Source: Methanosarcina flavescens
GTDB lineage: Archaea; Halobacteriota; Methanosarcinia; Methanosarcinales; Methanosarcinaceae
DNA: 64,000 nt
Reading direction: 5' to 3'
Assembly (NCBI RefSeq): GCF_001304615.2
Contig: NZ_CP032683.1
Coordinates: 682,001-746,000, forward strand
Below, piece by piece: positions 1 to 64,000 of this stretch. Each line of letters begins with the position of its first letter. The first letter of the stretch is position 1. The notes beneath the pieces were generated by a model that saw only the letters and a program-made list of their open reading frames with translations, made no database searches and was not told the origin of the DNA. The position numbers and the translations under genes were made by a program.

Positions 1-1790
1 TTTCTATTTGCTCTCCCTGCCGTTTGATTTATCGAACTTAAAGGAGAGAAATCTCTATAAACAACATCCAGATCAATATCAACACCTGCTTCTATCAGCT
101 GTGTTGAGACAACTACAAATTTTTTATTAGGATTTTTCTTGCGACAATTCTTAATTAAATTGATTTTATCAAGTCTTGCTTTTGGATATATCTCAGTTGA
201 CAGATATAGGCAACTTCGAGAGGTATTTTTTTGAAGGAATTCAAATATTTCCTTTGATGATTTAATCGTATTGAGCACAATCAAGAAACTTTTATCTTTT
301 CGGCATTCGATATCTTTTATTAGTATATTTTTAAAATCACTAACTGATACGTCCTCTTTAATATGATTACAAATCCTGATCCGATTGAGGCTCTCAAAAT
401 AAATTTTCCTTCTAGGTACCAGTTCATGCGTTCCAATTAGCAAAGGCATTGTTGCAGTCACAAAAATAAACTTAACATTATATTTCTTTGCTAGTAATTC
501 AAAAAAGGCACGAATTATTGAGTAGTACTTTTCATCCACTGCCTGAATCTCGTCAAGGATTATTATTGAATTTACGATTCGATTAAAACGGTGTGCGATG
601 GAATTATCTCCGACCTTGAATATAGTATTAAACAACTGCACAAAAGTAGTAGTTATAATTTTGCTTTGCCAGTTATCGTAACAAAATCTAGCGTCATAAT
701 CTTTATACTCTTTTTCATCTGATTCATATTTTATTTCCGAAAGAGAATGGTGTTTTAATATCTCCGTATCCTTCGGTTCTTCATCGGTTTTTTGGTTGAA
801 CTTGATAATATTTATTAACTCATTGTAGTTTTGATCAATTATACTCATATAAGGAAGAGAATATATAACTCTTGATTGCTCCCCATAGAGGTTTTTAAGT
901 TTCTCAGCAAAATAAAGAGCAGAGTAATAAGCAAGGAATGTTTTTCCAGAACCGGTTGGAACATTGATCGAAAAAAATGATTCAGAACTCAAATCAATTC
1001 TATCAAGCTCTTCTTTCATTTCCCTGAATATCTCATCCCTTATCTTGAATATTTGAGAGTCTGCAATGGCTGGGTTTTCAAACAGTAGGTTAGAACGTAT
1101 ATGGTCTTTATATTTTTCAACGAACCAGCAAGGTTTTTGATTCGGTATCGTCGGTAATTCAGATATCAGTTGCATTTTATCCGCAGTAAGTAAGAGAGAA
1201 TAAAAATAATTAAAATCTAAAGTGTCTTCTACAGAAAAGTTGTTTAACTGCCAAACTTTACGAAAACGTTTTTTAATTAACTTTAGATTACTTTCATTGA
1301 CAAACTCAAAAAATTCATTCAAATTTAAACAGTAAATATTCTCAAGTTCCTTCTGGCTAAATTTTTGAATATCTTGTATTTGTTCCTCGATGACGCTATA
1401 ATCATCTGTTAAGTCAAATTCATCACGGGCATCTTTTACACTTCCATGATGTCTTTTTATAATCAAATAGCCAAACAAGTTGTACTCTTCTGGAAGCCAC
1501 CAGTAAGCAAAAAGAGCAGACAAAAGAGCGTGATTTTTATTTGGTCCAAAAACTTTATCCTTTTTCCCAAAATCACCCTTTTCTTTTGCCTCTTGGAAGT
1601 CAAGATACTCTTGAAAAAAAGAAGTTGCTTTTCCAAAGTCATGAGCCATACAGATTTTGTTGACAATATCTCTCTTTTCACTATCATCATTCTGGGAATC
1701 GTAAATATAAGTTGCTATAGAAGTGACTTCTTCCAAATGGTCTTTTAACGATTGATGAAAATGTGACCTCAAGATAAAACCATTATTCAA
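1..1790 (-). CDS. cas3: CRISPR-associated nuclease/helicase Cas3 (3' end outside window)
   Basis: Cas3 degrades the DNA strand exposed by the type I Cascade complex. The frame is open from about 1790 to the left edge, so roughly 596 residues are visible. An N-terminal HD nuclease domain shows SHFHQ (near residue 9), MAHDFGK (about 50), KNH (about 85) and KRHHGS (about 120). The SF2 helicase part shows VPTGSGKT (about 276), LDEIQAV (about 412), TATMP (about 445) and QTAGRANR at the very edge. It follows cas5 with overlapping ends. No ATG is available: TTG at 1788-1790 overlaps the cas5 end and a second TTG lies at 1770-1772, neither with a clear ribosome binding site. The accessory helicase C-terminus and any cas4/1/2 lie outside the window. 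Confidence 0.93.
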   Translation of the reverse strand, partial: MNNGFILRSHFHQSLKDHLEEVTSIATYIYDSQNDDSEKRDIVNKICMAHDFGKATSFFQEYLDFQEAKEKGDFGKKDKVFGPNKNHALLSALFAYWWLPEEYNLFGYLIIKRHHGSVKDARDEFDLTDDYSVIEEQIQDIQKFSQKELENIYCLNLNEFFEFVNESNLKLIKKRFRKVWQLNNFSVEDTLDFNYFYSLLLTADKMQLISELPTIPNQKPCWFVEKYKDHIRSNLLFENPAIADSQIFKIRDEIFREMKEELDRIDLSSESFFSINVPTGSGKTFLAYYSALYFAEKLKNLYGEQSRVIYSLPYMSIIDQNYNELINIIKFNQKTDEEPKDTEILKHHSLSEIKYESDEKEYKDYDARFCYDNWQSKIITTTFVQLFNTIFKVGDNSIAHRFNRIVNSIIILDEIQAVDEKYYSIIRAFFELLAKKYNVKFIFVTATMPLLIGTHELVPRRKIYFESLNRIRICNHIKEDVSVSDFKNILIKDIECRKDKSFLIVLNTIKSSKEIFEFLQKNTSRSCLYLSTEIYPKARLDKINLIKNCRKKNPNKKFVVVSTQLIEAGVDIDLDVVYRDFSPLSSINQTAGRANR

Positions 1791-2481
1791 AGAAGAAAAC
1801 GATGTTCTCATCAACTTTATACACATCCCTTTTTAGATTACCCATCAAACTACAGGCTTTCTCTTTTTTACAAGTATGATCCTCTCTGAAAGCAAACAAA
1901 ATCTTCTCGTAACTTATATACTCCCTCTTTTCATTATTAGATACAGGAATATTATCTGTAAATAGATGATAATCAGAGTGCTGAAGATCTATAAAACGAG
2001 AGGGAACGAGGCTATCAATACTATTCGACTTTGTCAGTAATTCGGCATCAACTCTGTTCTCATAATCTAATTTTGCAATATATTCACTTACACCCAGATA
2101 TGGAGTGAAAATAGGTCTCTGGTTCTGCAACCTCTCCTCGAGTTCATCAAGCTTTTGAGGAAGCCATGAGACAAAAATTCTGTAATCAGGATCTCTCAAG
2201 AATTCTGCATTCACAGGAAAATTGAATAAACCTTTTTCAGCTTTCATACTTACTAACTTTAAAACTTGCATATCCTTGCGAACAGGAGAAAGCACTTGAA
2301 TACCGATTTTTAGGTTCAAAGTATTTCTATAAAGTTCATTCTTATCAATACCCATAACCGCCCCAATAAGACCCTTTACAGCTGGGGGATGGATACACAA
2401 AAAAGTAAGAGCTGATGTAGTGGTATATGGTTTTCGAAATTTAGCATATCCACTTTTTGCCCTAAAAACCAAGCAATCCAT
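1783..2481 (-). CDS. cas5: Cas5 (type I-B Cascade subunit)
   Basis: A 232-residue RAMP-fold protein. The N-terminal segment (MDCLVFRAKSGYAKFRKPYT, then a Pro-rich VKGLIGAVMGID stretch) is typical of Cas5 in I-B systems, which holds the crRNA 5' handle and caps the Cas7 backbone. The start is ATG at 2479-2481, 18 bp after cas7. The stop overlaps the proposed TTG start of cas3, so the genes are probably translationally coupled. The subtype is inferred from the neighbouring Csh2-like cas7 and zinc-finger cas8b. Confidence 0.88.
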   Translation of the reverse strand: MDCLVFRAKSGYAKFRKPYTTTSALTFLCIHPPAVKGLIGAVMGIDKNELYRNTLNLKIGIQVLSPVRKDMQVLKLVSMKAEKGLFNFPVNAEFLRDPDYRIFVSWLPQKLDELEERLQNQRPIFTPYLGVSEYIAKLDYENRVDAELLTKSNSIDSLVPSRFIDLQHSDYHLFTDNIPVSNNEKREYISYEKILFAFREDHTCKKEKACSLMGNLKRDVYKVDENIVFFFE

Positions 2482-2499
2482 TGAAGAACGCTCCTCTCA

Positions 2500-3375
2500 T
2501 TAAAATTCAATAACCTTAAAATCGTCTGAGAGGTTTTCCACTTTTACACTCCCATGTTTATAGATGCGTATTGTCTCTATTGATTCCTTTTTATTTTTAT
2601 AGTAAGTGCAAAGCTTTCTAAGATCAATAGTTGCCTGAGAAATATCTCGTAATTCCTCAACATCAGAATCGAAATTAATGTCGATGTAATTGAGTTCACC
2701 ATCGATCCTATGTTCCTTATATACAACTTCAGCCAATAATCTAGGCATCTGATTTTTGGAAGTACTTCTATAATTGATAAGCCCATTAATTAGAGCCTTT
2801 GAAAATTCGTCAAGATCCTTTTCACTGACTTCAATGCCCTGTCTTTTAGCTGTATTATCATTATAAACAGCATAAGTTTTGAAAAGGGCATAAGGGGAAA
2901 TATACTTGGACCAGATTGTGGACTGGTTTTTTCCTTCTCCACCTGCATAAGCAGAATTTCCTTGCATAAACTTTATTTCTGCTTGATTTACAGATTTGCT
3001 CCACATTACCTGTAAGGGACCTGTAATATCATACTTGGGTTTTGTAATCACCGCGCCAAATAATCTTACATCAATATACTCTTTCAAGAGATGAAGGGGG
3101 AGTTCAGCCTCTTTTACTTTGGCTTTTTCCATAACTTCTTTGATTAAACTGGTACACGACATCACTTTGCCATCCTTGTCTTTTTTAGTTCTAACAAGAA
3201 CATTATGACCCATTGATTGCCATTCATCTCTAACGAAGCGTTTTATTCTAACATCAGAAACCTCAAGTTGGCCTGTAACTTCATCATGCCTTGGTTTGTT
3301 GTCGTTCAGCATATCTCCATTAGGATTTGCCATCGTACTGTCCCAAATTAGTAAGTATTCTCTTGTATTAGCCAT
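2500..3375 (-). CDS. cas7: Cas7 (Csh2-like type I-B backbone subunit)
   Basis: A 291-residue protein of the Csh2/Cas7 family, the multi-copy backbone that coats crRNA in Cascade. The N-terminus carries the family hallmark DSTMANPNGDMLNDNKPR, followed by SDVRIKRFVRDEW. A loop with the GNSAYAGGEGK segment lies mid-protein. The ATG start directly follows the TAA stop of cas8b (TAAATG), so the two are co-translated. The family assignment is firm; the I-B subtype follows from the operon order cas8b-cas7-cas5-cas3. Confidence 0.93.
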   Translation of the reverse strand: MANTREYLLIWDSTMANPNGDMLNDNKPRHDEVTGQLEVSDVRIKRFVRDEWQSMGHNVLVRTKKDKDGKVMSCTSLIKEVMEKAKVKEAELPLHLLKEYIDVRLFGAVITKPKYDITGPLQVMWSKSVNQAEIKFMQGNSAYAGGEGKNQSTIWSKYISPYALFKTYAVYNDNTAKRQGIEVSEKDLDEFSKALINGLINYRSTSKNQMPRLLAEVVYKEHRIDGELNYIDINFDSDVEELRDISQATIDLRKLCTYYKNKKESIETIRIYKHGSVKVENLSDDFKVIEF

Positions 3376-5040
3376 TTACTGATCCTCTCCATCATTACTG
3401 TTATTATCCTTTGATTTTCCAATCCACTGCTGCATTCCCCAAAAGAAAATATACTTAGCTTCGTCGCTTGATAATTTTTCGTCTCCCGCTCCAATGAGTT
3501 CTTTGGAGGCAGAGATGAGATCTTTTAAATATCCTTTGTTTTGTACTCCATACTTATACATAAGCTCAGAGCATTGATTTGAAAAATAAATAAAAGTTTT
3601 GAAATCATATTTCCTTCCAAAGAAAAAGTTCTTTTCAAGATATGATTCATTACTTTGTTTGTCTTCTCCACCCTTGTAATTTTTAGATTCTTGTATCATT
3701 TTTCCATAAAGTCGACCCAGCAAAAACCATGCTTTTTTAATATTACTATCAAAAAAAGTTTTGTTAATATTGAAAAAATCCTCAATATTTTCGTATTTTG
3801 CCATATTATAACCTCTGTCACATTGTTCAACAAAATTCCAATTTTTTTCAAGACAACCGCAGTCTACAAGGAAATTATATACTCGATGGAGCATGAACAT
3901 GCTTTCGTAACCTTGAAAGTAGTCATGCTTGTACTTGCTCATTGCATGAGAAAAAAATAAATTTCTGTTTATCTTGCTTCCATGAAAAATACTTTTCAAA
4001 AAATTCTTAGCCTCATTTGTGTTGAAAATCTCACTTGATTTCGAAGAATCTCCAAGTAAATAAGCTATTACCTGCCAAAGAGCTAAATTTTCTCCTGATT
4101 TTGTCTTATATTTACGTTCAAGCTCTGAAATTTTTGTAAATCGAGAAGGAATTACGTTTTTTATATCATAGGTAATTTTCCACTCAGTCTTTTGCTTTGG
4201 TGCAGAAAAGAATAAGATATCAACTTCAGTATCGCAATTGCCAATTTCGTCCATTACGTCAGCTTCGCTTTCGCGAAGATTCTCTAGAAGGTTCCTGCCT
4301 TTGATATCACCAATATTAGAGAATTCAAAAATCGCTTTAATTTTCTCATTATATATTTGAGGGAGAAATAAAATTTCACTTCCTCCCCACCATGTTTTGA
4401 GAAAATCATTTACATGTTTTCTTCCATAAAGTATATTGAAAATGCACTCTTTACAAACCCCATATGACAGGCCATCTGTGTTTGAAAAAATGTTTTTATC
4501 ATTTGTGTAGCATTTATAAATAATACTATCGTAGAGAGTGTCCACGTACTGATTACACATATGACAGTTGCCAGGTAAAGTAACTTTTTTTAACCCGTTT
4601 TTTTCAATTTCAGATAAAAACTTGTTTTTTGCAATGTCTATTGGTTTATTACCATTATTTTTAAAAAGCACTACAAAATTTATTCCATCATATTCTTTTA
4701 TTTTTGAATAAAGTAATGATTTAACTTCCTCGAACTTATTCAATGGAACATCAATAAATTCCAAAGAGGATTTAATTTTATTATCATTTAAAGAATCCTT
4801 CTTTACAAGTGCTCCAACAAACCAAGGTCCCTGTTGAAATAACAGCCCATCTTTGAAAACTTCCTTTTCAAAACCTCTGCTATCAATATTAACAGACGAG
4901 TCAGAGATATCTACATCGAGAATTAATTGATAGTCATCAGATTCCTCTTTTTGCCATAAGTCAACCAGATCTATTTCTCCCTCAATACCTCGGACAGTCT
5001 TCCCGATATTACAGATAGCTTCAATCATCTTTATTCCCAC
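3376..5040 (-). CDS. cas8b: Cas8b (Csh1-like large subunit of type I-B Cascade)
   Basis: A 554-residue large-subunit protein. In type I-B it recognises the PAM and stabilises the R-loop. A four-Cys zinc finger lies around residues 160-200 (CHMC and CKEC), as in Csh1 proteins, followed by a WWGGSEILFLP segment. The C-terminal half is helical. The first possible start is GTG at 5038-5040; ATG four codons later (5026-5028) is an alternative, and neither has a strong ribosome binding site. It is the first gene of the visible operon. No cas6 precedes it, so the crRNA-processing nuclease must be encoded left of the window or elsewhere. Confidence 0.85.
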   Translation of the reverse strand: MGIKMIEAICNIGKTVRGIEGEIDLVDLWQKEESDDYQLILDVDISDSSVNIDSRGFEKEVFKDGLLFQQGPWFVGALVKKDSLNDNKIKSSLEFIDVPLNKFEEVKSLLYSKIKEYDGINFVVLFKNNGNKPIDIAKNKFLSEIEKNGLKKVTLPGNCHMCNQYVDTLYDSIIYKCYTNDKNIFSNTDGLSYGVCKECIFNILYGRKHVNDFLKTWWGGSEILFLPQIYNEKIKAIFEFSNIGDIKGRNLLENLRESEADVMDEIGNCDTEVDILFFSAPKQKTEWKITYDIKNVIPSRFTKISELERKYKTKSGENLALWQVIAYLLGDSSKSSEIFNTNEAKNFLKSIFHGSKINRNLFFSHAMSKYKHDYFQGYESMFMLHRVYNFLVDCGCLEKNWNFVEQCDRGYNMAKYENIEDFFNINKTFFDSNIKKAWFLLGRLYGKMIQESKNYKGGEDKQSNESYLEKNFFFGRKYDFKTFIYFSNQCSELMYKYGVQNKGYLKDLISASKELIGAGDEKLSSDEAKYIFFWGMQQWIGKSKDNNSNDGEDQ

Positions 5041-5341
5041 ATCAACTCTTTTACATAAACTTCATTAGTGATTTTATTTACACTCAAATTCCTCAGTCAA
5101 CTACGTCAATTTTGATTGCAGAATTACACATTTTTAAAATAATCTAAAATACTATTATACTTAATAATTTATAACTGTTTCTCTAATTAGTTCCTCAATT
5201 TGTGAACCTTAATACTTCATTGTTAATATTCTATATATACATTTCTAAATTCTATTTCACTGATAAATATATTAAGCTAACTGCAAATGCAGATTCCATA
5301 TAGTAAAACATTTAACCCACCCCCACAATAATAAGCACTTA
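5041..5341. promoter_or_regulatory. Divergent control region between cas8b and the CARF-HTH regulator gene
   Basis: 301 bp of AT-rich non-coding DNA between two divergently transcribed genes, so it must hold both promoters. A TATA-like GTAAATAAAA lies roughly 40 bp before the cas8b GTG on the minus strand, and CATATAGTAAAA lies roughly 40 bp before the regulator ATG on the plus strand. I see no convincing palindromic operator and no CRISPR repeat units here. The promoter elements are read by eye only. Confidence 0.45.
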
Positions 5342-5944
5342 ATGTCAAAGCTTACACTTATCTCCACAATCTATTCCCTTGAGCCTGTTATCATCTGCGT
5401 GACAAGGCTATCCCCTTCAAAAATTATATTGCTGTCAGAGGAAGGGGCACCTGATAAGAAGGTGCAGTCTGAGGAAATGATTGAAAAAACGTTTAAAAAC
5501 GCACTTGTGGTTGAGAAAAAGTATACGTCTGTTTATGATACCGTGCGCGTGGCAAAAGATGTTGCTGAGCTGATTGAGCAGGAACATGCAAAGGGCAACC
5601 AGGTAATTGTCAACGTGTCGGGCGGGCGGAAACCGCAGGCTTTTGGGGCGCTTTTCGGGGCATATGCAAGGAATGATATGGTGCAGAGAGTTGTGTATGT
5701 GACCGAAGAGGATAGTTTTATGATTGATTTTCCAGTACTGAGTTTCAATCTCTCGGAAACAAAGAAACTGATACTCGAAGAGATCCAGAAAGGAGTATCC
5801 TCGGTTCCCCAGATAGCCGCAACTGCCGGGATCTCGAAAGGCATGACTTACAACCACCTTCGGGAACTCAAAGCAATGGGCTACATAGCAGATGGAGAAA
5901 GCGGGTACATTATAACCGATGCCGGAAGGATCGCTTCGATTTGA
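5342..5944 (+). CDS. csa3: CARF-HTH transcriptional regulator, Csa3-like
   Basis: A 200-residue protein. Residues 1 to about 135 form a Rossmann-like CARF domain with the ligand-loop motif VNVSGGRKPQAFGAL (around residue 86). Residues about 143-198 form a winged helix-turn-helix (VPQIAATAGISKGMTYNHLR). Csa3 proteins of other archaea bind cas promoters, and CARF domains commonly sense cyclic oligoadenylates. It is divergent from the type I-B operon across a 301-bp gap, which suggests it controls that operon; this is inference. The start is ATG with no clear Shine-Dalgarno. Confidence 0.82.
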   Translation: MSKLTLISTIYSLEPVIICVTRLSPSKIILLSEEGAPDKKVQSEEMIEKTFKNALVVEKKYTSVYDTVRVAKDVAELIEQEHAKGNQVIVNVSGGRKPQAFGALFGAYARNDMVQRVVYVTEEDSFMIDFPVLSFNLSETKKLILEEIQKGVSSVPQIAATAGISKGMTYNHLRELKAMGYIADGESGYIITDAGRIASI

Positions 5945-6012
5945 TTTAGAAACATTTTGATTTAGAAGCATTCCACTCCCTCTGCCCACTTTCCAGGGTC
6001 TAAATCCATCTA

Positions 6013-8025
6013 TTACTCCGGATAATCACAGGAACTACTTTCTTTTTTCTCAAGAGCTTGCAGATATTCCAGGACAGCAAGGACATAGGTAGAATGAGAC
6101 CAGGCAAGCGGGAGGACGGAAAGAGGATTGCCTCTGTCGTCGATCTGTTCCGAGAAAAGGCCTGCGGGATGGGCGTGAGCTGCGCACCAGTCAAGGAGTT
6201 CGAGAGCCCGGTCAAGGTTGCCGACTGCGGAATGCCACTGGGACAGCCAGAGCGTGCAGATAATCCAGCTGTTCATATAGCCAAAGTAGGTGTCGTGAAG
6301 ATACCTGGCAATCCCGCCTGAGGGGCGCTTAAGCTCCCGTTCGATCGCCTCCATAGTCTGGGCTACCCTGATATCGTCGGGAGGAAGAATTCCGAGGTAC
6401 CAGACGGCAAAGACCGAAGAATCAAGAGTGGCATCGTTAAGCCCGCGGCGGAAGCGCCTCAGCCTCTCATCATAAAGTTTCTCCAGAATAGACTTTCGGA
6501 TGCGCTCGGCAGCCTCCTTCCAGATATTTGCATTGTCATAATCCCCAAGCGAGCGGGAGAGTTCGTAGGCTCCGTTAAGGCCGGCGTAGACCGTACATGC
6601 ACTGTAGGTATGCACGCCTTTTCGTTCCTCCCAGAGGTCGAAGCTCGAAATCGGAAGGTCTGTTTCCCTGTCAATTGCCTTTACGAGATAATTAGCTGTG
6701 GGGAGTACAAGCCTTCTGTAGTACCTGCCTGTTGTCCAGACACTCTTTTCAATCTCCCAGTTATTATAGAGGGCATAAAGAGGAAGCCCTGTCTCGTCGA
6801 TCTGGATCATAGGCACAGGATGCCAGGTGCTCCCGAAGTCTCCGGCAGGCGTGTATTTGTGAAGGAAGTTGCCTCTGGGTGTAATAGTTTTTGCGAAAAA
6901 CTCAAACGTCTCAGCAGTCAGGTGATGGTACCGTGCCCGATCAAGTGCAAGGCAGACCCATGCTGCATCCCTGGGCCAGCAGTAGCTGTAAAGGTCTGCT
7001 CCGAACTGTTTTATATCCGAATCACAGGATGCAATTATAGAGCCATTAATGTCCATATGGGCGACAACTGCAAGCAGGCTTCTGTAAAAGCACTTTGAGA
7101 CACGCTGAGGCAATTGAGACATCCTGGCAGATTCCGGAAGGACTGATACCTGCTCAGTAAATGAATTCCAGAAATTGAAGTTGTGATGGAAAAGGGCTTT
7201 TCTTCCGGCTTCCTTTACCCGTTTATGGATTTGAAGCACGCTGCAGTATTTCTTTCCAAGCACTATCCAGTAGTGCAGCCTTGTCGATTCCCCTGGTTTC
7301 AACTCGGGAAGAGTCCAGCCAAGAGTGGAGTCCACTGAGCCATGCGCTACAGGATTTCCGCTCAGGGAAGCATCACTTTCCATATCTCTCCATGTGCCTT
7401 CAAGCCCTTTCCACTCTGCAGTTCCAACCGCGTACTGGTCAAATGGAGGGTCACTCGCGTGCAGGAAATAGCGGTCGCGTTTATAATGGATAAGCGTATT
7501 TTTATCAATTACAGCAGTTTCTCCGATTTTGGTCTCAAGAATCCTGTAGTTCTGGTTTGAGAAAAAACGCAGGTGCTTGACTAAATTTGAAGTATTCCTT
7601 ACCTCAAAAGTCCTGTAGAAAATGTTTACCGAAGGGTGGACAGCTTCCCAGACTGTAATTTTCAGCCCTAATTCAGGATTTTCGAATACTGTTTCCCCTA
7701 TATTTGAGATAATTCCCCTGCAAACCTCAGGAACTTCCTCACTGCCTTTCTCAATATCGGTTTCCCCTTCTACGACTTCCTTGTTTTTTCCAGAGATTTC
7801 AATAATACGCTCACAGAAATCTTCCTTAAACTCGGACTTATACCTCTGACGAATCTTCCAGTTTTCAAGCCAGCTACAATGAAAAGAGTCAAGGTCGCAT
7901 ATGCCAGCCTTTATCCTGTTCCCATGGTTCTCAAGCCCCACATACGGGAAATAAATATCCCTTATCGTCCCCTTTTCGTCCTCACAAATCAGGATTCTCC
8001 CATTTCCGAAAATTAACGGCCTAAT
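6013..8025 (-). CDS. Glucoamylase-type glycoside hydrolase (GH15), probable ATT start
   Basis: GH15 enzymes release glucose from the non-reducing ends of alpha-glucans such as glycogen. The (alpha/alpha)6 barrel motifs are present: SYCWPRDAAWV, FDLWEERKGVHTY, and near the C-terminus GLFSEQIDDRGNP with LAWSHSTY, where the SEQ glutamate is the expected catalytic base. The N-terminal beta domain begins with the family-like sequence GRILICEDEKGTIRD then IYFPYVGLENHG. A GTG at 7939-7941 would cut this conserved segment. The frame stays open to a TGA at 8026-8028 and has no ATG, GTG or TTG in between. GGAGGT (8033-8038) sits 7 nt before ATT at 8023-8025, which I take as the start (about 670 residues). 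No signal peptide is seen, so a cytoplasmic role in glycogen use is likely. Confidence 0.85.
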   Translation of the reverse strand: MRPLIFGNGRILICEDEKGTIRDIYFPYVGLENHGNRIKAGICDLDSFHCSWLENWKIRQRYKSEFKEDFCERIIEISGKNKEVVEGETDIEKGSEEVPEVCRGIISNIGETVFENPELGLKITVWEAVHPSVNIFYRTFEVRNTSNLVKHLRFFSNQNYRILETKIGETAVIDKNTLIHYKRDRYFLHASDPPFDQYAVGTAEWKGLEGTWRDMESDASLSGNPVAHGSVDSTLGWTLPELKPGESTRLHYWIVLGKKYCSVLQIHKRVKEAGRKALFHHNFNFWNSFTEQVSVLPESARMSQLPQRVSKCFYRSLLAVVAHMDINGSIIASCDSDIKQFGADLYSYCWPRDAAWVCLALDRARYHHLTAETFEFFAKTITPRGNFLHKYTPAGDFGSTWHPVPMIQIDETGLPLYALYNNWEIEKSVWTTGRYYRRLVLPTANYLVKAIDRETDLPISSFDLWEERKGVHTYSACTVYAGLNGAYELSRSLGDYDNANIWKEAAERIRKSILEKLYDERLRRFRRGLNDATLDSSVFAVWYLGILPPDDIRVAQTMEAIERELKRPSGGIARYLHDTYFGYMNSWIICTLWLSQWHSAVGNLDRALELLDWCAAHAHPAGLFSEQIDDRGNPLSVLPLAWSHSTYVLAVLEYLQALEKKESSSCDYPE

Positions 8026-8496
8026 TCAGGATACCTCCTACTATCCTTTAAATTTTTGACCCTCAATTAATAGCCTGTCAAAGCATTTAAGCTTCAACAG
8101 AAATTCAAAAATAAATGACTCCAAAGTTGAATCATTTTTTAAATATAATCTTTCACGAGAGATGAATGTATTACCACAAATAGTTTAGTATAAGGAATTC
8201 CAGTGGGAACTGAATTTTATCCCTGTCAGATTTATCAAAATGTTAGCTAGAAATAATTTTAACTGTCGAGTTAATATTTAGAATTATTATCAGCTCAATT
8301 GAACCCAAGGGGAGATATGCATTTTATATAACATTTTTTTAAAATGAAATTAGATTTTCCCGCAAAATCAATTTAATTTCTTATTAAGAATATATACAAA
8401 TTTAATAAGAAAGTTTATATTTTATTGCGTTATCTTACTAGATGGCTTATAAAAACGAATATTAAAAGACTCACATACATAGAATGCGTGTTTATA
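8026..8496. other. AT-rich intergenic region
   Basis: About 470 bp between the leftward GH15 gene and the rightward zinc-ribbon gene, so both promoters should lie here. It is very AT-rich with several TATA-like runs (for example around 8325-8345 and 8395-8425). No further coding region, repeat family or RNA gene was recognised. Confidence 0.4.
8033..8038 (-). promoter_or_regulatory. Strong Shine-Dalgarno GGAGGT ahead of an ATT codon
   Basis: GGAGGT on the minus strand is spaced 7 nt from the ATT at 8023-8025 that opens the conserved N-terminus of the GH15 gene. It is the only strong ribosome binding site near the gene. It supports the non-canonical start over the internal GTG at 7941, which has none. 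Confidence 0.6.
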
Positions 8497-8658
8497 ATGT
8501 CTTACGTGAAAAAAGCATGCCCCGTTTGTGGGAAAGAATTCTTTGTCCTTAGAAAAGCTGAGGAAAAGGCAACTTATTGTACTATGGCGTGCCTGACAAG
8601 AGCTCAGGATATTGAGTCCAGAGGTATAACCTTCCCGGGTTTGGTCGATCATTTGTAA
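8497..8658 (+). CDS. Small zinc-ribbon protein
   Basis: A 53-residue protein starting at ATG 8497 (MSYVKKACPVCGKEF). It has a CPVCG knuckle and a downstream YCTMAC pair, the CxxC...CxxxC arrangement of a treble-clef or ribbon zinc site. The frame is open upstream to 8425, but that extension lacks family character and the zinc motif fits the shorter start. It resembles in layout the 100-residue protein at 62162-62464 (CPNCGKPF...FCSDVC). Function unknown; a nucleic-acid or protein-binding role is possible. Confidence 0.65.
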   Translation: MSYVKKACPVCGKEFFVLRKAEEKATYCTMACLTRAQDIESRGITFPGLVDHL

Positions 8659-8730
8659 AAGAGATTAAAAATATGGAGAACACCCTGCAAAGGGGGATGT
8701 TTTCCAAGCTTTTTATTTTCCAGGGTTTAT

Positions 8731-9360
8731 TTATTTTCCAGCCAGTTTTTTTGCTGTCTGGGCTACAAGCTTGCCCTGATAGCGAGCCATCGCAAGCTCA
8801 TTTTCTGAAGGCTGGCGGGTGTTATTCTCTCCTGCAATCGTTGTAACTCCGTATGGGCTGCCGCCTGTAATTTCATCCATTCTCATCTGCCGGGTTTCAG
8901 AATAAGGAAGCCCGACAATGACCATTCCTAGATGGAAAAGGGTTACATAAGTAGTGAGGAGTGTGGATTCCTGACCTCCATGCTGCGTCTGACTGGAAGT
9001 AAAGGCGCTCCCTACCTTTCCAACAAAAGCATTTTTGGCCCATAACCCTCCAAGGCCGTCAAAAACCGTACGCATCTGAGCAGACATATTCCCATAACGT
9101 GTTGGCGCCCCAAAAATAATGGCATCTGCACCTGCAAGTACGTCTTCGTACATGCTTCTGGTCAGTACAGGAATATGGGCAAAGAGATTTTTTGTTTCAA
9201 TTGCCCCCATCTTTTCCAGAACCTCATAAGGTAGAGTTTCAGGCACCTGATAAATCTCTACTTCGGCTCCTTCAACCTCTCTTGCTCCTTCAGCTACAGC
9301 TTCTGCCATTTTGTAAATGTGACCATAAATACTATGGAATACCACGCTTACCTTAACCAT
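8731..9360 (-). CDS. wrbA: NAD(P)H:quinone oxidoreductase, WrbA type
   Basis: A 209-residue flavodoxin-fold enzyme that reduces quinones by two electrons using FMN, which limits oxidative stress. The FMN phosphate loop is near the N-terminus (HSIYGHIYKMAEAVAEGA). The FGAPTRYGNMSAQMR motif (about 85-100) and SSQTQHGGQE (about 122) are WrbA signatures, as is the C-terminal TIAGEN segment. Length matches the family. ATG at 9358-9360 is preceded by GGGGGA at 5-6 nt. Confidence 0.93.
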   Translation of the reverse strand: MVKVSVVFHSIYGHIYKMAEAVAEGAREVEGAEVEIYQVPETLPYEVLEKMGAIETKNLFAHIPVLTRSMYEDVLAGADAIIFGAPTRYGNMSAQMRTVFDGLGGLWAKNAFVGKVGSAFTSSQTQHGGQESTLLTTYVTLFHLGMVIVGLPYSETRQMRMDEITGGSPYGVTTIAGENNTRQPSENELAMARYQGKLVAQTAKKLAGK

Positions 9361-9685
9361 TAAAGTCCCCCATTAAATTAATTGAAATACAGACAAAGCG
9401 GTCTCAACTATAGTGATGTCAGTTGATAATCCGCGGAAAAACCTGAATCCTTTCTTAAAAATATATTCTGATGCCTTATATAGCTTGTTGGCAAAAGTTG
9501 ACTTTCTATTCCTGGCTTTGTTTCCTTACCCTTAGCTCATATCTTGATATCTGATTTGCATTCCTGATTTTCGATTCTCTATTCCTGCTTTACTTTATTT
9601 ACCATGCCCGAGGGCAATTTAAAAAATAAATTTTAGAGTACAAATTCCTGATAAATAATACGTATCAAAATAGTTATTAGGATAT
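9361..9685. other. Intergenic region, promoters only
   Basis: 325 bp between divergent genes. A TATA-like TGATAAATAATA around 9650-9661 lies about 30 bp before the GT2 ATG at 9686, compatible with a short-leader or leaderless transcript. A pyrimidine-rich stretch (9520-9600) holds nothing I can identify. Confidence 0.35.
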
Positions 9686-10834
9686 ATGCTGTATAGGCTG
9701 GACATGCCCTCTCTTTCTATCGTAATGCCTTCCATGAATGAGGAAGAAACAATCCGTATCTGTATAGAGAAAGCTCAGTCTATATTCAAAAAATATGGCA
9801 TAGAAGGGGAGATAATAGTTGCTGACAACTCTTCTGATAGAACCGCAGAGATTGCAGCTTCAATGGGTGCAAAGGTAATAGGCCCGATAAAAGGATATGG
9901 AAATGCTTACCTTAAAGGGCTAGCCGAAGCAAAAGGGGATTATATTGCGATTGCAGATGCCGACAATACATATGACCTGCTTGAGCTTGATAGATTCCTT
10001 GACCCTCTTATGGCAGGAGAAGCGGATTTTATAATGGGCACGCGACTTAAAGGCGATATCAAAAAAGGAGCTATGCCCTGGCTGCACCAGTATATAGGCA
10101 ATCCCTTCCTGACAGCAATGCTGAATTTCCTGTTCGGGACGAGAATTTCGGACGCTCACTGTGGGATGCGAGCTTTTACAAAAGAAGCGCTAGAGAAAAT
10201 GAATCTTAAGACACGTGGCATGGAGCTTGCATCCGAAATGGTGATCGAAGCTGCAAAATGCAGGTTGAGGATTAAAGAAGTCCCCATAACCTATTACTCC
10301 CGCCAGGCTCCTTCCAAACTGCGTTCATTTCAGGACGGATGGAGGCATGTGAGATTTATGATGCTGTACCGCCCCCTGCCATTTCTCTTTCTGCCTGGAG
10401 CCGTAGTTTTTGCGCTCGGAGTCCTGATAACCGGTTCCCTCCTGCTTAGCGGGGATGCGGCAGAGAACAGGCTGCATTCTTTTATTCTGGGTTGTATGCT
10501 TCTGATCTTCGGAGGACAGACACTGTCTACCGGCGGCTATATGAAAACGTACGGCATTATCCGCGGCGTATACCCTAAGAATAAAGGCGGTACTCCAAGC
10601 TGGTTGAATTACCATTCCCTTGAAAAGGAATTGCTTGCAGGTTCACTTATTCTTGGGGCAGGCTTACTGTTAGGACTGAAAGTAGTATACACCTGGATCA
10701 GCTCAGGGTATGGGTCTCTCTCGGAAGTGAGAAGTGCAGTGATTTCAATGGTTTTTGCTTTTATCGGTCTACAGATGATTTTCTCGGCAATTGTCCTGAG
10801 CGTAATGCTCCTTGAAGTGGACACGGACTGGTAA
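9686..10834 (+). CDS. Membrane-anchored GT2 glycosyltransferase (dolichyl-phosphate sugar synthase type)
   Basis: A 382-residue protein with an N-terminal GT-A domain and about four C-terminal membrane helices. The GT2 motifs are SIVMPSMNEEETI, ADNSSDRTAEIA and the metal-binding IADADNTYD (near residue 92). The AHCGMRAF segment is typical of enzymes that move glucose or mannose from a nucleotide sugar to dolichyl or polyprenyl phosphate. ATG at 9686 or the in-frame ATG at 9704 (MPSLSIV) could be the start; the latter matches the usual family N-terminus better. The next gene begins 8 bp downstream. It likely makes a lipid-linked sugar donor for the locus; the sugar is unknown. Confidence 0.88.
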   Translation: MLYRLDMPSLSIVMPSMNEEETIRICIEKAQSIFKKYGIEGEIIVADNSSDRTAEIAASMGAKVIGPIKGYGNAYLKGLAEAKGDYIAIADADNTYDLLELDRFLDPLMAGEADFIMGTRLKGDIKKGAMPWLHQYIGNPFLTAMLNFLFGTRISDAHCGMRAFTKEALEKMNLKTRGMELASEMVIEAAKCRLRIKEVPITYYSRQAPSKLRSFQDGWRHVRFMMLYRPLPFLFLPGAVVFALGVLITGSLLLSGDAAENRLHSFILGCMLLIFGGQTLSTGGYMKTYGIIRGVYPKNKGGTPSWLNYHSLEKELLAGSLILGAGLLLGLKVVYTWISSGYGSLSEVRSAVISMVFAFIGLQMIFSAIVLSVMLLEVDTDW

Positions 10835-10842
10835 GTGATGAG

Positions 10843-12018
10843 ATGAAAATTGCCTTTGTGTACGATGCTGTCTATCCATGGGTCAAAGGCGGCGCAGAAA
10901 TGCGTATCCATGAGCTGGGGAAGCGGCTCCTGGACAGGGGGCACGAAGTACATATTTTCGGAATTAAATGGTGGGAAGGCGAAGATACCTTTGAATATGA
11001 AGGCATTATCCTTCACGGAGTCTGTAAAGCCCGAAATCTGTATGTAAACGGCAGGCGTTCAATTTCCGAGGCAATAATCTTTGCTGCTAAACTGTTCCCG
11101 GAACTCAGGAAAGAAAACTTTGACCTTATAGATGTGAGTGTCTTTCCCTATTTTTCCTGTTTCACCGCAAAAGCAGTCTCAGTCCTGAAAAAAACCCGAT
11201 TAGTGCTTACCTGGCATGAGGTATGGGATGATTACTGGTACGAGTACCTGGGAAAAGCAGGTTTTTTCGGATGGATAGTCGAAAAAATGACCTCAAAATT
11301 ATCTGAAAATAATATTGCAGTTTCAGGCTGGACTAAGGACAGGCTTGAAGCACTGGGGGTTCCGCGAGAGAGAATTACGGTAATCTCCAACGGGATCGAC
11401 CTTAAAAGAGTTTCCGAAATTGAGCCCGAAGGTGGAAAAGTTCACTCAGATTTTGAAAATAAAAAATATGACGTTATTTTTGCAGGCCGCCTTATAAAAG
11501 AAAAAAATGTCGACCTGCTGATTAAAGCTGTAGCACTTCTTAAAGCCGATTTTCCGGAGATCAGGTGCTGTATTGTAGGCGACGGACCAGAGAAGGCAGC
11601 ACTTGTAGAGCTTGCAAAGAGAACCGGAATTTACAGAAATGTAGAGTTTGCAGGTTTCCAGGAGTATGGGGCGTTGATAGGAAAAATCAGGGCTTCAAAG
11701 GTGCTTGTGCTGCCTTCAAGCCGGGAGGGGTTCGGGATGGTGGTTATCGAGGCTTTTGCCTGCGGAGTGCCAGTAGTGACGGTAAGAGCGAAGTACAATG
11801 CTGCGCAGGGGCTGGTTGAAAATGGAGTGGATGGATTTGCTGTGGAGCCTACAGAGGGAGAAATTGCGAAGGCTTTGCATAAAATAATCGGGAAAAACCA
11901 GGACTATAGAAAGATTTCAGAAGCTGCACTTCGAAAAGCTGAAAATTATGATTGGGAGAAAATAATTAAGGAAATTTGTTTAGTTTATGAAGGTTATATG
12001 AAAAAACCCCTAAAATAA
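10843..12018 (+). CDS. GT4 family glycosyltransferase
   Basis: A 391-residue two-Rossmann GT-B enzyme. The N-terminal domain opens with KIAFVYDAVYPWVKGGAEMR, and the C-terminal domain has FAGRLIKEKNVDLLIKA and SSREGFGMVVIEAFACG, the E-x7-E region that binds nucleotide sugar. It is cytoplasmic or peripheral, with no membrane segments. It lies 8 bp after the GT2 gene and is probably co-transcribed. Donor and acceptor cannot be read from sequence. Confidence 0.9.
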   Translation: MKIAFVYDAVYPWVKGGAEMRIHELGKRLLDRGHEVHIFGIKWWEGEDTFEYEGIILHGVCKARNLYVNGRRSISEAIIFAAKLFPELRKENFDLIDVSVFPYFSCFTAKAVSVLKKTRLVLTWHEVWDDYWYEYLGKAGFFGWIVEKMTSKLSENNIAVSGWTKDRLEALGVPRERITVISNGIDLKRVSEIEPEGGKVHSDFENKKYDVIFAGRLIKEKNVDLLIKAVALLKADFPEIRCCIVGDGPEKAALVELAKRTGIYRNVEFAGFQEYGALIGKIRASKVLVLPSSREGFGMVVIEAFACGVPVVTVRAKYNAAQGLVENGVDGFAVEPTEGEIAKALHKIIGKNQDYRKISEAALRKAENYDWEKIIKEICLVYEGYMKKPLK

Positions 12019-12340
12019 GAGTCTTTTTTTCAAAAGGATAAGGAATCTCAGGAAAGCTGTAAGAAGTTCGTTGTTCCGAGGAGAGACAATCAATACCTAA
12101 GTAAACTAATTTTACATATTTAGTGATCTGACTTTACTTATTTAGTAATTTAATTTATTATACTTCTATAAAAAAATAAATAAAATCTAACTTTTATAAG
12201 AAAAGTAATTAAATCTCTACTCCTATTATTTAGTGGGGTATGGAAAAGTATTAAATAAATATCCCATGTCTCAGTAAGCTAGACAGCTGTTTCAGGGTAT
12301 TCATGGCAGTCTGGACTATTAAAAACTTATCATATTTCAG
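12019..12340. other. Intergenic region
   Basis: 322 bp of AT-rich DNA between a GT4 and the next GT2 on the same strand. TATA-like runs occur around 12160-12200. No gene, repeat or RNA was recognised. It suggests that the downstream GT2 begins a new transcription unit. Confidence 0.3.
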
Positions 12341-13435
12341 ATGCCACTTAGGAGCAATTATATCATTGATACTTTTCAAGTATGTGGAGGAAATGTTACG
12401 TACGGTTCGAGAGGTCAATTAGAGAATCGAGGGATCTATACAATAGGATATCCAGCTTATTTTCCAGACGCTTATACTATCCAGAATGATTACATATCGA
12501 ACAAACTTGATCTCTCGATAATAATCCCGGTTTACAATGAAGAAGAAAACATACTTGAACTTTACGAGAAATTGTGCTGTGTTCTTTCGGTACTGGATAA
12601 AAGATATGAGATAATTTTTGTAGATGATGGCTCGACTGACAATACATTCGAGACAATAAAATCGATTCAGGACAGTAATATAAGAATTCTGAGATTTCAG
12701 CGGAACTACGGAAAAGCTGCAGCTCTCTCTTGTGGGTTTAAGAAATCGAGAGGAGAGTATGTTATTACTATGGATGGAGATCTGCAGGATGACCCCAAAG
12801 AAATTCCAAGATTCCTTGAGAAATTAAAAGAATTTGATATGGTTTCCGGCTGGAAGGTCAAAAGACAGGATCCCTTATCAAAAACTCTTCCCTCAAAATG
12901 CTTCAATAAATTAACCCGATTTATCACAGGAGTAAAAATTAATGATTTTAACTGCGGATACAAAGGATACCGAAAAGAGGTTGTAAAAAATATAAATTTA
13001 TATGGAGAGTTTCATCGTTATATTCCGGCTCTAGCTCACTGGAGAGGTTATACTGTAGGGGAAATAGAGGTCGAGCATCATCCTAGAATCCACGGAAAAT
13101 CGAAGTACGGAGCCGAAAGACTATTGAAAGGTTGCCTTGACCTGATGACAGTCACTTTTTTAATGCTGTATAAGAAAAGGCCTCTGCATGTGTTCGGCGG
13201 CATAGGTCTGGTACTGGGTTTTTCAGGGATAGTTATTTCTATATACCTTTTCTCGCTATGGGTCACAGGTACAGGGATAGGGGATAGGCCTCTTCTTATG
13301 CTGGGGATACTGCTTACAGTAATAGGAGCCCAATTTATTTCCCTTGGATTGATCGGAGAACTGATCACAAACTCCAGAAACAATGATGACTACATTATAA
13401 AGTTTGATAGCTATGAACTGGAAAACGGCAGGTAA
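12341..13435 (+). CDS. GT2 glycosyltransferase with C-terminal membrane helices
   Basis: A 364-residue polyprenyl-phosphate sugar transferase of the ArnC/DPM1/GtrB type. Motifs are IIPVYNEEENI (about 66), FVDDGSTDNT (about 95), TMDGDLQDDP (about 145) and HGKSKYGAERLLKG (about 250). Two membrane helices follow (about 285-310 and 320-345). The first ~60 residues before the GT2 core are unusual for the family and hold no recognised domain; no in-frame ATG occurs before the core, so ATG 12341 is kept. Its end overlaps the next gene, indicating co-translation. Confidence 0.86.
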   Translation: MPLRSNYIIDTFQVCGGNVTYGSRGQLENRGIYTIGYPAYFPDAYTIQNDYISNKLDLSIIIPVYNEEENILELYEKLCCVLSVLDKRYEIIFVDDGSTDNTFETIKSIQDSNIRILRFQRNYGKAAALSCGFKKSRGEYVITMDGDLQDDPKEIPRFLEKLKEFDMVSGWKVKRQDPLSKTLPSKCFNKLTRFITGVKINDFNCGYKGYRKEVVKNINLYGEFHRYIPALAHWRGYTVGEIEVEHHPRIHGKSKYGAERLLKGCLDLMTVTFLMLYKKRPLHVFGGIGLVLGFSGIVISIYLFSLWVTGTGIGDRPLLMLGILLTVIGAQFISLGLIGELITNSRNNDDYIIKFDSYELENGR

Positions 13436-14306
13436 ATTCACAGTTAGCCTGGGGCTGCTATGGTATCTTTTAAGTAAGCTAGATGTAAAAGCCATTTATG
13501 AAGTTTTTACTGAAATGAATCTAGTTTTGCTCTCCTTTTCCCTGCCTCTTGTAGTTCTCATGTACTTAATGAAAGCTAGAAAGTGGCAAACTTTGCTTAA
13601 CTGCATAGACATCAGGATTCCGATTCTCAGATCTCTTGAAATCATTCTAATAGGCACATTTTACGGGGCTCTTACTCCGGGCAGGACAGGTGAAGTCTCA
13701 AGGGCTTTTTATCTGGACTCTGAGAAATCAAGAAGCATACCAACCATAATAATGGACCGGATAATAGACGTTATCTGCCTGATGTTTTTAAGTGCGCTTG
13801 CAATAGCTTTCTTTTTTAAAGATAGGAATTTAATCTATCTCATGACATTTATGATGTCATTTTCCGCTGTCGGAATAGTCATTATTACAAATGAAAAAGC
13901 AGTTTCTCTGTTTTTTAGGATGTTTTTTAAGAACAAAGAATACAAGGAAAATTATATAAAAACAATGAGGGAAATCATTAAAAATAAAAAAGTTCTTTCC
14001 AAGGTTTTCTTATTAACTTTAGGATATTATCTGGTAAACTTGGTTGTATACTGGATAGTAATAAAATCATTAAGCCCGGCTTTAAATAATATTCTTGCTT
14101 TTTCACTGCCAATAATCGTAGTTCTGGGCAATTTCCCTATATCAATATCCGGATTTGGAATTCGAGAATTTATAAGTGTCACAATCTTCAATCTGCTGGG
14201 CGAAAACTTAGCATACGGATTTTCCTGTCCTGTAATTCTTTATTTTTTAACATCCCTATCCCCGGCACTTTTTGGATTCCTGCTCACTCTAAAAAAACGG
14301 TACTGA
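13413..14306 (+). CDS. LPG-synthase-type/UPF0104 integral membrane protein
   Basis: About 297 residues and roughly eight membrane helices. The family signatures GTFYGALTPGRTGEVSRAF and NFPISISGFGIREF match the lysylphosphatidylglycerol synthase transmembrane family. In glycan loci such proteins are often suggested to act as flippases or in polyprenyl-lipid handling, but this is unproven here. I place the start at ATG 13413 (MNWKTAGKF); a TTG at 13404 is also in frame. It overlaps the upstream GT2 by 23 bp. Confidence 0.82.
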   Translation: MNWKTAGKFTVSLGLLWYLLSKLDVKAIYEVFTEMNLVLLSFSLPLVVLMYLMKARKWQTLLNCIDIRIPILRSLEIILIGTFYGALTPGRTGEVSRAFYLDSEKSRSIPTIIMDRIIDVICLMFLSALAIAFFFKDRNLIYLMTFMMSFSAVGIVIITNEKAVSLFFRMFFKNKEYKENYIKTMREIIKNKKVLSKVFLLTLGYYLVNLVVYWIVIKSLSPALNNILAFSLPIIVVLGNFPISISGFGIREFISVTIFNLLGENLAYGFSCPVILYFLTSLSPALFGFLLTLKKRY

Positions 14307-14507
14307 AAAACCGTATCCATTAATTATAAAAATAAAAAACTTGCTTCAGGTGGATCATTAAGAATTATTAAAACAGGATCTGGAAATAAAACAGTATCTG
14401 GGAATAACTATTAAAGCAATGTAATAAAGTATTACCTAAAAATAATTTATAATCACTGAAAGAAAACAAAGTAAAGAAACTGATATTATAATCCAGGTAG
14501 GGTTAGA

Positions 14508-15137
14508 TTGAATTCTGAGGGAGATAAAGTGGACCAGGCGGAGATACCGATCAACGAAAATTTTCAAAGTGGAAACTACAAAAAATATAATTCCAAAAAT
14601 CCATTAATGGGGATGGTTATATCAAATTTTATTGAAAATTTAAAAGCTGCTGTAACTCCACTGGAGAATATAAATAAAGTCATTGATATCGGCTGTGGGG
14701 AAGGATTTATCATTAACTGTCTTGACTTTCCTGATATTACAGGCGTGGATATCTCTAAAAGCGCACTTAAGCTTGCAAGGGATAAAAACCTGAACTCTAA
14801 TTTGTGTGCAGGAAGCGTGTACGAACTTTCATTCAAAAACGATAGTTTTGACCTTGCTATAGCAACCGAGGTTCTGGAACATCTCGAAGAACCGGAAAGA
14901 GCTATTCAGGAAATCAGGAGGGTCTCAAGAAACTACTGTGTATTCAGCGTACCTAATGAGCCTTATTTCCGCATAATGAACTTCTTAAGAGGGAAGAATC
15001 TAACGCGGTTTGGGAATGATATCGAACACGTTCAGAACTGGAGTTCGGAAGAATTTGTGAAATTACTAAGAAAGTATTTTAAAATTTTAGAGACCCGAAA
15101 ACCCTTCCCCTGGACAATGGTGCTGTGCAAGAAATAA
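14508..15137 (+). CDS. Class I SAM-dependent methyltransferase
   Basis: A 209-residue Methyltransferase_11-type protein. The SAM-binding motif I is VIDIGCGEGFI (near residue 62), then ITGVDISKSALKLA, and motif IV is ATEVLEHLEEPERAIQEI. TTG at 14508 is the first start; GTG at 14529 with GGGAG six nt upstream is equally good. In this setting it may methylate a sugar or lipid-linked intermediate, but the substrate is unknown. Confidence 0.82.
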   Translation: MNSEGDKVDQAEIPINENFQSGNYKKYNSKNPLMGMVISNFIENLKAAVTPLENINKVIDIGCGEGFIINCLDFPDITGVDISKSALKLARDKNLNSNLCAGSVYELSFKNDSFDLAIATEVLEHLEEPERAIQEIRRVSRNYCVFSVPNEPYFRIMNFLRGKNLTRFGNDIEHVQNWSSEEFVKLLRKYFKILETRKPFPWTMVLCKK

Positions 15138-15268
15138 AAATCGATGAGTACACTGGCAGGAAACCTGCGAGCTGGACATTATGAAGTGGAATTGAAAAGA
15201 AATTATCTTAATTAGAACTAATTGAAAAGGAATTACCCTAAAAATTATCTTAATTAGAGCTTGATTTC

Positions 15269-17500
15269 ATGGGCAAAAACATAACAAAACTCAGAAAGCA
15301 GGGGGGATATACTATAGAAATTAAGAAATTTATTGAATCCAGAAAATTAAATTATAAAGATTTTAACAAGCTACGTGAGTATAGTTCGGTTTTAGCACTA
15401 TATGTTTTTCTAACGGTTATATTTACCTACCCGGTTGCATTTAAGATAAAAACCGATATTCCGGGAATGGCTGGAGACTCTTTTCAGTGGATGAGAATAT
15501 TATGGTATACAAAAATAGCTATATTCGAAACAAACTTAACAACTTTAACACACGACAATTTGCTTTTTTACCCGGACGGCATAGAATCAATGCCCTTCCC
15601 TTCAGCATTTAATCAAATAATGTACTTATTGCTATCTCCCTTTTTAGAGCTTCATGTCATTTATACCATTCTCTGGCTGCTAACATTTATAGCAGGAGCA
15701 TTCGGGTGTTACCTGCTTGTAAAATACCTTACAGGAAACAAGTACGCTGCCTTTATTGCAGGGATTGTTTTTGCGTTCTCCCCTTATCATTTTTCAAGAG
15801 GCCTATATTTTTTTGGTGCAACTACAATCCAGTGGATCCCCTTTTGTGCTCTGTATCTTATAAAAACAGTTAAAGAAGGGGGAATAAAAAACCCTATTAT
15901 TGCAGGTGCATTTTTCATTCTCGTAGCAATGAGTGACCTGCAGTATATGGTATTTATGGGGATATTTACAGGACTCGTACTTTTATATGATTTCTACAGG
16001 AATCTGGACCTGAATAAGGGGTTTTTTCTCTCAACGGGAGAAATAACAAAAAAGTATGCAGCTTTTGGGATAGTTAGCTTTTCAGGAATATTGCCTTTAA
16101 CGCTCAATGAAATCCGGATCTCACTCTCAAGCCAGAATTTTTTGAAGCCGGATTACAGCGAGATTTTGAAGCTGTCAAATGATTTTATGAGTTTCTTTAC
16201 CCCCTCCCATTTACATCCTTTTCTGGGTGATTTTACTCTGGATTTTTATTCAAAAGTGCCGAGTTGGCTCCCTGAAAAAGTAAATTTCATAGGTTATGCC
16301 GTGCTTGGACTTTCCATATTTGCTTTTATAAAATTAAGAAAAGATCCTGATGTTAAATTCTGGCTATTTTCCACCCTTTTCTTTTCAGCAGTCAGTCTGG
16401 GACCGGTTCTGATGTTTAATGGAGAGCCGCTGCTCATCAATCAGGGTATAAATCTGCCCCTCCCTCACCAGATATTGTATCAAACCATTCCATTTCTGGA
16501 TAACTGCCGGACAGTTGGCAGATTTTTCGTAATGGCAACACTTGGATACGCTGTGCTTGCAGGGTATAGTCTTTCTGAACTGCTAAAACATAAAATCAGA
16601 AAAAAATCACTCGTTTTTACGGTGATAAGCTGCCTCATAATTCTTGAATATCTCTGCATTCCATATCCAACCTCTTCAGCAGATATTCCAGAGTTTTATC
16701 GCACCATTGGGAATGATAATGAAAATTATGCTTTACTTGAGCTTCCTGCAAATACAAATGGCGGATATATGAATTTTGCTTATCTATATTACCAGACGGT
16801 TCATAAAAAGCCACTAGTAGGCGGTTATGCTGCGAGATACCCTGAAAACGTAAATAATTTCCAGCAAAATACTCCTTTTATCAGGGAACTGACATATGGC
16901 GGTCAGTATCAGAATGACATTGTACGGGAAGACCTTGCAGAAAAAGGGGCTTCCATCCTTAACAAGAATAACATAAGATACGTTATTCTTCACCAGGACC
17001 AGTTATCTAGAGAGCAAATGGATTCTGCAAATAATTTACTGAAAAAAACACTTAATACCGAACCTGAAGTATACCCGGAAGACGGGCTTGTAGTTTATCG
17101 TGTCCAGAAAGAGGAGGAAAAACTGCTTCATTCAATCGCTTTAAAGGATGGCTGGTATCCCCTGGAGGACTGGGGAGGTACGCCTACCCGCTGGATGTCA
17201 GATAACGCAACGCTATCAATATATTCGGATGAAGAAAAAAACGCTACATTAAAATTCCAGACCTACAGTTTCCATCGTCCAAGAACACTGAAAATATATA
17301 GCGGAAAAGATCTCCTGTACACGCAGGCTATAAATCCTGATTATGTTACAGTATCGGCACCTGTATCTCTCAGGAAAGGAGAAAATATCATTCATTTCAA
17401 TGTACGGGAAGGTTCGGAAAGACCGTGTGATATCCCTGAACTGAACAGTAATGACACCAGGGAATTGAGTATAATAGTCCAGAAAATGGAGCTCCTTTAA
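15269..17500 (+). CDS. Large GT-C-like integral membrane protein
   Basis: 743 residues. About ten to twelve membrane helices span residues 40-475, then a soluble C-terminal domain of about 265 residues. The first external loop has an acidic motif (FKIKTDIPGMAGDSFQWM) where GT-C enzymes place their catalytic Asp, and LFYPDGIESMPFPSAFNQ follows. The fold fits polyprenyl-phosphate-sugar-dependent glycosyltransferases, although no specific family is clear. It is the last gene of the rightward half and converges on the GT4 ending at 17584. Its role in transferring sugars outside the membrane is inferred. Confidence 0.72.
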   Translation: MGKNITKLRKQGGYTIEIKKFIESRKLNYKDFNKLREYSSVLALYVFLTVIFTYPVAFKIKTDIPGMAGDSFQWMRILWYTKIAIFETNLTTLTHDNLLFYPDGIESMPFPSAFNQIMYLLLSPFLELHVIYTILWLLTFIAGAFGCYLLVKYLTGNKYAAFIAGIVFAFSPYHFSRGLYFFGATTIQWIPFCALYLIKTVKEGGIKNPIIAGAFFILVAMSDLQYMVFMGIFTGLVLLYDFYRNLDLNKGFFLSTGEITKKYAAFGIVSFSGILPLTLNEIRISLSSQNFLKPDYSEILKLSNDFMSFFTPSHLHPFLGDFTLDFYSKVPSWLPEKVNFIGYAVLGLSIFAFIKLRKDPDVKFWLFSTLFFSAVSLGPVLMFNGEPLLINQGINLPLPHQILYQTIPFLDNCRTVGRFFVMATLGYAVLAGYSLSELLKHKIRKKSLVFTVISCLIILEYLCIPYPTSSADIPEFYRTIGNDNENYALLELPANTNGGYMNFAYLYYQTVHKKPLVGGYAARYPENVNNFQQNTPFIRELTYGGQYQNDIVREDLAEKGASILNKNNIRYVILHQDQLSREQMDSANNLLKKTLNTEPEVYPEDGLVVYRVQKEEEKLLHSIALKDGWYPLEDWGGTPTRWMSDNATLSIYSDEEKNATLKFQTYSFHRPRTLKIYSGKDLLYTQAINPDYVTVSAPVSLRKGENIIHFNVREGSERPCDIPELNSNDTRELSIIVQKMELL

Positions 17501-17583
17501 GCCTTTAATGGGAAGAATAAGGATTTTAAGATTTATCCAGAAAGTAAATTTGAATTTTAGGATTTCCTCAGGAGTTCTTATAA

Positions 17584-18597
17584 CTATGAGGTTCTTAATT
17601 TTTCCGAAAAATCCTCAAAAATCTTCCTTAATTCTTCATCAGTATTGAACAGAATATCATTGTCCTCAAGTTGTTCAGCCAATCCTCCAACATTGGAAGC
17701 TATGACTTTTTTGTTAAATAGTTTGGCTCTGCCCAGCACTCCAGAACTCCAGATCTCCCTGTAAGGAATAAGTATTACATCACTGGCAGTGATCCAGGTA
17801 TCAAAATCCTCATCTGACAGGAATTTTTCCTCAATGTGGATCTGAGGATTTTTAGCTGCCATACGTTTCAGTTCTTGAAGGTAGGAAGTATACATGTCCC
17901 ACTCGATCCTGATTGAACCTACTACGTAAAGATGCATTCTCTTATTGTTAATATTCTGGAACTCCCTGACAGCCCTATCGTACCCTTTGTGTGGCTGAAT
18001 AAATCCAATACACAGGAAAATTACAGCGTTGGAAGGAATCCCAAGTTCTTGTCTTGCCTGAGACTGAGGAATATCTCTGAATTTGTAAAAATATGCATTT
18101 GGAGCTCTTAGTTCGTAATTTTTTCCTGTTAAATCAAAATAATATTGCTTAAAGTCATCAACCTCTTTTTGAGTATGGAAAACGAGTTTGGGGCATAATC
18201 GCCACTTAATCGTTTCTAAAAACCGGGCTGTAGAGTGCCTGTGTGTTCTTGGGAATTCGTGTACGATAACCTCAAGCTTTTTTCTCAGGAGCAGAAAGGT
18301 AAGGTAAAAAGAAAGATGAGTGCATAAAATCCTAAAAAGGTTTTTTCGATTATATTCTTCGTAATAAAAGGATTCATGATATTGAATTATTACCTTATCA
18401 TAAAAGATTGTATACTTTAGAATCTTGAGAAGGTTTGCTCCCCCCTTCAAATTAAGTGTGAAGTCACCTCCATTGCCTTCAAGAGAAATAACATCGACAA
18501 CGTTGCCACCGTTTCTTAAAAACTTTACCATCTGATAGGCATAAGTCCCGATCCCACATTTTTCAGGTGGATATGTCGAAACCATCAAATATTTCAT
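17584..18597 (-). CDS. GT4 family glycosyltransferase
   Basis: A 337-residue GT-B enzyme. It opens with KYLMVSTYPPEKCGIGTYAY, the usual N-terminal glycine-rich loop of GT4 enzymes. The C-terminal half shows FLCIGFIQPHKGYDRAVREF and VILIPYREIWSSGVLGRA. It is the last gene of the leftward glycan operon, and its ATG overlaps the stop of the double GT4 gene by 4 bp (ATGA). Substrates are unknown. Confidence 0.86.
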   Translation of the reverse strand: MKYLMVSTYPPEKCGIGTYAYQMVKFLRNGGNVVDVISLEGNGGDFTLNLKGGANLLKILKYTIFYDKVIIQYHESFYYEEYNRKNLFRILCTHLSFYLTFLLLRKKLEVIVHEFPRTHRHSTARFLETIKWRLCPKLVFHTQKEVDDFKQYYFDLTGKNYELRAPNAYFYKFRDIPQSQARQELGIPSNAVIFLCIGFIQPHKGYDRAVREFQNINNKRMHLYVVGSIRIEWDMYTSYLQELKRMAAKNPQIHIEEKFLSDEDFDTWITASDVILIPYREIWSSGVLGRAKLFNKKVIASNVGGLAEQLEDNDILFNTDEELRKIFEDFSEKLRTS

Positions 18598-20918
18598 TTT
18601 GAATTCTCCATCAGGTTAACTATTTTCTCACCTGCTGTCCTTGAGATATCACTCCAGTTGTACTTTTCGGCGAGTAACCTTGCGTTTTCAGAGATTTTTT
18701 CCCGTAGAAGGGGATCATTAAGTAACATTTCAATCGAAGCCTGAAAGTCATTCAGTTCGGCAATAACACCATTCTCAAGGTTGGTAAAACTTATTCCTCT
18801 TGAACCTACAGGAGTGGTTATTACATTTAAGCCGGCAGCCAGGTAATCGAACACCTTGACGTTAGTCCCAGAGCCCTGGGTCACAGGATTCAGGGCAATA
18901 TCGGAAGATAATAAGATTTTTGATTTATCCTCAGAACTAACAACACCCATCAGGACTACGTTTTCTCCTAGTGAGTTTTTAATTTCGCTTTTGAGGTTAT
19001 CACACACACTTCCGACAAGAATGAAGGTTATATTTTTGAGGGAAGGAGCGAGCTGTTTACAGATATATTCGGCTGCATCATCATTGGGTTTATAACCCCC
19101 ACTGGCAAGAAAAACAGCCGTTACTTTTCCTTCAAAACCATAATGAGCTTTTAAGGCTTCTTTTTCATCAGAACTGATAGGAGCCACACTGTCCACCGAT
19201 GCTCCATTCGGAACCAGAAGGATTTTCTTGCTATCTATTCCATAGATTTCGGAAAAGGCTCTGGAATCTTCGTCTGAACAGACAAAAATCAGGTCAGAGT
19301 CATTTGAAAGCTCTTTTTCAACCCTGTACACGTTATTTACCAGATATCTGCCTATACTCGTGAAATTCAGGATTTCTTTCTTAATATTATATTCCAGATT
19401 GTGGGAATCGTAAATGAGCAGCGGTTTCTTGTCCAGGACTTTAATTTCTTCTTTCACATAAGGATATACCCAGGGATGTGATACTATAACAACGTCTGCT
19501 TCCCTGCAGAGTTCTGATAGTTTCTGCTGGTATCTGGGAGTGAACTTCATTAAAAGGGGAATTGTAACATCTAAAGTCGTTTTTCTGCCGCAAAGCCTGC
19601 TGAAGATTTTATCGATTGCTATGTGGGGAACGGTCATTGGCACAAGTGCCTCAGTAAAATTGTCGGCAAGTTTCTGTTCCCTTTCTTCAGGTCCCAGCCA
19701 GTCAAATGTACCAAGGTAAGTAATGTCAAAAAGATCAGGATCAAAGTTCTTATAGAGTTGATAGATCCTGACTCTACCTCCGCCGATGGGCGGATCTAAA
19801 ATCTGATTATCCGTGACGAGAGCTTTTATTTTTTTTGAGGTCTCATGAAGAAAAAACTCGTTCTTCTCCAAAGGCTCAACAGCATCAATTTTGTCTTCTG
19901 AAGAAAGGAGCCTGTCAATAACATTCTGCCAGGAGATCTCCTGAACAAGCCTGTAACCTTCCTCACCCATTTTCCGGGCATGAGACGGGTTTTCAACTAA
20001 ATAGTTTAGCTTCTTTGCAATTTCCCGGGGATCAGGCTCAACAATAAACCCACTTAGCTCGTCCACGACAATTCTTGCAGGTTCTCCGGAATCCAAGCAG
20101 GTAATTACAGGCTTTTTACTCTGGAAAGCCTCAACGGTTATCAGGCCATAATCTTCGTTAACTGGAACAAAAGGAACGACAAGAGACTTCGAATACAGGT
20201 CAACCAGCTGATCGTCATTAATCCAGCCGATAAAAGATATTCTCTTATCATGTTTTGCCAGTTGCCTGTAGTAAGCTTCATCTTCTCCCCTGCCCGAAAT
20301 TATCAACCTGATATCACTCTTTACATACTTCATTGCATTGATTATAAGATCCGGCCGCTTCCACCGGTGCAACCGTGTCGGAAAGAAAATGAACTTGCCT
20401 TCTTCCGGCTCTTTAAAATTCTCAATCTTTGGAGGATGATGAAGTACCTCAAAATTAACAGCCTTCCAGAAATCGTCCACTGCGATCATTCTTTCGTATA
20501 CCGGAGCTCCATTGACAAAATGTTTTTTTATCCTTGACGGAGCCAGCCCGTATTTATCAAATTCATGGATAAGCCGTCTCTGTTTTTTCTTTTCCCTATC
20601 CGATGAGCTGAACTCCATATCAAACATATCATAAAAAACACGGATCGTATGCAGGAGGTATGAGACATGATTTCTATGTCTGATCATGTATGTGGGTGCC
20701 TTTGTTGAGATGACAAGATCATAAGCATCAAGGTTAAGGTAAAAGCAATTAGAGTATGCTTCAAGAATTCCCTCAAAACAGGACTCATCTACAGGAACCT
20801 CTATATGGGCGACCGAGTGCCCTTTATTTTTAAGAGCCCCCACCAAGCCATCATAAAAGTTTTCAGCTCCTCCTTTTTCTCCTGTAACACTCCGTGGAGT
20901 GACAACCGCGATCTTCAT
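18594..20918 (-). CDS. Two-domain GT4-GT4 glycosyltransferase fusion
   Basis: 774 residues with two complete GT-B glycosyltransferases in tandem. Domain 1 (about 1-350) shows TPRSVTGEKGGAENFYDGL, IFFPTRLHRWKRPDLIINA and NEDYGLITVEAFQSKKPVI. Domain 2 (about 365-774) shows PPIGGGRVRIYQLYKNF, VFLASGGYKPNDDAAEYI and GSGTNVKVFDYLAAGLNVI. Such bifunctional enzymes often add two alternating linkages of a repeating polymer. It lies between a coiled-coil methyltransferase (8-bp gap) and a single GT4 (4-bp overlap), in the same operon as Wzm/Wzt, which points to polymer synthesis before export. Confidence 0.88.
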   Translation of the reverse strand: MKIAVVTPRSVTGEKGGAENFYDGLVGALKNKGHSVAHIEVPVDESCFEGILEAYSNCFYLNLDAYDLVISTKAPTYMIRHRNHVSYLLHTIRVFYDMFDMEFSSSDREKKKQRRLIHEFDKYGLAPSRIKKHFVNGAPVYERMIAVDDFWKAVNFEVLHHPPKIENFKEPEEGKFIFFPTRLHRWKRPDLIINAMKYVKSDIRLIISGRGEDEAYYRQLAKHDKRISFIGWINDDQLVDLYSKSLVVPFVPVNEDYGLITVEAFQSKKPVITCLDSGEPARIVVDELSGFIVEPDPREIAKKLNYLVENPSHARKMGEEGYRLVQEISWQNVIDRLLSSEDKIDAVEPLEKNEFFLHETSKKIKALVTDNQILDPPIGGGRVRIYQLYKNFDPDLFDITYLGTFDWLGPEEREQKLADNFTEALVPMTVPHIAIDKIFSRLCGRKTTLDVTIPLLMKFTPRYQQKLSELCREADVVIVSHPWVYPYVKEEIKVLDKKPLLIYDSHNLEYNIKKEILNFTSIGRYLVNNVYRVEKELSNDSDLIFVCSDEDSRAFSEIYGIDSKKILLVPNGASVDSVAPISSDEKEALKAHYGFEGKVTAVFLASGGYKPNDDAAEYICKQLAPSLKNITFILVGSVCDNLKSEIKNSLGENVVLMGVVSSEDKSKILLSSDIALNPVTQGSGTNVKVFDYLAAGLNVITTPVGSRGISFTNLENGVIAELNDFQASIEMLLNDPLLREKISENARLLAEKYNWSDISRTAGEKIVNLMENSK

Positions 20919-20926
20919 TTCTTCAC

Positions 20927-22279
20927 CTATTTTTTGCCTATAATCGCATAGTCTTGCGGGCCATATAGCCTGTAATTAAGAAGATCGATATTGTAGTTGT
21001 AGACCTCAACTGCTGCCTTTTCTCTTTCATTCATATCGTCCGAGGTTTGAATTTTCTTTAACCTCAACTCGTCCGTTACAGGTGAGATAAACTCAGTTTT
21101 AATATCTCTAAAACCCGATGATTCAAACAGAAACTTAAGTGTCTCAGGATGTACGGGTTTTATATGTGTAAGGTCTATGTAAAAGTTGGCAAAGGAGTAG
21201 AGTGACAGTGGATTTACGGTTTCGGCAAAGAGATAATACCCATATTTCAATTTCTGGTAACATAACCTCAATAGTTTTACAAGATAAGCGGGTTCAAGAT
21301 GTTCAACGACCTGGTCAATAAAAATACCATCAAGGGACTTATCTGGAAGCTGCTCAAGATATAAGATCGCATCAATTTTTTGAACATCAAACCCTTTTGA
21401 TATACAATAACCGACCATATCATCGTCGATATCAATACCTTTTACTCCAATTCCTTCACCGTTTAGCAGTTCTAAAAACTCCCCTCTGCCGCATCCTATG
21501 TCCAGAACGTTTGAACAACCCCGGAAATACTCAAGGAATTTACTTTGTCTCTGCTTGATATCATCTCTTGATCCACGGAACTTTTCTTCAAAGAGAAAAT
21601 AATTTAATGAGAGTCCTTCAGATTCAGAGGTAGCAACTTTTTTATCCGTGAACCTGTTATTATTCTCTATTTTCTCTGTCAGTAACCTGTTCAACCACGC
21701 CTTGTTTTCAATATCAAGATTTATAGAGGAAACAACTGAAGTTATTTCTCTGTTAATTTTTTCATAAACATCAGACTTAACATCCAGAATTTCACTTTTG
21801 AGTTCTCTGGAGATTTCAGACTTTAGTTTTGAATTTTCGGAGTAAATTTCATTATCTAACTCCGTAGAGAGCTGCACAACTTTCTCATCGAGCGAAATAA
21901 TCCTGTTGATGAGGCTTTCCAGTAAGTGAGCAACGCTTTCGTTAAATTCGTTTTGCTTTCGTATAGTGGGGTCGACATAACGCCTGACCTCTCCGTGAAC
22001 CAGTTCCCTTCCTTTAATAAGGAACCTGCCTGAAAGGGGGCGATGAGAACTTATAAAATAGCTACTGTTCTCTATATTCCAGTTTGACTTAATATACTCA
22101 AGATTCCTGTGGATACTACCTGAATCTGGAGTTTCGGGGATAGAAGGGAAGTAATCTCTACCTGCAGTCTCACCTGCAACACTTTTCTTTCTGCTGCGGA
22201 TATCATTCTGGATTTTTTCCATTATTTCCTCAACATTTATTTCTTCTTCATAGATTTCAGATGTATCCATAGGCCTCAC
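20927..22279 (-). CDS. Coiled-coil plus SAM methyltransferase, possible glycan chain-capping enzyme
   Basis: 450 residues. After a charged N-terminus, residues about 105-215 form long heptad-rich helices (NESVAHLLESLINRIISL, then repeated EISRELKSEILDVKSDV-like segments). The C-terminal half is a class I methyltransferase: NVLDIGCGRGEFLELL (about 260), VKGIDIDDDMV, IFIDQVVEHLEPAYLV. The first codon is GTG at 22277-22279, overlapping the wzt stop; ATG three codons later is possible. Position next to a Wzt that has a C-terminal glycan-binding domain recalls WbdD/WsaE systems, where a methyltransferase with a coiled-coil ruler caps the chain. That role is inference. Confidence 0.82.
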   Translation of the reverse strand: MRPMDTSEIYEEEINVEEIMEKIQNDIRSRKKSVAGETAGRDYFPSIPETPDSGSIHRNLEYIKSNWNIENSSYFISSHRPLSGRFLIKGRELVHGEVRRYVDPTIRKQNEFNESVAHLLESLINRIISLDEKVVQLSTELDNEIYSENSKLKSEISRELKSEILDVKSDVYEKINREITSVVSSINLDIENKAWLNRLLTEKIENNNRFTDKKVATSESEGLSLNYFLFEEKFRGSRDDIKQRQSKFLEYFRGCSNVLDIGCGRGEFLELLNGEGIGVKGIDIDDDMVGYCISKGFDVQKIDAILYLEQLPDKSLDGIFIDQVVEHLEPAYLVKLLRLCYQKLKYGYYLFAETVNPLSLYSFANFYIDLTHIKPVHPETLKFLFESSGFRDIKTEFISPVTDELRLKKIQTSDDMNEREKAAVEVYNYNIDLLNYRLYGPQDYAIIGKK

Positions 22280-23529
22280 ACCTTAAGTTCGTACTTCCAG
22301 CTACAATCTACCTCGAAAACTCCGGCATTCCTGCTTACAGGGATAACATCAAAGGAGTATTGCTTATCCAGCCAGTCATAAGGTTTCTGGTCCCTTGTAT
22401 GCACGGCTACTGTCAGCAAGAATCTTCCATTAAGCATGGGGATCCTTTCAATTTGCAGATCAAGATGCCCTGAACCCTCTATGTGATCAATTATTAGGTT
22501 TTTAAGTTCGGTATTGGTACCGAAAAGATGGTCACCCTTTTCAGAATACAAAGCAATTCCGAACACAGGATCTGCTATTTTCTGATTGGCTTTGTAATAT
22601 ATCCTGATTTTCATCGGATCAAAGGAGTTAAAACGAGTGTTCTTATTGCCGAATTTGTCGTAAAACTCTACGGAAGTAATTTCAACCTTCCGGTTGCCCC
22701 AGCGATTTGCTTCATTGTGCTCCCCTTCTTCAGGAAGTTCAGTTTCAGTTTCGGCTAACGGGACCTGAGATGCTTCAACCGCCTCTTCACTTTCCTCTGT
22801 GCTACCACCATATACGTATTTGTCAATGACATCTCCTGTGTCCCCAAGAGCTACCTGCACTCCTTTATGGAGAAGAAGAGTTTTGTCACAGAACCTTCTT
22901 ACAGCGCCCAGGTCATGGGAAACGAAAACTATTGTCACTCCTTCTTTTCTATACTGATTAAGCACATCGAGACATTTCTGCTGGAATTCCATATCTCCTA
23001 CAGCCAGCACCTCGTCCATCAAAAGCACTTCAGGGTCAGTCTGAATCGCTGTAGAAAAAGCTAATCTAACCTGCATGCCTGAAGAGAAATTTTTCAGTTT
23101 GGTATCCCTAAACTTTTCAAGCCCTGCAAACTCAAGCACATCATCAAGTTTACTTTCAATTTCTCGCTTTGAGATCCCCATGATGGTTGCATAAGTCCTT
23201 ACATTTTCAGAAGCCGTAAAATTTGGCTGAAAACCTACCCCTAGTTCAAGGAAAGGAGTGATTTTCTTATGCACTTCTACGCGCCCTCGTGTAGGGCGTA
23301 GAATGTTTGCTATGATTTTCAACAGGGTACTCTTACCACTGCCATTTTCTCCGATAATTCCAAGAGCTTCTCCTTCATCTACCGTAAAGTTGATGTCGTT
23401 TAGAGCATGGAAAGTCTCGTATTGCGGAGGTCTAAAAGCCCCTACAAGAGACTCAAATACGGTATTTCTTTTCTCATGGGGTATTTTAAAAATTTTGTGG
23501 AGATGCTCGACTTCAATCGTATGCATCAA
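22276..23529 (-). CDS. wzt: Polysaccharide ABC exporter ATP-binding protein, Wzt type with C-terminal glycan-binding domain
   Basis: 417 residues. The ATPase domain (1 to about 240) has Walker A GIIGENGSGKSTLLKI, signature LKNFSSGMQVRLAF, Walker B VLLMDEVLAVGD and switch His FVSHDLG. A linker rich in Glu (about 245-275) leads to a beta-rich C-terminal domain (about 285-417, from VEITSVEFYDKFGNKNTRF) like the Wzt C-domain that binds the modified end of O-antigen in bacteria. It overlaps wzm and the methyltransferase gene by 4 bp each. This form implies export of a finished, end-modified polymer. Confidence 0.92.
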   Translation of the reverse strand: MMHTIEVEHLHKIFKIPHEKRNTVFESLVGAFRPPQYETFHALNDINFTVDEGEALGIIGENGSGKSTLLKIIANILRPTRGRVEVHKKITPFLELGVGFQPNFTASENVRTYATIMGISKREIESKLDDVLEFAGLEKFRDTKLKNFSSGMQVRLAFSTAIQTDPEVLLMDEVLAVGDMEFQQKCLDVLNQYRKEGVTIVFVSHDLGAVRRFCDKTLLLHKGVQVALGDTGDVIDKYVYGGSTEESEEAVEASQVPLAETETELPEEGEHNEANRWGNRKVEITSVEFYDKFGNKNTRFNSFDPMKIRIYYKANQKIADPVFGIALYSEKGDHLFGTNTELKNLIIDHIEGSGHLDLQIERIPMLNGRFLLTVAVHTRDQKPYDWLDKQYSFDVIPVSRNAGVFEVDCSWKYELKV

Positions 23530-24308
23530 ATCTCCTCCGCAAAGCCGGGTTCCAGTTTGGAAAAGACGACATAACCTATTATGAGGAATAATATTGATGA
23601 GGCGAACATAAACAGGAGGTCTTCAAAGCGTGCCGGTGTAGAATAGATTACAGTATTCCGTGCAGATATTATTATCCGTGACATCGGGTTGAGAAGAACA
23701 ATTTTTTGCATAGTTTCAGGCAGGAAGTCCAGGCTATACAGGATAGGGGTTGCAAAGAAGCCTGCCTGCATAAGTACGTCCCAGATAAACTGAACGTCCC
23801 TATAGTAAACATTGAGCGCTGAGAGTGTCAGGGAAACTCCCAGAGCAAGAGTGAAAAGAGAAATCAGGATTAAAGGTGCATATAATAAATTAGAAGATAA
23901 AGGAACCCTGAAAAACGCCATAAATATGAAAAACACAACAGATTCAAAGATACTCATAAGTAGAGCTGTGATGCAGGATGAGATTACAAAAATATCTCTT
24001 GGGAAATAGATTTTTTTAATCATATCCGGCCTCCCTACTATAGAAAACAATCCGATATTTGTAGATCTGCTCAGAAAGTTCCATAAGATTATGCCCATTA
24101 ACAGAAATAGCTGATAATACTCTACCTGAACTTTCATGAGATTGGAAAATACAAAGTACATGACTGTCAGCATTAAAAGAGGTTCAAGAAGGGACCAGAG
24201 GTACCCCAATATGGAATTTTTATATCGGAGTTTGAACTCTCCCCAGGATAGTTTCCAGATTAACTCCCGATATTTATATAACTCGCTTAAATGCTTCAGG
24301 ATCATCAC
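23526..24308 (-). CDS. wzm: Polysaccharide ABC exporter permease, Wzm type
   Basis: A 260-residue ABC-2 permease with about six membrane helices. The N-terminal amphipathic segment [20 protein letters not shown] then [14 protein letters not shown] is characteristic of polysaccharide exporters, as is [18 protein letters not shown]. It pairs with the following wzt (4-bp overlap) and overlaps the upstream GT4 by 35 bp. Together they move lipid-linked polysaccharide across the cytoplasmic membrane. Confidence 0.92.
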
Positions 24309-25374
24309 AAATCACATTTTTTATTTTTTTAGTAAAAATGGAAATATCAAATTCTTTAGCTCGGTTGAAACATGCATCCTGATAAGAGTTAGGTCTGCAA
24401 GATATGAATTTAACAGCTTCTATGACACTGTGGATATCTGCGTTTATAAAGATCCCTGTTCCTTCGGTTACTGTTTCCTTGAATCCCCCTTCGTTTACGG
24501 CTATTACGGGTTTTCCGCTTGCCATAGCCTCCACAGGTGTCATCCCGAAATCCTCATCCATAGCAGTGCAGATAATACCTTTACAGCGGGAGTAAGCATC
24601 AAGCAGTTCAGCTTCCGAAATCTCACCCAGAACTTTTACATTCCGCGGTAAGTTCTTAACTATATTTTCCGCATAACCTTTTGCATGATCGCCTTTAGAG
24701 TAACCTCCGACGATAACAAGTTCTTCATCTGGCATTCTTCTGAATGCCTCGATCTGAATTTCCACTCTTTTCTCAGGGTAAAGGCGGTTTACTGAGAGCC
24801 AGAAATTTCCATATTCCCTGCACGTAAACTTTGAAGTTTCCACGGGAGGATAGATTACCTGAGCATCCCTTTTAAAGTATTTTTTTATTCTTCTTGAGGT
24901 ATTCTTTGAGTTAGTTGCAATTTTACAAACGTAAGAAAGGTAATATTCCGAAACTGGCCTGTGAAGCCAGACCCAGATCCGGAAAAAGATTGAAATTAAT
25001 AAGGATTGTCTGTTGAGAAAGGTATGGTAGAGATCATAGAAAGCCCGTGTAGGAGTGTGGCAGTAGTACAGGTTGGGCTTATGTTTCTTTGCTGCAAAGT
25101 GTGCCCAGTTGCCTGAAAAGATAAAGAAATCATATTCTTTTGAAAAGTCACAGGCTGCAAAGTAAAAAGATGCGGAGATCTGCTTCAGAGGAGGCACTTT
25201 TGGGGTTTTTCCCAGGCTGATTATGCGTACATCAGAGTAGCCCATCTTTTTTACGGATTCCGTGTTTAAGTCAGTAGTGATAACATCGGCATTGAGATAT
25301 TTTGCCAGCATAAGCACCAGTTTCTCTCCACCACCAATTGCTCCGAAATAATCATGAAATATGGCTACTTTCAT
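24274..25374 (-). CDS. GT4 family glycosyltransferase
   Basis: A 366-residue GT-B enzyme starting the leftward glycan operon. It begins [20 protein letters not shown]. The donor half has [38 protein letters not shown] and [17 protein letters not shown], the E-x7-E region typical of mannosyltransferases, though the sugar is not proven. Its last 35 bp overlap wzm, so the operon is tightly packed from here to 17584. Confidence 0.88.
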
Positions 25375-26077
25375 CGGTTTCTCACTTGTTTCAGGGTTTT
25401 AAACAGGTTAAGAGGCTGCCGGTCATCGAATCCAGATGCAAATTCCAGCGCAGTGGAAAAGCATAAGTATCTGGTTTTCTAATGTGCAGGATTCCGATCC
25501 TATCCATTAGCCAGTAGTATCAGGGGCCTCAGTTAGTGATACCAGACCTTTCTGTTAGCTGTTAGTATGTTAGCTGTTAGTAGTTGAGCTTTTTACTGGT
25601 GATATCAGGTTTTAAATCCTTCTATTTGTGGTACAGATTGATTCAGATTTTTTGTTGATCATATCAAATTTTTATAATAGTATCAAATCTTTTATTAATA
25701 TCAGGGCTTTTATTAATCAGGGCTTTTATTAATAACACTACAGTGTTTACTGGTGGCATCAAATTTCTGCCAAATACAGATTTCTCACGTATTATCAGAT
25801 CTTCCACTAGTAATACAATACTAGATCTTCCATGAGTAATAACGGATATTTTCGCAGTCTCAGAAATTCATTAAGCTCAACGGTTATAAGTATATTGAAA
25901 ATTTCATATCAACATTATGAGAGGTATATATAACATTTGCCAGATGAGGCTGTGAATCAGGAGTATTCACCTTTTCATCTAGATTAGACAACCTTAAAGT
26001 TATTATATTAATTCAATACTATCAAAGATTAATTCACTTAAAAGTACAATAACGCAAACAGATAAAAATTAAGAGAG
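25375..26077. other. Intergenic region with degenerate short repeats
   Basis: 703 bp between divergent operons, so it should hold the promoters of the wzm/wzt operon and of aglB. The sequence is AT-rich with degenerate repeats, for example CTGTTAGCTGTTAGTATGTT around 25552-25580 and two tandem TTTTATTAA...CAGGGC units at 25690-25735. A TATA-like run occurs near 25925-25935. No open frame with coding character was seen. Confidence 0.4.
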
Positions 26078-28573
26078 ATGGTTACAACGAACAAAGGCAT
26101 GAGATGTCCGGCGGTAAAACGGCCAGCGAATAATTTAAAACTCAGTATTATTGCTCTGACTGCAGTTGTGATAGTTGCTTTTCTCATGCGCATGCTGTCA
26201 TACGCCTCAGTCACTGCAAACGGAAGCATAACTTTCAATGGATATGATGACTTCTACCACATGCGGCGCATTTTATATACAGCTTCCAATTTTCCCCATT
26301 CCCTTAATTTCGATTCTTACATAAATTACCCTCAGGGCTTTGAGATTGGGTGGCCGCCTCTTTTTGACCTGTTAGGCGCTCTGCTTGCAATGATCCTGGG
26401 AGGGGGACAGCCGGATTTATATACCATCGAATTCGCAGGAGCCCTGCTGCCCTTACTTCTGGGGATTCTGACAATAATTCCTTTATATTTTGTAACTAGC
26501 TCGGTATTTGACAGAAAAACCGCGCTTCTCGCAGCTTTCATTTTTGCAGTGCTTCCAGCACACGTATACATATCCCGATTTGGAGCGGTTGACCACCATG
26601 TAGCAGAGACGCTTCTATCAACTTCAGCTTATGCATTCTTCATATTTGCCTTAAAATGGGCAGGTGAGGGATCTCTCTCCCTGACATCTCTTAAAAACAT
26701 CTCTTCCGACAAGAAATATATTAAAACGCTGGCTTCCGCAGCAGCATCCGGGCTTTTCTTCGCACTACTGATTTTCACATGGATAGGAGCTCCGGTTTTT
26801 GTGAGTTTTATTGTGCTTTACGCATTCATACAAACCACACTCGACCTCAGAGCCGGGAAAAATTCCGATTATCTTCTTATCTGCACCATTACAAGCCTTC
26901 TTGCAACACTTCTCTTTACTATTCCTCTTGTAGCAAGGTCTGTGCGCCCGGGCCTTGAGATGAGCGCAATGTACCTATCCTGGTTCCAGGTACTCTATGT
27001 ATTGAGCCTGGTGGCAGGAACCCTAATCCTCTGGGGTTTTTCCTCATATATCTCGAAAAAGGATCTGAACTGGAAATACTATCCAGCCATCTTGATACTG
27101 GTCTCAGGGTTAGGGCTTCTCTCCCTCAGGATTCTTTCTGCCGAATACTATGCTTTCGTAATTGAGGGAATGAGGTTCTTCCTAGGAAAAGGTGAATACA
27201 TAGGTACGATTGCTGAAGCTGTGCCATTATTTTTAACAGCGCAGGGAAAGCTTACTTTTTCGCCAGTACTATCAAGCCTGGGACTTTGCTTCCTTGCAGC
27301 TCTGGGAGGATTTTTCCTGCTTTGCCTTGAGTGGAGAGGAGAAAAATCAAAGCCTGAAGGGATATTTTTCCTCTTATGGTCAATTTTCTTTGCATATTTA
27401 GCAATTTCCCAGAGGCGCTTTTCCTATCTGTTCGCAGTAAACGTTTCAATTCTTACCGCGTACTTCCTCTGGGTATTACTCGAGTCCTTTGACTTTGAGG
27501 CTGAAGTAAGGAAACTGATCAAGTCAGGACCAATAACCGCGAAGAACTCCACGTCTGCACTTAAGGAGGAGAAAGAAACAAAGTCAAAGAAAAAATCAAA
27601 ACAGAAAATAAGCAATACATTAGGCTCGAAAAAGGACCAGCAGCCCGATTACTTCAAAATTGTCTCATCCGTGGCACTGATAGGGCTTGTATTTATACCC
27701 TGCATATGGTCCGGGTTTGCTTTTGCAAAAGAAGGAGGATCGGTTGATCCTGAGTGGAAAGAAGCTCTCACCTGGCTTGAAGCCTCAAGCCCTGAGACTT
27801 CGAATTACCTTGAGCCTTCCGAAACTCCCGAGTACAGTGTTTTGAGCTGGTGGGACTATGGAAACTGGATTGTTTACCTGGCAAAAAGACCTGTCGTTTC
27901 AAACAATTTCCAAACCGGCATACAGGACTCAGCCCATTTCTTCACAACTGACTCCGAAGAAGAAGCAAAGGCAATTATGGAGAAGCTCAATGTAAAGTAT
28001 GTAATAACCGACAAACAGATGGCGAGCGGCAAGTTTGGGGCTATTGTTGAGCTTGCAGGCAAGGATATTGAACAGTATTTCAAAATTGAAACTGTTAAAG
28101 GGAAAACTGGTCTTGAGACCGTTGCAACAGCTAAAAATGAATTCAAGAATACCGAAGTATACAAACTTCATGAACTCGACGGATCAAATCTTGGAAACCT
28201 GAGACTTGTTTATGAAAGTTCTATCCCTGAGGAAAAGGGCGGCAAGAAAAATGATGTAAAGATATTCGAATTCGTCCCAGGAGCTAAACTCTCAGGTACT
28301 GCAAGCCCGGGACAGAACGTTACTGCCACCCTTGTGCTCAACTCGAACACAGGTCGGGAATTCACTTATCAGAACACGGCAATGTCAGATAAAAACAGTT
28401 CATTTGAAATAACCGTACCTTACTCAACCGAAAATACAGCACATGGAGTTAGAGCTGTATCGGCTTATTCCGTGAGTACAGGAGGGAATGCTACAGTCTC
28501 AGGAATCCAGGTAACGGAAGATGATGTCCTGAACGGGAACCGGATAGAAGTGAAGAGCCTGGAGACGAACTGA
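26078..28573 (+). CDS. aglB: Oligosaccharyltransferase AglB (STT3 family)
   Basis: 831 residues. AglB moves a lipid-linked glycan onto Asn in N-X-S/T sequons of surface proteins. The N-terminal half has about thirteen membrane helices. The first loop carries the catalytic acidic motif GYDDFYHMRRI (about residue 53), and a second acidic-His motif occurs in GAVDHHVAETLLS (about 170). The soluble domain begins near 550 and has the signature SWWDYGNWI (about 588). A Lys-rich insert (about 485-520) precedes it. It stands alone on the + strand but adjoins the glycan gene clusters, which probably make its donor. The C-terminal domain is beta-rich. Confidence 0.95.
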   Translation: MVTTNKGMRCPAVKRPANNLKLSIIALTAVVIVAFLMRMLSYASVTANGSITFNGYDDFYHMRRILYTASNFPHSLNFDSYINYPQGFEIGWPPLFDLLGALLAMILGGGQPDLYTIEFAGALLPLLLGILTIIPLYFVTSSVFDRKTALLAAFIFAVLPAHVYISRFGAVDHHVAETLLSTSAYAFFIFALKWAGEGSLSLTSLKNISSDKKYIKTLASAAASGLFFALLIFTWIGAPVFVSFIVLYAFIQTTLDLRAGKNSDYLLICTITSLLATLLFTIPLVARSVRPGLEMSAMYLSWFQVLYVLSLVAGTLILWGFSSYISKKDLNWKYYPAILILVSGLGLLSLRILSAEYYAFVIEGMRFFLGKGEYIGTIAEAVPLFLTAQGKLTFSPVLSSLGLCFLAALGGFFLLCLEWRGEKSKPEGIFFLLWSIFFAYLAISQRRFSYLFAVNVSILTAYFLWVLLESFDFEAEVRKLIKSGPITAKNSTSALKEEKETKSKKKSKQKISNTLGSKKDQQPDYFKIVSSVALIGLVFIPCIWSGFAFAKEGGSVDPEWKEALTWLEASSPETSNYLEPSETPEYSVLSWWDYGNWIVYLAKRPVVSNNFQTGIQDSAHFFTTDSEEEAKAIMEKLNVKYVITDKQMASGKFGAIVELAGKDIEQYFKIETVKGKTGLETVATAKNEFKNTEVYKLHELDGSNLGNLRLVYESSIPEEKGGKKNDVKIFEFVPGAKLSGTASPGQNVTATLVLNSNTGREFTYQNTAMSDKNSSFEITVPYSTENTAHGVRAVSAYSVSTGGNATVSGIQVTEDDVLNGNRIEVKSLETN

Positions 28574-28824
28574 CATCCCCTGAACCTGACTCTTAAGTCT
28601 GTGAATCAGGGAGAAGAAGCTTTACAAATACTAGTGCTTTAGAAAAATTAGAAAATTTACAAAAGATCGGAATTCAAAAAGGTTAGGAATTTAAAAGAAT
28701 TAAGAGGCTTACAGAAGTTAGGAAACTTAAAGAAATTAGAAGTATTAAAAACATTAAAAAATGAATGGAGGAAGAAGAAGCTATTTTCCCATTCTCCGGT
28801 CTCTTTTCTTCTTTATTTTTATCT
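28574..28824. other. Intergenic region downstream of aglB
   Basis: A purine-rich stretch of degenerate repeats (GAAATTAGAAG/AAAATTAGAAA-like units, 28620-28760) leads into a pyrimidine-rich tandem repeat. No gene was recognised. The sharp change from purine-rich to pyrimidine-rich strand around 28785 is notable and could allow a hairpin. Confidence 0.35.
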
Positions 28825-28981
28825 CTTACTATCCTGTATTCTATCTTTTCTCATCGCTTCTTCCTTTACTATCTCGTATTATTTCTTTTCTTATCGTTCT
28901 TCCTTTACTATCTCGTATTATTTCTTTTCTTATCGTTCTTCCTTTACTATCTCGTATTATTTCTTTTCTTATCGTTTCTTT
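28825..28981. repeat. 39-bp tandem repeat, about four copies
   Basis: Copies at 28865-28903, 28904-28942 and 28943-28981 are near identical, and a degenerate copy at 28825-28864 has one extra base. The unit is pyrimidine-rich on the + strand and reads TTTACTATCTCG, then TATTATTTC, then TTTTCTTATCG. Because 39 is a multiple of three, frames stay open and give artificial repeats of LPLLSRIISFLIV; I do not regard these as genes. It lies between convergent aglB and the DHH gene. Confidence 0.85.
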
Positions 28982-29049
28982 CTGAAGGGGATTTCAATGT
29001 TTTGAGAGAATGATTTCAGTTGTGGTTATCTACTAAAATCTTGGAAACC

Positions 29050-30516
29050 TTATTCTCCCGTACTTTCGACTCCGACTGCACTCAGGAACCTTTTGACAAC
29101 GGCTTCATTAACCAGCCTCAGTAAGGTCTGCCGGTCTTTCGTAGCACTGAAAACCCCGAGGGGAATCTGGGCTCCTGCTGCGTTTGCATGCCCACCTGCA
29201 TCTTCACCGAAAGCTTGGCGCATGATTTCACCCAGGTTAATCCTGATATCGTTACTGCGCCCGGAAATATAGATACGGTCTTCAGTGACCCCGAAAACTA
29301 CAGTTGTAGAGATTCCCTCAAGGCTCAGAAGGTAATCTGCAGCCTGTGGGAGGGTATCCCTGTCCCGTATATTGCCGACATTTGAAAGAAGATAACTTCC
29401 CAGCACCTGCCGGTTCCTGATGGCTTCTCCAAGCACATCAAGGGTTTCGATAGCCATTGAGGGCTGCTCAAGCTGATCTAGAATCCCGTGATTCGAAAGG
29501 GGGTAAAGGTACGAAGCAGCTGAAAGGTCTGCAGGGTCGGTCTTCCGCTTGAAATCCTGGGTGTCAGTCCGGATCCCATAGAGCAGAGCCGTTGCAAGGG
29601 TTTTGGAAATATTGATATTGAGCTGCTGCAGGTACTTTGTCATTATAGTAGCAGTTGCCCCGAAATTCGGCCGGATATCTATATACTCAGCTTTTATTTC
29701 GGCATCCCCGGGTGGGTGATGGTCAATAACAACGCCCACATAAGAATTTGGGGGAACCATATTATTAACGCCGGGAACCGAGCAATCTATCAGGGCGATT
29801 TCATCGAAGTCTTTCAGGTCGTACTCTTCCATCTTACCAAGGTCAATCCCGAGCAGATTTAAAAAAGCTTTGTTTTCCTGATGCCCAATCCTGCCATGAT
29901 AGAGGATGCTTGCTTCGACCCCGAGGGTCTTTGCAATCTCTTTCAGAGCAAGCCCGCTTGAAATAGCATCCGGATCGGGGTTATCATGAATAACAATGGC
30001 AAGTTTTTTATCCCTTATCCCTTTTAGCCACCGTGCAAGCCTATTGCCCCTGTGAACCGACTCGGCTCTCTCGAGGGTACGGGAAAGGGAAGTCGCAACA
30101 AGCTTGGAAGGCATAAATACATAGTCTGCCCCGAGATCTTCCATTTTTTCCTTGTTAATAATGTCCGAAGCTCTGGAAAAAAGCTGAACATCAGGGTTAA
30201 CTACCATTTTGAAATTTTCGATGCCCTTCCTGTTCGCCTCATTATTGGATGTCAGGAAAAGTATAACAACGACGTTTTTAAGGTCAATCTTATCGACGAG
30301 CTCAGGATCAGAGATATCGCCTACAATGGCCTCAAAGCCTTCCTCTCTGAGAGTTTCAACCTTAGCTTCGTCTTTATCAACGATGATTACGAGCTTATTG
30401 CTTTCCCTGAGCTCTTTCGCAAGCGCAAAACCAACACTTCCACTTCCCAGAACAAGGTATCTGGGTTTGACTGTATTTTTAAGATTGCTATCTGCATCCT
30501 TTGAAAAATTAGGCAA
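29050..30516 (-). CDS. TrkA-N/DHH-DHHA1 phosphoesterase fusion
   Basis: 488 residues in three parts. Residues about 18-135 are a Rossmann TrkA-N/RCK nucleotide-binding domain (YLVLGSGSVGFALAKEL, then VIIVDKDEAKVE). Residues about 165-340 are a DHH domain with metal-binding motifs IHDNPDPDAISSG and GVVIDHHPPGD. A DHHA1 domain ends with GEDAGGHANAAGAQIPLG. DHH/DHHA1 proteins act as phosphodiesterases or exonucleases on small nucleotides. The fused Rossmann domain suggests ligand control, possibly by NAD(H) or a cyclic dinucleotide. The exact substrate is unknown. The ATG start gives a full-length protein. Confidence 0.88.
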   Translation of the reverse strand: MPNFSKDADSNLKNTVKPRYLVLGSGSVGFALAKELRESNKLVIIVDKDEAKVETLREEGFEAIVGDISDPELVDKIDLKNVVVILFLTSNNEANRKGIENFKMVVNPDVQLFSRASDIINKEKMEDLGADYVFMPSKLVATSLSRTLERAESVHRGNRLARWLKGIRDKKLAIVIHDNPDPDAISSGLALKEIAKTLGVEASILYHGRIGHQENKAFLNLLGIDLGKMEEYDLKDFDEIALIDCSVPGVNNMVPPNSYVGVVIDHHPPGDAEIKAEYIDIRPNFGATATIMTKYLQQLNINISKTLATALLYGIRTDTQDFKRKTDPADLSAASYLYPLSNHGILDQLEQPSMAIETLDVLGEAIRNRQVLGSYLLSNVGNIRDRDTLPQAADYLLSLEGISTTVVFGVTEDRIYISGRSNDIRINLGEIMRQAFGEDAGGHANAAGAQIPLGVFSATKDRQTLLRLVNEAVVKRFLSAVGVESTGE

Positions 30517-31016
30517 AAATAGTCCTCCATGCTTTTATAAGTCCAGACACGTGCAAAGGAAAGCAAACATTTGATCAGAATCCTGCTTGTTCACGTTTTA
30601 CTACAGTTAATTAACTCTAAGGCTAGCTGTAGTTTTAGACCATTTCCTGGTGGTAATTACTCTTACTAAGTTTAGTTTACAAATCATCTCTTTTTATGAA
30701 TCATCATTATACGTTTTTATGAATCATCCTTATACGGAATTATACTCAATGAATTATGCTCATAAGGAATTAATAACATTTTTACGGAAAACTAAGTAAT
30801 TGCGGTATTATGTAATACCGGAATGTAATGTATATAGTTAATGATATCAAATAGGTTTCCTTGGTCTAAAATACAAAGTAAATCACTTCAATTACTCTAG
30901 AGATATATAATAATTTCTATGGCAGTATATAAGCCAGGAAGTTAAGGCTTGCAGAAATCTTCAAAAGGTTAACAAGTAACAGGATACCAGATTAAATAAG
31001 CAGGCAGGTAACTACT
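30517..31016. other. Intergenic region with a 23-bp tandem duplication
   Basis: 500 bp between divergent genes. A 23-bp unit is repeated with one mismatch at 30691-30713 and 30714-30736, followed by a more degenerate third stretch to about 30770. A TATA-like ATATATAATAA near 30901-30912 could serve the NAD(P)HX gene starting at 31017. No gene or RNA was recognised. Confidence 0.45.
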
Positions 31017-32525
31017 ATGAAGTGCATCAGTTCTTTGAGAATGAAAGCAATAGACAGAAATTGTGAGTGTCTTGGACTTCTACTTATACAGTTAATGGAA
31101 AATGCAGGAGCCGCTATTGCACAGAGTGTCCGGGAAAAGCTTGAAAGCGGCAGGGTACTTTTTATCGCAGGTAGGGGTAACAACGGAGGGGACGCTTTTG
31201 TTGCCGCCAGGCATCTCGCAGGCTCTTCAGGTTATATAGTAAAGTTAATCCTGCTGGGAAAAGCCAGGGATATCGGAACAAAGGAAGCTTTTCACAATTT
31301 CTCCCTGCTGAAGTTCAGCCGTGTAGAAGTGATTGAAATAACGGATTCGAGCCAGCTTGAAGCAGAGGCTTCGGACTGGTACTCAGAGGCTGACCTGCTT
31401 GTAGACGCTGTATTCGGAACCGGGATAAAAGGGAAGATAAAAGAACCCGAATCCACCGCTATTGATTATATAAATCGGGAAGGAAGAGCCGGAAAAACAA
31501 TAATCTCGATTGATATACCCTCAGGACTTGACCCTGACGGCGGAAGCTTTGAAAAAGCCGTGCATGCAGGACTTACAGTCACTTTTCACCGTATGAAAGC
31601 AGGGCTCATGAGCGAGAAGGCAAAAGAGTACACTGGAATTATAAGGGTTGCCGAGATAGGAATTTTTGCCGACGCCGAACAATATACCGGACCAGGAGAC
31701 CTGATGACACTCAATAGGCGGGAATCCTCGGGACATAAAGGCGATTCCGGAAGAATCCTTGTTATAGGAGGCGGCCCGTACTCGGGCGCTCCTGCACTTG
31801 CGGCTCTTGCAGCCCTTAAAGCCGGGGCAGATCTTGTAACCGCAGCAGTCCCAGCACATGTAGCAGAAATCGTGGCATCTTATTCTCCGAACCTGATCGT
31901 CCGAAAACTTTCTTCGAATATTCTCTGCCCTGAGGATCTCTCAATCCTTCTGGATCTCATAAATTCCCACAATGTAGTCGTGATGGGGATGGGATTGGGG
32001 AGAGCACCAGAAACCCTGGAAACCGTCCGGAGAATCCTTCCCTTTTGCAGGAAAGCAGTCCTAGATGCTGATGCTCTTGCAGCCCTATCAGGTACTATCT
32101 TTGAAAGCCTTGCAGGCAACTGTGATTTGATAGTAACCCCACACGCTGGAGAGTTTGCTCTCTTGAGGGATATGAGAACCCCTGAAAGCCAGGATTCCTG
32201 CATTAAAGCAGTCAGGGAATTCTCGGAGAAAGAAGGAGTTGTAACACTTCTAAAAGGAAAAATCGACATTATTTCGGATGGGAAACAGACCCTGCTGAAC
32301 AGGACAGGAAATGCAGGCATGACAGTTGGAGGCACAGGTGATGTCCTGGCAGGGCTTACAGGATCACTATTTTCCAGAAATCCCGCCTTTCTTGCGGCTG
32401 CCTGCGCAGCGTACATTAATGGGGCAGCAGGAGATCTTGCTTTTGAGAAAGCAGGCAATGGGCTGCTTGCAACAGACGTTCTGGAAAAAATCACCGAAAT
32501 AATTAAAGAAGCTGATATTGGATAA
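31017..32525 (+). CDS. nnrDE: Bifunctional NAD(P)H-hydrate epimerase / ADP-dependent dehydratase
   Basis: 502 residues that repair hydrated NADH/NADPH. The N-terminal YjeF_N epimerase domain (1 to about 215) shows LMENAGAAIAQSV, IAGRGNNGGDAFVAARHL and SIDIPSGLDPDGG. The C-terminal ribokinase-like dehydratase domain (about 230-500) shows HKGDSGRILVIGGGPYSGAP, VVMGMGLGRAPE, VTPHAGEFALL and GNAGMTVGGTGDVLAGLTG. Length and order match the fused prokaryotic enzyme. The start is ATG in CTACTATGAAG without a strong Shine-Dalgarno. Confidence 0.94.
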   Translation: MKCISSLRMKAIDRNCECLGLLLIQLMENAGAAIAQSVREKLESGRVLFIAGRGNNGGDAFVAARHLAGSSGYIVKLILLGKARDIGTKEAFHNFSLLKFSRVEVIEITDSSQLEAEASDWYSEADLLVDAVFGTGIKGKIKEPESTAIDYINREGRAGKTIISIDIPSGLDPDGGSFEKAVHAGLTVTFHRMKAGLMSEKAKEYTGIIRVAEIGIFADAEQYTGPGDLMTLNRRESSGHKGDSGRILVIGGGPYSGAPALAALAALKAGADLVTAAVPAHVAEIVASYSPNLIVRKLSSNILCPEDLSILLDLINSHNVVVMGMGLGRAPETLETVRRILPFCRKAVLDADALAALSGTIFESLAGNCDLIVTPHAGEFALLRDMRTPESQDSCIKAVREFSEKEGVVTLLKGKIDIISDGKQTLLNRTGNAGMTVGGTGDVLAGLTGSLFSRNPAFLAAACAAYINGAAGDLAFEKAGNGLLATDVLEKITEIIKEADIG

Positions 32526-32703
32526 AAAGATTAAAAACAAGCTTTAAAGATATCAGTCTGATACTGAGATACTGGATTCTGGAAATGCTGTATTATAATT
32601 AATTTATCGTTGCAAATTATCTAACGGTAGAATTTATTTAGCGCTAAGATTTAAAAATCCATTTAAAATATTCTAATGTACTCGGGATAGGGAGGCATTT
32701 TAT

Positions 32704-32889
32704 ATGGTTCAGGAAATTGGAAGAAAAATCGAGCTGGAAATCGAAAGAAACCGGATAAGAATTAATATTTTTCATGGAGAAGATGAACAGATCATAAAAC
32801 TCAACCTTGAAGAAGCCAGAGAACTTGTAAATAGGCTGGAAAAATTAATCGAAGACTATTCAAAGAGAAAACAGATCAGAATTGATTGA
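32704..32889 (+). CDS. Small conserved hypothetical protein upstream of moaC
   Basis: A 61-residue, highly charged protein (about half Glu, Arg, Lys, Ile) with a predicted beta-beta-alpha layout and a C-terminal helix (NLEEARELVNRLEKLIEDYS). An upstream GGGAGG (about 32689-32694) is 9-10 nt from the ATG. It ends 29 bp before the moaC GTG, which suggests a shared transcript. No known domain was recognised and no function can be assigned. Confidence 0.65.
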   Translation: MVQEIGRKIELEIERNRIRINIFHGEDEQIIKLNLEEARELVNRLEKLIEDYSKRKQIRID

Positions 32890-32918
32890 TTCGAGATTAT
32901 AAAAAACACGGTGATTAT

Positions 32919-33386
32919 GTGGAAAAGCAGTTTACTCACATTGAATCCGGCAGAGCGCGTATGGTAGACATTAGCGAAAAGAGCGAGATTCCAAGACTGG
33001 CTCGAGCTGTTGGAGAAATTATGCTTTCCAGGGAAACCATAGAGAAGATAAGAACCGGAACGGTGGAAAAAGGCAATGTGCTTGCAACTGCTCGAGTTGC
33101 AGCCGTGCTTGCGGTTAAAAAGACACCTGAGATAATCCCGATGTGCCACCAGCTCCCAATCACAGCCATAGATGTGGATTTTGAAATCGGGGACGGAGTA
33201 ATTTCAACTGTAGTTGAGGTCAGGACTGTGGGGAAAACAGGGGTTGAGATGGAAGCTCTTACAGGGGTTTCGGCAGCTTTGCTGACTATATGGGATATGG
33301 TTAAATCGGCGGAAAAAGATGAAAGTGGGAATTACCCCAGTACTTCAATACAGAATATTCGGGTGCTCGAAAAGCTTAAAGGGTGA
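32919..33386 (+). CDS. moaC: Cyclic pyranopterin monophosphate synthase
   Basis: About 155 residues. MoaC converts 3',8-cH2GTP to cPMP in molybdenum/tungsten cofactor synthesis, needed by formylmethanofuran dehydrogenase in methanogens. Family motifs are MVDISEK near the start, AAVLAVKKTPEIIPMCHQLP, and VEMEALTGVSAALLTIWDM. The frame is open further upstream to a TTG at 32886. GTG at 32919 is better: the Shine-Dalgarno GGTGAT (32910-32915) precedes it, and the product then begins MEKQFTHIESGRARMV, the usual MoaC start. Confidence 0.92.
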   Translation: MEKQFTHIESGRARMVDISEKSEIPRLARAVGEIMLSRETIEKIRTGTVEKGNVLATARVAAVLAVKKTPEIIPMCHQLPITAIDVDFEIGDGVISTVVEVRTVGKTGVEMEALTGVSAALLTIWDMVKSAEKDESGNYPSTSIQNIRVLEKLKG

Positions 33387-33598
33387 ACTTTTGTAACTAC
33401 TAAGCCTGCTGAAGATGAATCAATGATGTTGATTTTGATGTAACAGATAACTGTGATCGATAACCAGCGATCTTTTCACGTAGACTTTAATGAGAAATTC
33501 TTAATTATAGACTGAATTGTAAATGCCCAGGGTAAGCCCATAAAAATAAGCTTTTTAAAGGATAGGATATATCAAGACGGCAGACTGAGGTATATATC

Positions 33599-34450
33599 TT
33601 GAAGATCATAGGTGGACCAGCATCACAATTACTAGCCAGCCGCACTGCCCGAGCTTTAGGGACAGAGCCTGTGCTCTGCGAGTTTAATCGCTTCCCTGAC
33701 GAGGAACTTTATCTCCGAATCACAGAAGAAATCGAAAACGAGCGCGTGACCCTTATCCAGAGCACGCCCACCGACTCGGATCTTGTTTCCCTGCTCCAGC
33801 TTATTGATGCCTGTGAAGGCGCAGGTGAGCTCAATGTTGTAATTCCTTACATGGGATACGCCAGACAGGATAAGAAGTTCAAACCCGGAGAGCCGATCAG
33901 TGCTCGCGCAGTTGCCCGCTGCATCAACGCTGACCGTGTCTTTACCATAAATATCCATGAAAAAAGCGTGCTTAAACACTTCCCCAGCCCTGCGGAAAAC
34001 CTTGATGCAGCTAAACTGGTAGGGGAGTATATTGCAGGGCTTGGCTTGAAAGATCCTCTTCTGCTCGCTCCTGATTCCGGAGCCGAAGGACTTATAAAGA
34101 ATATCTCTTCAGGGCTGGGCTTTGATTATGACCATCTTGAGAAAACAAGGCTAAGCGGGGATACGGTTGTAATCAAGACAAAGAATCTCGATGTGACAGG
34201 CAGGCGTGTTGTCCTTGTAGATGATATGATTGCAACAGGCGGAACAATGGCAGAATCCATCAAAATGCTCAGAAATCAGGGAGCAGCAGACGTTTATACC
34301 GCCTGCGTACATCCCGTACTTGCAAGGAATGCAGCTTTAAGGCTCTTCAATGCAGGAGTAAAGGATATAATCGGAACCGATACCCTTGAGAGAGCCGAGA
34401 GCAGGTTGAGTGTTGCCCCCCTGATTGCAGACGCCCTTAAAGGACTCTGA
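33599..34450 (+). CDS. prs: Ribose-phosphate pyrophosphokinase (archaeal type)
   Basis: 283 residues. It makes PRPP from ribose 5-phosphate and ATP, feeding purine, pyrimidine, histidine and methanopterin synthesis. Signatures are FPDEELYLRI, IPYMGYARQDKKFKPGEP, APDSGAEGL and the PRPP loop VVLVDDMIATGGTMAESI. The length fits the short archaeal form. The start is TTG at 33599 with GAGGT about 8 nt upstream. Confidence 0.95.
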   Translation: MKIIGGPASQLLASRTARALGTEPVLCEFNRFPDEELYLRITEEIENERVTLIQSTPTDSDLVSLLQLIDACEGAGELNVVIPYMGYARQDKKFKPGEPISARAVARCINADRVFTINIHEKSVLKHFPSPAENLDAAKLVGEYIAGLGLKDPLLLAPDSGAEGLIKNISSGLGFDYDHLEKTRLSGDTVVIKTKNLDVTGRRVVLVDDMIATGGTMAESIKMLRNQGAADVYTACVHPVLARNAALRLFNAGVKDIIGTDTLERAESRLSVAPLIADALKGL

Positions 34451-34511
34451 TAAAAATACTTAAATTTTTATTACCGTTAACTATTTTTTATATATTGCTA
34501 TTTTTAGTAGT

Positions 34512-35222
34512 ATGACCCTTCCAGAAGTTTGCCCTCTTGATGAAAACCAGACATGTAAAGGGCGGGAGTGCCATCTCTTCTGCCTTGAGTGGAGAACGAG
34601 AGAACCCACCTGCCTTATAGGTTACAGCACAACAAGTAAAATTAAATCCGGGAAAGTGGACCGCAACAGGGATACCTATGCTGAAGATACTTTCCGCAAA
34701 TTAGGCAGGCAGCCCCATTCTAAAAGAAAGAATGCCTCTGAAAAAGGGGATTGGACCCCCACAAGGCTCATAGAGAGACCTACGAAAAGACCTGCAGAGA
34801 GAAAAGAAGCAAGCTTTACTCAGAGCCAGGAGTTCCAGGAGGCTATTACAAAAACTCCTGAGAGATCCAAGAAAATCCACGACAAAAGGCTGAGAGAAAG
34901 ATATAATGCCAGTGAAATCGAAAAAGCCTCTATAAGGCTGGAATCCAGATTGAGAGAAGAGCCGGCAGAACAGAACCCTATCATCTGCGCAAAAACGCAG
35001 CCAAGAATTCAGGAAAAGCCGAGAATCCCGGATAAAGTCATTTCAAGAGATAAGCACACAACAATCTTTGCAACCTTTGATACCGATAAAAAAAATAACT
35101 CTTACCTGTTAAGGGGAGAAAAAGCAAAACAGCCCCCAGAGAACAGGGAAAAACGTAAGAAGCTTGACGAAGTGATGGAAATAGACCTTCCTGACACTTA
35201 CGATGAGGATTTCTGGAGTTAA
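34512..35222 (+). CDS. Uncharacterised protein with N-terminal Cys knuckle and charged, probably disordered tail
   Basis: 236 residues. Residues 7-35 hold five cysteines (VCPLDENQTCKGRECHLF, then CLEWRTREPTCLIGY), which look like a metal or Fe-S site. The remaining 200 residues are rich in Lys, Arg, Glu and Pro, have no hydrophobic core or membrane segment, and are probably disordered until an acidic end (MEIDLPDTYDEDFWS). It lies 61 bp after prs. I do not recognise the family. The split between an ordered Cys head and a basic tail could suit nucleic-acid binding, which is speculation. Confidence 0.6.
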   Translation: MTLPEVCPLDENQTCKGRECHLFCLEWRTREPTCLIGYSTTSKIKSGKVDRNRDTYAEDTFRKLGRQPHSKRKNASEKGDWTPTRLIERPTKRPAERKEASFTQSQEFQEAITKTPERSKKIHDKRLRERYNASEIEKASIRLESRLREEPAEQNPIICAKTQPRIQEKPRIPDKVISRDKHTTIFATFDTDKKNNSYLLRGEKAKQPPENREKRKKLDEVMEIDLPDTYDEDFWS

Positions 35223-35857
35223 ACAAAACCGTTGGCCTATAGCCTTTTGAAAAAAGGATTGACTCAGCCGGCATGATCAAATGGGGCAACGCAAGGCTTT
35301 TCAAAACCCTCCGCGCCGATACCATTGCACCGCAACCCTTTTACGAAAAGGCTTGACCGAAACCGTTGCGCCGGTTTATCACGCTGGATAGGGTTTGGGG
35401 ATAAGGTTCTCAAATCCAAAAGCTTACCATTTTCGATAAAACCTTTTCTCAAAAGGCTTTTGTTGCGTCGCTTGACCACGCTGTTGCCAGGGGTTTTCGC
35501 TCAAGCCTTTTTTCAAAAGGCTTGTGAAAAGGTTTGCTTAGTTAGCTATACTCCATCCGGAAAATAACCCGAATATACAGGCAGAAATTCCGGAAGAAGG
35601 TATTTACTCGCGAAGAAGAGATATCCTCTTCACCCCAGTATCCGAAATAAGTCGGCATTACTCTGTCAAGACATCGACTGTTCCAGGTTTTGAGGCATCG
35701 ATTATGATTATAAACTATGAGCATAGAAGGAATTATGAGGAAAATCAACTGAACGTCTGAGAGAGACTTTTGGTATCGTAAGATTTTCATCTTTTATGCC
35801 GCTTAACTTTAATTTTACCTGCACGGGAAAAAACAAAAAGAGATATGATGATTCAGG
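35223..35857. repeat. Cluster of REP-like palindromic repeats upstream of the TPD gene
   Basis: A 635-bp non-coding region. Between 35240 and 35540 short palindromes of the form CCTTTT-n-AAAAGG recur: around 35243, 35336, 35442 and 35505. They are linked by GC-richer spacers such as TTGCGTCGCTTGACCACGCT. One segment, 35434-35506, is repeated exactly in inverted orientation at 36695-36767. The right part (35540-35857) is ordinary AT-rich sequence that should hold the promoter of the TPD gene. Related units recur at 36650-36850 and 46150-46225. Confidence 0.75.
35434..35506 (+). repeat. Left copy of a perfect 73-bp inverted repeat
   Basis: All 73 bases match the reverse complement of 36695-36767. 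The segment contains a CCTTTTCTCAAAAGG palindrome and the GC-rich TTGCGTCGCTTGACCACGCT core. With its partner it brackets the TPD nuclease gene (35858-36646). Confidence 0.93.
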
Positions 35858-36646
35858 ATGGACCGCCAGACATATCAGGAAATATACAGTTCACTGCATG
35901 ACTTTAAAGATGTTTTCCGCCTTTCGGAAGAATACTCTAAACCTGTTGGAGTGATTGCAACAATTCTCAACCAGAAAGTTGTGAAAAAGACGAGATTCAA
36001 ACACAGGAGAATTTATTCCAGAGAAAATGAGCTTTTTTTAAAATGGAAACAGGGACGTACCATTCTTGATCTCGCAGAATACACAGGCTTTCCTCCGACC
36101 CTCATGGCATCACTTATTATGAAAAATTGTGAAATTCCCAAGAAAAGTATAAACTGGTTTTTTAAACATGTAGATTCAATCGAAAGTCGCCGCCTTAGAA
36201 GAGAAGTCAAAAGAGCCCTGGAAGCTGATCATTTCTTTTCCCCCCATGCTCACGAGATGCAGTGTAAAAAAGGCGAGATGGGAGAAGCACTCATCCAGAA
36301 ATGGCTCGATGACAGAGGAATTCCATATTGCACCGAGGCAGAGATTCGGGCTAAAGGAGAAGGCAAGACCCCAGATTTTGTGCTTGCAGACCCTGTATGC
36401 ATAGACAACCTCATGGTCAACTGGATTGAAAGCAAAGCCTTATTTGGAGATGACTTCGAACACGAGCATTACTCGAAGAAGCAGTTTAGAGAATATGCCG
36501 AAATCTTCGGGGAAGGTATGGTTGTTTACTGGTACGGGTATCTCGAGGACCTCCCTGCAGAGGGCTACCTCGTAAAGAACTTTAGCTTTTTTGAGGAATA
36601 TAAAGAGGAACTTGATGAGCTATTTAATTATCTGGTATACTGGTGA
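35858..36646 (+). CDS. CDIN1-like TPD-motif protein (PD-(D/E)XK nuclease fold)
   Basis: 262 residues. The N-terminal third contains a helix-turn-helix-like segment (RTILDLAEYTGFPPTLMASL). The C-terminal part has the TPD motif KTPDFVLADPV (about residue 170) followed by VNWIESKALFGDDFEHEHY, giving the D...E-x-K pattern of restriction-endonuclease-fold nucleases. This family (Pfam TPD) includes human CDIN1/C15orf41, the partner of codanin-1. The archaeal role is not established. It converges on rad50-mre11, so a repair or replication role is plausible but inferred. It is flanked by a 73-bp inverted repeat. Confidence 0.8.
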   Translation: MDRQTYQEIYSSLHDFKDVFRLSEEYSKPVGVIATILNQKVVKKTRFKHRRIYSRENELFLKWKQGRTILDLAEYTGFPPTLMASLIMKNCEIPKKSINWFFKHVDSIESRRLRREVKRALEADHFFSPHAHEMQCKKGEMGEALIQKWLDDRGIPYCTEAEIRAKGEGKTPDFVLADPVCIDNLMVNWIESKALFGDDFEHEHYSKKQFREYAEIFGEGMVVYWYGYLEDLPAEGYLVKNFSFFEEYKEELDELFNYLVYW

Positions 36647-36694
36647 ACCGCAAACTTTTTCAGAAAAAGTTTGATCAAAAACCTTTGAAAAAAA

Positions 36695-36767
36695 GCTTGA
36701 GCGAAAACCCCTGGCAACAGCGTGGTCAAGCGACGCAACAAAAGCCTTTTGAGAAAAGGTTTTATCG
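36695..36767 (-). repeat. Right copy of a perfect 73-bp inverted repeat
   Basis: An exact reverse complement of 35434-35506. It lies in the 212-bp gap between the convergent TPD and rad50 genes. Next to it are hairpins AAACTTTTT-CAG-AAAAAGTTT (about 36655-36673) and a similar one at about 36769-36790, which could act as bidirectional terminators. Confidence 0.93.
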
Positions 36768-36858
36768 CAAACTTTTTAGAAAAAAGTTTGATCAAAAATT
36801 AGCATGACGGCGTGGTCAAGCGCGCAACGGTTTTGATCGAGCGACGCCACGCGTGAGG

Positions 36859-39800
36859 TTAAACTTTTACAATAGACGACATATTGGTAAGAGGATCTTT
36901 TTCTACCTGGAAGACATGGTCTGCGGAATCTATTAGGGTTTCGTCATGGGAGACTACAATAATCTGACCTACCCCTATGCTGCGCATCAGGTCTATGAGT
37001 TTCAAAAGCTGGTTTATATGTCCGCGGTCCAGGAAAACAGTGGGCTCGTCTAAAATCATGGGCGGAAGCCCATCTGCCCTGTCACCACCAAAACCGAGAG
37101 CAAGAAGTCTGTAGATAGCGCAGCGCAGGACAAGATTAAAAATGGCACGTTCTCCCCCGCTGAGGAGTTTGGGCTGAAGAGGCGTACCGTCTTTTCTGTA
37201 AACCTTAAGGTTATACTCCGAGTCGAGTTCTATATGGGAATATGCATTGTTCGTGTACATGAAGCTAAACATTTCATTCAGCAGGGTAGAAAGGGCCCCT
37301 ATGTTTCTTGCCCGCATATCAGCCCGAACACGCACATACATGTTCTCAAGATCCTCAGCATTACTGTACACGGCTTCAAGATATAGCTGTCTGTTTTCAA
37401 GAGCTTTGAGTTCTTCTTTCAGCTCATTGCGGCGTTTTAAGCTGTTCTCGATCATACCGGCTTCTTTTAAAAATGCATCTTTTGAAGCTGTAATTTGTCG
37501 GATTTTCTCGGAAAGGTTTGCCTGATACGCTTCAAGCAGAGCACGTTTATTCTGGAGATCTTCAAACCTATGTCCCTGTAGCTTTCTCTCAAGCTGTTTC
37601 ACCCGCTCATTTCTTTCAAGGATTTCCCGGTCAAAGAAACCGATCTTTTCCGTAAGGTTCTTTATGGAAGCTTCAAGCTCGGAAATTTTGTGCTTTATGA
37701 TATCCATGCGGAGCAGATTCGCTCTGAGCTTTTTTACTTGCAGGAGGAGATTTTCGCTTTTCTGATGGGCTTTTTTTGCCAGGTCTTCTTTCGTCCTCAA
37801 TGCCTCAAGCTCAACTCCCAGAGCCTTGAGTTTCTCCTTCTCCAGATTCTCACGTTCGGCAAGTCCTATCAATTTTTCATTGAGCTCTCCAAGCCTCTGC
37901 CCATAGTTTTCAATCAGTGTAAGAGATGTCCTTATTTTTCCATTCAGGACATCAATCTCCGAAGCGTTTTCAGCAAGCTTTTTCTCAAAGGCTTTTGCCT
38001 CCCGAAGAGTTTTTTCACTCTCGCTGTGGGCTTTCCTGGCTGCTTCCTCCCAGCCCTGAAGGGCTTTTATATCGGGTAGGAGCTGACCCATTTTAGTTTC
38101 AAGTTCCTGCTTTTGCCTGTTAAGTCCCTCGAGTTTAAGGGAATCTTCCTCAATCCGGGTTTTATGGATCGTTATCCTTTCTTGAATCTCTTTTGCTTTA
38201 TTCCTGAGTTTTTCGATTTCCAGGTCGTAATCCGAGATCCTTTTCTCCAGCTTTTTTGCATCCTTTAGTCGGTTGAGCTTTTTCTCAATCTCAGCCTGCT
38301 GGAGCTTTATATCAAGAAGTTCTGCTGCAAGCTTTTCTTTCTTCTGTTCAGATTCCTCTGCCATGCAGGCAATCTCTGAGCCTTTAAGCTCCTGCCCACA
38401 GGTTGGGCATTTTCCTTCGGCAAGCAATTGCTGGTTTTTACGGAGTACCTTATCAAGCTCTCTGATGGTCGCCTCAAGCTCTTTTTCCCGCCCATGCAGC
38501 CTGTTTTTATTCTCCAGAAGCAGTTCACTTAGAGATTCCAGATCCTCAAGCTGTTCTCCGGTGAACCCAAGCCCCTTTAGCCCTGTGGAAGCTTCGGACT
38601 TCTGTTCCTGGACCTCCTGAACTGCCCTTGCATTCTCCCGGAGCTTTTCTTCAAGGATCTCAATTTCGGTTTTGCCCTTCTGGACCGCGACCCTGAAATT
38701 TTGAAGTTCCTTATCAAGCGTGAGAAGATTTATATCTCCGGTTTCTTTTTCTTTGAAGGCAAGAGCAAGCTTTGTAGAGGCTTCGTTTCTCCTTTCATGC
38801 AATAGGCTCTCTTTTTCTTCCAGTTCCTTTATAAATAAGGAAATTTCATAGGTTTCGGAGAAATTTATAGCATCTTTCGCAGTTTCCTTAAGTCTTTTAT
38901 TTTCTTCCTCGATTTTCAGGATACTTTTCCTGTTTTTTTCGATTTCCCTATTTGTAGCTCCTATATCAGCCCTGCACTGCATGAATATCTGTTCAACCTC
39001 AGCCTTCTCTTTTTCAAGGTCACTTAAGGCCTGAGTGTGGATTTCCTTTTCCCTTAGAAGGAGAGCAAGTTCTTTTGAAATCCCATTCATCTTTTCCCTG
39101 ACAAGGAACTCTTCTTTTTCCTGTTGCAAGCTCAGTGTCTCAATATCAAGGTCTCCAAAGCCGCATTCTTCCCGGATAGAATTATTTTCCCATTCCAGTC
39201 CGAGCAGAACCTGCCTTTGCTCATGGGTTTCTCCTGAGAGGATTTCTCTTTCCCTGATGCAGCTAGCTTTACTCTCCTGGGATTTAAGTAGGGCCTGTTT
39301 CAGAGTGTTGATTTCTTGAAGTCGTTCCCTGTACTCTGCAATCATCATATCGAGTTTTTCTTTTTGGGCTGCTGCAACCTCTTTATCTTTATTACATTTT
39401 TCTAATGCTGCATCGCATTCCTTTATCTTCTGCCTGAGCCCGTTCAGCACTGCATGTGGTTCCGTACTTTCAATTTTCTCGATTTCGGCTTTTACGGCTG
39501 AAAGGTTGCTACCTACATCCCTTTGAAGCCTTTTGACAGCCGTTTTTGCACTGCCTGCTCTTTCCCTGTACTCTTCAAGTTTTCCAAGCTGTAAAAGGTC
39601 ATCTATCATGCGCTGCCTGTCTCTTGGTCTTGCATTAATGAGTACATCAATTTCGCCCTGCCGGATGTAAGCGCAGTTCCTGTATGCCTCTTCATCCATA
39701 TTTAAAAGGGAACAGACCTCTTCGTAAGTCCGTGTAGCCTGATCGACGATACATTCTCCATTGGCATAGAGTACGCATTTTGAGTTCGAAGCATTTTCAC

Positions 39801-40083
39801 TTTTAGACGAATACCTGAAAGCTTGTTCGATAAGATAATCCTGCCCTAAATGCTCAAAACCCAGGCTTATTTTCGCAGTTTCAGCCCCTTTAAAGATTAC
39901 ATCTGCAAGCACAAAATCCTTTGAGAGGATTTTACTCCCGAAAAGCCCCATAAAACAGGCTTCAAGCAGGCTGGACTTCCCGCTCCCGTTAACCCCGGAA
40001 ATGACTGTAACTCCGTCTTCAAATGTAAAATCCAGTTTCTTATAACTCCGAATGTTTTCGATATACAGGTTTTTGAGCTTCAA
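36859..40083 (-). CDS. rad50: DNA double-strand break repair ATPase Rad50
   Basis: 1074 residues of the SMC-like ATPase that works with Mre11 to detect and process DNA ends. Walker A is SGVNGSGKSSLLEACFMG (about 28-45). Long coiled coils flank the zinc hook CPTCGQEL near residue 560. The C-terminal lobe has the signature LLSGGERAIFNL and Walker B PMILDEPTVFLD, then VVSHDETL. The start is TTG at 40081-40083, with GGTGAT (40089-40094) 5 nt upstream. The start lies inside a 38-bp tandem duplication that also covers the mre11 stop, so the two genes are separated by 34 bp. Confidence 0.96.
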   Translation of the reverse strand: MKLKNLYIENIRSYKKLDFTFEDGVTVISGVNGSGKSSLLEACFMGLFGSKILSKDFVLADVIFKGAETAKISLGFEHLGQDYLIEQAFRYSSKSENASNSKCVLYANGECIVDQATRTYEEVCSLLNMDEEAYRNCAYIRQGEIDVLINARPRDRQRMIDDLLQLGKLEEYRERAGSAKTAVKRLQRDVGSNLSAVKAEIEKIESTEPHAVLNGLRQKIKECDAALEKCNKDKEVAAAQKEKLDMMIAEYRERLQEINTLKQALLKSQESKASCIREREILSGETHEQRQVLLGLEWENNSIREECGFGDLDIETLSLQQEKEEFLVREKMNGISKELALLLREKEIHTQALSDLEKEKAEVEQIFMQCRADIGATNREIEKNRKSILKIEEENKRLKETAKDAINFSETYEISLFIKELEEKESLLHERRNEASTKLALAFKEKETGDINLLTLDKELQNFRVAVQKGKTEIEILEEKLRENARAVQEVQEQKSEASTGLKGLGFTGEQLEDLESLSELLLENKNRLHGREKELEATIRELDKVLRKNQQLLAEGKCPTCGQELKGSEIACMAEESEQKKEKLAAELLDIKLQQAEIEKKLNRLKDAKKLEKRISDYDLEIEKLRNKAKEIQERITIHKTRIEEDSLKLEGLNRQKQELETKMGQLLPDIKALQGWEEAARKAHSESEKTLREAKAFEKKLAENASEIDVLNGKIRTSLTLIENYGQRLGELNEKLIGLAERENLEKEKLKALGVELEALRTKEDLAKKAHQKSENLLLQVKKLRANLLRMDIIKHKISELEASIKNLTEKIGFFDREILERNERVKQLERKLQGHRFEDLQNKRALLEAYQANLSEKIRQITASKDAFLKEAGMIENSLKRRNELKEELKALENRQLYLEAVYSNAEDLENMYVRVRADMRARNIGALSTLLNEMFSFMYTNNAYSHIELDSEYNLKVYRKDGTPLQPKLLSGGERAIFNLVLRCAIYRLLALGFGGDRADGLPPMILDEPTVFLDRGHINQLLKLIDLMRSIGVGQIIVVSHDETLIDSADHVFQVEKDPLTNMSSIVKV

Positions 40084-40146
40084 AGGTAATCACCAAGATT
40101 ATACTGTCTTTTGAGCTTCAAAGGTAATCACCAAGGTTATACTGTC
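40071..40146. repeat. 38-bp tandem duplication at the mre11/rad50 junction
   Basis: Copies 40071-40108 and 40109-40146 differ at one position (A/G at 40098/40136). Each contains, on the minus strand, the GGTGAT ribosome binding site, a TTG codon and the sequence encoding LGDYL followed by TGA. The upstream copy supplies the mre11 C-terminus and stop; the downstream copy supplies the rad50 ribosome binding site and start. Confidence 0.95.
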
Positions 40147-41812
40147 GTGGTACGGCAGACTTGCCTTTTCCTTTTTTCTGCCCTGCCTTTCCTGCTTCTC
40201 TGGTTAATCCCGTAGCCCTTACAGGTTTTTCTTCAGTCAGCTTCCCGGATTTGCCTGGTGTCTCCTCTTGAGATTTGCCTTTAACCGCGAGCTCAGGTGG
40301 CTTTTGAGCCTCTTTCCCAGGCTCATTATCAGGAAGTTCACTTTCAGGTTTCTCATCTCGGTCTGAAGTCTTGAGAACGCCTGATAGTTCAGTAATTTCA
40401 AGCTTTCCGGCAATTACCCCGAGAGGCCTGGTTTTCCCTGAAAGTCCAGTCTCTCCTGAAAATTCAGCTTTCCCAGAAAAACCGATTTCCATAGCTGATC
40501 TAAAATTTTTACCTGGCTCGCTCTCATCGCTGGGTTTTAATTCTCCAAGTCCCGGAAATCCAGAATCGGATGCTGAACTGGCAGGGTAGATAGGACTGGC
40601 AGGCACTTCTATTCTGAAATCAGGGCTTTTGAATTCCGCAGCCTTAGCCTCAATGAGCTTCGAAAGCCGACTTTCGGCTTCTTCGTCCACTCTTGACTTT
40701 GAGATATCCGGGCTCCGGACAATTTCATCAATAATCAGCCCACCGTCGTTTAAGCTCATTTTTTTGATTTCACTTGCAACTGCATGATCAGGATCGGAGA
40801 AGGTGATCTTTAGGACTTCCTCAGAGAAGGATTCTTTTGTTCTCCAATCTTTAACGTTTGACACAAGAGCCCCTTTATTAAGCAGGTATTCCTCAAGCTC
40901 GCTCTGTGACAGGACTGGACCAGAATCCCCGGTAATTTCCAAAAAGACCACGGAATCCGGAATTTCTTCTAGATGCTCGTTTACTTTAGAGAAAATCTGC
41001 TCATATGGATTATCTTCCCCATTTAACTCTACCTGGATGGAAAGAAAATTCCTGGTCGGGATCGTGCGCCTGCTGATCTCAAGTCCTTTTTCGGAAAGCG
41101 TGATGATATTATAGGAACGGGCTTCCTTTTCGGAAACTGCGTTCCGCTCTGTGCTTCCGGAGTAAGTGATCCATGTCTTGCCTGTTTTGTTTTTAATTAT
41201 TGCATGTTCATGGTAATCGCCAAGAAGAATTGCATCAACCTTGAAAGGCAGGTTTTCAAGCACCTCATCACAGTCCCACTCTGCATATGGAAAAGGATTC
41301 ACGATCTGATGCATTACAAGCAGTTTCCAGAAGTTTCCTTCTGGAGTAGAAGGATTAGATAAGGTAGAAAGGCTGGAGTCCGGCGCCTCAAAGCCTGAAT
41401 AATCGAATATGGGAATTTTTGATTTCGGGACGCTGTCAATCCCGTAAATAGCTGCATTGCCTACCATAAACGGTTTTTTCCTGAGCCTTACCGCAAGCCC
41501 CATTTCCTCGAAGAGGTCAAGCCACTGGGTATTCTGCTTGTTCTCATGGTTCCCGACAATCCCTAGAAAAGGTATGTCAGCCGCCTTGAGCCGTGCCAGG
41601 ATATTCATTGTCTCAAGGAGGTCTTCAAGGGTCGGGTTCCTCGAATCAAAAAGGTCTCCCGCATGCACTACGGCATCGACCTGCATCTCAACCGCATCGT
41701 TTACGACAAGCTCGAAAGCTGCAAAAAAATCCTTTCTCCGGGCCTCGCTGTGGTACTGCCTGTATCCCAGATGCGTGTCAGCAGTATGGAGTATCCTTAT
41801 TTCCCTGGCCAT
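40118..41812 (-). CDS. mre11: DNA repair exonuclease Mre11
   Basis: 564 residues. The calcineurin-like phosphoesterase motifs are complete: LHTADTHLGYRQYH, VHAGDLFDSRNPT, GIVGNHENK, LLVMHQIV and LLGDYHEHA, which coordinate two Mn ions. A capping domain follows to about residue 360. The rest (about 390-564) is an unusually long, low-complexity tail with repeated G-S/F-SGK/E-T units (GFSGKAEFSGETGLSGKTR) and a basic end. In other Mre11 proteins such tails bind Rad50 or DNA. ATG at 41810-41812 starts the operon; rad50 follows. Confidence 0.95.
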   Translation of the reverse strand: MAREIRILHTADTHLGYRQYHSEARRKDFFAAFELVVNDAVEMQVDAVVHAGDLFDSRNPTLEDLLETMNILARLKAADIPFLGIVGNHENKQNTQWLDLFEEMGLAVRLRKKPFMVGNAAIYGIDSVPKSKIPIFDYSGFEAPDSSLSTLSNPSTPEGNFWKLLVMHQIVNPFPYAEWDCDEVLENLPFKVDAILLGDYHEHAIIKNKTGKTWITYSGSTERNAVSEKEARSYNIITLSEKGLEISRRTIPTRNFLSIQVELNGEDNPYEQIFSKVNEHLEEIPDSVVFLEITGDSGPVLSQSELEEYLLNKGALVSNVKDWRTKESFSEEVLKITFSDPDHAVASEIKKMSLNDGGLIIDEIVRSPDISKSRVDEEAESRLSKLIEAKAAEFKSPDFRIEVPASPIYPASSASDSGFPGLGELKPSDESEPGKNFRSAMEIGFSGKAEFSGETGLSGKTRPLGVIAGKLEITELSGVLKTSDRDEKPESELPDNEPGKEAQKPPELAVKGKSQEETPGKSGKLTEEKPVRATGLTREAGKAGQKKGKGKSAVPRQYNLGDYL

Positions 41813-42201
41813 GTTTCCATCAGTCTCTAATTTTTACCCTATAAGGCTTTCTATATTAGTAGTTAACTCATTTAGACAGAAAACAGCCTCTAACTAAATA
41901 AAGAAGTTAGCAACTTCACGCTGGAAAAGAGGCGAATCGACATAAATATGACATAAGAATCAAATATACAAGTTCAAAAGACTTACTGAGCTATTCTAAA
42001 AGTTATTTTTATTCTCAATTATCAAACTATTCTGGATTGCCTTCACGATTTGAAGCTCGATTGGTCACTTAAAATATGGGAGTTAGAGAAGCAAATTTCA
42101 ATGTTAACGTGAAGAATACTAAGTAATCATTAGAATAAATTTTAAATAGTTTGGAAACTGATAATATCTTGAAGAACCAATCGGCTGGTATCTTCGTAAG
42201 G
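41813..42201. other. Intergenic region
   Basis: AT-rich DNA between mre11 and the truncated DUF2075 gene. It contains an ATG at 42151 that opens the long frame reading into DUF2075, but the first ~65 codons of that frame cross hairpin DNA and do not look like protein. No other gene was recognised. The mre11 promoter should lie near 41813-41880. Confidence 0.35.
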
Positions 42202-42262
42202 GACAGGTCTAATTGTTTCAACCTGTCACCTCAAGCCAGGGCGGGACTTGTTTCACCCGCCC
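42202..42262 (+). other. Twin hairpins with a shared TTGTTTCA loop
   Basis: Hairpin 1 is GACAGGT (42202-42208) with ACCTGTC (42221-42227). Hairpin 2 is GGGCGGG (42239-42245) with CCCGCCC (42256-42262). The stems differ, but both loops end in TTGTTTCA. A third small stem ACAAG-CTT-CTTGT lies near 42311-42323. Conserved loops with different stems suggest a structured RNA or an IS end, possibly an IS200/605 or TnpB-linked relic. No transposase remnant is visible to confirm this. Confidence 0.5.
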
Positions 42263-42348
42263 ATCTACCTCTATTCGGTCTCTGTTTTATTTTTAAGCCT
42301 TTCAAGCAAGCTACAAGCTTCTTGTTTTCGAGATGTAGTCCACTGTAT

Positions 42349-43809
42349 CTGCAGGATACTCAAACAGCTTTTTATGATGGTGAAAGCCCTGTTTTTCTGA
42401 ACGCTTGCACGTTCCTTCACAACTACAATTACGATCCTGAAGATGCTGTTTTTTCAGATAAGTTCTCAGAGATAATCAGAGACTATCCTTTGTTCACAGT
42501 CGATAATACAGATGGACTTAAGGGTTTTTTACTAGATAAATTGGAAAATGGAAATGGATTAGAAGTCCTTGAGAAAATAGAGAGTGGAAAGTACAAACCA
42601 AGTAAGAAATTAATGGATCATGTTGGAAATCTGATTAAAGGGAAACCTGAGTATACTCTACTTGATGAGCAGCTAGTAGTATTCGATAAAGTACTTTCTT
42701 GTGTAAAAAACGGCTTCTTTGACAATCAGAAAAATGTAATTATTGTAAAAGGAGGACCGGGAACTGGTAAGTCTGTTATTGCGCTCAACTTGATGTCTAG
42801 TTTGCTTTTAGATGGTTATAATGCTCATTATGCGACTGGTTCTCGAGCATTTACCGAAACTTTAAGGAAAATAGTTGGGACGCGTGGTTCTGCCCAATTT
42901 AAGTATTTTAATAGTTACATGAATGAAGAAGAAAATTCGGTTGATGTGCTAATTGCTGACGAGGCGCATAGAATAAGAAAAACAAGTAACAACCGTTTTA
43001 CTCCCCTTGAGAGAAAGTCCAAAATACCCCAAATTGAAGAATTAATCAATGTGGCAAAGGTTTTAGTATTATTTATTGATGATGATCAGGTTGTAAGACC
43101 TGATGAGATAGGTTCTGTCGAGTATATTAAAGCATATGCAAAGGAAAATAACTGCCAGGTTTTCGAGTATGAGTTAGAAGCTCAATTCAGGTGTAATGGC
43201 TCGGATGGATTTGTGAACTGGGTCAATAATACCTTGGGAATCCAAAAAACTGCTAATGTTATATGGACTCAGAAGGAAGAATTTGATTTTCAGATAATGA
43301 GCAGCCCGGAAGAACTTGAAGCTTCTATTATTGAAAAGATTAAGGAAGGATTTACTGGAAGATTGACTGCTGGATTTTGTTGGCCTTGGTCTCAACCGAA
43401 TAGAGATGGAAAACTATTAAACGATGTTGTTATAGGGGATTTTAAAAGACCGTGGAATGCGAAGCAAGATGCTAAGAAACTTGCAAAACATATTCCAAAA
43501 GCCCCTCTTTGGGCTTACGATCCAAACGGCATAAACCAAGTTGGCTGTGTGTACACCATACAGGGATTTGAGTTTGATTATGTTGGCGTGATTTTTGGAA
43601 AGGATTTAGTATACAATTTTGATATTCAGAGATGGGAAGGTCATCCAGAGTATTCTGAAGATACTGTAGTTAAAAGATCAAATGATCAGTTTACCGATCT
43701 CGTAAAGAATACCTATAGAGTTCTGTTGTCAAGAGGAATGAAAGGTTGCTACGTTTATTTCATGGACAAGGATACAGAAAATTTCTTCAAATCAAGGATG
43801 GAGTATTGA
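42349..43809 (+). pseudogene. 5'-truncated DUF2075 (Schlafen group 3-like) ATPase/helicase
   Basis: From about 42349 the frame encodes a good DUF2075 protein: NACTFLHNY, Walker A VKGGPGTGKSVIALNL, Walker B VDVLIADEAHRI, FIDDDQVVRP, EAQFRCNGSD, VYTIQGFEFDYVGVIFG and NTYRVLLSRGMKG. Full-length relatives have about 200 further N-terminal residues, often a PD-(D/E)XK-like nuclease region. Here that part is replaced by hairpin DNA, although the frame stays open back to an ATG at 42151. Either the ATPase part is expressed alone or this is a remnant. Such proteins occur in defence loci; the HNH gene next door fits an accessory patch. Confidence 0.7.
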
Positions 43810-43832
43810 ACTCTATCCTATCGCTTTTTTAG

Positions 43833-44231
43833 TTACCTTCCTTTTGACCTCTTTGAAGTATTTCTCTTAACCAATTCAGCTCTACTTATTGCTTCCAGGT
43901 TTTGTGGGTCATCATTGAGATTATTTCCGTCGATATGATAAATTATATATCCTCTAGGAATTTCACCATATGTATCCTCATAAACCTTTCGTGCTCTACG
44001 TACCCGTTTATTTTTTTCCACCCATACGTAGGCACAATCATTTTTATTGATCTGCACACCACCTTTCCAACTTGGGTGATTCTCACCTACATACTGGTCT
44101 TCTTTGAATTCTGTTTTGGGGCTTAAATGGATTTTTTTTAGTCCCTTATTCCAAGGGATACAGTCTTTTTTGAAGCGACTCCCACATTTAGTTCCTTTAT
44201 CAAAAGTACCATCTTCTTTTCTACGTATCAC
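43833..44231 (-). CDS. HNH endonuclease (phage/homing type)
   Basis: 132 residues. The N-terminal half has NUMOD3-like DNA-binding repeats (CIPWNKGLKK, ENHPSWKGGV). The C-terminal half has an HNH_3-type core YIIYHIDGNNLNDDPQNLEA, with the catalytic His and Asn positions kept, then SRAELVKRN. This is the build of free-standing homing or phage HNH nucleases that cut DNA at one site. It converges on the truncated DUF2075 gene with a 23-bp gap. It is probably recently acquired. Confidence 0.82.
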   Translation of the reverse strand: MIRRKEDGTFDKGTKCGSRFKKDCIPWNKGLKKIHLSPKTEFKEDQYVGENHPSWKGGVQINKNDCAYVWVEKNKRVRRARKVYEDTYGEIPRGYIIYHIDGNNLNDDPQNLEAISRAELVKRNTSKRSKGR

Positions 44232-44365
44232 GAAATATACACCTTATCGAAATAATGAGTATGAAAAAAGTTTTAAATTGGATCCTCTTTTTTGATCTTT
44301 AAGGACTCTTACTTGTACTATTGTTTTGATTATTAATAGTAAAAGCGAATATTTTACAGGCTAAT

Positions 44366-44728
44366 TTACACGCATCTTCTCGGATTTGCGACCTCTCTTT
44401 TAAGAACTTCTATCCAATCCGGAGACTCTACTCCGGGATACTCGTACCCTAAAAGCAGCACCTCGCTAAATTCCTTGCCTTCTGCCGGCATGGCTCCGGT
44501 TACCTCATAGGTTGGGAACGGAACCGGAAGAACACCTTTTACAGTCTCGTCGCTATCCAGTTTCGTAAGCCTGGTGAGGTTGTCCGTAAAAAGCACTTCT
44601 TCGGCACTGCTCGCAGTCACAATAGGTATTGTACGTATCGAGTGATATATACACGATTCAACCACGGCGAACCCCAGTACGAGTTCTTTCCAGATTATGG
44701 GCTTGTTCTGATCGGTTGTTTCTGCCAT
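44366..44728 (-). CDS. Hypothetical protein
   Basis: 120 residues with no recognised domain. There is no signal peptide or membrane helix and only two Cys. The mixed alpha/beta composition and acidic pI suggest a small soluble protein. ATG at 44726-44728 is preceded by a purine-rich GTGAGGGAT that can act as ribosome binding site. It stands alone between the HNH gene and a PHP phosphoesterase on the same strand. Confidence 0.55.
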   Translation of the reverse strand: MAETTDQNKPIIWKELVLGFAVVESCIYHSIRTIPIVTASSAEEVLFTDNLTRLTKLDSDETVKGVLPVPFPTYEVTGAMPAEGKEFSEVLLLGYEYPGVESPDWIEVLKREVANPRRCV

Positions 44729-44889
44729 TGTTTATCCCTCACAGCTAAGTATTCGGTTTAACAGGTTTTGAGCTTGTATTTTTGAGCTTATAGAAAGGAT
44801 ACGACCGTAAGCGATAAGTCCTTTTCTTTCGAGAAACCAATATCTACAATCCTGCAAATCTCAAACCATGTTAGTTTCATTTTAAAGTT

Positions 44890-45564
44890 TTAGGTTTTAC
44901 GAAACAGTTTTCTCTTGATTTTTCGCCTTGCACTGCCTGACATCTGTTTAAGAATAATTGATTTGGGCGTATTTTTCCCCGCAGGAGCTACCTTTCCTTC
45001 CCGGATGGCTGCAAGCACGGCGGTAATGGTGTTTTCAGGCGCGTCGATCTCGGTATAGGCCTGACCGACCATTTCGGGAATGTGGGAATCGCTTCCTGCA
45101 ACGCCGGGAATTCCGAGCCTCTTTGCCTCGATTGCAGCTTTCCTGTTGGCGTTATTGAAAAGGCAGCGGGAATTGAAAACCTCAACTGCATCAATATCAA
45201 GCCCTTCGAAGCTTCCTATTCCGTGGGAACTTCGCTTAAAGGGATGGGGGATAATAACCGTGCCTCCAAGTTTCCGAGCTCTTGTGATCGTTTCTTCCGG
45301 GCTAAGGAAAGGCTTGATGTTCTGTTTGACTCCTAGCACCAGGATATGCCCTTTAGAACAGGTAACCTCGACTCCGGGAATGACCGTAAGCTCAAAGCCA
45401 AGTTCCAGGGCTCGTTTTTCACAGGCAAGCCCGCCTTCCACAGTATCATGATCACAGATAGCAAACCCATCAAGTCCTTTTTTGCGCGCAGACTCAAGAA
45501 TGGCGTCATGGCTCGATTTGCTATCCTTTGAGTACTCGGAATGTACGTGCAGATCGAATTTCAT
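44890..45564 (-). CDS. PHP-domain metal-dependent phosphoesterase
   Basis: About 224 residues. The four PHP motifs are present: FDLHVHSEYS, AICDHDTVEGG, VIPGVEVTC and IIPHPF, and the final VAGSDSHIPEMVG supplies further metal ligands. The protein resembles stand-alone PHP phosphoesterases that hydrolyse small phosphate esters or nucleotides; the substrate is unknown. The frame is open to 45636, but the conserved start is ATG 45564. There is no Shine-Dalgarno, and a TATA box lies 27-34 bp upstream, so the mRNA is probably leaderless. Confidence 0.86.
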   Translation of the reverse strand: MKFDLHVHSEYSKDSKSSHDAILESARKKGLDGFAICDHDTVEGGLACEKRALELGFELTVIPGVEVTCSKGHILVLGVKQNIKPFLSPEETITRARKLGGTVIIPHPFKRSSHGIGSFEGLDIDAVEVFNSRCLFNNANRKAAIEAKRLGIPGVAGSDSHIPEMVGQAYTEIDAPENTITAVLAAIREGKVAPAGKNTPKSIILKQMSGSARRKIKRKLFRKT

Positions 45565-45590
45565 GCTAACAGGAGAATGAGAAATGAATT

Positions 45591-45598
45591 TATATAAA
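45591..45598 (-). promoter_or_regulatory. TATA box of the PHP gene, leaderless transcript likely
   Basis: TTTATATA on the minus strand lies 27-34 bp upstream of the ATG at 45564. That spacing puts the transcription start at or next to the start codon, consistent with the missing ribosome binding site. Confidence 0.55.
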
Positions 45599-45745
45599 TT
45601 TTGAAAACGGAAGTAAAATTGAAGAAGAAAAAACAATTATAATTACATAGAGACTTGACAAATAATTACATAGAGACTTAATAAACCTTCGTTTCGATAC
45701 GAACAAATAAAGTCTTAAAAATAAAGATAAAACAAGGAGGAATTA

Positions 45746-45835
45746 CGAACGGGCAGAAACATAGCAAAAATCTGGTTCTAAGGGTATAGTTTAGGATATA
45801 AGGAGGGTCTGATGTCTTCAGTAGACGCCCGTTCG
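45746..45835 (+). ncRNA. Candidate structured RNA closed by a 9-bp stem
   Basis: CGAACGGGC (45746-45754) pairs perfectly with GCCCGTTCG (45827-45835) across a 72-nt interior in otherwise AT-rich intergenic DNA. AAGGAGG lies just upstream (45734-45740) and AGGAGGG inside it (45801-45807). It does not match a tRNA, SRP or C/D-box layout that I can recognise. It may be an RNA element or a control structure for the small ORF at 45812, whose ribosome binding site it would enclose. Confidence 0.35.
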
Positions 45836-45967
45836 CATGTATACAAACGACTTTTGAATATAAATATCTTTCGTGCTTATACGAACATTATTCCACCTAT
45901 GCAAAAAAAATTCCCTAAGAAAAACATATCAGAAATGTATTTATTAATATTCCAAAGAATTTTATAA
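45812..45967 (+). CDS. Possible small protein, 51 residues
   Basis: ATG at 45812 with AGGAGGG four nt upstream opens a 51-codon frame (MSSVDARSHVYKRLLNIN...). The product is basic and holds no known motif. Its ribosome binding site and first codons lie within the long-range stem at 45746-45835. The strong Shine-Dalgarno is the only evidence, and the downstream AT-rich codons look weak. Confidence 0.3.
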   Translation: MSSVDARSHVYKRLLNINIFRAYTNIIPPMQKKFPKKNISEMYLLIFQRIL

Positions 45968-46233
45968 ATTTAGAATACTTTTATATTCTTGTGGAAGGTC
46001 TGAAGATTATGCTGGTATAAACTTTTTAAAAAACCTCAACAAAGGAAATACTTAAATAACATCTCCAAGATTATAACTAAGTTCAAAAATAATTTTTAAT
46101 AGTAAAATATGGAGTATATAAAGTGGTTGTAAATATATTATAACTAGCTTCTTGAAAAAAGTTTGATCACAAGCCTTTTCAAAAAAGGCTTGAGCGAAAA
46201 CATTTGCAGAAAAAGTTTGATCAAAACGATATT
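45968..46233. repeat. AT-rich spacer ending in REP-like palindromes after hflX
   Basis: At 46150-46225 the palindrome AAGCCTTTT-C-AAAAAAGGCTT (46171-46191), followed by TGAGCGAAAAC, and two AAAGTTTGATCA units repeat the sequence family seen at 36650-36800 and 35240-35540. They lie just past the hflX stop and may serve as terminators. The left part holds a run of AT-rich DNA without recognisable genes. Confidence 0.6.
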
Positions 46234-47520
46234 TTAAGCTTCCTTCGGTCCGAGGAGGGCATGAGCTTTGTTAATTATCTCAGTCCTGGCTTCATAATCC
46301 ACATGGATTCGTTCTCCAAACTCAACCCTGTGTACAATTCCTTCATCATATAGCCAGGAAAGAATCGACATTCCTTCTTCCGAATTCGGAAGGGAAAGGG
46401 AGCAAAAACACCAGGGAGGCAGATGCTTGACTATCCCCGCTTTTAGTACAGCCATACCGATGCCTTTTTTTGCAGAAACGAAAACAGGGTTAGGAGCCAT
46501 ATAGCCTATCTGCTCCATAATACTATCAAGTCTGGATTCGTCAACAAGATCGACCTTGTTAAGCACAGTTATAATAGGAACTCCCTGAATCCGGTCCCAG
46601 AGAGTGTCATGAGATGTGGTGAGCTTTTGCAGAATCATCTCAGGTTTTTCGCTTACATCCACGACCAGGAGTATAAGATCCGATAGAAAAATCTCGTTGA
46701 GGGTAGATTTGAAAGCATCAACCAGCCAGTGAGGAAGATCCTCAATAAATCCCACGGTATCGGTTAAAAGAGCTTTTCGTCCTCCAAGATCCAGAGCTCG
46801 GGTGGTAGGCACAAGCGTTGTAAAAAGCATATTCTTCACATCGACACTTTCACTAACAATAGCGTTGAAAAGCGTGCTTTTTCCAGCATTTGTATATCCT
46901 GCAAGGGAAATTAAAGAAAATCCCTTCTTGTGCCTTAAAGCCCGCAGAGACTCATCATCTTTTTCTGCCGATTCAAGTTCACTCTCAATCCTTGCAATCC
47001 TCTTCTTCAGGTCCTGTTCATAAGAATCCTCGTAATCTCCAAGTCCCATAAATCCTGCTCTCTCCTCTTTCTTAGCGAGAGAAACAACGGCTCTTGCCCT
47101 GGGCACCTCGTATCTCAGTCTTGCCAGTTCTACCTGGAGTTTTGAACGGTGGGTGGTTGCCCTCTTTGCAAAAATCTCAAGGATGAGCTGGAACTTATCT
47201 ATAACCTGGCATCTACAGATTTCCGAGATATTGAAGAGCTGTGTCGTGGAAAGTCTGTTATAGAAAATTACTTTATCTGCACCAACACTTCTCACAAGTT
47301 CAGCAAGTTCTTCGATTTTCCCCCTGCCTAGCTGATGCCTTGAATCAGGATACCTGGTCTGCTTAAGCTCACCAACCGGCAGGTAACCTGCTGCTTTTGC
47401 AAGTTCTCTGAGTTCCTGGAAGAGGTATTCCTCACGTTCAGAGTCGGAATTGGGAACGGTTCTTTTAACTAGAATTACCCTGTTTCCGTTACCGGGATTC
47501 TGTTCTGCTGAAATTTTCAT
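46234..47520 (-). CDS. hflX: GTPase HflX
   Basis: About 428 residues. HflX is a ribosome-associated GTPase that can split stalled or hibernating ribosomes. The N-terminal domain contains the glycine-rich SRHQLGRGKIEEL motif and KLQVELARLRYEVPRAR. The G domain has G1 AGYTNAGKSTLFNAI, the G2 region FTTLVPTTRAL, G3 LTDTVGFIEDLP and G4 LNKVDL. A frame extension to 47655 lies within the upstream gene. ATG 47520 overlaps the DUF2209 stop (ATGA), so I choose that start. REP-like hairpins follow the stop. Confidence 0.92.
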   Translation of the reverse strand: MKISAEQNPGNGNRVILVKRTVPNSDSEREEYLFQELRELAKAAGYLPVGELKQTRYPDSRHQLGRGKIEELAELVRSVGADKVIFYNRLSTTQLFNISEICRCQVIDKFQLILEIFAKRATTHRSKLQVELARLRYEVPRARAVVSLAKKEERAGFMGLGDYEDSYEQDLKKRIARIESELESAEKDDESLRALRHKKGFSLISLAGYTNAGKSTLFNAIVSESVDVKNMLFTTLVPTTRALDLGGRKALLTDTVGFIEDLPHWLVDAFKSTLNEIFLSDLILLVVDVSEKPEMILQKLTTSHDTLWDRIQGVPIITVLNKVDLVDESRLDSIMEQIGYMAPNPVFVSAKKGIGMAVLKAGIVKHLPPWCFCSLSLPNSEEGMSILSWLYDEGIVHRVEFGERIHVDYEARTEIINKAHALLGPKEA

Positions 47521-47912
47521 GCCTCGATTTGAAGTTCTTTTATCAATAGATTGCGGGCGCTCAGGGAAATATGATGCACGAGTTCTATCGACCGCCTCTC
47601 GGCAATTGATTCCTGATACTTGAAAGCCCTGGAAAACATACTCTCGGTCACCCATCTGGGTTTATTGTACATGTCCCCCTTTTCTGCCACAATCGTGCCC
47701 TCGAAAGAAAGTTGGTCAGCAGTATCTTCAATTAGCTGCACGACATCCAGCAAACTTGGAGCTCTTTTTAGCCAGAGGGGCAGGATTTTGACCTGCTTAA
47801 CCTTCTCAATATAGTTGGCCGAGACCGTAAGCGCCGCTGCTGCACATACCATGTAATAACCTCCTTTAATCCTGTGCCTGCCAGAAATATCTACCGCAAT
47901 TATGTCCCACAT
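47517..47912 (-). CDS. DUF2209 family protein
   Basis: 131 residues, beginning MWDIIAVDISGRHRIKGGYY, which resembles the start of an RNase H-like fold with acidic residues on the first strand. The family is known from methanogens and is uncharacterised. It overlaps hflX by 4 bp (ATGA), so its product is translationally coupled to HflX and may act with it on ribosomes; that link is inference. Confidence 0.75.
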   Translation of the reverse strand: MWDIIAVDISGRHRIKGGYYMVCAAAALTVSANYIEKVKQVKILPLWLKRAPSLLDVVQLIEDTADQLSFEGTIVAEKGDMYNKPRWVTESMFSRAFKYQESIAERRSIELVHHISLSARNLLIKELQIEA

Positions 47913-48030
47913 TTATACTTCACCCTCGGCTGAAGATTTGGTTTTTATGAGATTCTAAGCGATGTTAATAATAGAGAGAATACTCTGGAATATTAGTTAG
48001 AACACTGATCTAGAGCATTGATTTAGAGCA

Positions 48031-49083
48031 TCACATTTTCGTTCGGCTGATATCCAGATATTCAACTTCCTCTCCTTTCTCGACCGCAAAAAGCATTATC
48101 TTCCTCACACTGTTTGCAAGCCTGACCGCTCCCGACATAACAGGAAGCTTGAACTCGAAATCTGCAGGGATGGCATTTACAAGGTATTCGGAATGTGGGA
48201 TTTTTTCTATTGATTCGACTTTTCGGTATACCCTGAAATTCGTCCCGAATTTAAATCCGGTTTTGACCACGTGCCCCGAGTCCCTGAGGTGCTTATATGC
48301 ACTGTACTTTCTCAGGAAAGAACTCTCAATCTCCGATGCTTTCTCAGTAAACTCATCGAATGAAAACACTTTACCTTTCCTGTCCCGAACCGTTATCACG
48401 CCTCTGGAAAAGAGATAAAGGGACTCTACCAGGGAGAGCTGCAACCTTTCAGAATCCAGCATTTTCCCGTAGAAGCCCTTTGAATAGAGAATCTCCGAAA
48501 TCCGGGCATCCCAGACTATTACTCTGTCTTCCAGGAAAGTAGCATCGGTTTTGACCGCAGGATACGGCTCAGACATCTCTCCTTCAGGGATTGTGGTCTT
48601 AACCTCATAGAATGTAAGATCACTTTCCTCATCCACTACAGCCAGGATAAATTGCTTGTGTACATTCTCTGCCGAGGCGACCGAGTCCTGTAGAAGTTTC
48701 ACAGGAAGGAGTTGTCTTTCCGATTGGACGTGGACAAAGATTTTTGCCGCACTCTTGCCCGGATGGCTACCTCTTGGATACACCCGGAAATCCGCAGCTG
48801 ACGGCTGGACGTAATACCCCCTCTCTTTGAGATCCTTATAAACGATATACTTCAGCTCAAAATTTGGCTGCCTTAAAGAAGCCTGTTCGAAAAAGGTTTT
48901 GAAATCAAGCAATGTACCTTCAAGTTCGATTTCCAGCTTTCCTCTGGACAGAAGGAAAGCAGCTTCTACAAGTGAGAGTTCGAGCCCACCACCTTTGGGG
49001 CGTCCGAAATAACCAGTTTTGTAAAGCTCGGTTACCGCTTCCTTTCCGGCAAGGACCCGGTCTCCTTTAAGTTGTGTTTTCAA
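48031..49083 (-). CDS. endA: tRNA-splicing endonuclease EndA (two-repeat form)
   Basis: About 350 residues made of two fused copies of the endonuclease unit. This is the alpha2 form that cuts tRNA introns at bulge-helix-bulge motifs. The C-terminal copy has the catalytic triad: FGTNFRVYRKV (Tyr), IPHSEYLVNAI (His) and AVRLANSVRKIMLFA (Lys). The N-terminal copy keeps the FRVYPRGSHPGKSAAK layout but is expected to be structural. TTG at 49081-49083, preceded by AGGTGA, starts the usual KTQLKGDRVL N-terminus; the longer frame to 49128 lacks support. Confidence 0.92.
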   Translation of the reverse strand: MKTQLKGDRVLAGKEAVTELYKTGYFGRPKGGGLELSLVEAAFLLSRGKLEIELEGTLLDFKTFFEQASLRQPNFELKYIVYKDLKERGYYVQPSAADFRVYPRGSHPGKSAAKIFVHVQSERQLLPVKLLQDSVASAENVHKQFILAVVDEESDLTFYEVKTTIPEGEMSEPYPAVKTDATFLEDRVIVWDARISEILYSKGFYGKMLDSERLQLSLVESLYLFSRGVITVRDRKGKVFSFDEFTEKASEIESSFLRKYSAYKHLRDSGHVVKTGFKFGTNFRVYRKVESIEKIPHSEYLVNAIPADFEFKLPVMSGAVRLANSVRKIMLFAVEKGEEVEYLDISRTKM

Positions 49084-49456
49084 TAGATTCACCTGAAAAG
49101 AAAATGAAATGAAAATAAGTTTCTTCAACAGGCTAGCTTGCTGTAGTCTAACCTGCTATAGTCTTTCCTGCTATAATCTAATTTACTATAGCGTATTTTA
49201 TCCTGATCTGGATTCTCATAAAATGATTAATTGTAATCCAGTTTATTGTAATCTAACCTGTTATAATCTGATTTAATATAATATTGCTTTTTCGACCTGC
49301 AAAGGTTCAGACCTTCAAGATTTAAGCCTGAAGTCCAGCGGTTTCATATGGATTAGCTGTTTACAGGCACACTTCATTTGAATATTTTCACTGATTACGA
49401 GAAAGTTCGTACGCTTTAAGGAAACCTGTACGCGTTAACAGAAATGCCTGTTCACA
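49084..49456. repeat. Degenerate tandem repeats upstream of endA
   Basis: A 373-bp gap between cfbB and endA. At 49130-49290 a roughly 18-20 bp unit related to TATAATCTAACCTGCTATAG recurs five to seven times with many changes. The remainder (49300-49456) is unremarkable. The endA promoter must lie at the left side of this region. Confidence 0.5.
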
Positions 49457-50944
49457 TTACGAAAGAGCTCTGGATTCCCGAAACTTCCTTGCAGCCTCCA
49501 CAAGTGAGTCTGCAAGATCCCTGTACGCAACTCCATGCAGATGAGCATAGGAGCCAAGTGTATTTCCAGAAATAAGCCCGTCCCTGTAGTTTTTTATGCC
49601 TGTCCCCCTCGACAGGGTTATTGCAAATTCGGCATCCTCAGGAATTTCCACTATTTCAGAATGATGGAATTCGTGCCCCTTGAAGCTGTTGCCTTTTCTC
49701 CCGAGAATACAGTCCTTACTAAGGGTTCCGATGTTATAACTGACAACTCTTGTTTGCCCCATGATAGTATGCCCTGGAAGCGCCCCGACCATTGAGTATG
49801 TGGATTCCGGCATTGAAGCATCGTGATATGTGCCTTCTCCGGGGACACCTGTACTGATTTTCTCCGTAAGGTACATAAGCCCCCCGCACTCGGCATAAAT
49901 TGGCATTCCTGCAGCAGAAGCTCTTTTGATGTCCTGGCGCATGGACTCATTAGCTTCAAGTTCGGCTGCAAAGAGTTCGGGATAACCGCCCCCAATATAG
50001 AGCCCGTCAATCTCAGGAAGCGAGGTGTCTTTGACAGGGCTAAAGTAAACGATTTCTGCACCTGCAAGTTCTAAAAGATCAAGGTTATCACGATAGTAAA
50101 AGTTGAAAGCTTCATCGAGGGCAACGCCTATTTTTGGCCTGGATACTCCAGAATTGGGAACCGGTGTAAAAGCGCTATTCTCAGGGCTTTTCAGGGGTTT
50201 TGCACTTTTTGCGATTTCCAGGAAGCGGTCCACGTCAATTCCTGTATTGATGATTTCCTCAATACCATGAAGGCGTGCACCAAAGCTTTCATCTCCAAAC
50301 CGTTTTCGGCCTTCAGGAGCCGGTATAAGCCCCAGGTGGCGCATGGAAATTTGCATGGAAGGATCTCTCGGAACGATCCCTATAATTGGAACACCTGTAT
50401 AATACTCGATTGCCTCTCTAGCTTTCTCGGCATGGCGGCGGCTTCCTATGTTATTGAGGATAACGCCTGCAATTTCCACATCAGGGTCGAAGTTCTTATA
50501 TCCATTGACAAGAGCAGCACTTGAACGGGTAATGCTCCGGGCATTAATTACGAGAATTACAGGACATTTGAGGATTTTCGCAATCTGGGCAGTGCTTCCA
50601 AGGTCGCTCAAGCTCTCAAAACCTTCGTAAAGCCCTCGAACCCCTTCAATAATCGCAATATCAGCCCTGTCTCCGGCCTCACAGGCATGGGTATAAACAT
50701 CCAGAATGCCATTCTCATCCATAAGGTAACCGTCAAGGTTTCTGCAGAACCTTCCTGTTATTTCAGTGTGGTAGCTCGGATCGATGTAATCCAGAGCGAC
50801 CTTGAAGGGCTGGACTTTATATCCTCTTGAAACAAGGGCAGCCATCAGTCCCATTGAGATTGTGGTTTTGCCTGAAGAGGAACGATCTGCAGAGATGAGA
50901 ATCCTGGGAATATTCCCTGCTACGGGTTGGCTGTCACTAAGCAT
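49457..50944 (-). CDS. cfbB: Ni-sirohydrochlorin a,c-diamide synthase
   Basis: 495 residues. CfbB amidates the a and c acetate side chains of Ni-sirohydrochlorin using ATP and glutamine, the second step of F430 synthesis. The N-terminal dethiobiotin-synthetase-like ATPase domain has SADRSSSGKTTISMGL and ALDYIDPSYH. The C-terminal class I amidotransferase domain has GLYIGGGYPELFA, the nucleophile Cys in YAECGGLMYL and GHEFHHSEI. It resembles CobB/CbiA; neighbouring cfbC and cfbD settle the F430 assignment. It is the last gene of the cluster, 100 bp after cfbC. Confidence 0.93.
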   Translation of the reverse strand: MLSDSQPVAGNIPRILISADRSSSGKTTISMGLMAALVSRGYKVQPFKVALDYIDPSYHTEITGRFCRNLDGYLMDENGILDVYTHACEAGDRADIAIIEGVRGLYEGFESLSDLGSTAQIAKILKCPVILVINARSITRSSAALVNGYKNFDPDVEIAGVILNNIGSRRHAEKAREAIEYYTGVPIIGIVPRDPSMQISMRHLGLIPAPEGRKRFGDESFGARLHGIEEIINTGIDVDRFLEIAKSAKPLKSPENSAFTPVPNSGVSRPKIGVALDEAFNFYYRDNLDLLELAGAEIVYFSPVKDTSLPEIDGLYIGGGYPELFAAELEANESMRQDIKRASAAGMPIYAECGGLMYLTEKISTGVPGEGTYHDASMPESTYSMVGALPGHTIMGQTRVVSYNIGTLSKDCILGRKGNSFKGHEFHHSEIVEIPEDAEFAITLSRGTGIKNYRDGLISGNTLGSYAHLHGVAYRDLADSLVEAARKFRESRALS

Positions 50945-51044
50945 TTTTATACCCCTGATTTGTTTTGCGTAGCGTTATACGGTAAATATATGTTACAGTC
51001 TATTGTTATTGCAGCTTAAGTCGTAAATTAATCTGTGCTCCAGT

Positions 51045-51842
51045 TCACTTAGTCAGTTCCCTCAACCGCTCGTCACTCAAGGAATTTGATGTAACTCTTT
51101 TTTCGTTTTCAAGGATTGCTTTTCCAAGCTTGCGGTAAGTATTTGCAATATCGGATTCGGGTGCTTTTTCCATTACAGAATAACCTTCCCTTTCACAGTC
51201 CTGGACTTCCTGTCGTTTCGGGATAAAAGCCATAAGCTGACTGCCGATCTCCTCAGCGAATTTCGCAACAATTTCCTCTTCCCTGCTTACGTTTCTGGAA
51301 TTGCAGATTACCCCGCTAAGCGGCATTCCTATTTTGGAAAGACCCTTGCAGATGTTATTTGCTGCATAAAGGGGCATATACTCGCCCGAGGTCAGGACAT
51401 AAGCCTCATTTACGAATCCTTTCCTAACAGGGGCAACAAAGCCGCCGCAGACAATGTCTCCGGGCACATCATAAATTATGAGGTCCTGCTCTTTCAGGAG
51501 ATCTCCTGAGATGCTTTTCAATTTCTGGATGGCAACAATAATTCCCCGACCTGCACACCCTATGCCAGGTTCAGGGCCGCCCGCTTCCACACATTTGACT
51601 CCTGCATATCCTTCAAAAACCACATCTTCTTCTTTTACATCCACACCTTCGCGCAGGAGGTCGAGAATGGTTGGAATTCTCCTGCCTCCAAGCAGGGTGA
51701 TTGATGAGTCACTTTTAGGATCGCAGCCTATGATCATTACTTTCTTTCCTGCCTCGGCACAGGCGGCAGCAACGTTTGAAGCCGTACTCGATTTGCCTAT
51801 TCCGCCCTTTCCGTAGATCGCTATAATCTTTTGTTTTTTCAA
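51045..51842 (-). CDS. cfbC: Ni-sirohydrochlorin a,c-diamide reductive cyclase, NifH-like reductase
   Basis: 265 residues. CfbC is the ATP-driven electron donor to CfbD in the six-electron reduction and ring closure on the way to F430. The Walker A is [16 protein letters not shown]. The [4Fe-4S] ligands are the Cys in GIGCAGRG and in [11 protein letters not shown], as in NifH/BchL. Its place next to cfbD separates it from nitrogenase NifH. It begins 37 bp after cfbD. Confidence 0.95.
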
Positions 51843-51879
51843 AGGATCTTCCTCCTGATGTTATTCTGGTTTTTCTTGC

Positions 51880-52992
51880 TCAGACTTCCTTTGCAACTTC
51901 CCTTAAGGTAGCCCCAAACTCTGATTCCACGATCTCACTGACTCCGAGTGTTTTAGGGTGAAGGTCGATTTCAACCAGTACATATTCGTGCCCCATTTCT
52001 TTTAAGGGCAACACCTGTCTCGGTCCGTTAGTGATCGAAATCAGCTCCATACCTCTTATATGTTCCATAGGGATTGCGTGCGGAACGCCCGTAATTACCG
52101 CAAAATCGAAATCGCTGTATTTTTCCTGTATCAATTCGCTGACCCTTTCCCCTGCAACCGGGTACTCGTCCATACCGCCAATAATTTCATGAACCTCAAC
52201 GTTATGTGCGTTGAAGTCTCTCAATATATATTCGGCATGCTGCCTTACCCTGGGAAGCCCGAGTTTCGGGTCGATATTTGCCATATTGATAAGGTTTTCT
52301 TTTTTCCCAAGAACTGCTGCAACCTCATTGACCGCAAGGGTGATGTCCGCAAACATGTAGCCGGTCTCTTTTTTAGCATTCATGATGACCAGGCCCTTCT
52401 TATCTTCTTTGAGTAGTTCAATTACACGCTTTGCAACCTTATATTTGACATCCCCGCGGGAGGGGGCAAGGTATTCCCTGCTTGCAGCCCCAAACCTCTT
52501 TTCCACGTCTGTAGCTTTTGCAAGGAGGAATTCCTGGCGCTCGAATTCTTTATGGTCGATAATCCCGGCATCGAGTGCGGATTCCAGAGCAAAGAGTACT
52601 CCTTTTGTGTTATTGTGGTAGCCTGCATGCACCTCAACTTCGATTACAGGGACATCCGGATTAGCCTCAAGCACGGCTTCATGCATTTCTTCCCCAATAA
52701 TCATGCTGGCGCAGGTGCCTACAACCCCTATAACCCTGGGATTAAAAAGTTCCACAGATTTGTTTATCAATTCTACAAGTCGGTCGTGACCTCCGAAAAC
52801 AAAGCCATTTTCATCAAGAGCAGTGGTAACTACATGTATGCCGTCTTCTTCGAGCAATCTTGCATGTTTAAATGAGCAACCAGGAGGTCCATGCAGAATA
52901 GCGACATCAACATTTAAGTCTCTGAGAGTGTAAAGAGCCGCAACTATGGAACTGGGGCGGGGATGGATGATTGAAATCTCTTTTCCAGTCAT
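51880..52992 (-). CDS. cfbD: Ni-sirohydrochlorin a,c-diamide reductive cyclase, NifD-like catalytic subunit
   Basis: 370 residues, shorter than NifD. It contains the cluster-binding cysteines in [14 protein letters not shown] (about 40) and [14 protein letters not shown] (about 93), and otherwise the nitrogenase-1 fold. CfbD accepts electrons from CfbC and forms the gamma-lactam-bearing 15,17(3)-seco-F430-17(3)-acid. The ATG at 52990-52992 follows a 222-bp gap, so a separate promoter for cfbDCB is possible. Confidence 0.94.
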
Positions 52993-53214
52993 GATAAGTC
53001 CTCTTATTCAGCTAATCGAGATAATTATCGGGATGATAATGTGTTTCCTTCAGAATTCCTGTATCCCGGAAAACTCGGGTAACTGGCTGTACCGCAGGAT
53101 AGTGCAGGAAACACGAGCAGTGGAATTTAAACAATTAATGGAAACGGATACAGATTGGAAGAGCCTGTATAAAATTGTATCATAATAATTCTGGAAACAA
53201 CTCCGGAAAGAAGT

Positions 53215-54672
53215 TTAGCGAAAGCATTTTACTGAAGAGAGTATTATATCTTCCCCTCCTGCAAATTTTGAGGCTTTTAAGAGTCCCTCATGAAGATTCC
53301 CTGCGTAAGATACGTTTTTCCCACTTATAATTCTCATCCGTTCCCCTACTAGAATAACCTGGCTGCATTTTATACCGAATTTTTTTACAAAACGCTGCAC
53401 GGATTCGGGGGGCAGTCCTTCACAAACCTGAGAGGCTTCTTCTCCCAACACAAGGATTATACTTCCCTTTCTTTCGTCCTTCTTTTTTAGGAGAGCATAT
53501 TCAAGGGCTTTTTCGGCCGAGAGGATATCCATGCCTGAATTGGAATTGTCTATAAGGCAAATGCCATTCATTACCTTTTCTTGCATCCTGCCTGAAAGTC
53601 CTCCGAACTTCTCAATTACCGAAGTAATAGCCTCATGTCCAATTCCAAGTTCGAGGGCGGCTGCTGATGCCGCAACAAAGGCAGTCCTGTAAGCCAAGAA
53701 GTTATACCCTGGACGCGGGGAAACTGAAAAAATTTCTTTTCCCCTGTGCATAAAGCGAATGAAAGAGCCTGATAATTCGGAAGATGTTGAGAACTTTGAA
53801 ATTGATGATGGTGCAGGTCTGCATTCGGATTCCAGCACGAAGTCGGCTGTCTGATCCGGGATTTGAGGAGGCTCAACAATGAAGGGATCTTTAAAAGTTA
53901 AAACCTTTGCCTGGCTTTTTTTTGCAGCTTTGAGTGCATTTTCAGCTCTAGAGTTAATTAGAAGAACACTTTCGGGCTTTGCGTGCCTTACGAGCTGGAG
54001 TTTTGCCTCGCTTGCAAGAGCGGTATTGTTTGCAATCCCATAGTCTGGCGAAAGGGTTGTAAGGATCCCAAAATCAGCAGTGCCTGTACCCCCTATCGAG
54101 ATTTCGAAGATAAAAAAATCCGGCATTAAACCTGATTCAAAAACTTTCTCAACTGCAACTAGAATGCTTCCGGGAGTTATGCTGAGACCTCTATGGATAA
54201 GGGAAGAAGACCCTGCTTTCCAGTATTCGAGCCCCCGTGAGGTATGCAGCACTACTTCAAACCGCCTGGAGAGCATATCAGCAAGGAGGGATGCTGTGCT
54301 TGTTTTTGCTTTTACGCCTGTAACTTCAACCGTTTTTATGCCTGAGAGTCTTGAATCACCTTTGAGGATTTCTCCGACGATCTGGTGATGCGAAAGGACA
54401 ATTTTTCCCTGTGATCTGGCTTCTACGAGCATGGGATAGGCAGAATCCAGATGTACGGGCGCGACCAAAAGATCGAATTTGGCAGAGGGAAAAGGAATTT
54501 TTGAGCAGCATATCCCGTGCTTTTCCTCAAGCTCGAGCAAAGTACCAGGTTCAACTGTCCCGTAAACATCTATGCCGGTTACTTCGTTTCCAGCGGCTGC
54601 GAGACTTTTAGCAATTGGAATGCCGCCGTGAGTCAGGTCGAGCACGGCGAGCTTCCTCCGATGAAGGCCCAT
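53215..54672 (-). CDS. cfbE: Coenzyme F430 synthetase (Mur ligase family)
   Basis: 485 residues. CfbE closes the last carbocyclic ring of F430 in an ATP-dependent step. Mur-ligase features are the P-loop-like [18 protein letters not shown] (about 115), a central domain with [18 protein letters not shown], and a C-terminal domain with [20 protein letters not shown] and VLGEEASQV. The protein lacks the peptidoglycan substrate signature, as expected. It starts 26 bp after cfbA. Confidence 0.92.
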
Positions 54673-54698
54673 GAAAAACCGGACCCCATATAGGAATA

Positions 54699-55091
54699 TT
54701 AAAGGGCTTCCTGAGCCCTTTTGAACACAAGGTCAGCAATAAGCTCATCAGCCCCGAGAGGCTTTGCATAACACAGAGGAATTGTCTTTCCGTCGATTTC
54801 CAGGGTACCGCAGCCATTTTCATCCAGGCTCAGGATTTCAGGGATATCTTTTGTTATATGAACTCCCGAAGCCAGGAAAACCGGTACTGCTGCAACTTTT
54901 GTAACCCCGGTACCTGAAAAGCCTTCAATTGCTTCCTCAAGTGTTGGTTCACTATTCTCCATAAAGCCGGTTCGTACAACGACATTAGTGTGCTTCTGTG
55001 CAATGTAATCTGCGATCTGAGTGACTACTTCCTTGTTGTAAGGCAGCTTGCTCCCGTGGCCTATGGCCAGAATTCCAATTCTTTCTGTCAT
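54699..55091 (-). CDS. cfbA: Sirohydrochlorin nickelochelatase (short CbiX type)
   Basis: 130 residues, the small homodimeric archaeal chelatase. CfbA inserts Ni2+ into sirohydrochlorin, the first committed step of F430 synthesis, and can also insert Co2+. The metal-binding His lies in [17 protein letters not shown] and the second in [19 protein letters not shown] 55091 has GAGGT upstream. It heads the cfbA-E-D-C-B series. Confidence 0.94.
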
Positions 55092-55328
55092 TTTTAAAAC
55101 CTCAAATTTTATATGGGCTTAACACAATTATTTGGATTTGTAACATTGGAGAGATTAACATAGTTAGGATTTATATGATATAATTCTTTTGAGAAAGAAA
55201 CAGCGGGAGAAAGTTTCGAAGGAAATGGAGAAAAGACATCTCTGCAAGAAAGAGAAAGAAGAGAAACCCAGATGGACAACAGGATTAAAAGGGTTCCCGA
55301 AAAAAATTTCCATGTAAGAGCACGTTTT

Positions 55329-55772
55329 TTATCCCTTTGGGGCGACCTCCTCAGGGAACCATTCCTGGATTTCTTTCGGCATATTGGATCTGACGTCCCG
55401 AAGCTCCCCTTCGCCCATATGGTTGTACATTACCTGCAGGACAGCCCGAATAACTTCAGCTGGATTTATATTATCATCGAACTCAAACTGCGCGTGCACC
55501 CTCCTTGCAAATTCCTCTTTTTTGAGTTTCTCAGGCTTATCCCTGAGAGTCCAGCCATCATAATACATCCCTTTAACTATAAGGGGCAACTGTGCTGCGA
55601 GATCGACCGCTTCTTCTGGTGGAAGCCTATCCCTGAGTGCGTGCAGCGTGCCCCTGAGTGCCTGGTATCCACTTTCCTTGCTTTGCCACCTCAACTGGCT
55701 CAGAATGTCCCTTATCCATACATTGGTCAGATCAATACTTTTATCAAGATTACCTATTCCTGTTTCTGACGT
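55329..55772 (-). CDS. DUF2267 protein with probable ACG start
   Basis: About 147 residues, helical. The first in-frame ATG (55692-55694) lies within the conserved core. The frame continues upstream as SETGIGNLDKSIDLTNVWIR then DILSQLRWQSKESGYQ, which is normal DUF2267 sequence, to a TAA. No ATG, GTG or TTG that would retain that segment exists. GGGGGAG (55778-55784) stands 5 nt before ACG at 55770-55772, where relatives would have ATG. So either ACG is used or the start codon has mutated. Function of the family is unknown. Confidence 0.75.
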   Translation of the reverse strand, partial: TSETGIGNLDKSIDLTNVWIRDILSQLRWQSKESGYQALRGTLHALRDRLPPEEAVDLAAQLPLIVKGMYYDGWTLRDKPEKLKKEEFARRVHAQFEFDDNINPAEVIRAVLQVMYNHMGEGELRDVRSNMPKEIQEWFPEEVAPKG

Positions 55773-55777
55773 TCTAA

Positions 55778-55784
55778 CTCCCCC
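55778..55784 (-). promoter_or_regulatory. Shine-Dalgarno GGGGGAG ahead of an ACG codon
   Basis: A purine-rich ribosome binding site lies 5 nt upstream of the ACG at 55770-55772. It supports translation of the conserved DUF2267 N-terminus in spite of the missing ATG. Confidence 0.5.
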
Positions 55785-56226
55785 TTAAGTTTGAAAAAAT
55801 AAATATCGTTCGGCAGAATGAAATTATGGTCTGTATTATTTAATAATATCTAAGAATAAAATTCGAAGAGGAAAGATTCGGAATACTACAGGATATAGAG
55901 ATCAGGAGGCTGAGAGAAGAGCTCAGGCTTAACAGAAAAAGCAGGGCAAAATCCCAAAAGAAATATATAAGAAAGTTCAGATTAACGATTTCAGAGAAAG
56001 CTAAAGGTCTCATGAGCCAAACTTATAAAAAAGAGATGTCAGTCATTTTGACTACATTTATATCAAGGTATTTTTAATGAATTTTTTGATTACACTTATA
56101 TCAAGGTATTTTTAATGAATTTTTTGATTACACTTATATCAAGGTGTTTTTAATGAATTAAACCCAAGTACTAATACTACAATTAAGTAAGAGCAATTTT
56201 ATTGACCTATAGATGTATTGAAGATA
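55785..56226. repeat. Intergenic region with a 38-bp tandem repeat
   Basis: Three units of 38 bp lie at 56050-56087, 56088-56125 and 56126-56161, containing ATATCAAGGTATTTTTAATG. The last copy is shortened. The rest of the region is purine-rich AT DNA with no recognised gene; it must include the DUF2267 promoter. Confidence 0.75.
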
Positions 56227-56706
56227 TTAAACACTTCTAATCTCAATTACAGCCTCTTTTGCACGATTTATGTTGCTTTCCTGATCTGAATCTTCGTCAA
56301 AATCCCCACGCAAAGCTTTAAGCGCGTATTTTTCCACCTCGATTTCCCGTCTTGTACGTATACCAAGCCGCCGGAACACGGACACTGGAGGGCACCAGCC
56401 CTGTACTGCATGTTGAAGCAGGAAAATGGAGACTGTTAGTGGCAGAATAAACCAGACCCTGCTTTTTTTTAAACCCATTGAGGATCCGATTGCAGTAAAT
56501 ATAGCTGCATTAGCCTCAAGATATCGCTCGATATCCCATTCAAGATCCAGCTCATTTATTCTTTTGGTTATCTCATAATTGGTTTTGCTCGCATAGAATC
56601 GGACTGATGCAGCTATTTCAGTATCGATTGCCTGGTTAATTTCAGGAGGCGTATTAGCCCGCACCCTGTCTCCCCGAATGAGTTCGCTGTAGTCATTTAT
56701 TACCAT
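56227..56706 (-). CDS. DUF2892-like small membrane protein
   Basis: 159 residues. A soluble helical N-terminal segment (1-80) precedes two short membrane helices (about 84-100 and 101-112). The motif VQGWCPPVSVFRRLGIRTRR resembles the end of DUF2892 (YgaP-type) membrane domains, which usually contain a Cys-Pro at that site. A charged tail follows. Function unknown. The ATG at 56704-56706 lies close after GAGGGGC. Confidence 0.68.
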   Translation of the reverse strand: MVINDYSELIRGDRVRANTPPEINQAIDTEIAASVRFYASKTNYEITKRINELDLEWDIERYLEANAAIFTAIGSSMGLKKSRVWFILPLTVSIFLLQHAVQGWCPPVSVFRRLGIRTRREIEVEKYALKALRGDFDEDSDQESNINRAKEAVIEIRSV

Positions 56707-56941
56707 AAAACGCCCCTCTACGCCTTTTTAAAAAATTTAGTCCAGCAGAGACTTCCTTTTACCAAAAGAGGGTAGATGTATGCCCATATAAAGTTAATCA
56801 TAAAAATTTAATTTGAAGACTTTATTTTAGAAAGGGAAAAAGGGTTAAACTTATCTTTCTCTTATTTTCTCTTTTTTGGGATTTTATGTGAAAAAAATAT
56901 GCTTTTCGGTAAGAAAGGAGGATTTCAGCTTACAGGTTGAT

Positions 56942-57823
56942 TCAGAACTCGATTAGTCCATCAGGATAATAAATTACCTGTGAACCTTCAAAATATATGC
57001 CTCCTGGATGCCTGTACCCGTTTGAACCGCTCCAGTCAAAGTTCAACCAGTACTGGAGCTCACCCCCTTCAAGTTCTCTGCTTGAATACCAGATACTCTC
57101 GGCATAAGAATATCTACCCTGTACATACCCTAGAATCTCATATGCAGTTTCTGTATTGTTCCCTATGTAAAGCTCAGGATAGACATGCCCATAGCCTCCG
57201 CTTGTTGAAGTAACAACCCTTGTGTTGAATCCCATATTCCTTAAAAGGGCAGATATGACTATGGAGTAATCATCACAGTCTCCCACATAGCCTTCATTTA
57301 TAGTCTGAGCAGCCCCAAAGAAGAACTCGGCATTCCCGTCATAACGATACTTCCAGTGCAGGTTCACATAATCAAAAATATCACATGCATCTTTAATATT
57401 GTATCCTGATGTCTTTCCGGTAATATTGAAGACTTCAGATACAACTCTTTCATTTTCTGAACCTATGCCTCTCTGAAAATTCAGAGATAGCCGCCTGTAC
57501 TCCCTGGGATAAATGATATTTGATTTCTCTTCGGGATAAATCGGAATATTCGGGATATCAGGAGACACAGAACCTTCGGAGTTTAAAACACTCTTATTTC
57601 TATCTACGTTATTTCGTTCTCCTGAACCTTCCTCATCAGTCAAAAAAGTGTTCATCCTGTCAGGGATTAAGTCGTTTATATCCGTTACCAGAGTTTCAGG
57701 AACCGGATCTGAAATAGGATTTTCACCATTAGTCGCAGAATCTATACAGCCTGCTGTAAATCCATACAGGAGAAGCAAGAAAAGAGGCAAGCTTAATGGA
57801 TTTAAATACTTTATCTTTATCAC
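56942..57823 (-). CDS. Transglutaminase-like lipoprotein
   Basis: About 293 residues. A signal sequence with a lipobox-like end (LFLLLLYGFTAGC) suggests a lipid-anchored extracellular protein. A disordered linker leads to a transglutaminase-like domain with the Cys-His-Asp triad in EGYVGDCDDYSIVIS, GGYGHVYPEL and WLNFDWSG. Such domains act as peptidases or amide hydrolases. GTG at 57821-57823 with GGGAGG 5 nt upstream is the start; the frame extends to 57886 but without support. Confidence 0.8.
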   Translation of the reverse strand: MIKIKYLNPLSLPLFLLLLYGFTAGCIDSATNGENPISDPVPETLVTDINDLIPDRMNTFLTDEEGSGERNNVDRNKSVLNSEGSVSPDIPNIPIYPEEKSNIIYPREYRRLSLNFQRGIGSENERVVSEVFNITGKTSGYNIKDACDIFDYVNLHWKYRYDGNAEFFFGAAQTINEGYVGDCDDYSIVISALLRNMGFNTRVVTSTSGGYGHVYPELYIGNNTETAYEILGYVQGRYSYAESIWYSSRELEGGELQYWLNFDWSGSNGYRHPGGIYFEGSQVIYYPDGLIEF

Positions 57824-58602
57824 ACTACCCTCCCAAAAATATGATATAAGTTTAAAACTTAGTGTGAATATATGAAGTCTGAACATCTAGATAAACTTTT
57901 AAAAACTAACCGATAAAGTACATTTCCCAAGCTATACCCTATAATTGCAAACCTTTCAAGCGTAAAAATCTTAAAATACCAGATAGCTAGCAGAAAGACA
58001 ATATTCCTGGAACGAAAAGTAAAAAAGCTTATATTCCCCGTTGCTTTTTCAAAAACAGCCCGCACTTACAGTAATCCACTCCTTCGCAGTATTTACCTCC
58101 CTTTTGGAAATGCGAACACGAAGCGCGGTATTTACATCTATGCCGTATTAGAAAGGATAATATACCCACTTTTGTTACCTTCCCACATATAGAACTACTT
58201 CCCAGATATATATAAAATGTTCAATCTTCCCACATATAGTAATACTTCCTCGATATATATAAAATGTTCCGTTGTACTTTGCCGTCCCTATGGTTACAGG
58301 AGGGTCTGTTGTACTTTACTGTCCTTATGGTTACAAGAGATTCTGTTGTACTTTGCCATCCTTATGGTTTCACCTGTACTGTCTTAACATTCTGGTCTTA
58401 TCTTAAACACTCCACAAAAGCCTTCTAATAACTTTATTTATTGCAGATATGAATAAAAAATTAAATGATTAACAAAATAGAATTTAAAGTAGAGTTGAGA
58501 ATAGAGACCAAAGGGAACCTAAAACAGAGTTTAAAATAGAATCCGAAAAAGAATTAAAGGAAAAATATAGAAAGAGACAGCAGGACTTCACAAATCACAA
58601 TT
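57824..58602. repeat. Intergenic region with two tandem repeat arrays
   Basis: A 47-bp unit occurs at 58181-58227 and again, with changes, at 58228-58271. It contains TCCCACATATAG and GATATATATAAAATGTTC, the latter a strong TATA-like element. A 37-bp unit follows at 58271-58307, 58308-58344 and 58345-58375 (GTTGTACTTTGCCGTCC, TATGGTTACA). There are no spacers, so this is not a CRISPR array. No gene was recognised in the remainder. Confidence 0.75.
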
Positions 58603-58833
58603 TCAGTCCTTTTTTACCCATTTTCCTCTCGAATCTTTTTCGTATACTCTCTTGACTGCGCTCCAGGCAACCTTATGTGCGGTTTCCTCTCTTGTAGCTT
58701 CTCCCCGTCGTTCGGAAGGCTCTTTATACTCTTCCCAGGCGCTATTGAAAGCTTCCCTGTAGATATCCTGTCCGTGTTCCGGCAGGTTCTCCTTAACTGT
58801 TTCCGGCAGTTCGGAATTGCTTTTATATGGCAT
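58603..58833 (-). CDS. ChaB family protein
   Basis: A 76-residue protein: MPYKSNSELPETVKENLPEH followed by GQDIYREAFNSAWEEY and AWSAVKRVYEKD, the ChaB pattern. ChaB proteins are small helical proteins once linked to cation transport regulation; the true role is unclear. ATG at 58831-58833 follows GGGGGAAATGA. It stands alone. Confidence 0.9.
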   Translation of the reverse strand: MPYKSNSELPETVKENLPEHGQDIYREAFNSAWEEYKEPSERRGEATREETAHKVAWSAVKRVYEKDSRGKWVKKD

Positions 58834-59101
58834 TCATTTCCCCCATTTAAGTATAGGAGATTATTTTTAAAAGGATTTTGCGTAAAAATAGAAGGAAATA
58901 ATATCTTCTTCTGATGACCAGTATCCAGCAGTGTTTGTCAGCTAAATTAAAGTGATCTCATCAAGGCGCAAGTACATCTTAATCCAATCCCTGCCTTTCA
59001 CTCAAAGAAGCAGAAAGCTAAAAAAGATAGTATTTATAGGTTAAGTTATAAGACAATATTTATAAATTATATCTGCAAAAATTCGAATATCAATATCGAG
59101 A
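58834..59101. other. Intergenic region
   Basis: AT-rich DNA between divergent genes with TATA-like runs near 59020-59080. Nothing recognised besides the start-less fragment that begins near 59102. Confidence 0.3.
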
Positions 59102-59221
59102 AATGGGTTAGGAGCTTATGGGGGAATTTGGCCAGTAGCTATAATTTTATTTTGGTCATCTTATTGTCGTCGTCTCTCTACAAATGAATTAAAGAGATTA
59201 TATCAAACTTTAGAGGACTGA
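59102..59221 (+). pseudogene. Start-less membrane peptide fragment
   Basis: An open frame without ATG, GTG or TTG encodes a glycine-rich membrane helix followed by a charged end: LGAYGGIWPVAIILFWSSYC and RRLSTNELKRLYQTLED, then TGA. The composition looks protein-like, but the N-terminus is lost or uses another start. It ends 3 bp before the GTG of the DUF1772-like gene in the same frame. Confidence 0.35.
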
Positions 59222-59224
59222 TCT

Positions 59225-59734
59225 GTGAATAGGCACCAGGAAGGAGAAGTTCTATTATGGCTTTTCGTCATCTGGGTTGGTATTCAGTTCGGAGCTGGCC
59301 TTTATGAGAAGCAGATTGTCGTTCCCCAGTGGAGTACTGTGCCTCCGGAAGAAGTTGGCGACGCGCTGTCTCGTTCGGGCCAGGAAAGCTCAGCGCTTAA
59401 ATTCTGGGCATTCGTATCGCCTCCCGTTGCTGTGCTTGCACTTGCAAATGCAGTTGTAGCCTGGCGTACTACGGGCAAGAGACGCAACTGGTGGCTAGCA
59501 GCCTCAATTATAATGGTGATCTACAGCATCTTTACTTACACTTATTTTGTCCCTAAAATGATCTGGTTGTGGCAAGCCGAAACATTGCCTGCTTCTGAGG
59601 TTGAGTCCACAGTTTTCTGGTAGGTGCGTCTAAACTATGTGCGTATGATAATTGGAGCATGTGGGTGGCTAGCAGCTCTTAAAGCTTTGTCACTCTCAAA
59701 TTGCGGCGAGAACAAACTTGAGACTGCCACATAA
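59225..59734 (+). CDS. DUF1772-like membrane protein with in-frame TAG
   Basis: A four-helix membrane protein. GTG 59225 starts 132 residues (GEVLLWLFVIWVGIQFGAG, WAFVSPPVAVLALANAVVAW, WWLAASIIMVIYSIFTYTYF) up to a TAG at 59621-59623. The same frame continues for 36 codons with family-like sequence (VRLNYVRMIIGACGWLAALK) to TAA at 59732-59734. The fourth helix is needed for the fold, so TAG is either a nonsense mutation (for example from TGG), or is read through, perhaps as pyrrolysine, which Methanosarcina can insert. No ribosome binding site is clear. Confidence 0.65.
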
Positions 59735-59994
59735 CCTTGCCAAACCCGAAGGATAAAAGATCGGTATTCAGTTCATTGACAGACATAATATATTTATTTA
59801 GCTCAGTATTCTCTGGTACTTATTAATTTTTTTAATTTAAATAAGATACAGAAATTTGTTAGGAAAAAAAAAGTATTATTAAAATAAAAATTAAACGTTT
59901 TATTCATACCGTTTTTACTATCAGTTCACAAAAACAACTAAGATAACACATTTTTCGCGAATAGCAACCTTACTTAGCATTAATGAACTATTTT

Positions 59995-60357
59995 TTAACA
60001 CGTTTCACCAGGAGATTTATTTAAACAGAGGGCTTCTGAATATTTTTTGGTGTTGTTATTCCCCCTATTGTTTCCGGAAGTTTCCTCGGTTATTTTGAAA
60101 TACGGCAGTCCTTTAATGGCCAGATGAGCCATTGCGACCTCGATATCCTGAGCAGGCCCCTTAATTTTTTCCGGACCCGCTATGGCATTGAGCAATTCCG
60201 CGAGTGCGGGACTGTTTGAACTCCATGTACCGTCGCTCCGTGTTTCGGCTGTAAAAATTTGCCACTCTATCTTAACTGACACAAGATTCCCCCTCTCAAA
60301 TGTGAATTGTCCATGTGGACGCTCACTCAAAAAAAATAAAAGCTCATTAATAATCAT
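59995..60357 (-). CDS. Hypothetical protein
   Basis: 120 residues. The central part (WQIFTAETRSDGTWSSNSPA, ELLNAIAGPEKIKGPAQDIE, AHLAIKGLPYFKI) is well ordered and looks coding. The C-terminus is Asn-rich and probably flexible. No known domain was recognised and neighbours give no hint. Confidence 0.5.
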   Translation of the reverse strand: MIINELLFFLSERPHGQFTFERGNLVSVKIEWQIFTAETRSDGTWSSNSPALAELLNAIAGPEKIKGPAQDIEVAMAHLAIKGLPYFKITEETSGNNRGNNNTKKYSEALCLNKSPGETC

Positions 60358-60910
60358 ATTTAATTATTTTTATAAGCTTTTGCCTATAATGTTATATTAA
60401 TCTTATAACATATATATACCTCGACTTTCCAAATAAAAACGCAAATTTTTGAGAAGGAAGGATAGACGAAATTCGTCCTTATATAGGTCTTCAGACAACT
60501 CTTACTTTGACTGTATAGAACGTACAACTCAGTCCCATTATGCCGGGTAAACAGTGGGAAACTTCAGACCCTATCGCAATGGATCTGCCTTTTGAATGAA
60601 AATAGCTTCGAGAAGTGGTTTTCTCCTGCAGTGCGACTTTATGTTTTTTAGTTGAACGGCTTCAATATTTTTAAGTTGAGCTTTATTTTTAATTATCTAA
60701 ATAAATAAGGCAGCCCTCTCTTGATTAAATCGTTTTAATCACGTTGTGATGGGTCTGTTTTCAAATAATACATATATCTATCTGTCAGAGGGCACAACAG
60801 TGGCAGTATAAATAAGTAAGGTGAACATCTAAAAAGTGAAAACGAATTGATTTATACATATGCAATAGCATTGATTTAAGGGGTTAATACAAAGTTATCG
60901 GGCGGATACG
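60358..60910. other. Intergenic region with an imperfect hairpin
   Basis: 553 bp. An imperfect hairpin AAGGA-CGAA/TTCG-TCCTT lies at about 60457-60481. A 19-codon frame from ATG 60539 (PGKQWETSDPIAMDLPFE) looks protein-like but is too short to call and may be a fragment. The promoter for the coiled-coil ORF is presumably near 60800-60880. Confidence 0.35.
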
Positions 60911-61084
60911 ATGCAAAGTGATGATCTCATTAAGGAGCAGATATTACAGTTAAAAATAGAAATTGCACAGTTAGAGGCGGAAGTAAATAAATTAGAAATT
61001 ATGATAAGTGAAAAAAAATACGCATTGAATAGATTATCTGAATTATTGGAAATACGAGGAGTAGCTTTAAACGACAATGGATGA
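60911..61084 (+). CDS. Small coiled-coil protein, 57 residues
   Basis: ATG 60911 opens a frame of 57 codons encoding one long amphipathic helix with heptads of Ile/Leu (KEQILQLKIEIAQLEAEVNK then LEIMISEKKYALNRLSELLE). GGGCGGAT precedes the ATG by about 4 nt. Such short coiled coils often act as oligomerising partners. Function unknown. Confidence 0.55.
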   Translation: MQSDDLIKEQILQLKIEIAQLEAEVNKLEIMISEKKYALNRLSELLEIRGVALNDNG

Positions 61085-61360
61085 AACACTTAATCGACAA
61101 AGAAAGACTATTTCTGCCAGTAAATGTGTATTTTTACCTGCAAATTAGATTGAAGATCAGCTGATGAACATATAGTATCTACAAGACTGTATATTCAATC
61201 AACGCAAGTATATGTACGGGAAACAAGATAGTATTTCAGCCGCTGCCGTAATCTCCGATCCTACGATAAAGAAATAAAATTACTTTCTATAAAAGACAAT
61301 CAACAAGTAATGAAAATAAGGGGGATAATGAAAAATTGGAGGTTCTAAGCTTTAATCCAA

Positions 61361-61699
61361 TTATATGAAATCCATTATAAATTCCCCAAATAGCTTTTTA
61401 GATTTCTCAAAACCCCTATCTATACCTCTCAAATGGTCTCTGGTATAACGTGGTTTTTCGACAACTATCGTGTCTAAAAGCAGGTTAAATCTATCCTGTA
61501 AGTTTTTTATCTTTGTATCCCGCTCTTCAATTGAATTGGAATAAACAAATTTTTCCGCATTTTCCTCAAACGCATCTTTGGCTATTTCAAGCCCATGGTT
61601 TATTCCTTCTTTATAATCTGAATAAGGTTGTCTATCCTTATTCCTCTCAATCAGCTCACTGAATGCTTTAACCGCATCTTTAACTTTGTGCTTCTCCAA
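61361..61699 (-). CDS. Hypothetical protein, paralogue of 63377-63733
   Basis: 112 residues, all helical and charged. Shares with the protein at 63377-63733 the segments YSDYKEGINHGLEIAKDAFE, FNLLLDTI and GFEKSKKLFGEFI (about 40% identity by eye). The repeated G-x3-G/A-x2-A pattern (KEGINHGLEIAKDAF, GIDRGFEKSKKLF) suggests two similar helical hairpins. No known domain. Confidence 0.65.
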   Translation of the reverse strand: MEKHKVKDAVKAFSELIERNKDRQPYSDYKEGINHGLEIAKDAFEENAEKFVYSNSIEERDTKIKNLQDRFNLLLDTIVVEKPRYTRDHLRGIDRGFEKSKKLFGEFIMDFI

Positions 61700-62161
61700 T
61701 CTACCCCTCCAAATCTTAAAAGCAGAAAGTATCCACGCCAGTAGAAAGAAGTTTTAATTTCCGACTAAATTAATCTCGCTTCCAGATAATTAATGATATA
61801 TTATTTATATCTTGTCTCGAAATTTAGCACATTTGATCTATTGAGTTTTATAATCTATTTTAATTTTAAGTATTATCACATCTTCACCTGTATTATTCGA
61901 TATGTCTGAGAGAATAATTAGGGGAATAAGATTAAAAATTAAAAAAGGGGGAGGAAAGATGACAGAAGCAAAAATAAAACATAATATGGAATAAAATCGG
62001 GAGAGAGTAAAGATAAAAGCCAGGAGAGAGTAAAGATAAAAGCCAGGAAGGTAAAGGTAAAATTAAAACTAAAGAAATAAAAACTAAGAAATAAAACTTA
62101 AAAAGGCAAAATAAGATAATAAGTAAACAAGTGAAATAATTCAGAAAATGCATATATTGAG
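61700..62161. repeat. Intergenic region with a perfect 23-bp tandem duplication
   Basis: Unit 62001-62023 is repeated exactly at 62024-62046 (GAGAGAGTAAAGATAAAAGC plus CAG). The flanks are purine-rich with further AAACTAAGAAATAAAA-like degenerate units up to 62100. TATA-like sequences near 61795-61815 may belong to the gene at 61361-61699. No gene was recognised. Confidence 0.65.
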
Positions 62162-62464
62162 TTACATCTTCCATTTTTTCATTTGTTCTTCACGCCATTT
62201 CTCCATAGCTCTCCAAATGGGTAGAGGATCGATACCGTGAACTTTGATATATTCATCTCGCATATACTCATTCATGTTTCCGTCTACAAAGCGTAGGGTA
62301 GCCTGATCGGGCTGCAGCCTTGCCCCTGTTGGTATTGCTGCAGGATTTAAGCAGACATCTGAGCAGAAGCGCCAATCTTCCCCACCACCTGTTGATTCTA
62401 TCCTGAACGGCTTTCCACAATTCGGACAGACTCCAAATATTGATTTATCTTCTTTCTCTTCCAT
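62162..62464 (-). CDS. Zinc-ribbon hypothetical protein
   Basis: 100 residues. An N-terminal zinc site CPNCGKPF...WRFCSDVCL is followed by a Pro/Gln linker and a helical, Trp- and Lys-rich C-terminus (LPIWRAMEKWREEQMKKWKM). The start is ATG 62464 with GGGGGTAAATT upstream. The zinc part resembles the 53-residue protein at 8497-8658. Function unknown. Confidence 0.68.
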   Translation of the reverse strand: MEEKEDKSIFGVCPNCGKPFRIESTGGGEDWRFCSDVCLNPAAIPTGARLQPDQATLRFVDGNMNEYMRDEYIKVHGIDPLPIWRAMEKWREEQMKKWKM

Positions 62465-63376
62465 AATTTACCCCCATCATATAACTGAAAAAGTTCTAAT
62501 TTATCTATGTATACTTTTATCTATATATACGTAAGAAATTATATGTTCCATTTTATATATCTATTTTGTTTAGATTTCAATCTTTTTTTTAATTGTTTTT
62601 TAACTGGAAACCTATGTAATGTATTAAATTCTCCTGCCAGAATAATCGAATTTTTATTCTTGATGAATCTTGCCTGTGAATATATAATCTAACTATAATC
62701 TAACCATATAGCTCCTCGAACTGTATAATAAAATCTTGGAAGGATCTTGAAAGAATACAGAAAATATAAGATATAATTAAAGGGAAAAATTAGAGAAGAT
62801 GTAAAAATGTAAAAGGATAAAAACTAAAAATTATAAAAAATTAAATTCGGTTTTTTCCAGCTAAAGAATCTACCTACTCCTTCTTACACTTTGTTATATT
62901 TTGAACATCTCCATACAAAAAACTTACAGCTAAAGAACAAAACTGTGAAACATATAGACAAAAAAAATAATGCACATACTGAGATCTGTATTTCAGCCGT
63001 TGACGTTTTACTTGCTCCTTTTTACCTCATATGGTATTAAGAACATGATAATATAACATCCATTTTAACATTTTCGATACATTTCAATTATAGAGTATAT
63101 AAAACCTATTTTATGTCTCTGCGACCTGCAGGGTGGATTCGAAAGAAAATTGTTTCAACTCAGGTTCTGGCGGTTTTTATTAATGATTATGCTCGATTAA
63201 AAAGTAGAGGTCTTAGGCCAATAGAAAAGATGGAGCGAGTAGACTCAGAAAGAAAGAGTAAAAGTCTTTAGCCCCATAAAAAAAGAGTTTTAAGTTCAAA
63301 AATTAGAATTATAAAAGTAGAGCTCTTAAGCTAAATAAAAAAATAGAGCTTTTGAGCTCAAAAAATTCTAAAATTT
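62465..63376. other. Long AT-rich intergenic region
   Basis: 912 bp with no frame of coding character, no repeat family with clear unit and no recognisable RNA. Short homopurine stretches (62760-62850, 63230-63360) carry weak AAAGTAGAGCTCTTAAGC-like repeats. Confidence 0.35.
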
Positions 63377-63733
63377 TTATGTGTTCTCCAGGGGAAATGA
63401 TTCCTTTATGAATTCCTTAAAGATCTTCTTGGATTTTTCGAACCCGGTCTGTACCCCATCCAGTAGCTCCTCCGAGCAATTCGGCGTTTTTGGCAGGGTA
63501 ATGGTGTCTAAAAGCATGTTAAAATCGTTTTCCAAGAGCCTTATTCTCTCAATCTTATCTTCATCGGAGCTGGATAAAGAGAGTTTTTCCAGATTCTCCT
63601 CGAAAGCATACTTGGCGATATCCAGGCCTTTATTAACTCCTTCCTTAAAATCTGAATATGCCTGATAGTCTTTATTCATCTCAATGCAGGTATTGAATTT
63701 TCGAACCAGATTTTTCATTTTTTGTGAATCCAA
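63377..63733 (-). CDS. Hypothetical protein, paralogue of 61361-61699
   Basis: 118 residues, helical. It shares YSDFKEGVNKGLDIAKYAFE, FNMLLDTI and GFEKSKKIFKEFI with the neighbour at 61361-61699. The two genes lie on the same strand about 1.7 kb apart with the zinc-ribbon gene between. They probably arose by local duplication. No known domain or function. Confidence 0.65.
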   Translation of the reverse strand: MDSQKMKNLVRKFNTCIEMNKDYQAYSDFKEGVNKGLDIAKYAFEENLEKLSLSSSDEDKIERIRLLENDFNMLLDTITLPKTPNCSEELLDGVQTGFEKSKKIFKEFIKESFPLENT

Positions 63734-64000
63734 AGTCCTCGCTTCCTTTTTAATTAACCTTTATTTTCGAGATCTGTTTTTAGGCTGTAGATACCAGAGT
63801 CTCCAGAGTCTCAAATATGTATAAACATTAAGCCAAAGATATGAATATAAGTTATAATAAAAAATTTGGATCGGGTAATATTCATATTTCCCATGTTAAA
63901 AAAGCAGGGCATTAAAATAAATTAATATAAATAAAAATAGTACTTACAAGTATATTAAACTTACTGAGAAAAAATTTAAGGCAATTAAATCCCTAGGTAG

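Follow-up and report, generated by a model that had tools for sequence, protein, structure and literature searches.

The closest described systems are the methylamine methyltransferases MtmB, MtbB, and MttB and the tRNA-His guanylyltransferase Thg1 of Methanosarcina acetivorans. In the methyltransferases, the in-frame TAG is part of the active site, and the family members of the genus share it. In Thg1, pyrrolysine was found at a non-essential, lineage-specific UAG considered neutral (PMC2933860). Published work describes UAG as both a sense codon and a stop codon in these archaea. When a UAG was introduced into a reporter gene in M. acetivorans, 20–30% read-through was obtained in a non-specific manner (PMC2933860), and in a survey of in-frame UAG codons the unconserved cases were ascribed to neutral mutation (PMC3639795).

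The window, the 64-kb stretch of Methanosarcina flavescens DNA analyzed here, contains a membrane-protein gene with a TAG as the sole interruption of its frame (59225-59734, plus strand); read through this codon, the frame gives 169 residues (Table 1). The original prediction of an in-frame amber codon at this site was correct in its coordinates and in the peptide encoded by the tail, and the TAG is in frame with the GTG at 59225. The gene resembles those of the methyltransferases in having homologous sequence on both sides of the TAG, but its TAG is unique and derived from a Trp codon. It resembles the Thg1 gene in having a lineage-specific in-frame amber codon, with a sense codon in relatives, in a pyl-bearing Methanosarcina. 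However, pyrrolysine was physically shown in Thg1, at a position that is not essential, whereas the window gene has an invariant Trp replaced and is missing in most genomes of the genus. The explanation we favor, and consider probable, is that a single base change recently turned the TGG of Trp133 into an amber TAG, a nonsense mutation in a gene that is dispensable and encodes a small membrane protein of the PF08592 group with four helices.

Table 1. Features of the interrupted membrane-protein gene and its upstream region (positions in the window)
Feature	Position	Strand	Description
Possible stub of SnoaL-like partner gene	59100..59129	+	EMG*ELMGEF, with TAG in place of CAG; weak evidence
Shine-Dalgarno site, weakened	59212..59216	+	AGAGG in the window; GGAGG in both G016 and G003 (aligned sequence)
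Membrane-protein ORF, 5′ part	59225..59623	+	GTG start, 132 open codons, then TAG; encodes long helices 1 to 3 of a membrane protein of the PF08592 (DUF1772/anthrone-oxygenase-like) type
In-frame TAG	59621..59623	+	Replaces TGG of invariant Trp133; G-to-A at 59622
Membrane-protein ORF, former 3′ end	59624..59734	+	36 sense codons (59624-59731) for most of helix 4 and the C-terminal tail; TAA stop (59732-59734)

Elsewhere in the window, a minus-strand cluster at 49457-55091, named by eye from its sequence, resembles the coenzyme F430 biosynthesis genes cfbA-E, with CbiX-like, NifH-like, NifD-like, Mur-ligase-like, and cobyrinate amidase-like ORFs. A gene for a small ChaB-domain protein (PF06150, 90 bits) at 58603-58833 on the minus strand is kept in G016, a genome of the same genus.

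The gene was found in three of 31 genomes of the genus (the window genome, G016, and G003), and neither of the other two has a TAG at this position. G016, which is syntenic with the window across the 14 kb compared, carries an intact, uninterrupted orthologue of 169 amino acids (G016:C1:2963238-2963744, minus strand). The product of the 5′ part of the window gene is 94% identical to this orthologue, which has TGG (Trp133) where the window has TAG. The copy in G003, a third species of the genus, contains one +2 and one −1 frameshift and also has TGG at the amber position, so the UAG is not conserved among the orthologues. Using G003 as the outgroup, the G-to-A change was placed on the window lineage. 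As TGG is present in both G016 and G003 and Trp in all the homologues described below, the TAG is derived, from a single G-to-A change on the window lineage; the alignments indicate that the ancestral residue was Trp, and none of the other genomes searched has the TAG. Apart from this codon, the frame is unbroken. Beyond the UAG, 35 of the 36 tail residues are identical to residues 134-169 of the G016 orthologue, and this match identifies 59624-59731 as genuine homologous coding sequence.

When species genomes were scanned, a single protein as the query returned no relative, and a two-sequence alignment as the query returned 55, from Actinobacteria, Cyanobacteria, Bacteroidota, myxobacteria, Acidobacteria, and other groups, plus Methanoperedens. 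Trp occupies the amber-equivalent position in 55 of 55, and the invariant columns of a 26-sequence alignment include W133, N137, and R140. The original prediction had offered a simple TGG-to-TAG mutation as one reading, which is supported by the presence of Trp in every orthologue and homologue checked. It had also specified in advance an alignment of orthologues at the amber residue, naming Trp throughout as half of what would count against a functional role, and Trp throughout is what was found.

The protein resembles those of PF08592 (Anthrone_oxy, formerly DUF1772). The likeness consists of four long helices and a W/N/R motif in the last one; the intact relatives score at the borderline in Pfam, and the window copy differs in being cut in that last helix. 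Against a gathering cut-off of 27.3 bits, the intact G016 orthologue scored 25.0 bits and a bacterial relative (L015) 27.3 bits, which bears out the earlier description "DUF1772-like"; the read-through protein of the window scored lower, at 15.8 bits. An NCBIfam search matched no family, and the plasmid collection contained no relative of the Methanoperedens homologue. A fold search of the PDB gave no significant match, so no function can be assigned from structure. AlphaFold modeled the intact orthologue (pLDDT 88) as a small all-helical membrane protein with four long helices, at residues 3-28, 65-81, 86-116, and 123-158. About 10 residues of the last of these precede residue 133, so the truncated window product is predicted to keep the first ten residues of the helix and to lose the W/N/R motif. 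The earlier suggestion that the 36 codons after the TAG are the missing fourth helix was thus essentially right.

The window genome carries pylT (CUA anticodon), pylS, pylB, pylC, and pylD. The tRNA-Pyl gene (cta) was found by search and PylS scored 415 bits, and the ORFs resembling pylB, pylC, and pylD (L013) were recognized from their sequence and gene order rather than with a profile. The tRNA-Pyl gene adjoins pylS, and pylB, pylC, and pylD come after. With pylT and pylS, which the original prediction proposed to look for, and the other pyl genes present, some pyrrolysine read-through is possible, and UAG is in principle readable as pyrrolysine here. IS200/IS605-like tnpA and tnpB-type ORFs (L013 9779-11332), identified by eye, lie directly upstream of pylT-pylS.

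UAG also serves as a normal stop in this genome. TAG had been described as otherwise rare as a stop, which is only mildly true: of the 41 long, non-overlapping ORFs of the window, three end in TAG, the amber-interrupted gene included, and the extensions past the TAG are only 1 and 3 codons in two of these three. The pylB gene (L013 6287-7339, minus strand) ends in TAG as well, with 20 further open codons, and a TAG-ended pylB has been reported for other Methanosarcina (PMC2933860). Through this TAG, the pyrrolysine system itself could yield an extended PylB.

The mtmB gene of the window genome, a genuine pyrrolysine gene, has one in-frame TAG, common to the full-length copies in relatives, and its PYLIS_1 match of 96 bits was the positive control for the Rfam search. 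In contrast to this mtmB TAG, the TAG of the membrane-protein gene had no match to PYLIS or any other Rfam element up to E = 1. The RNA folding z-score at the site was +0.5, meaning that the structure is not unusual. Because pyrrolysine can be inserted without PYLIS, the lack of this element is weak evidence against such insertion. Nothing about this TAG singles it out as selected.

The dN/dS against G016 was about 0.17 for the whole gene, with components of 0.023/0.121 upstream of the TAG and 0.012/0.113 in the tail. Two substitutions in the tail were placed on the window lineage, both silent. The tail has thus not decayed so far, a point against the favored explanation. With so few substitutions, the intact tail fits both a very recent mutation and continued selection on a read-through product, and the changes do not decide between the two.

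The gene is most likely dispensable, judging from its patchy presence in the genus, its frameshifts in G003, and the weakened Shine-Dalgarno site in the window. In Methanoperedens (L006), a SnoaL-like gene adjoins the family member and both appear open. In G003, the SnoaL-like gene lies upstream of and adjoining the PF08592-like gene, and both appear frameshifted (L003 1-2010, G003:C1:787438-789447). In the window, at most a possible stub of the SnoaL-like gene is left, matching the end of the G003 gene at 23 of 30 bases. The site is the best in the 64 kb, with the next best matching at 20 of 30, and the evidence is weak. G003 has another, more typical PF08592 protein gene (L005 1435-1872, minus strand), which also appears frameshifted.

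The main rival to a nonsense mutation in a dispensable gene is a neutral pyrrolysine protein like Thg1 of M. acetivorans, in which UAG is read as pyrrolysine often enough for full-length activity to be kept and the mutation tolerated. The complete pyl machinery, the intact tail with silent changes only on the window lineage, and the precedent of Thg1 together with the 20–30% non-specific read-through (PMC2933860) are consistent with this. However, Trp is without exception in the 55 homologues, and pyrrolysine is therefore unlikely to be harmless at residue 133; output would also drop to a fraction, and the Shine-Dalgarno site is degraded as well. We consider this rival unlikely, with a small but real chance of being right. 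The proposition that UAG is read efficiently and that the Pyl133 membrane protein is functional is very improbable.

A base-call or assembly error at 59622, with TGG as the true codon, is a minor rival. It would account for a single-base difference in an otherwise intact gene that is represented by one assembly, but that assembly is a closed genome (3.28 Mb, one contig, 99.99% completeness), and the other differences at the locus resemble ordinary divergence; such an error is quite improbable. Scarcely credible is a selected dual-product gene, in which UAG sets the ratio of the truncated form to a pyrrolysine-containing long form, for example by methylamine supply: nothing specific supports it or the regulated truncation proposed earlier beyond the ambiguity of UAG in the genus (PMC2933860; PMC3639795), and it is opposed by a TAG conserved in neither congener having the gene, a site with no PYLIS or unusual RNA structure, and a truncation that falls inside the last helix.

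Following a recent nonsense mutation in a dispensable gene, UAG would halt most ribosomes and leave a 132-residue protein without most of helix 4. This product would lack the invariant Trp-x3-Asn-x2-Arg motif and would probably be inactive. With pyrrolysyl-tRNA present, pyrrolysine may be inserted by a minority of the ribosomes, which would then complete the 169-residue protein; this would resemble the non-specific UAG read-through of the reporter gene in M. acetivorans. Such read-through would be incidental, neither selected nor regulated, and the locus is probably drifting towards a pseudogene.

A functional pyrrolysine protein from this gene is unlikely; if it existed, the Pyl133 protein would be one of the few pyrrolysine proteins other than methyltransferases, carrying pyrrolysine within a transmembrane helix, at a position where Trp is otherwise invariant. 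By itself, the change of Trp133 to amber alters no current view. It is a further example of amber codons building up in ordinary genes of a pyl-bearing archaeon, and the Trp-to-amber change, together with the intact orthologue of a sister species, offers a clean natural example in which to ask whether general suppression of UAG protects nonsense mutations against selection.
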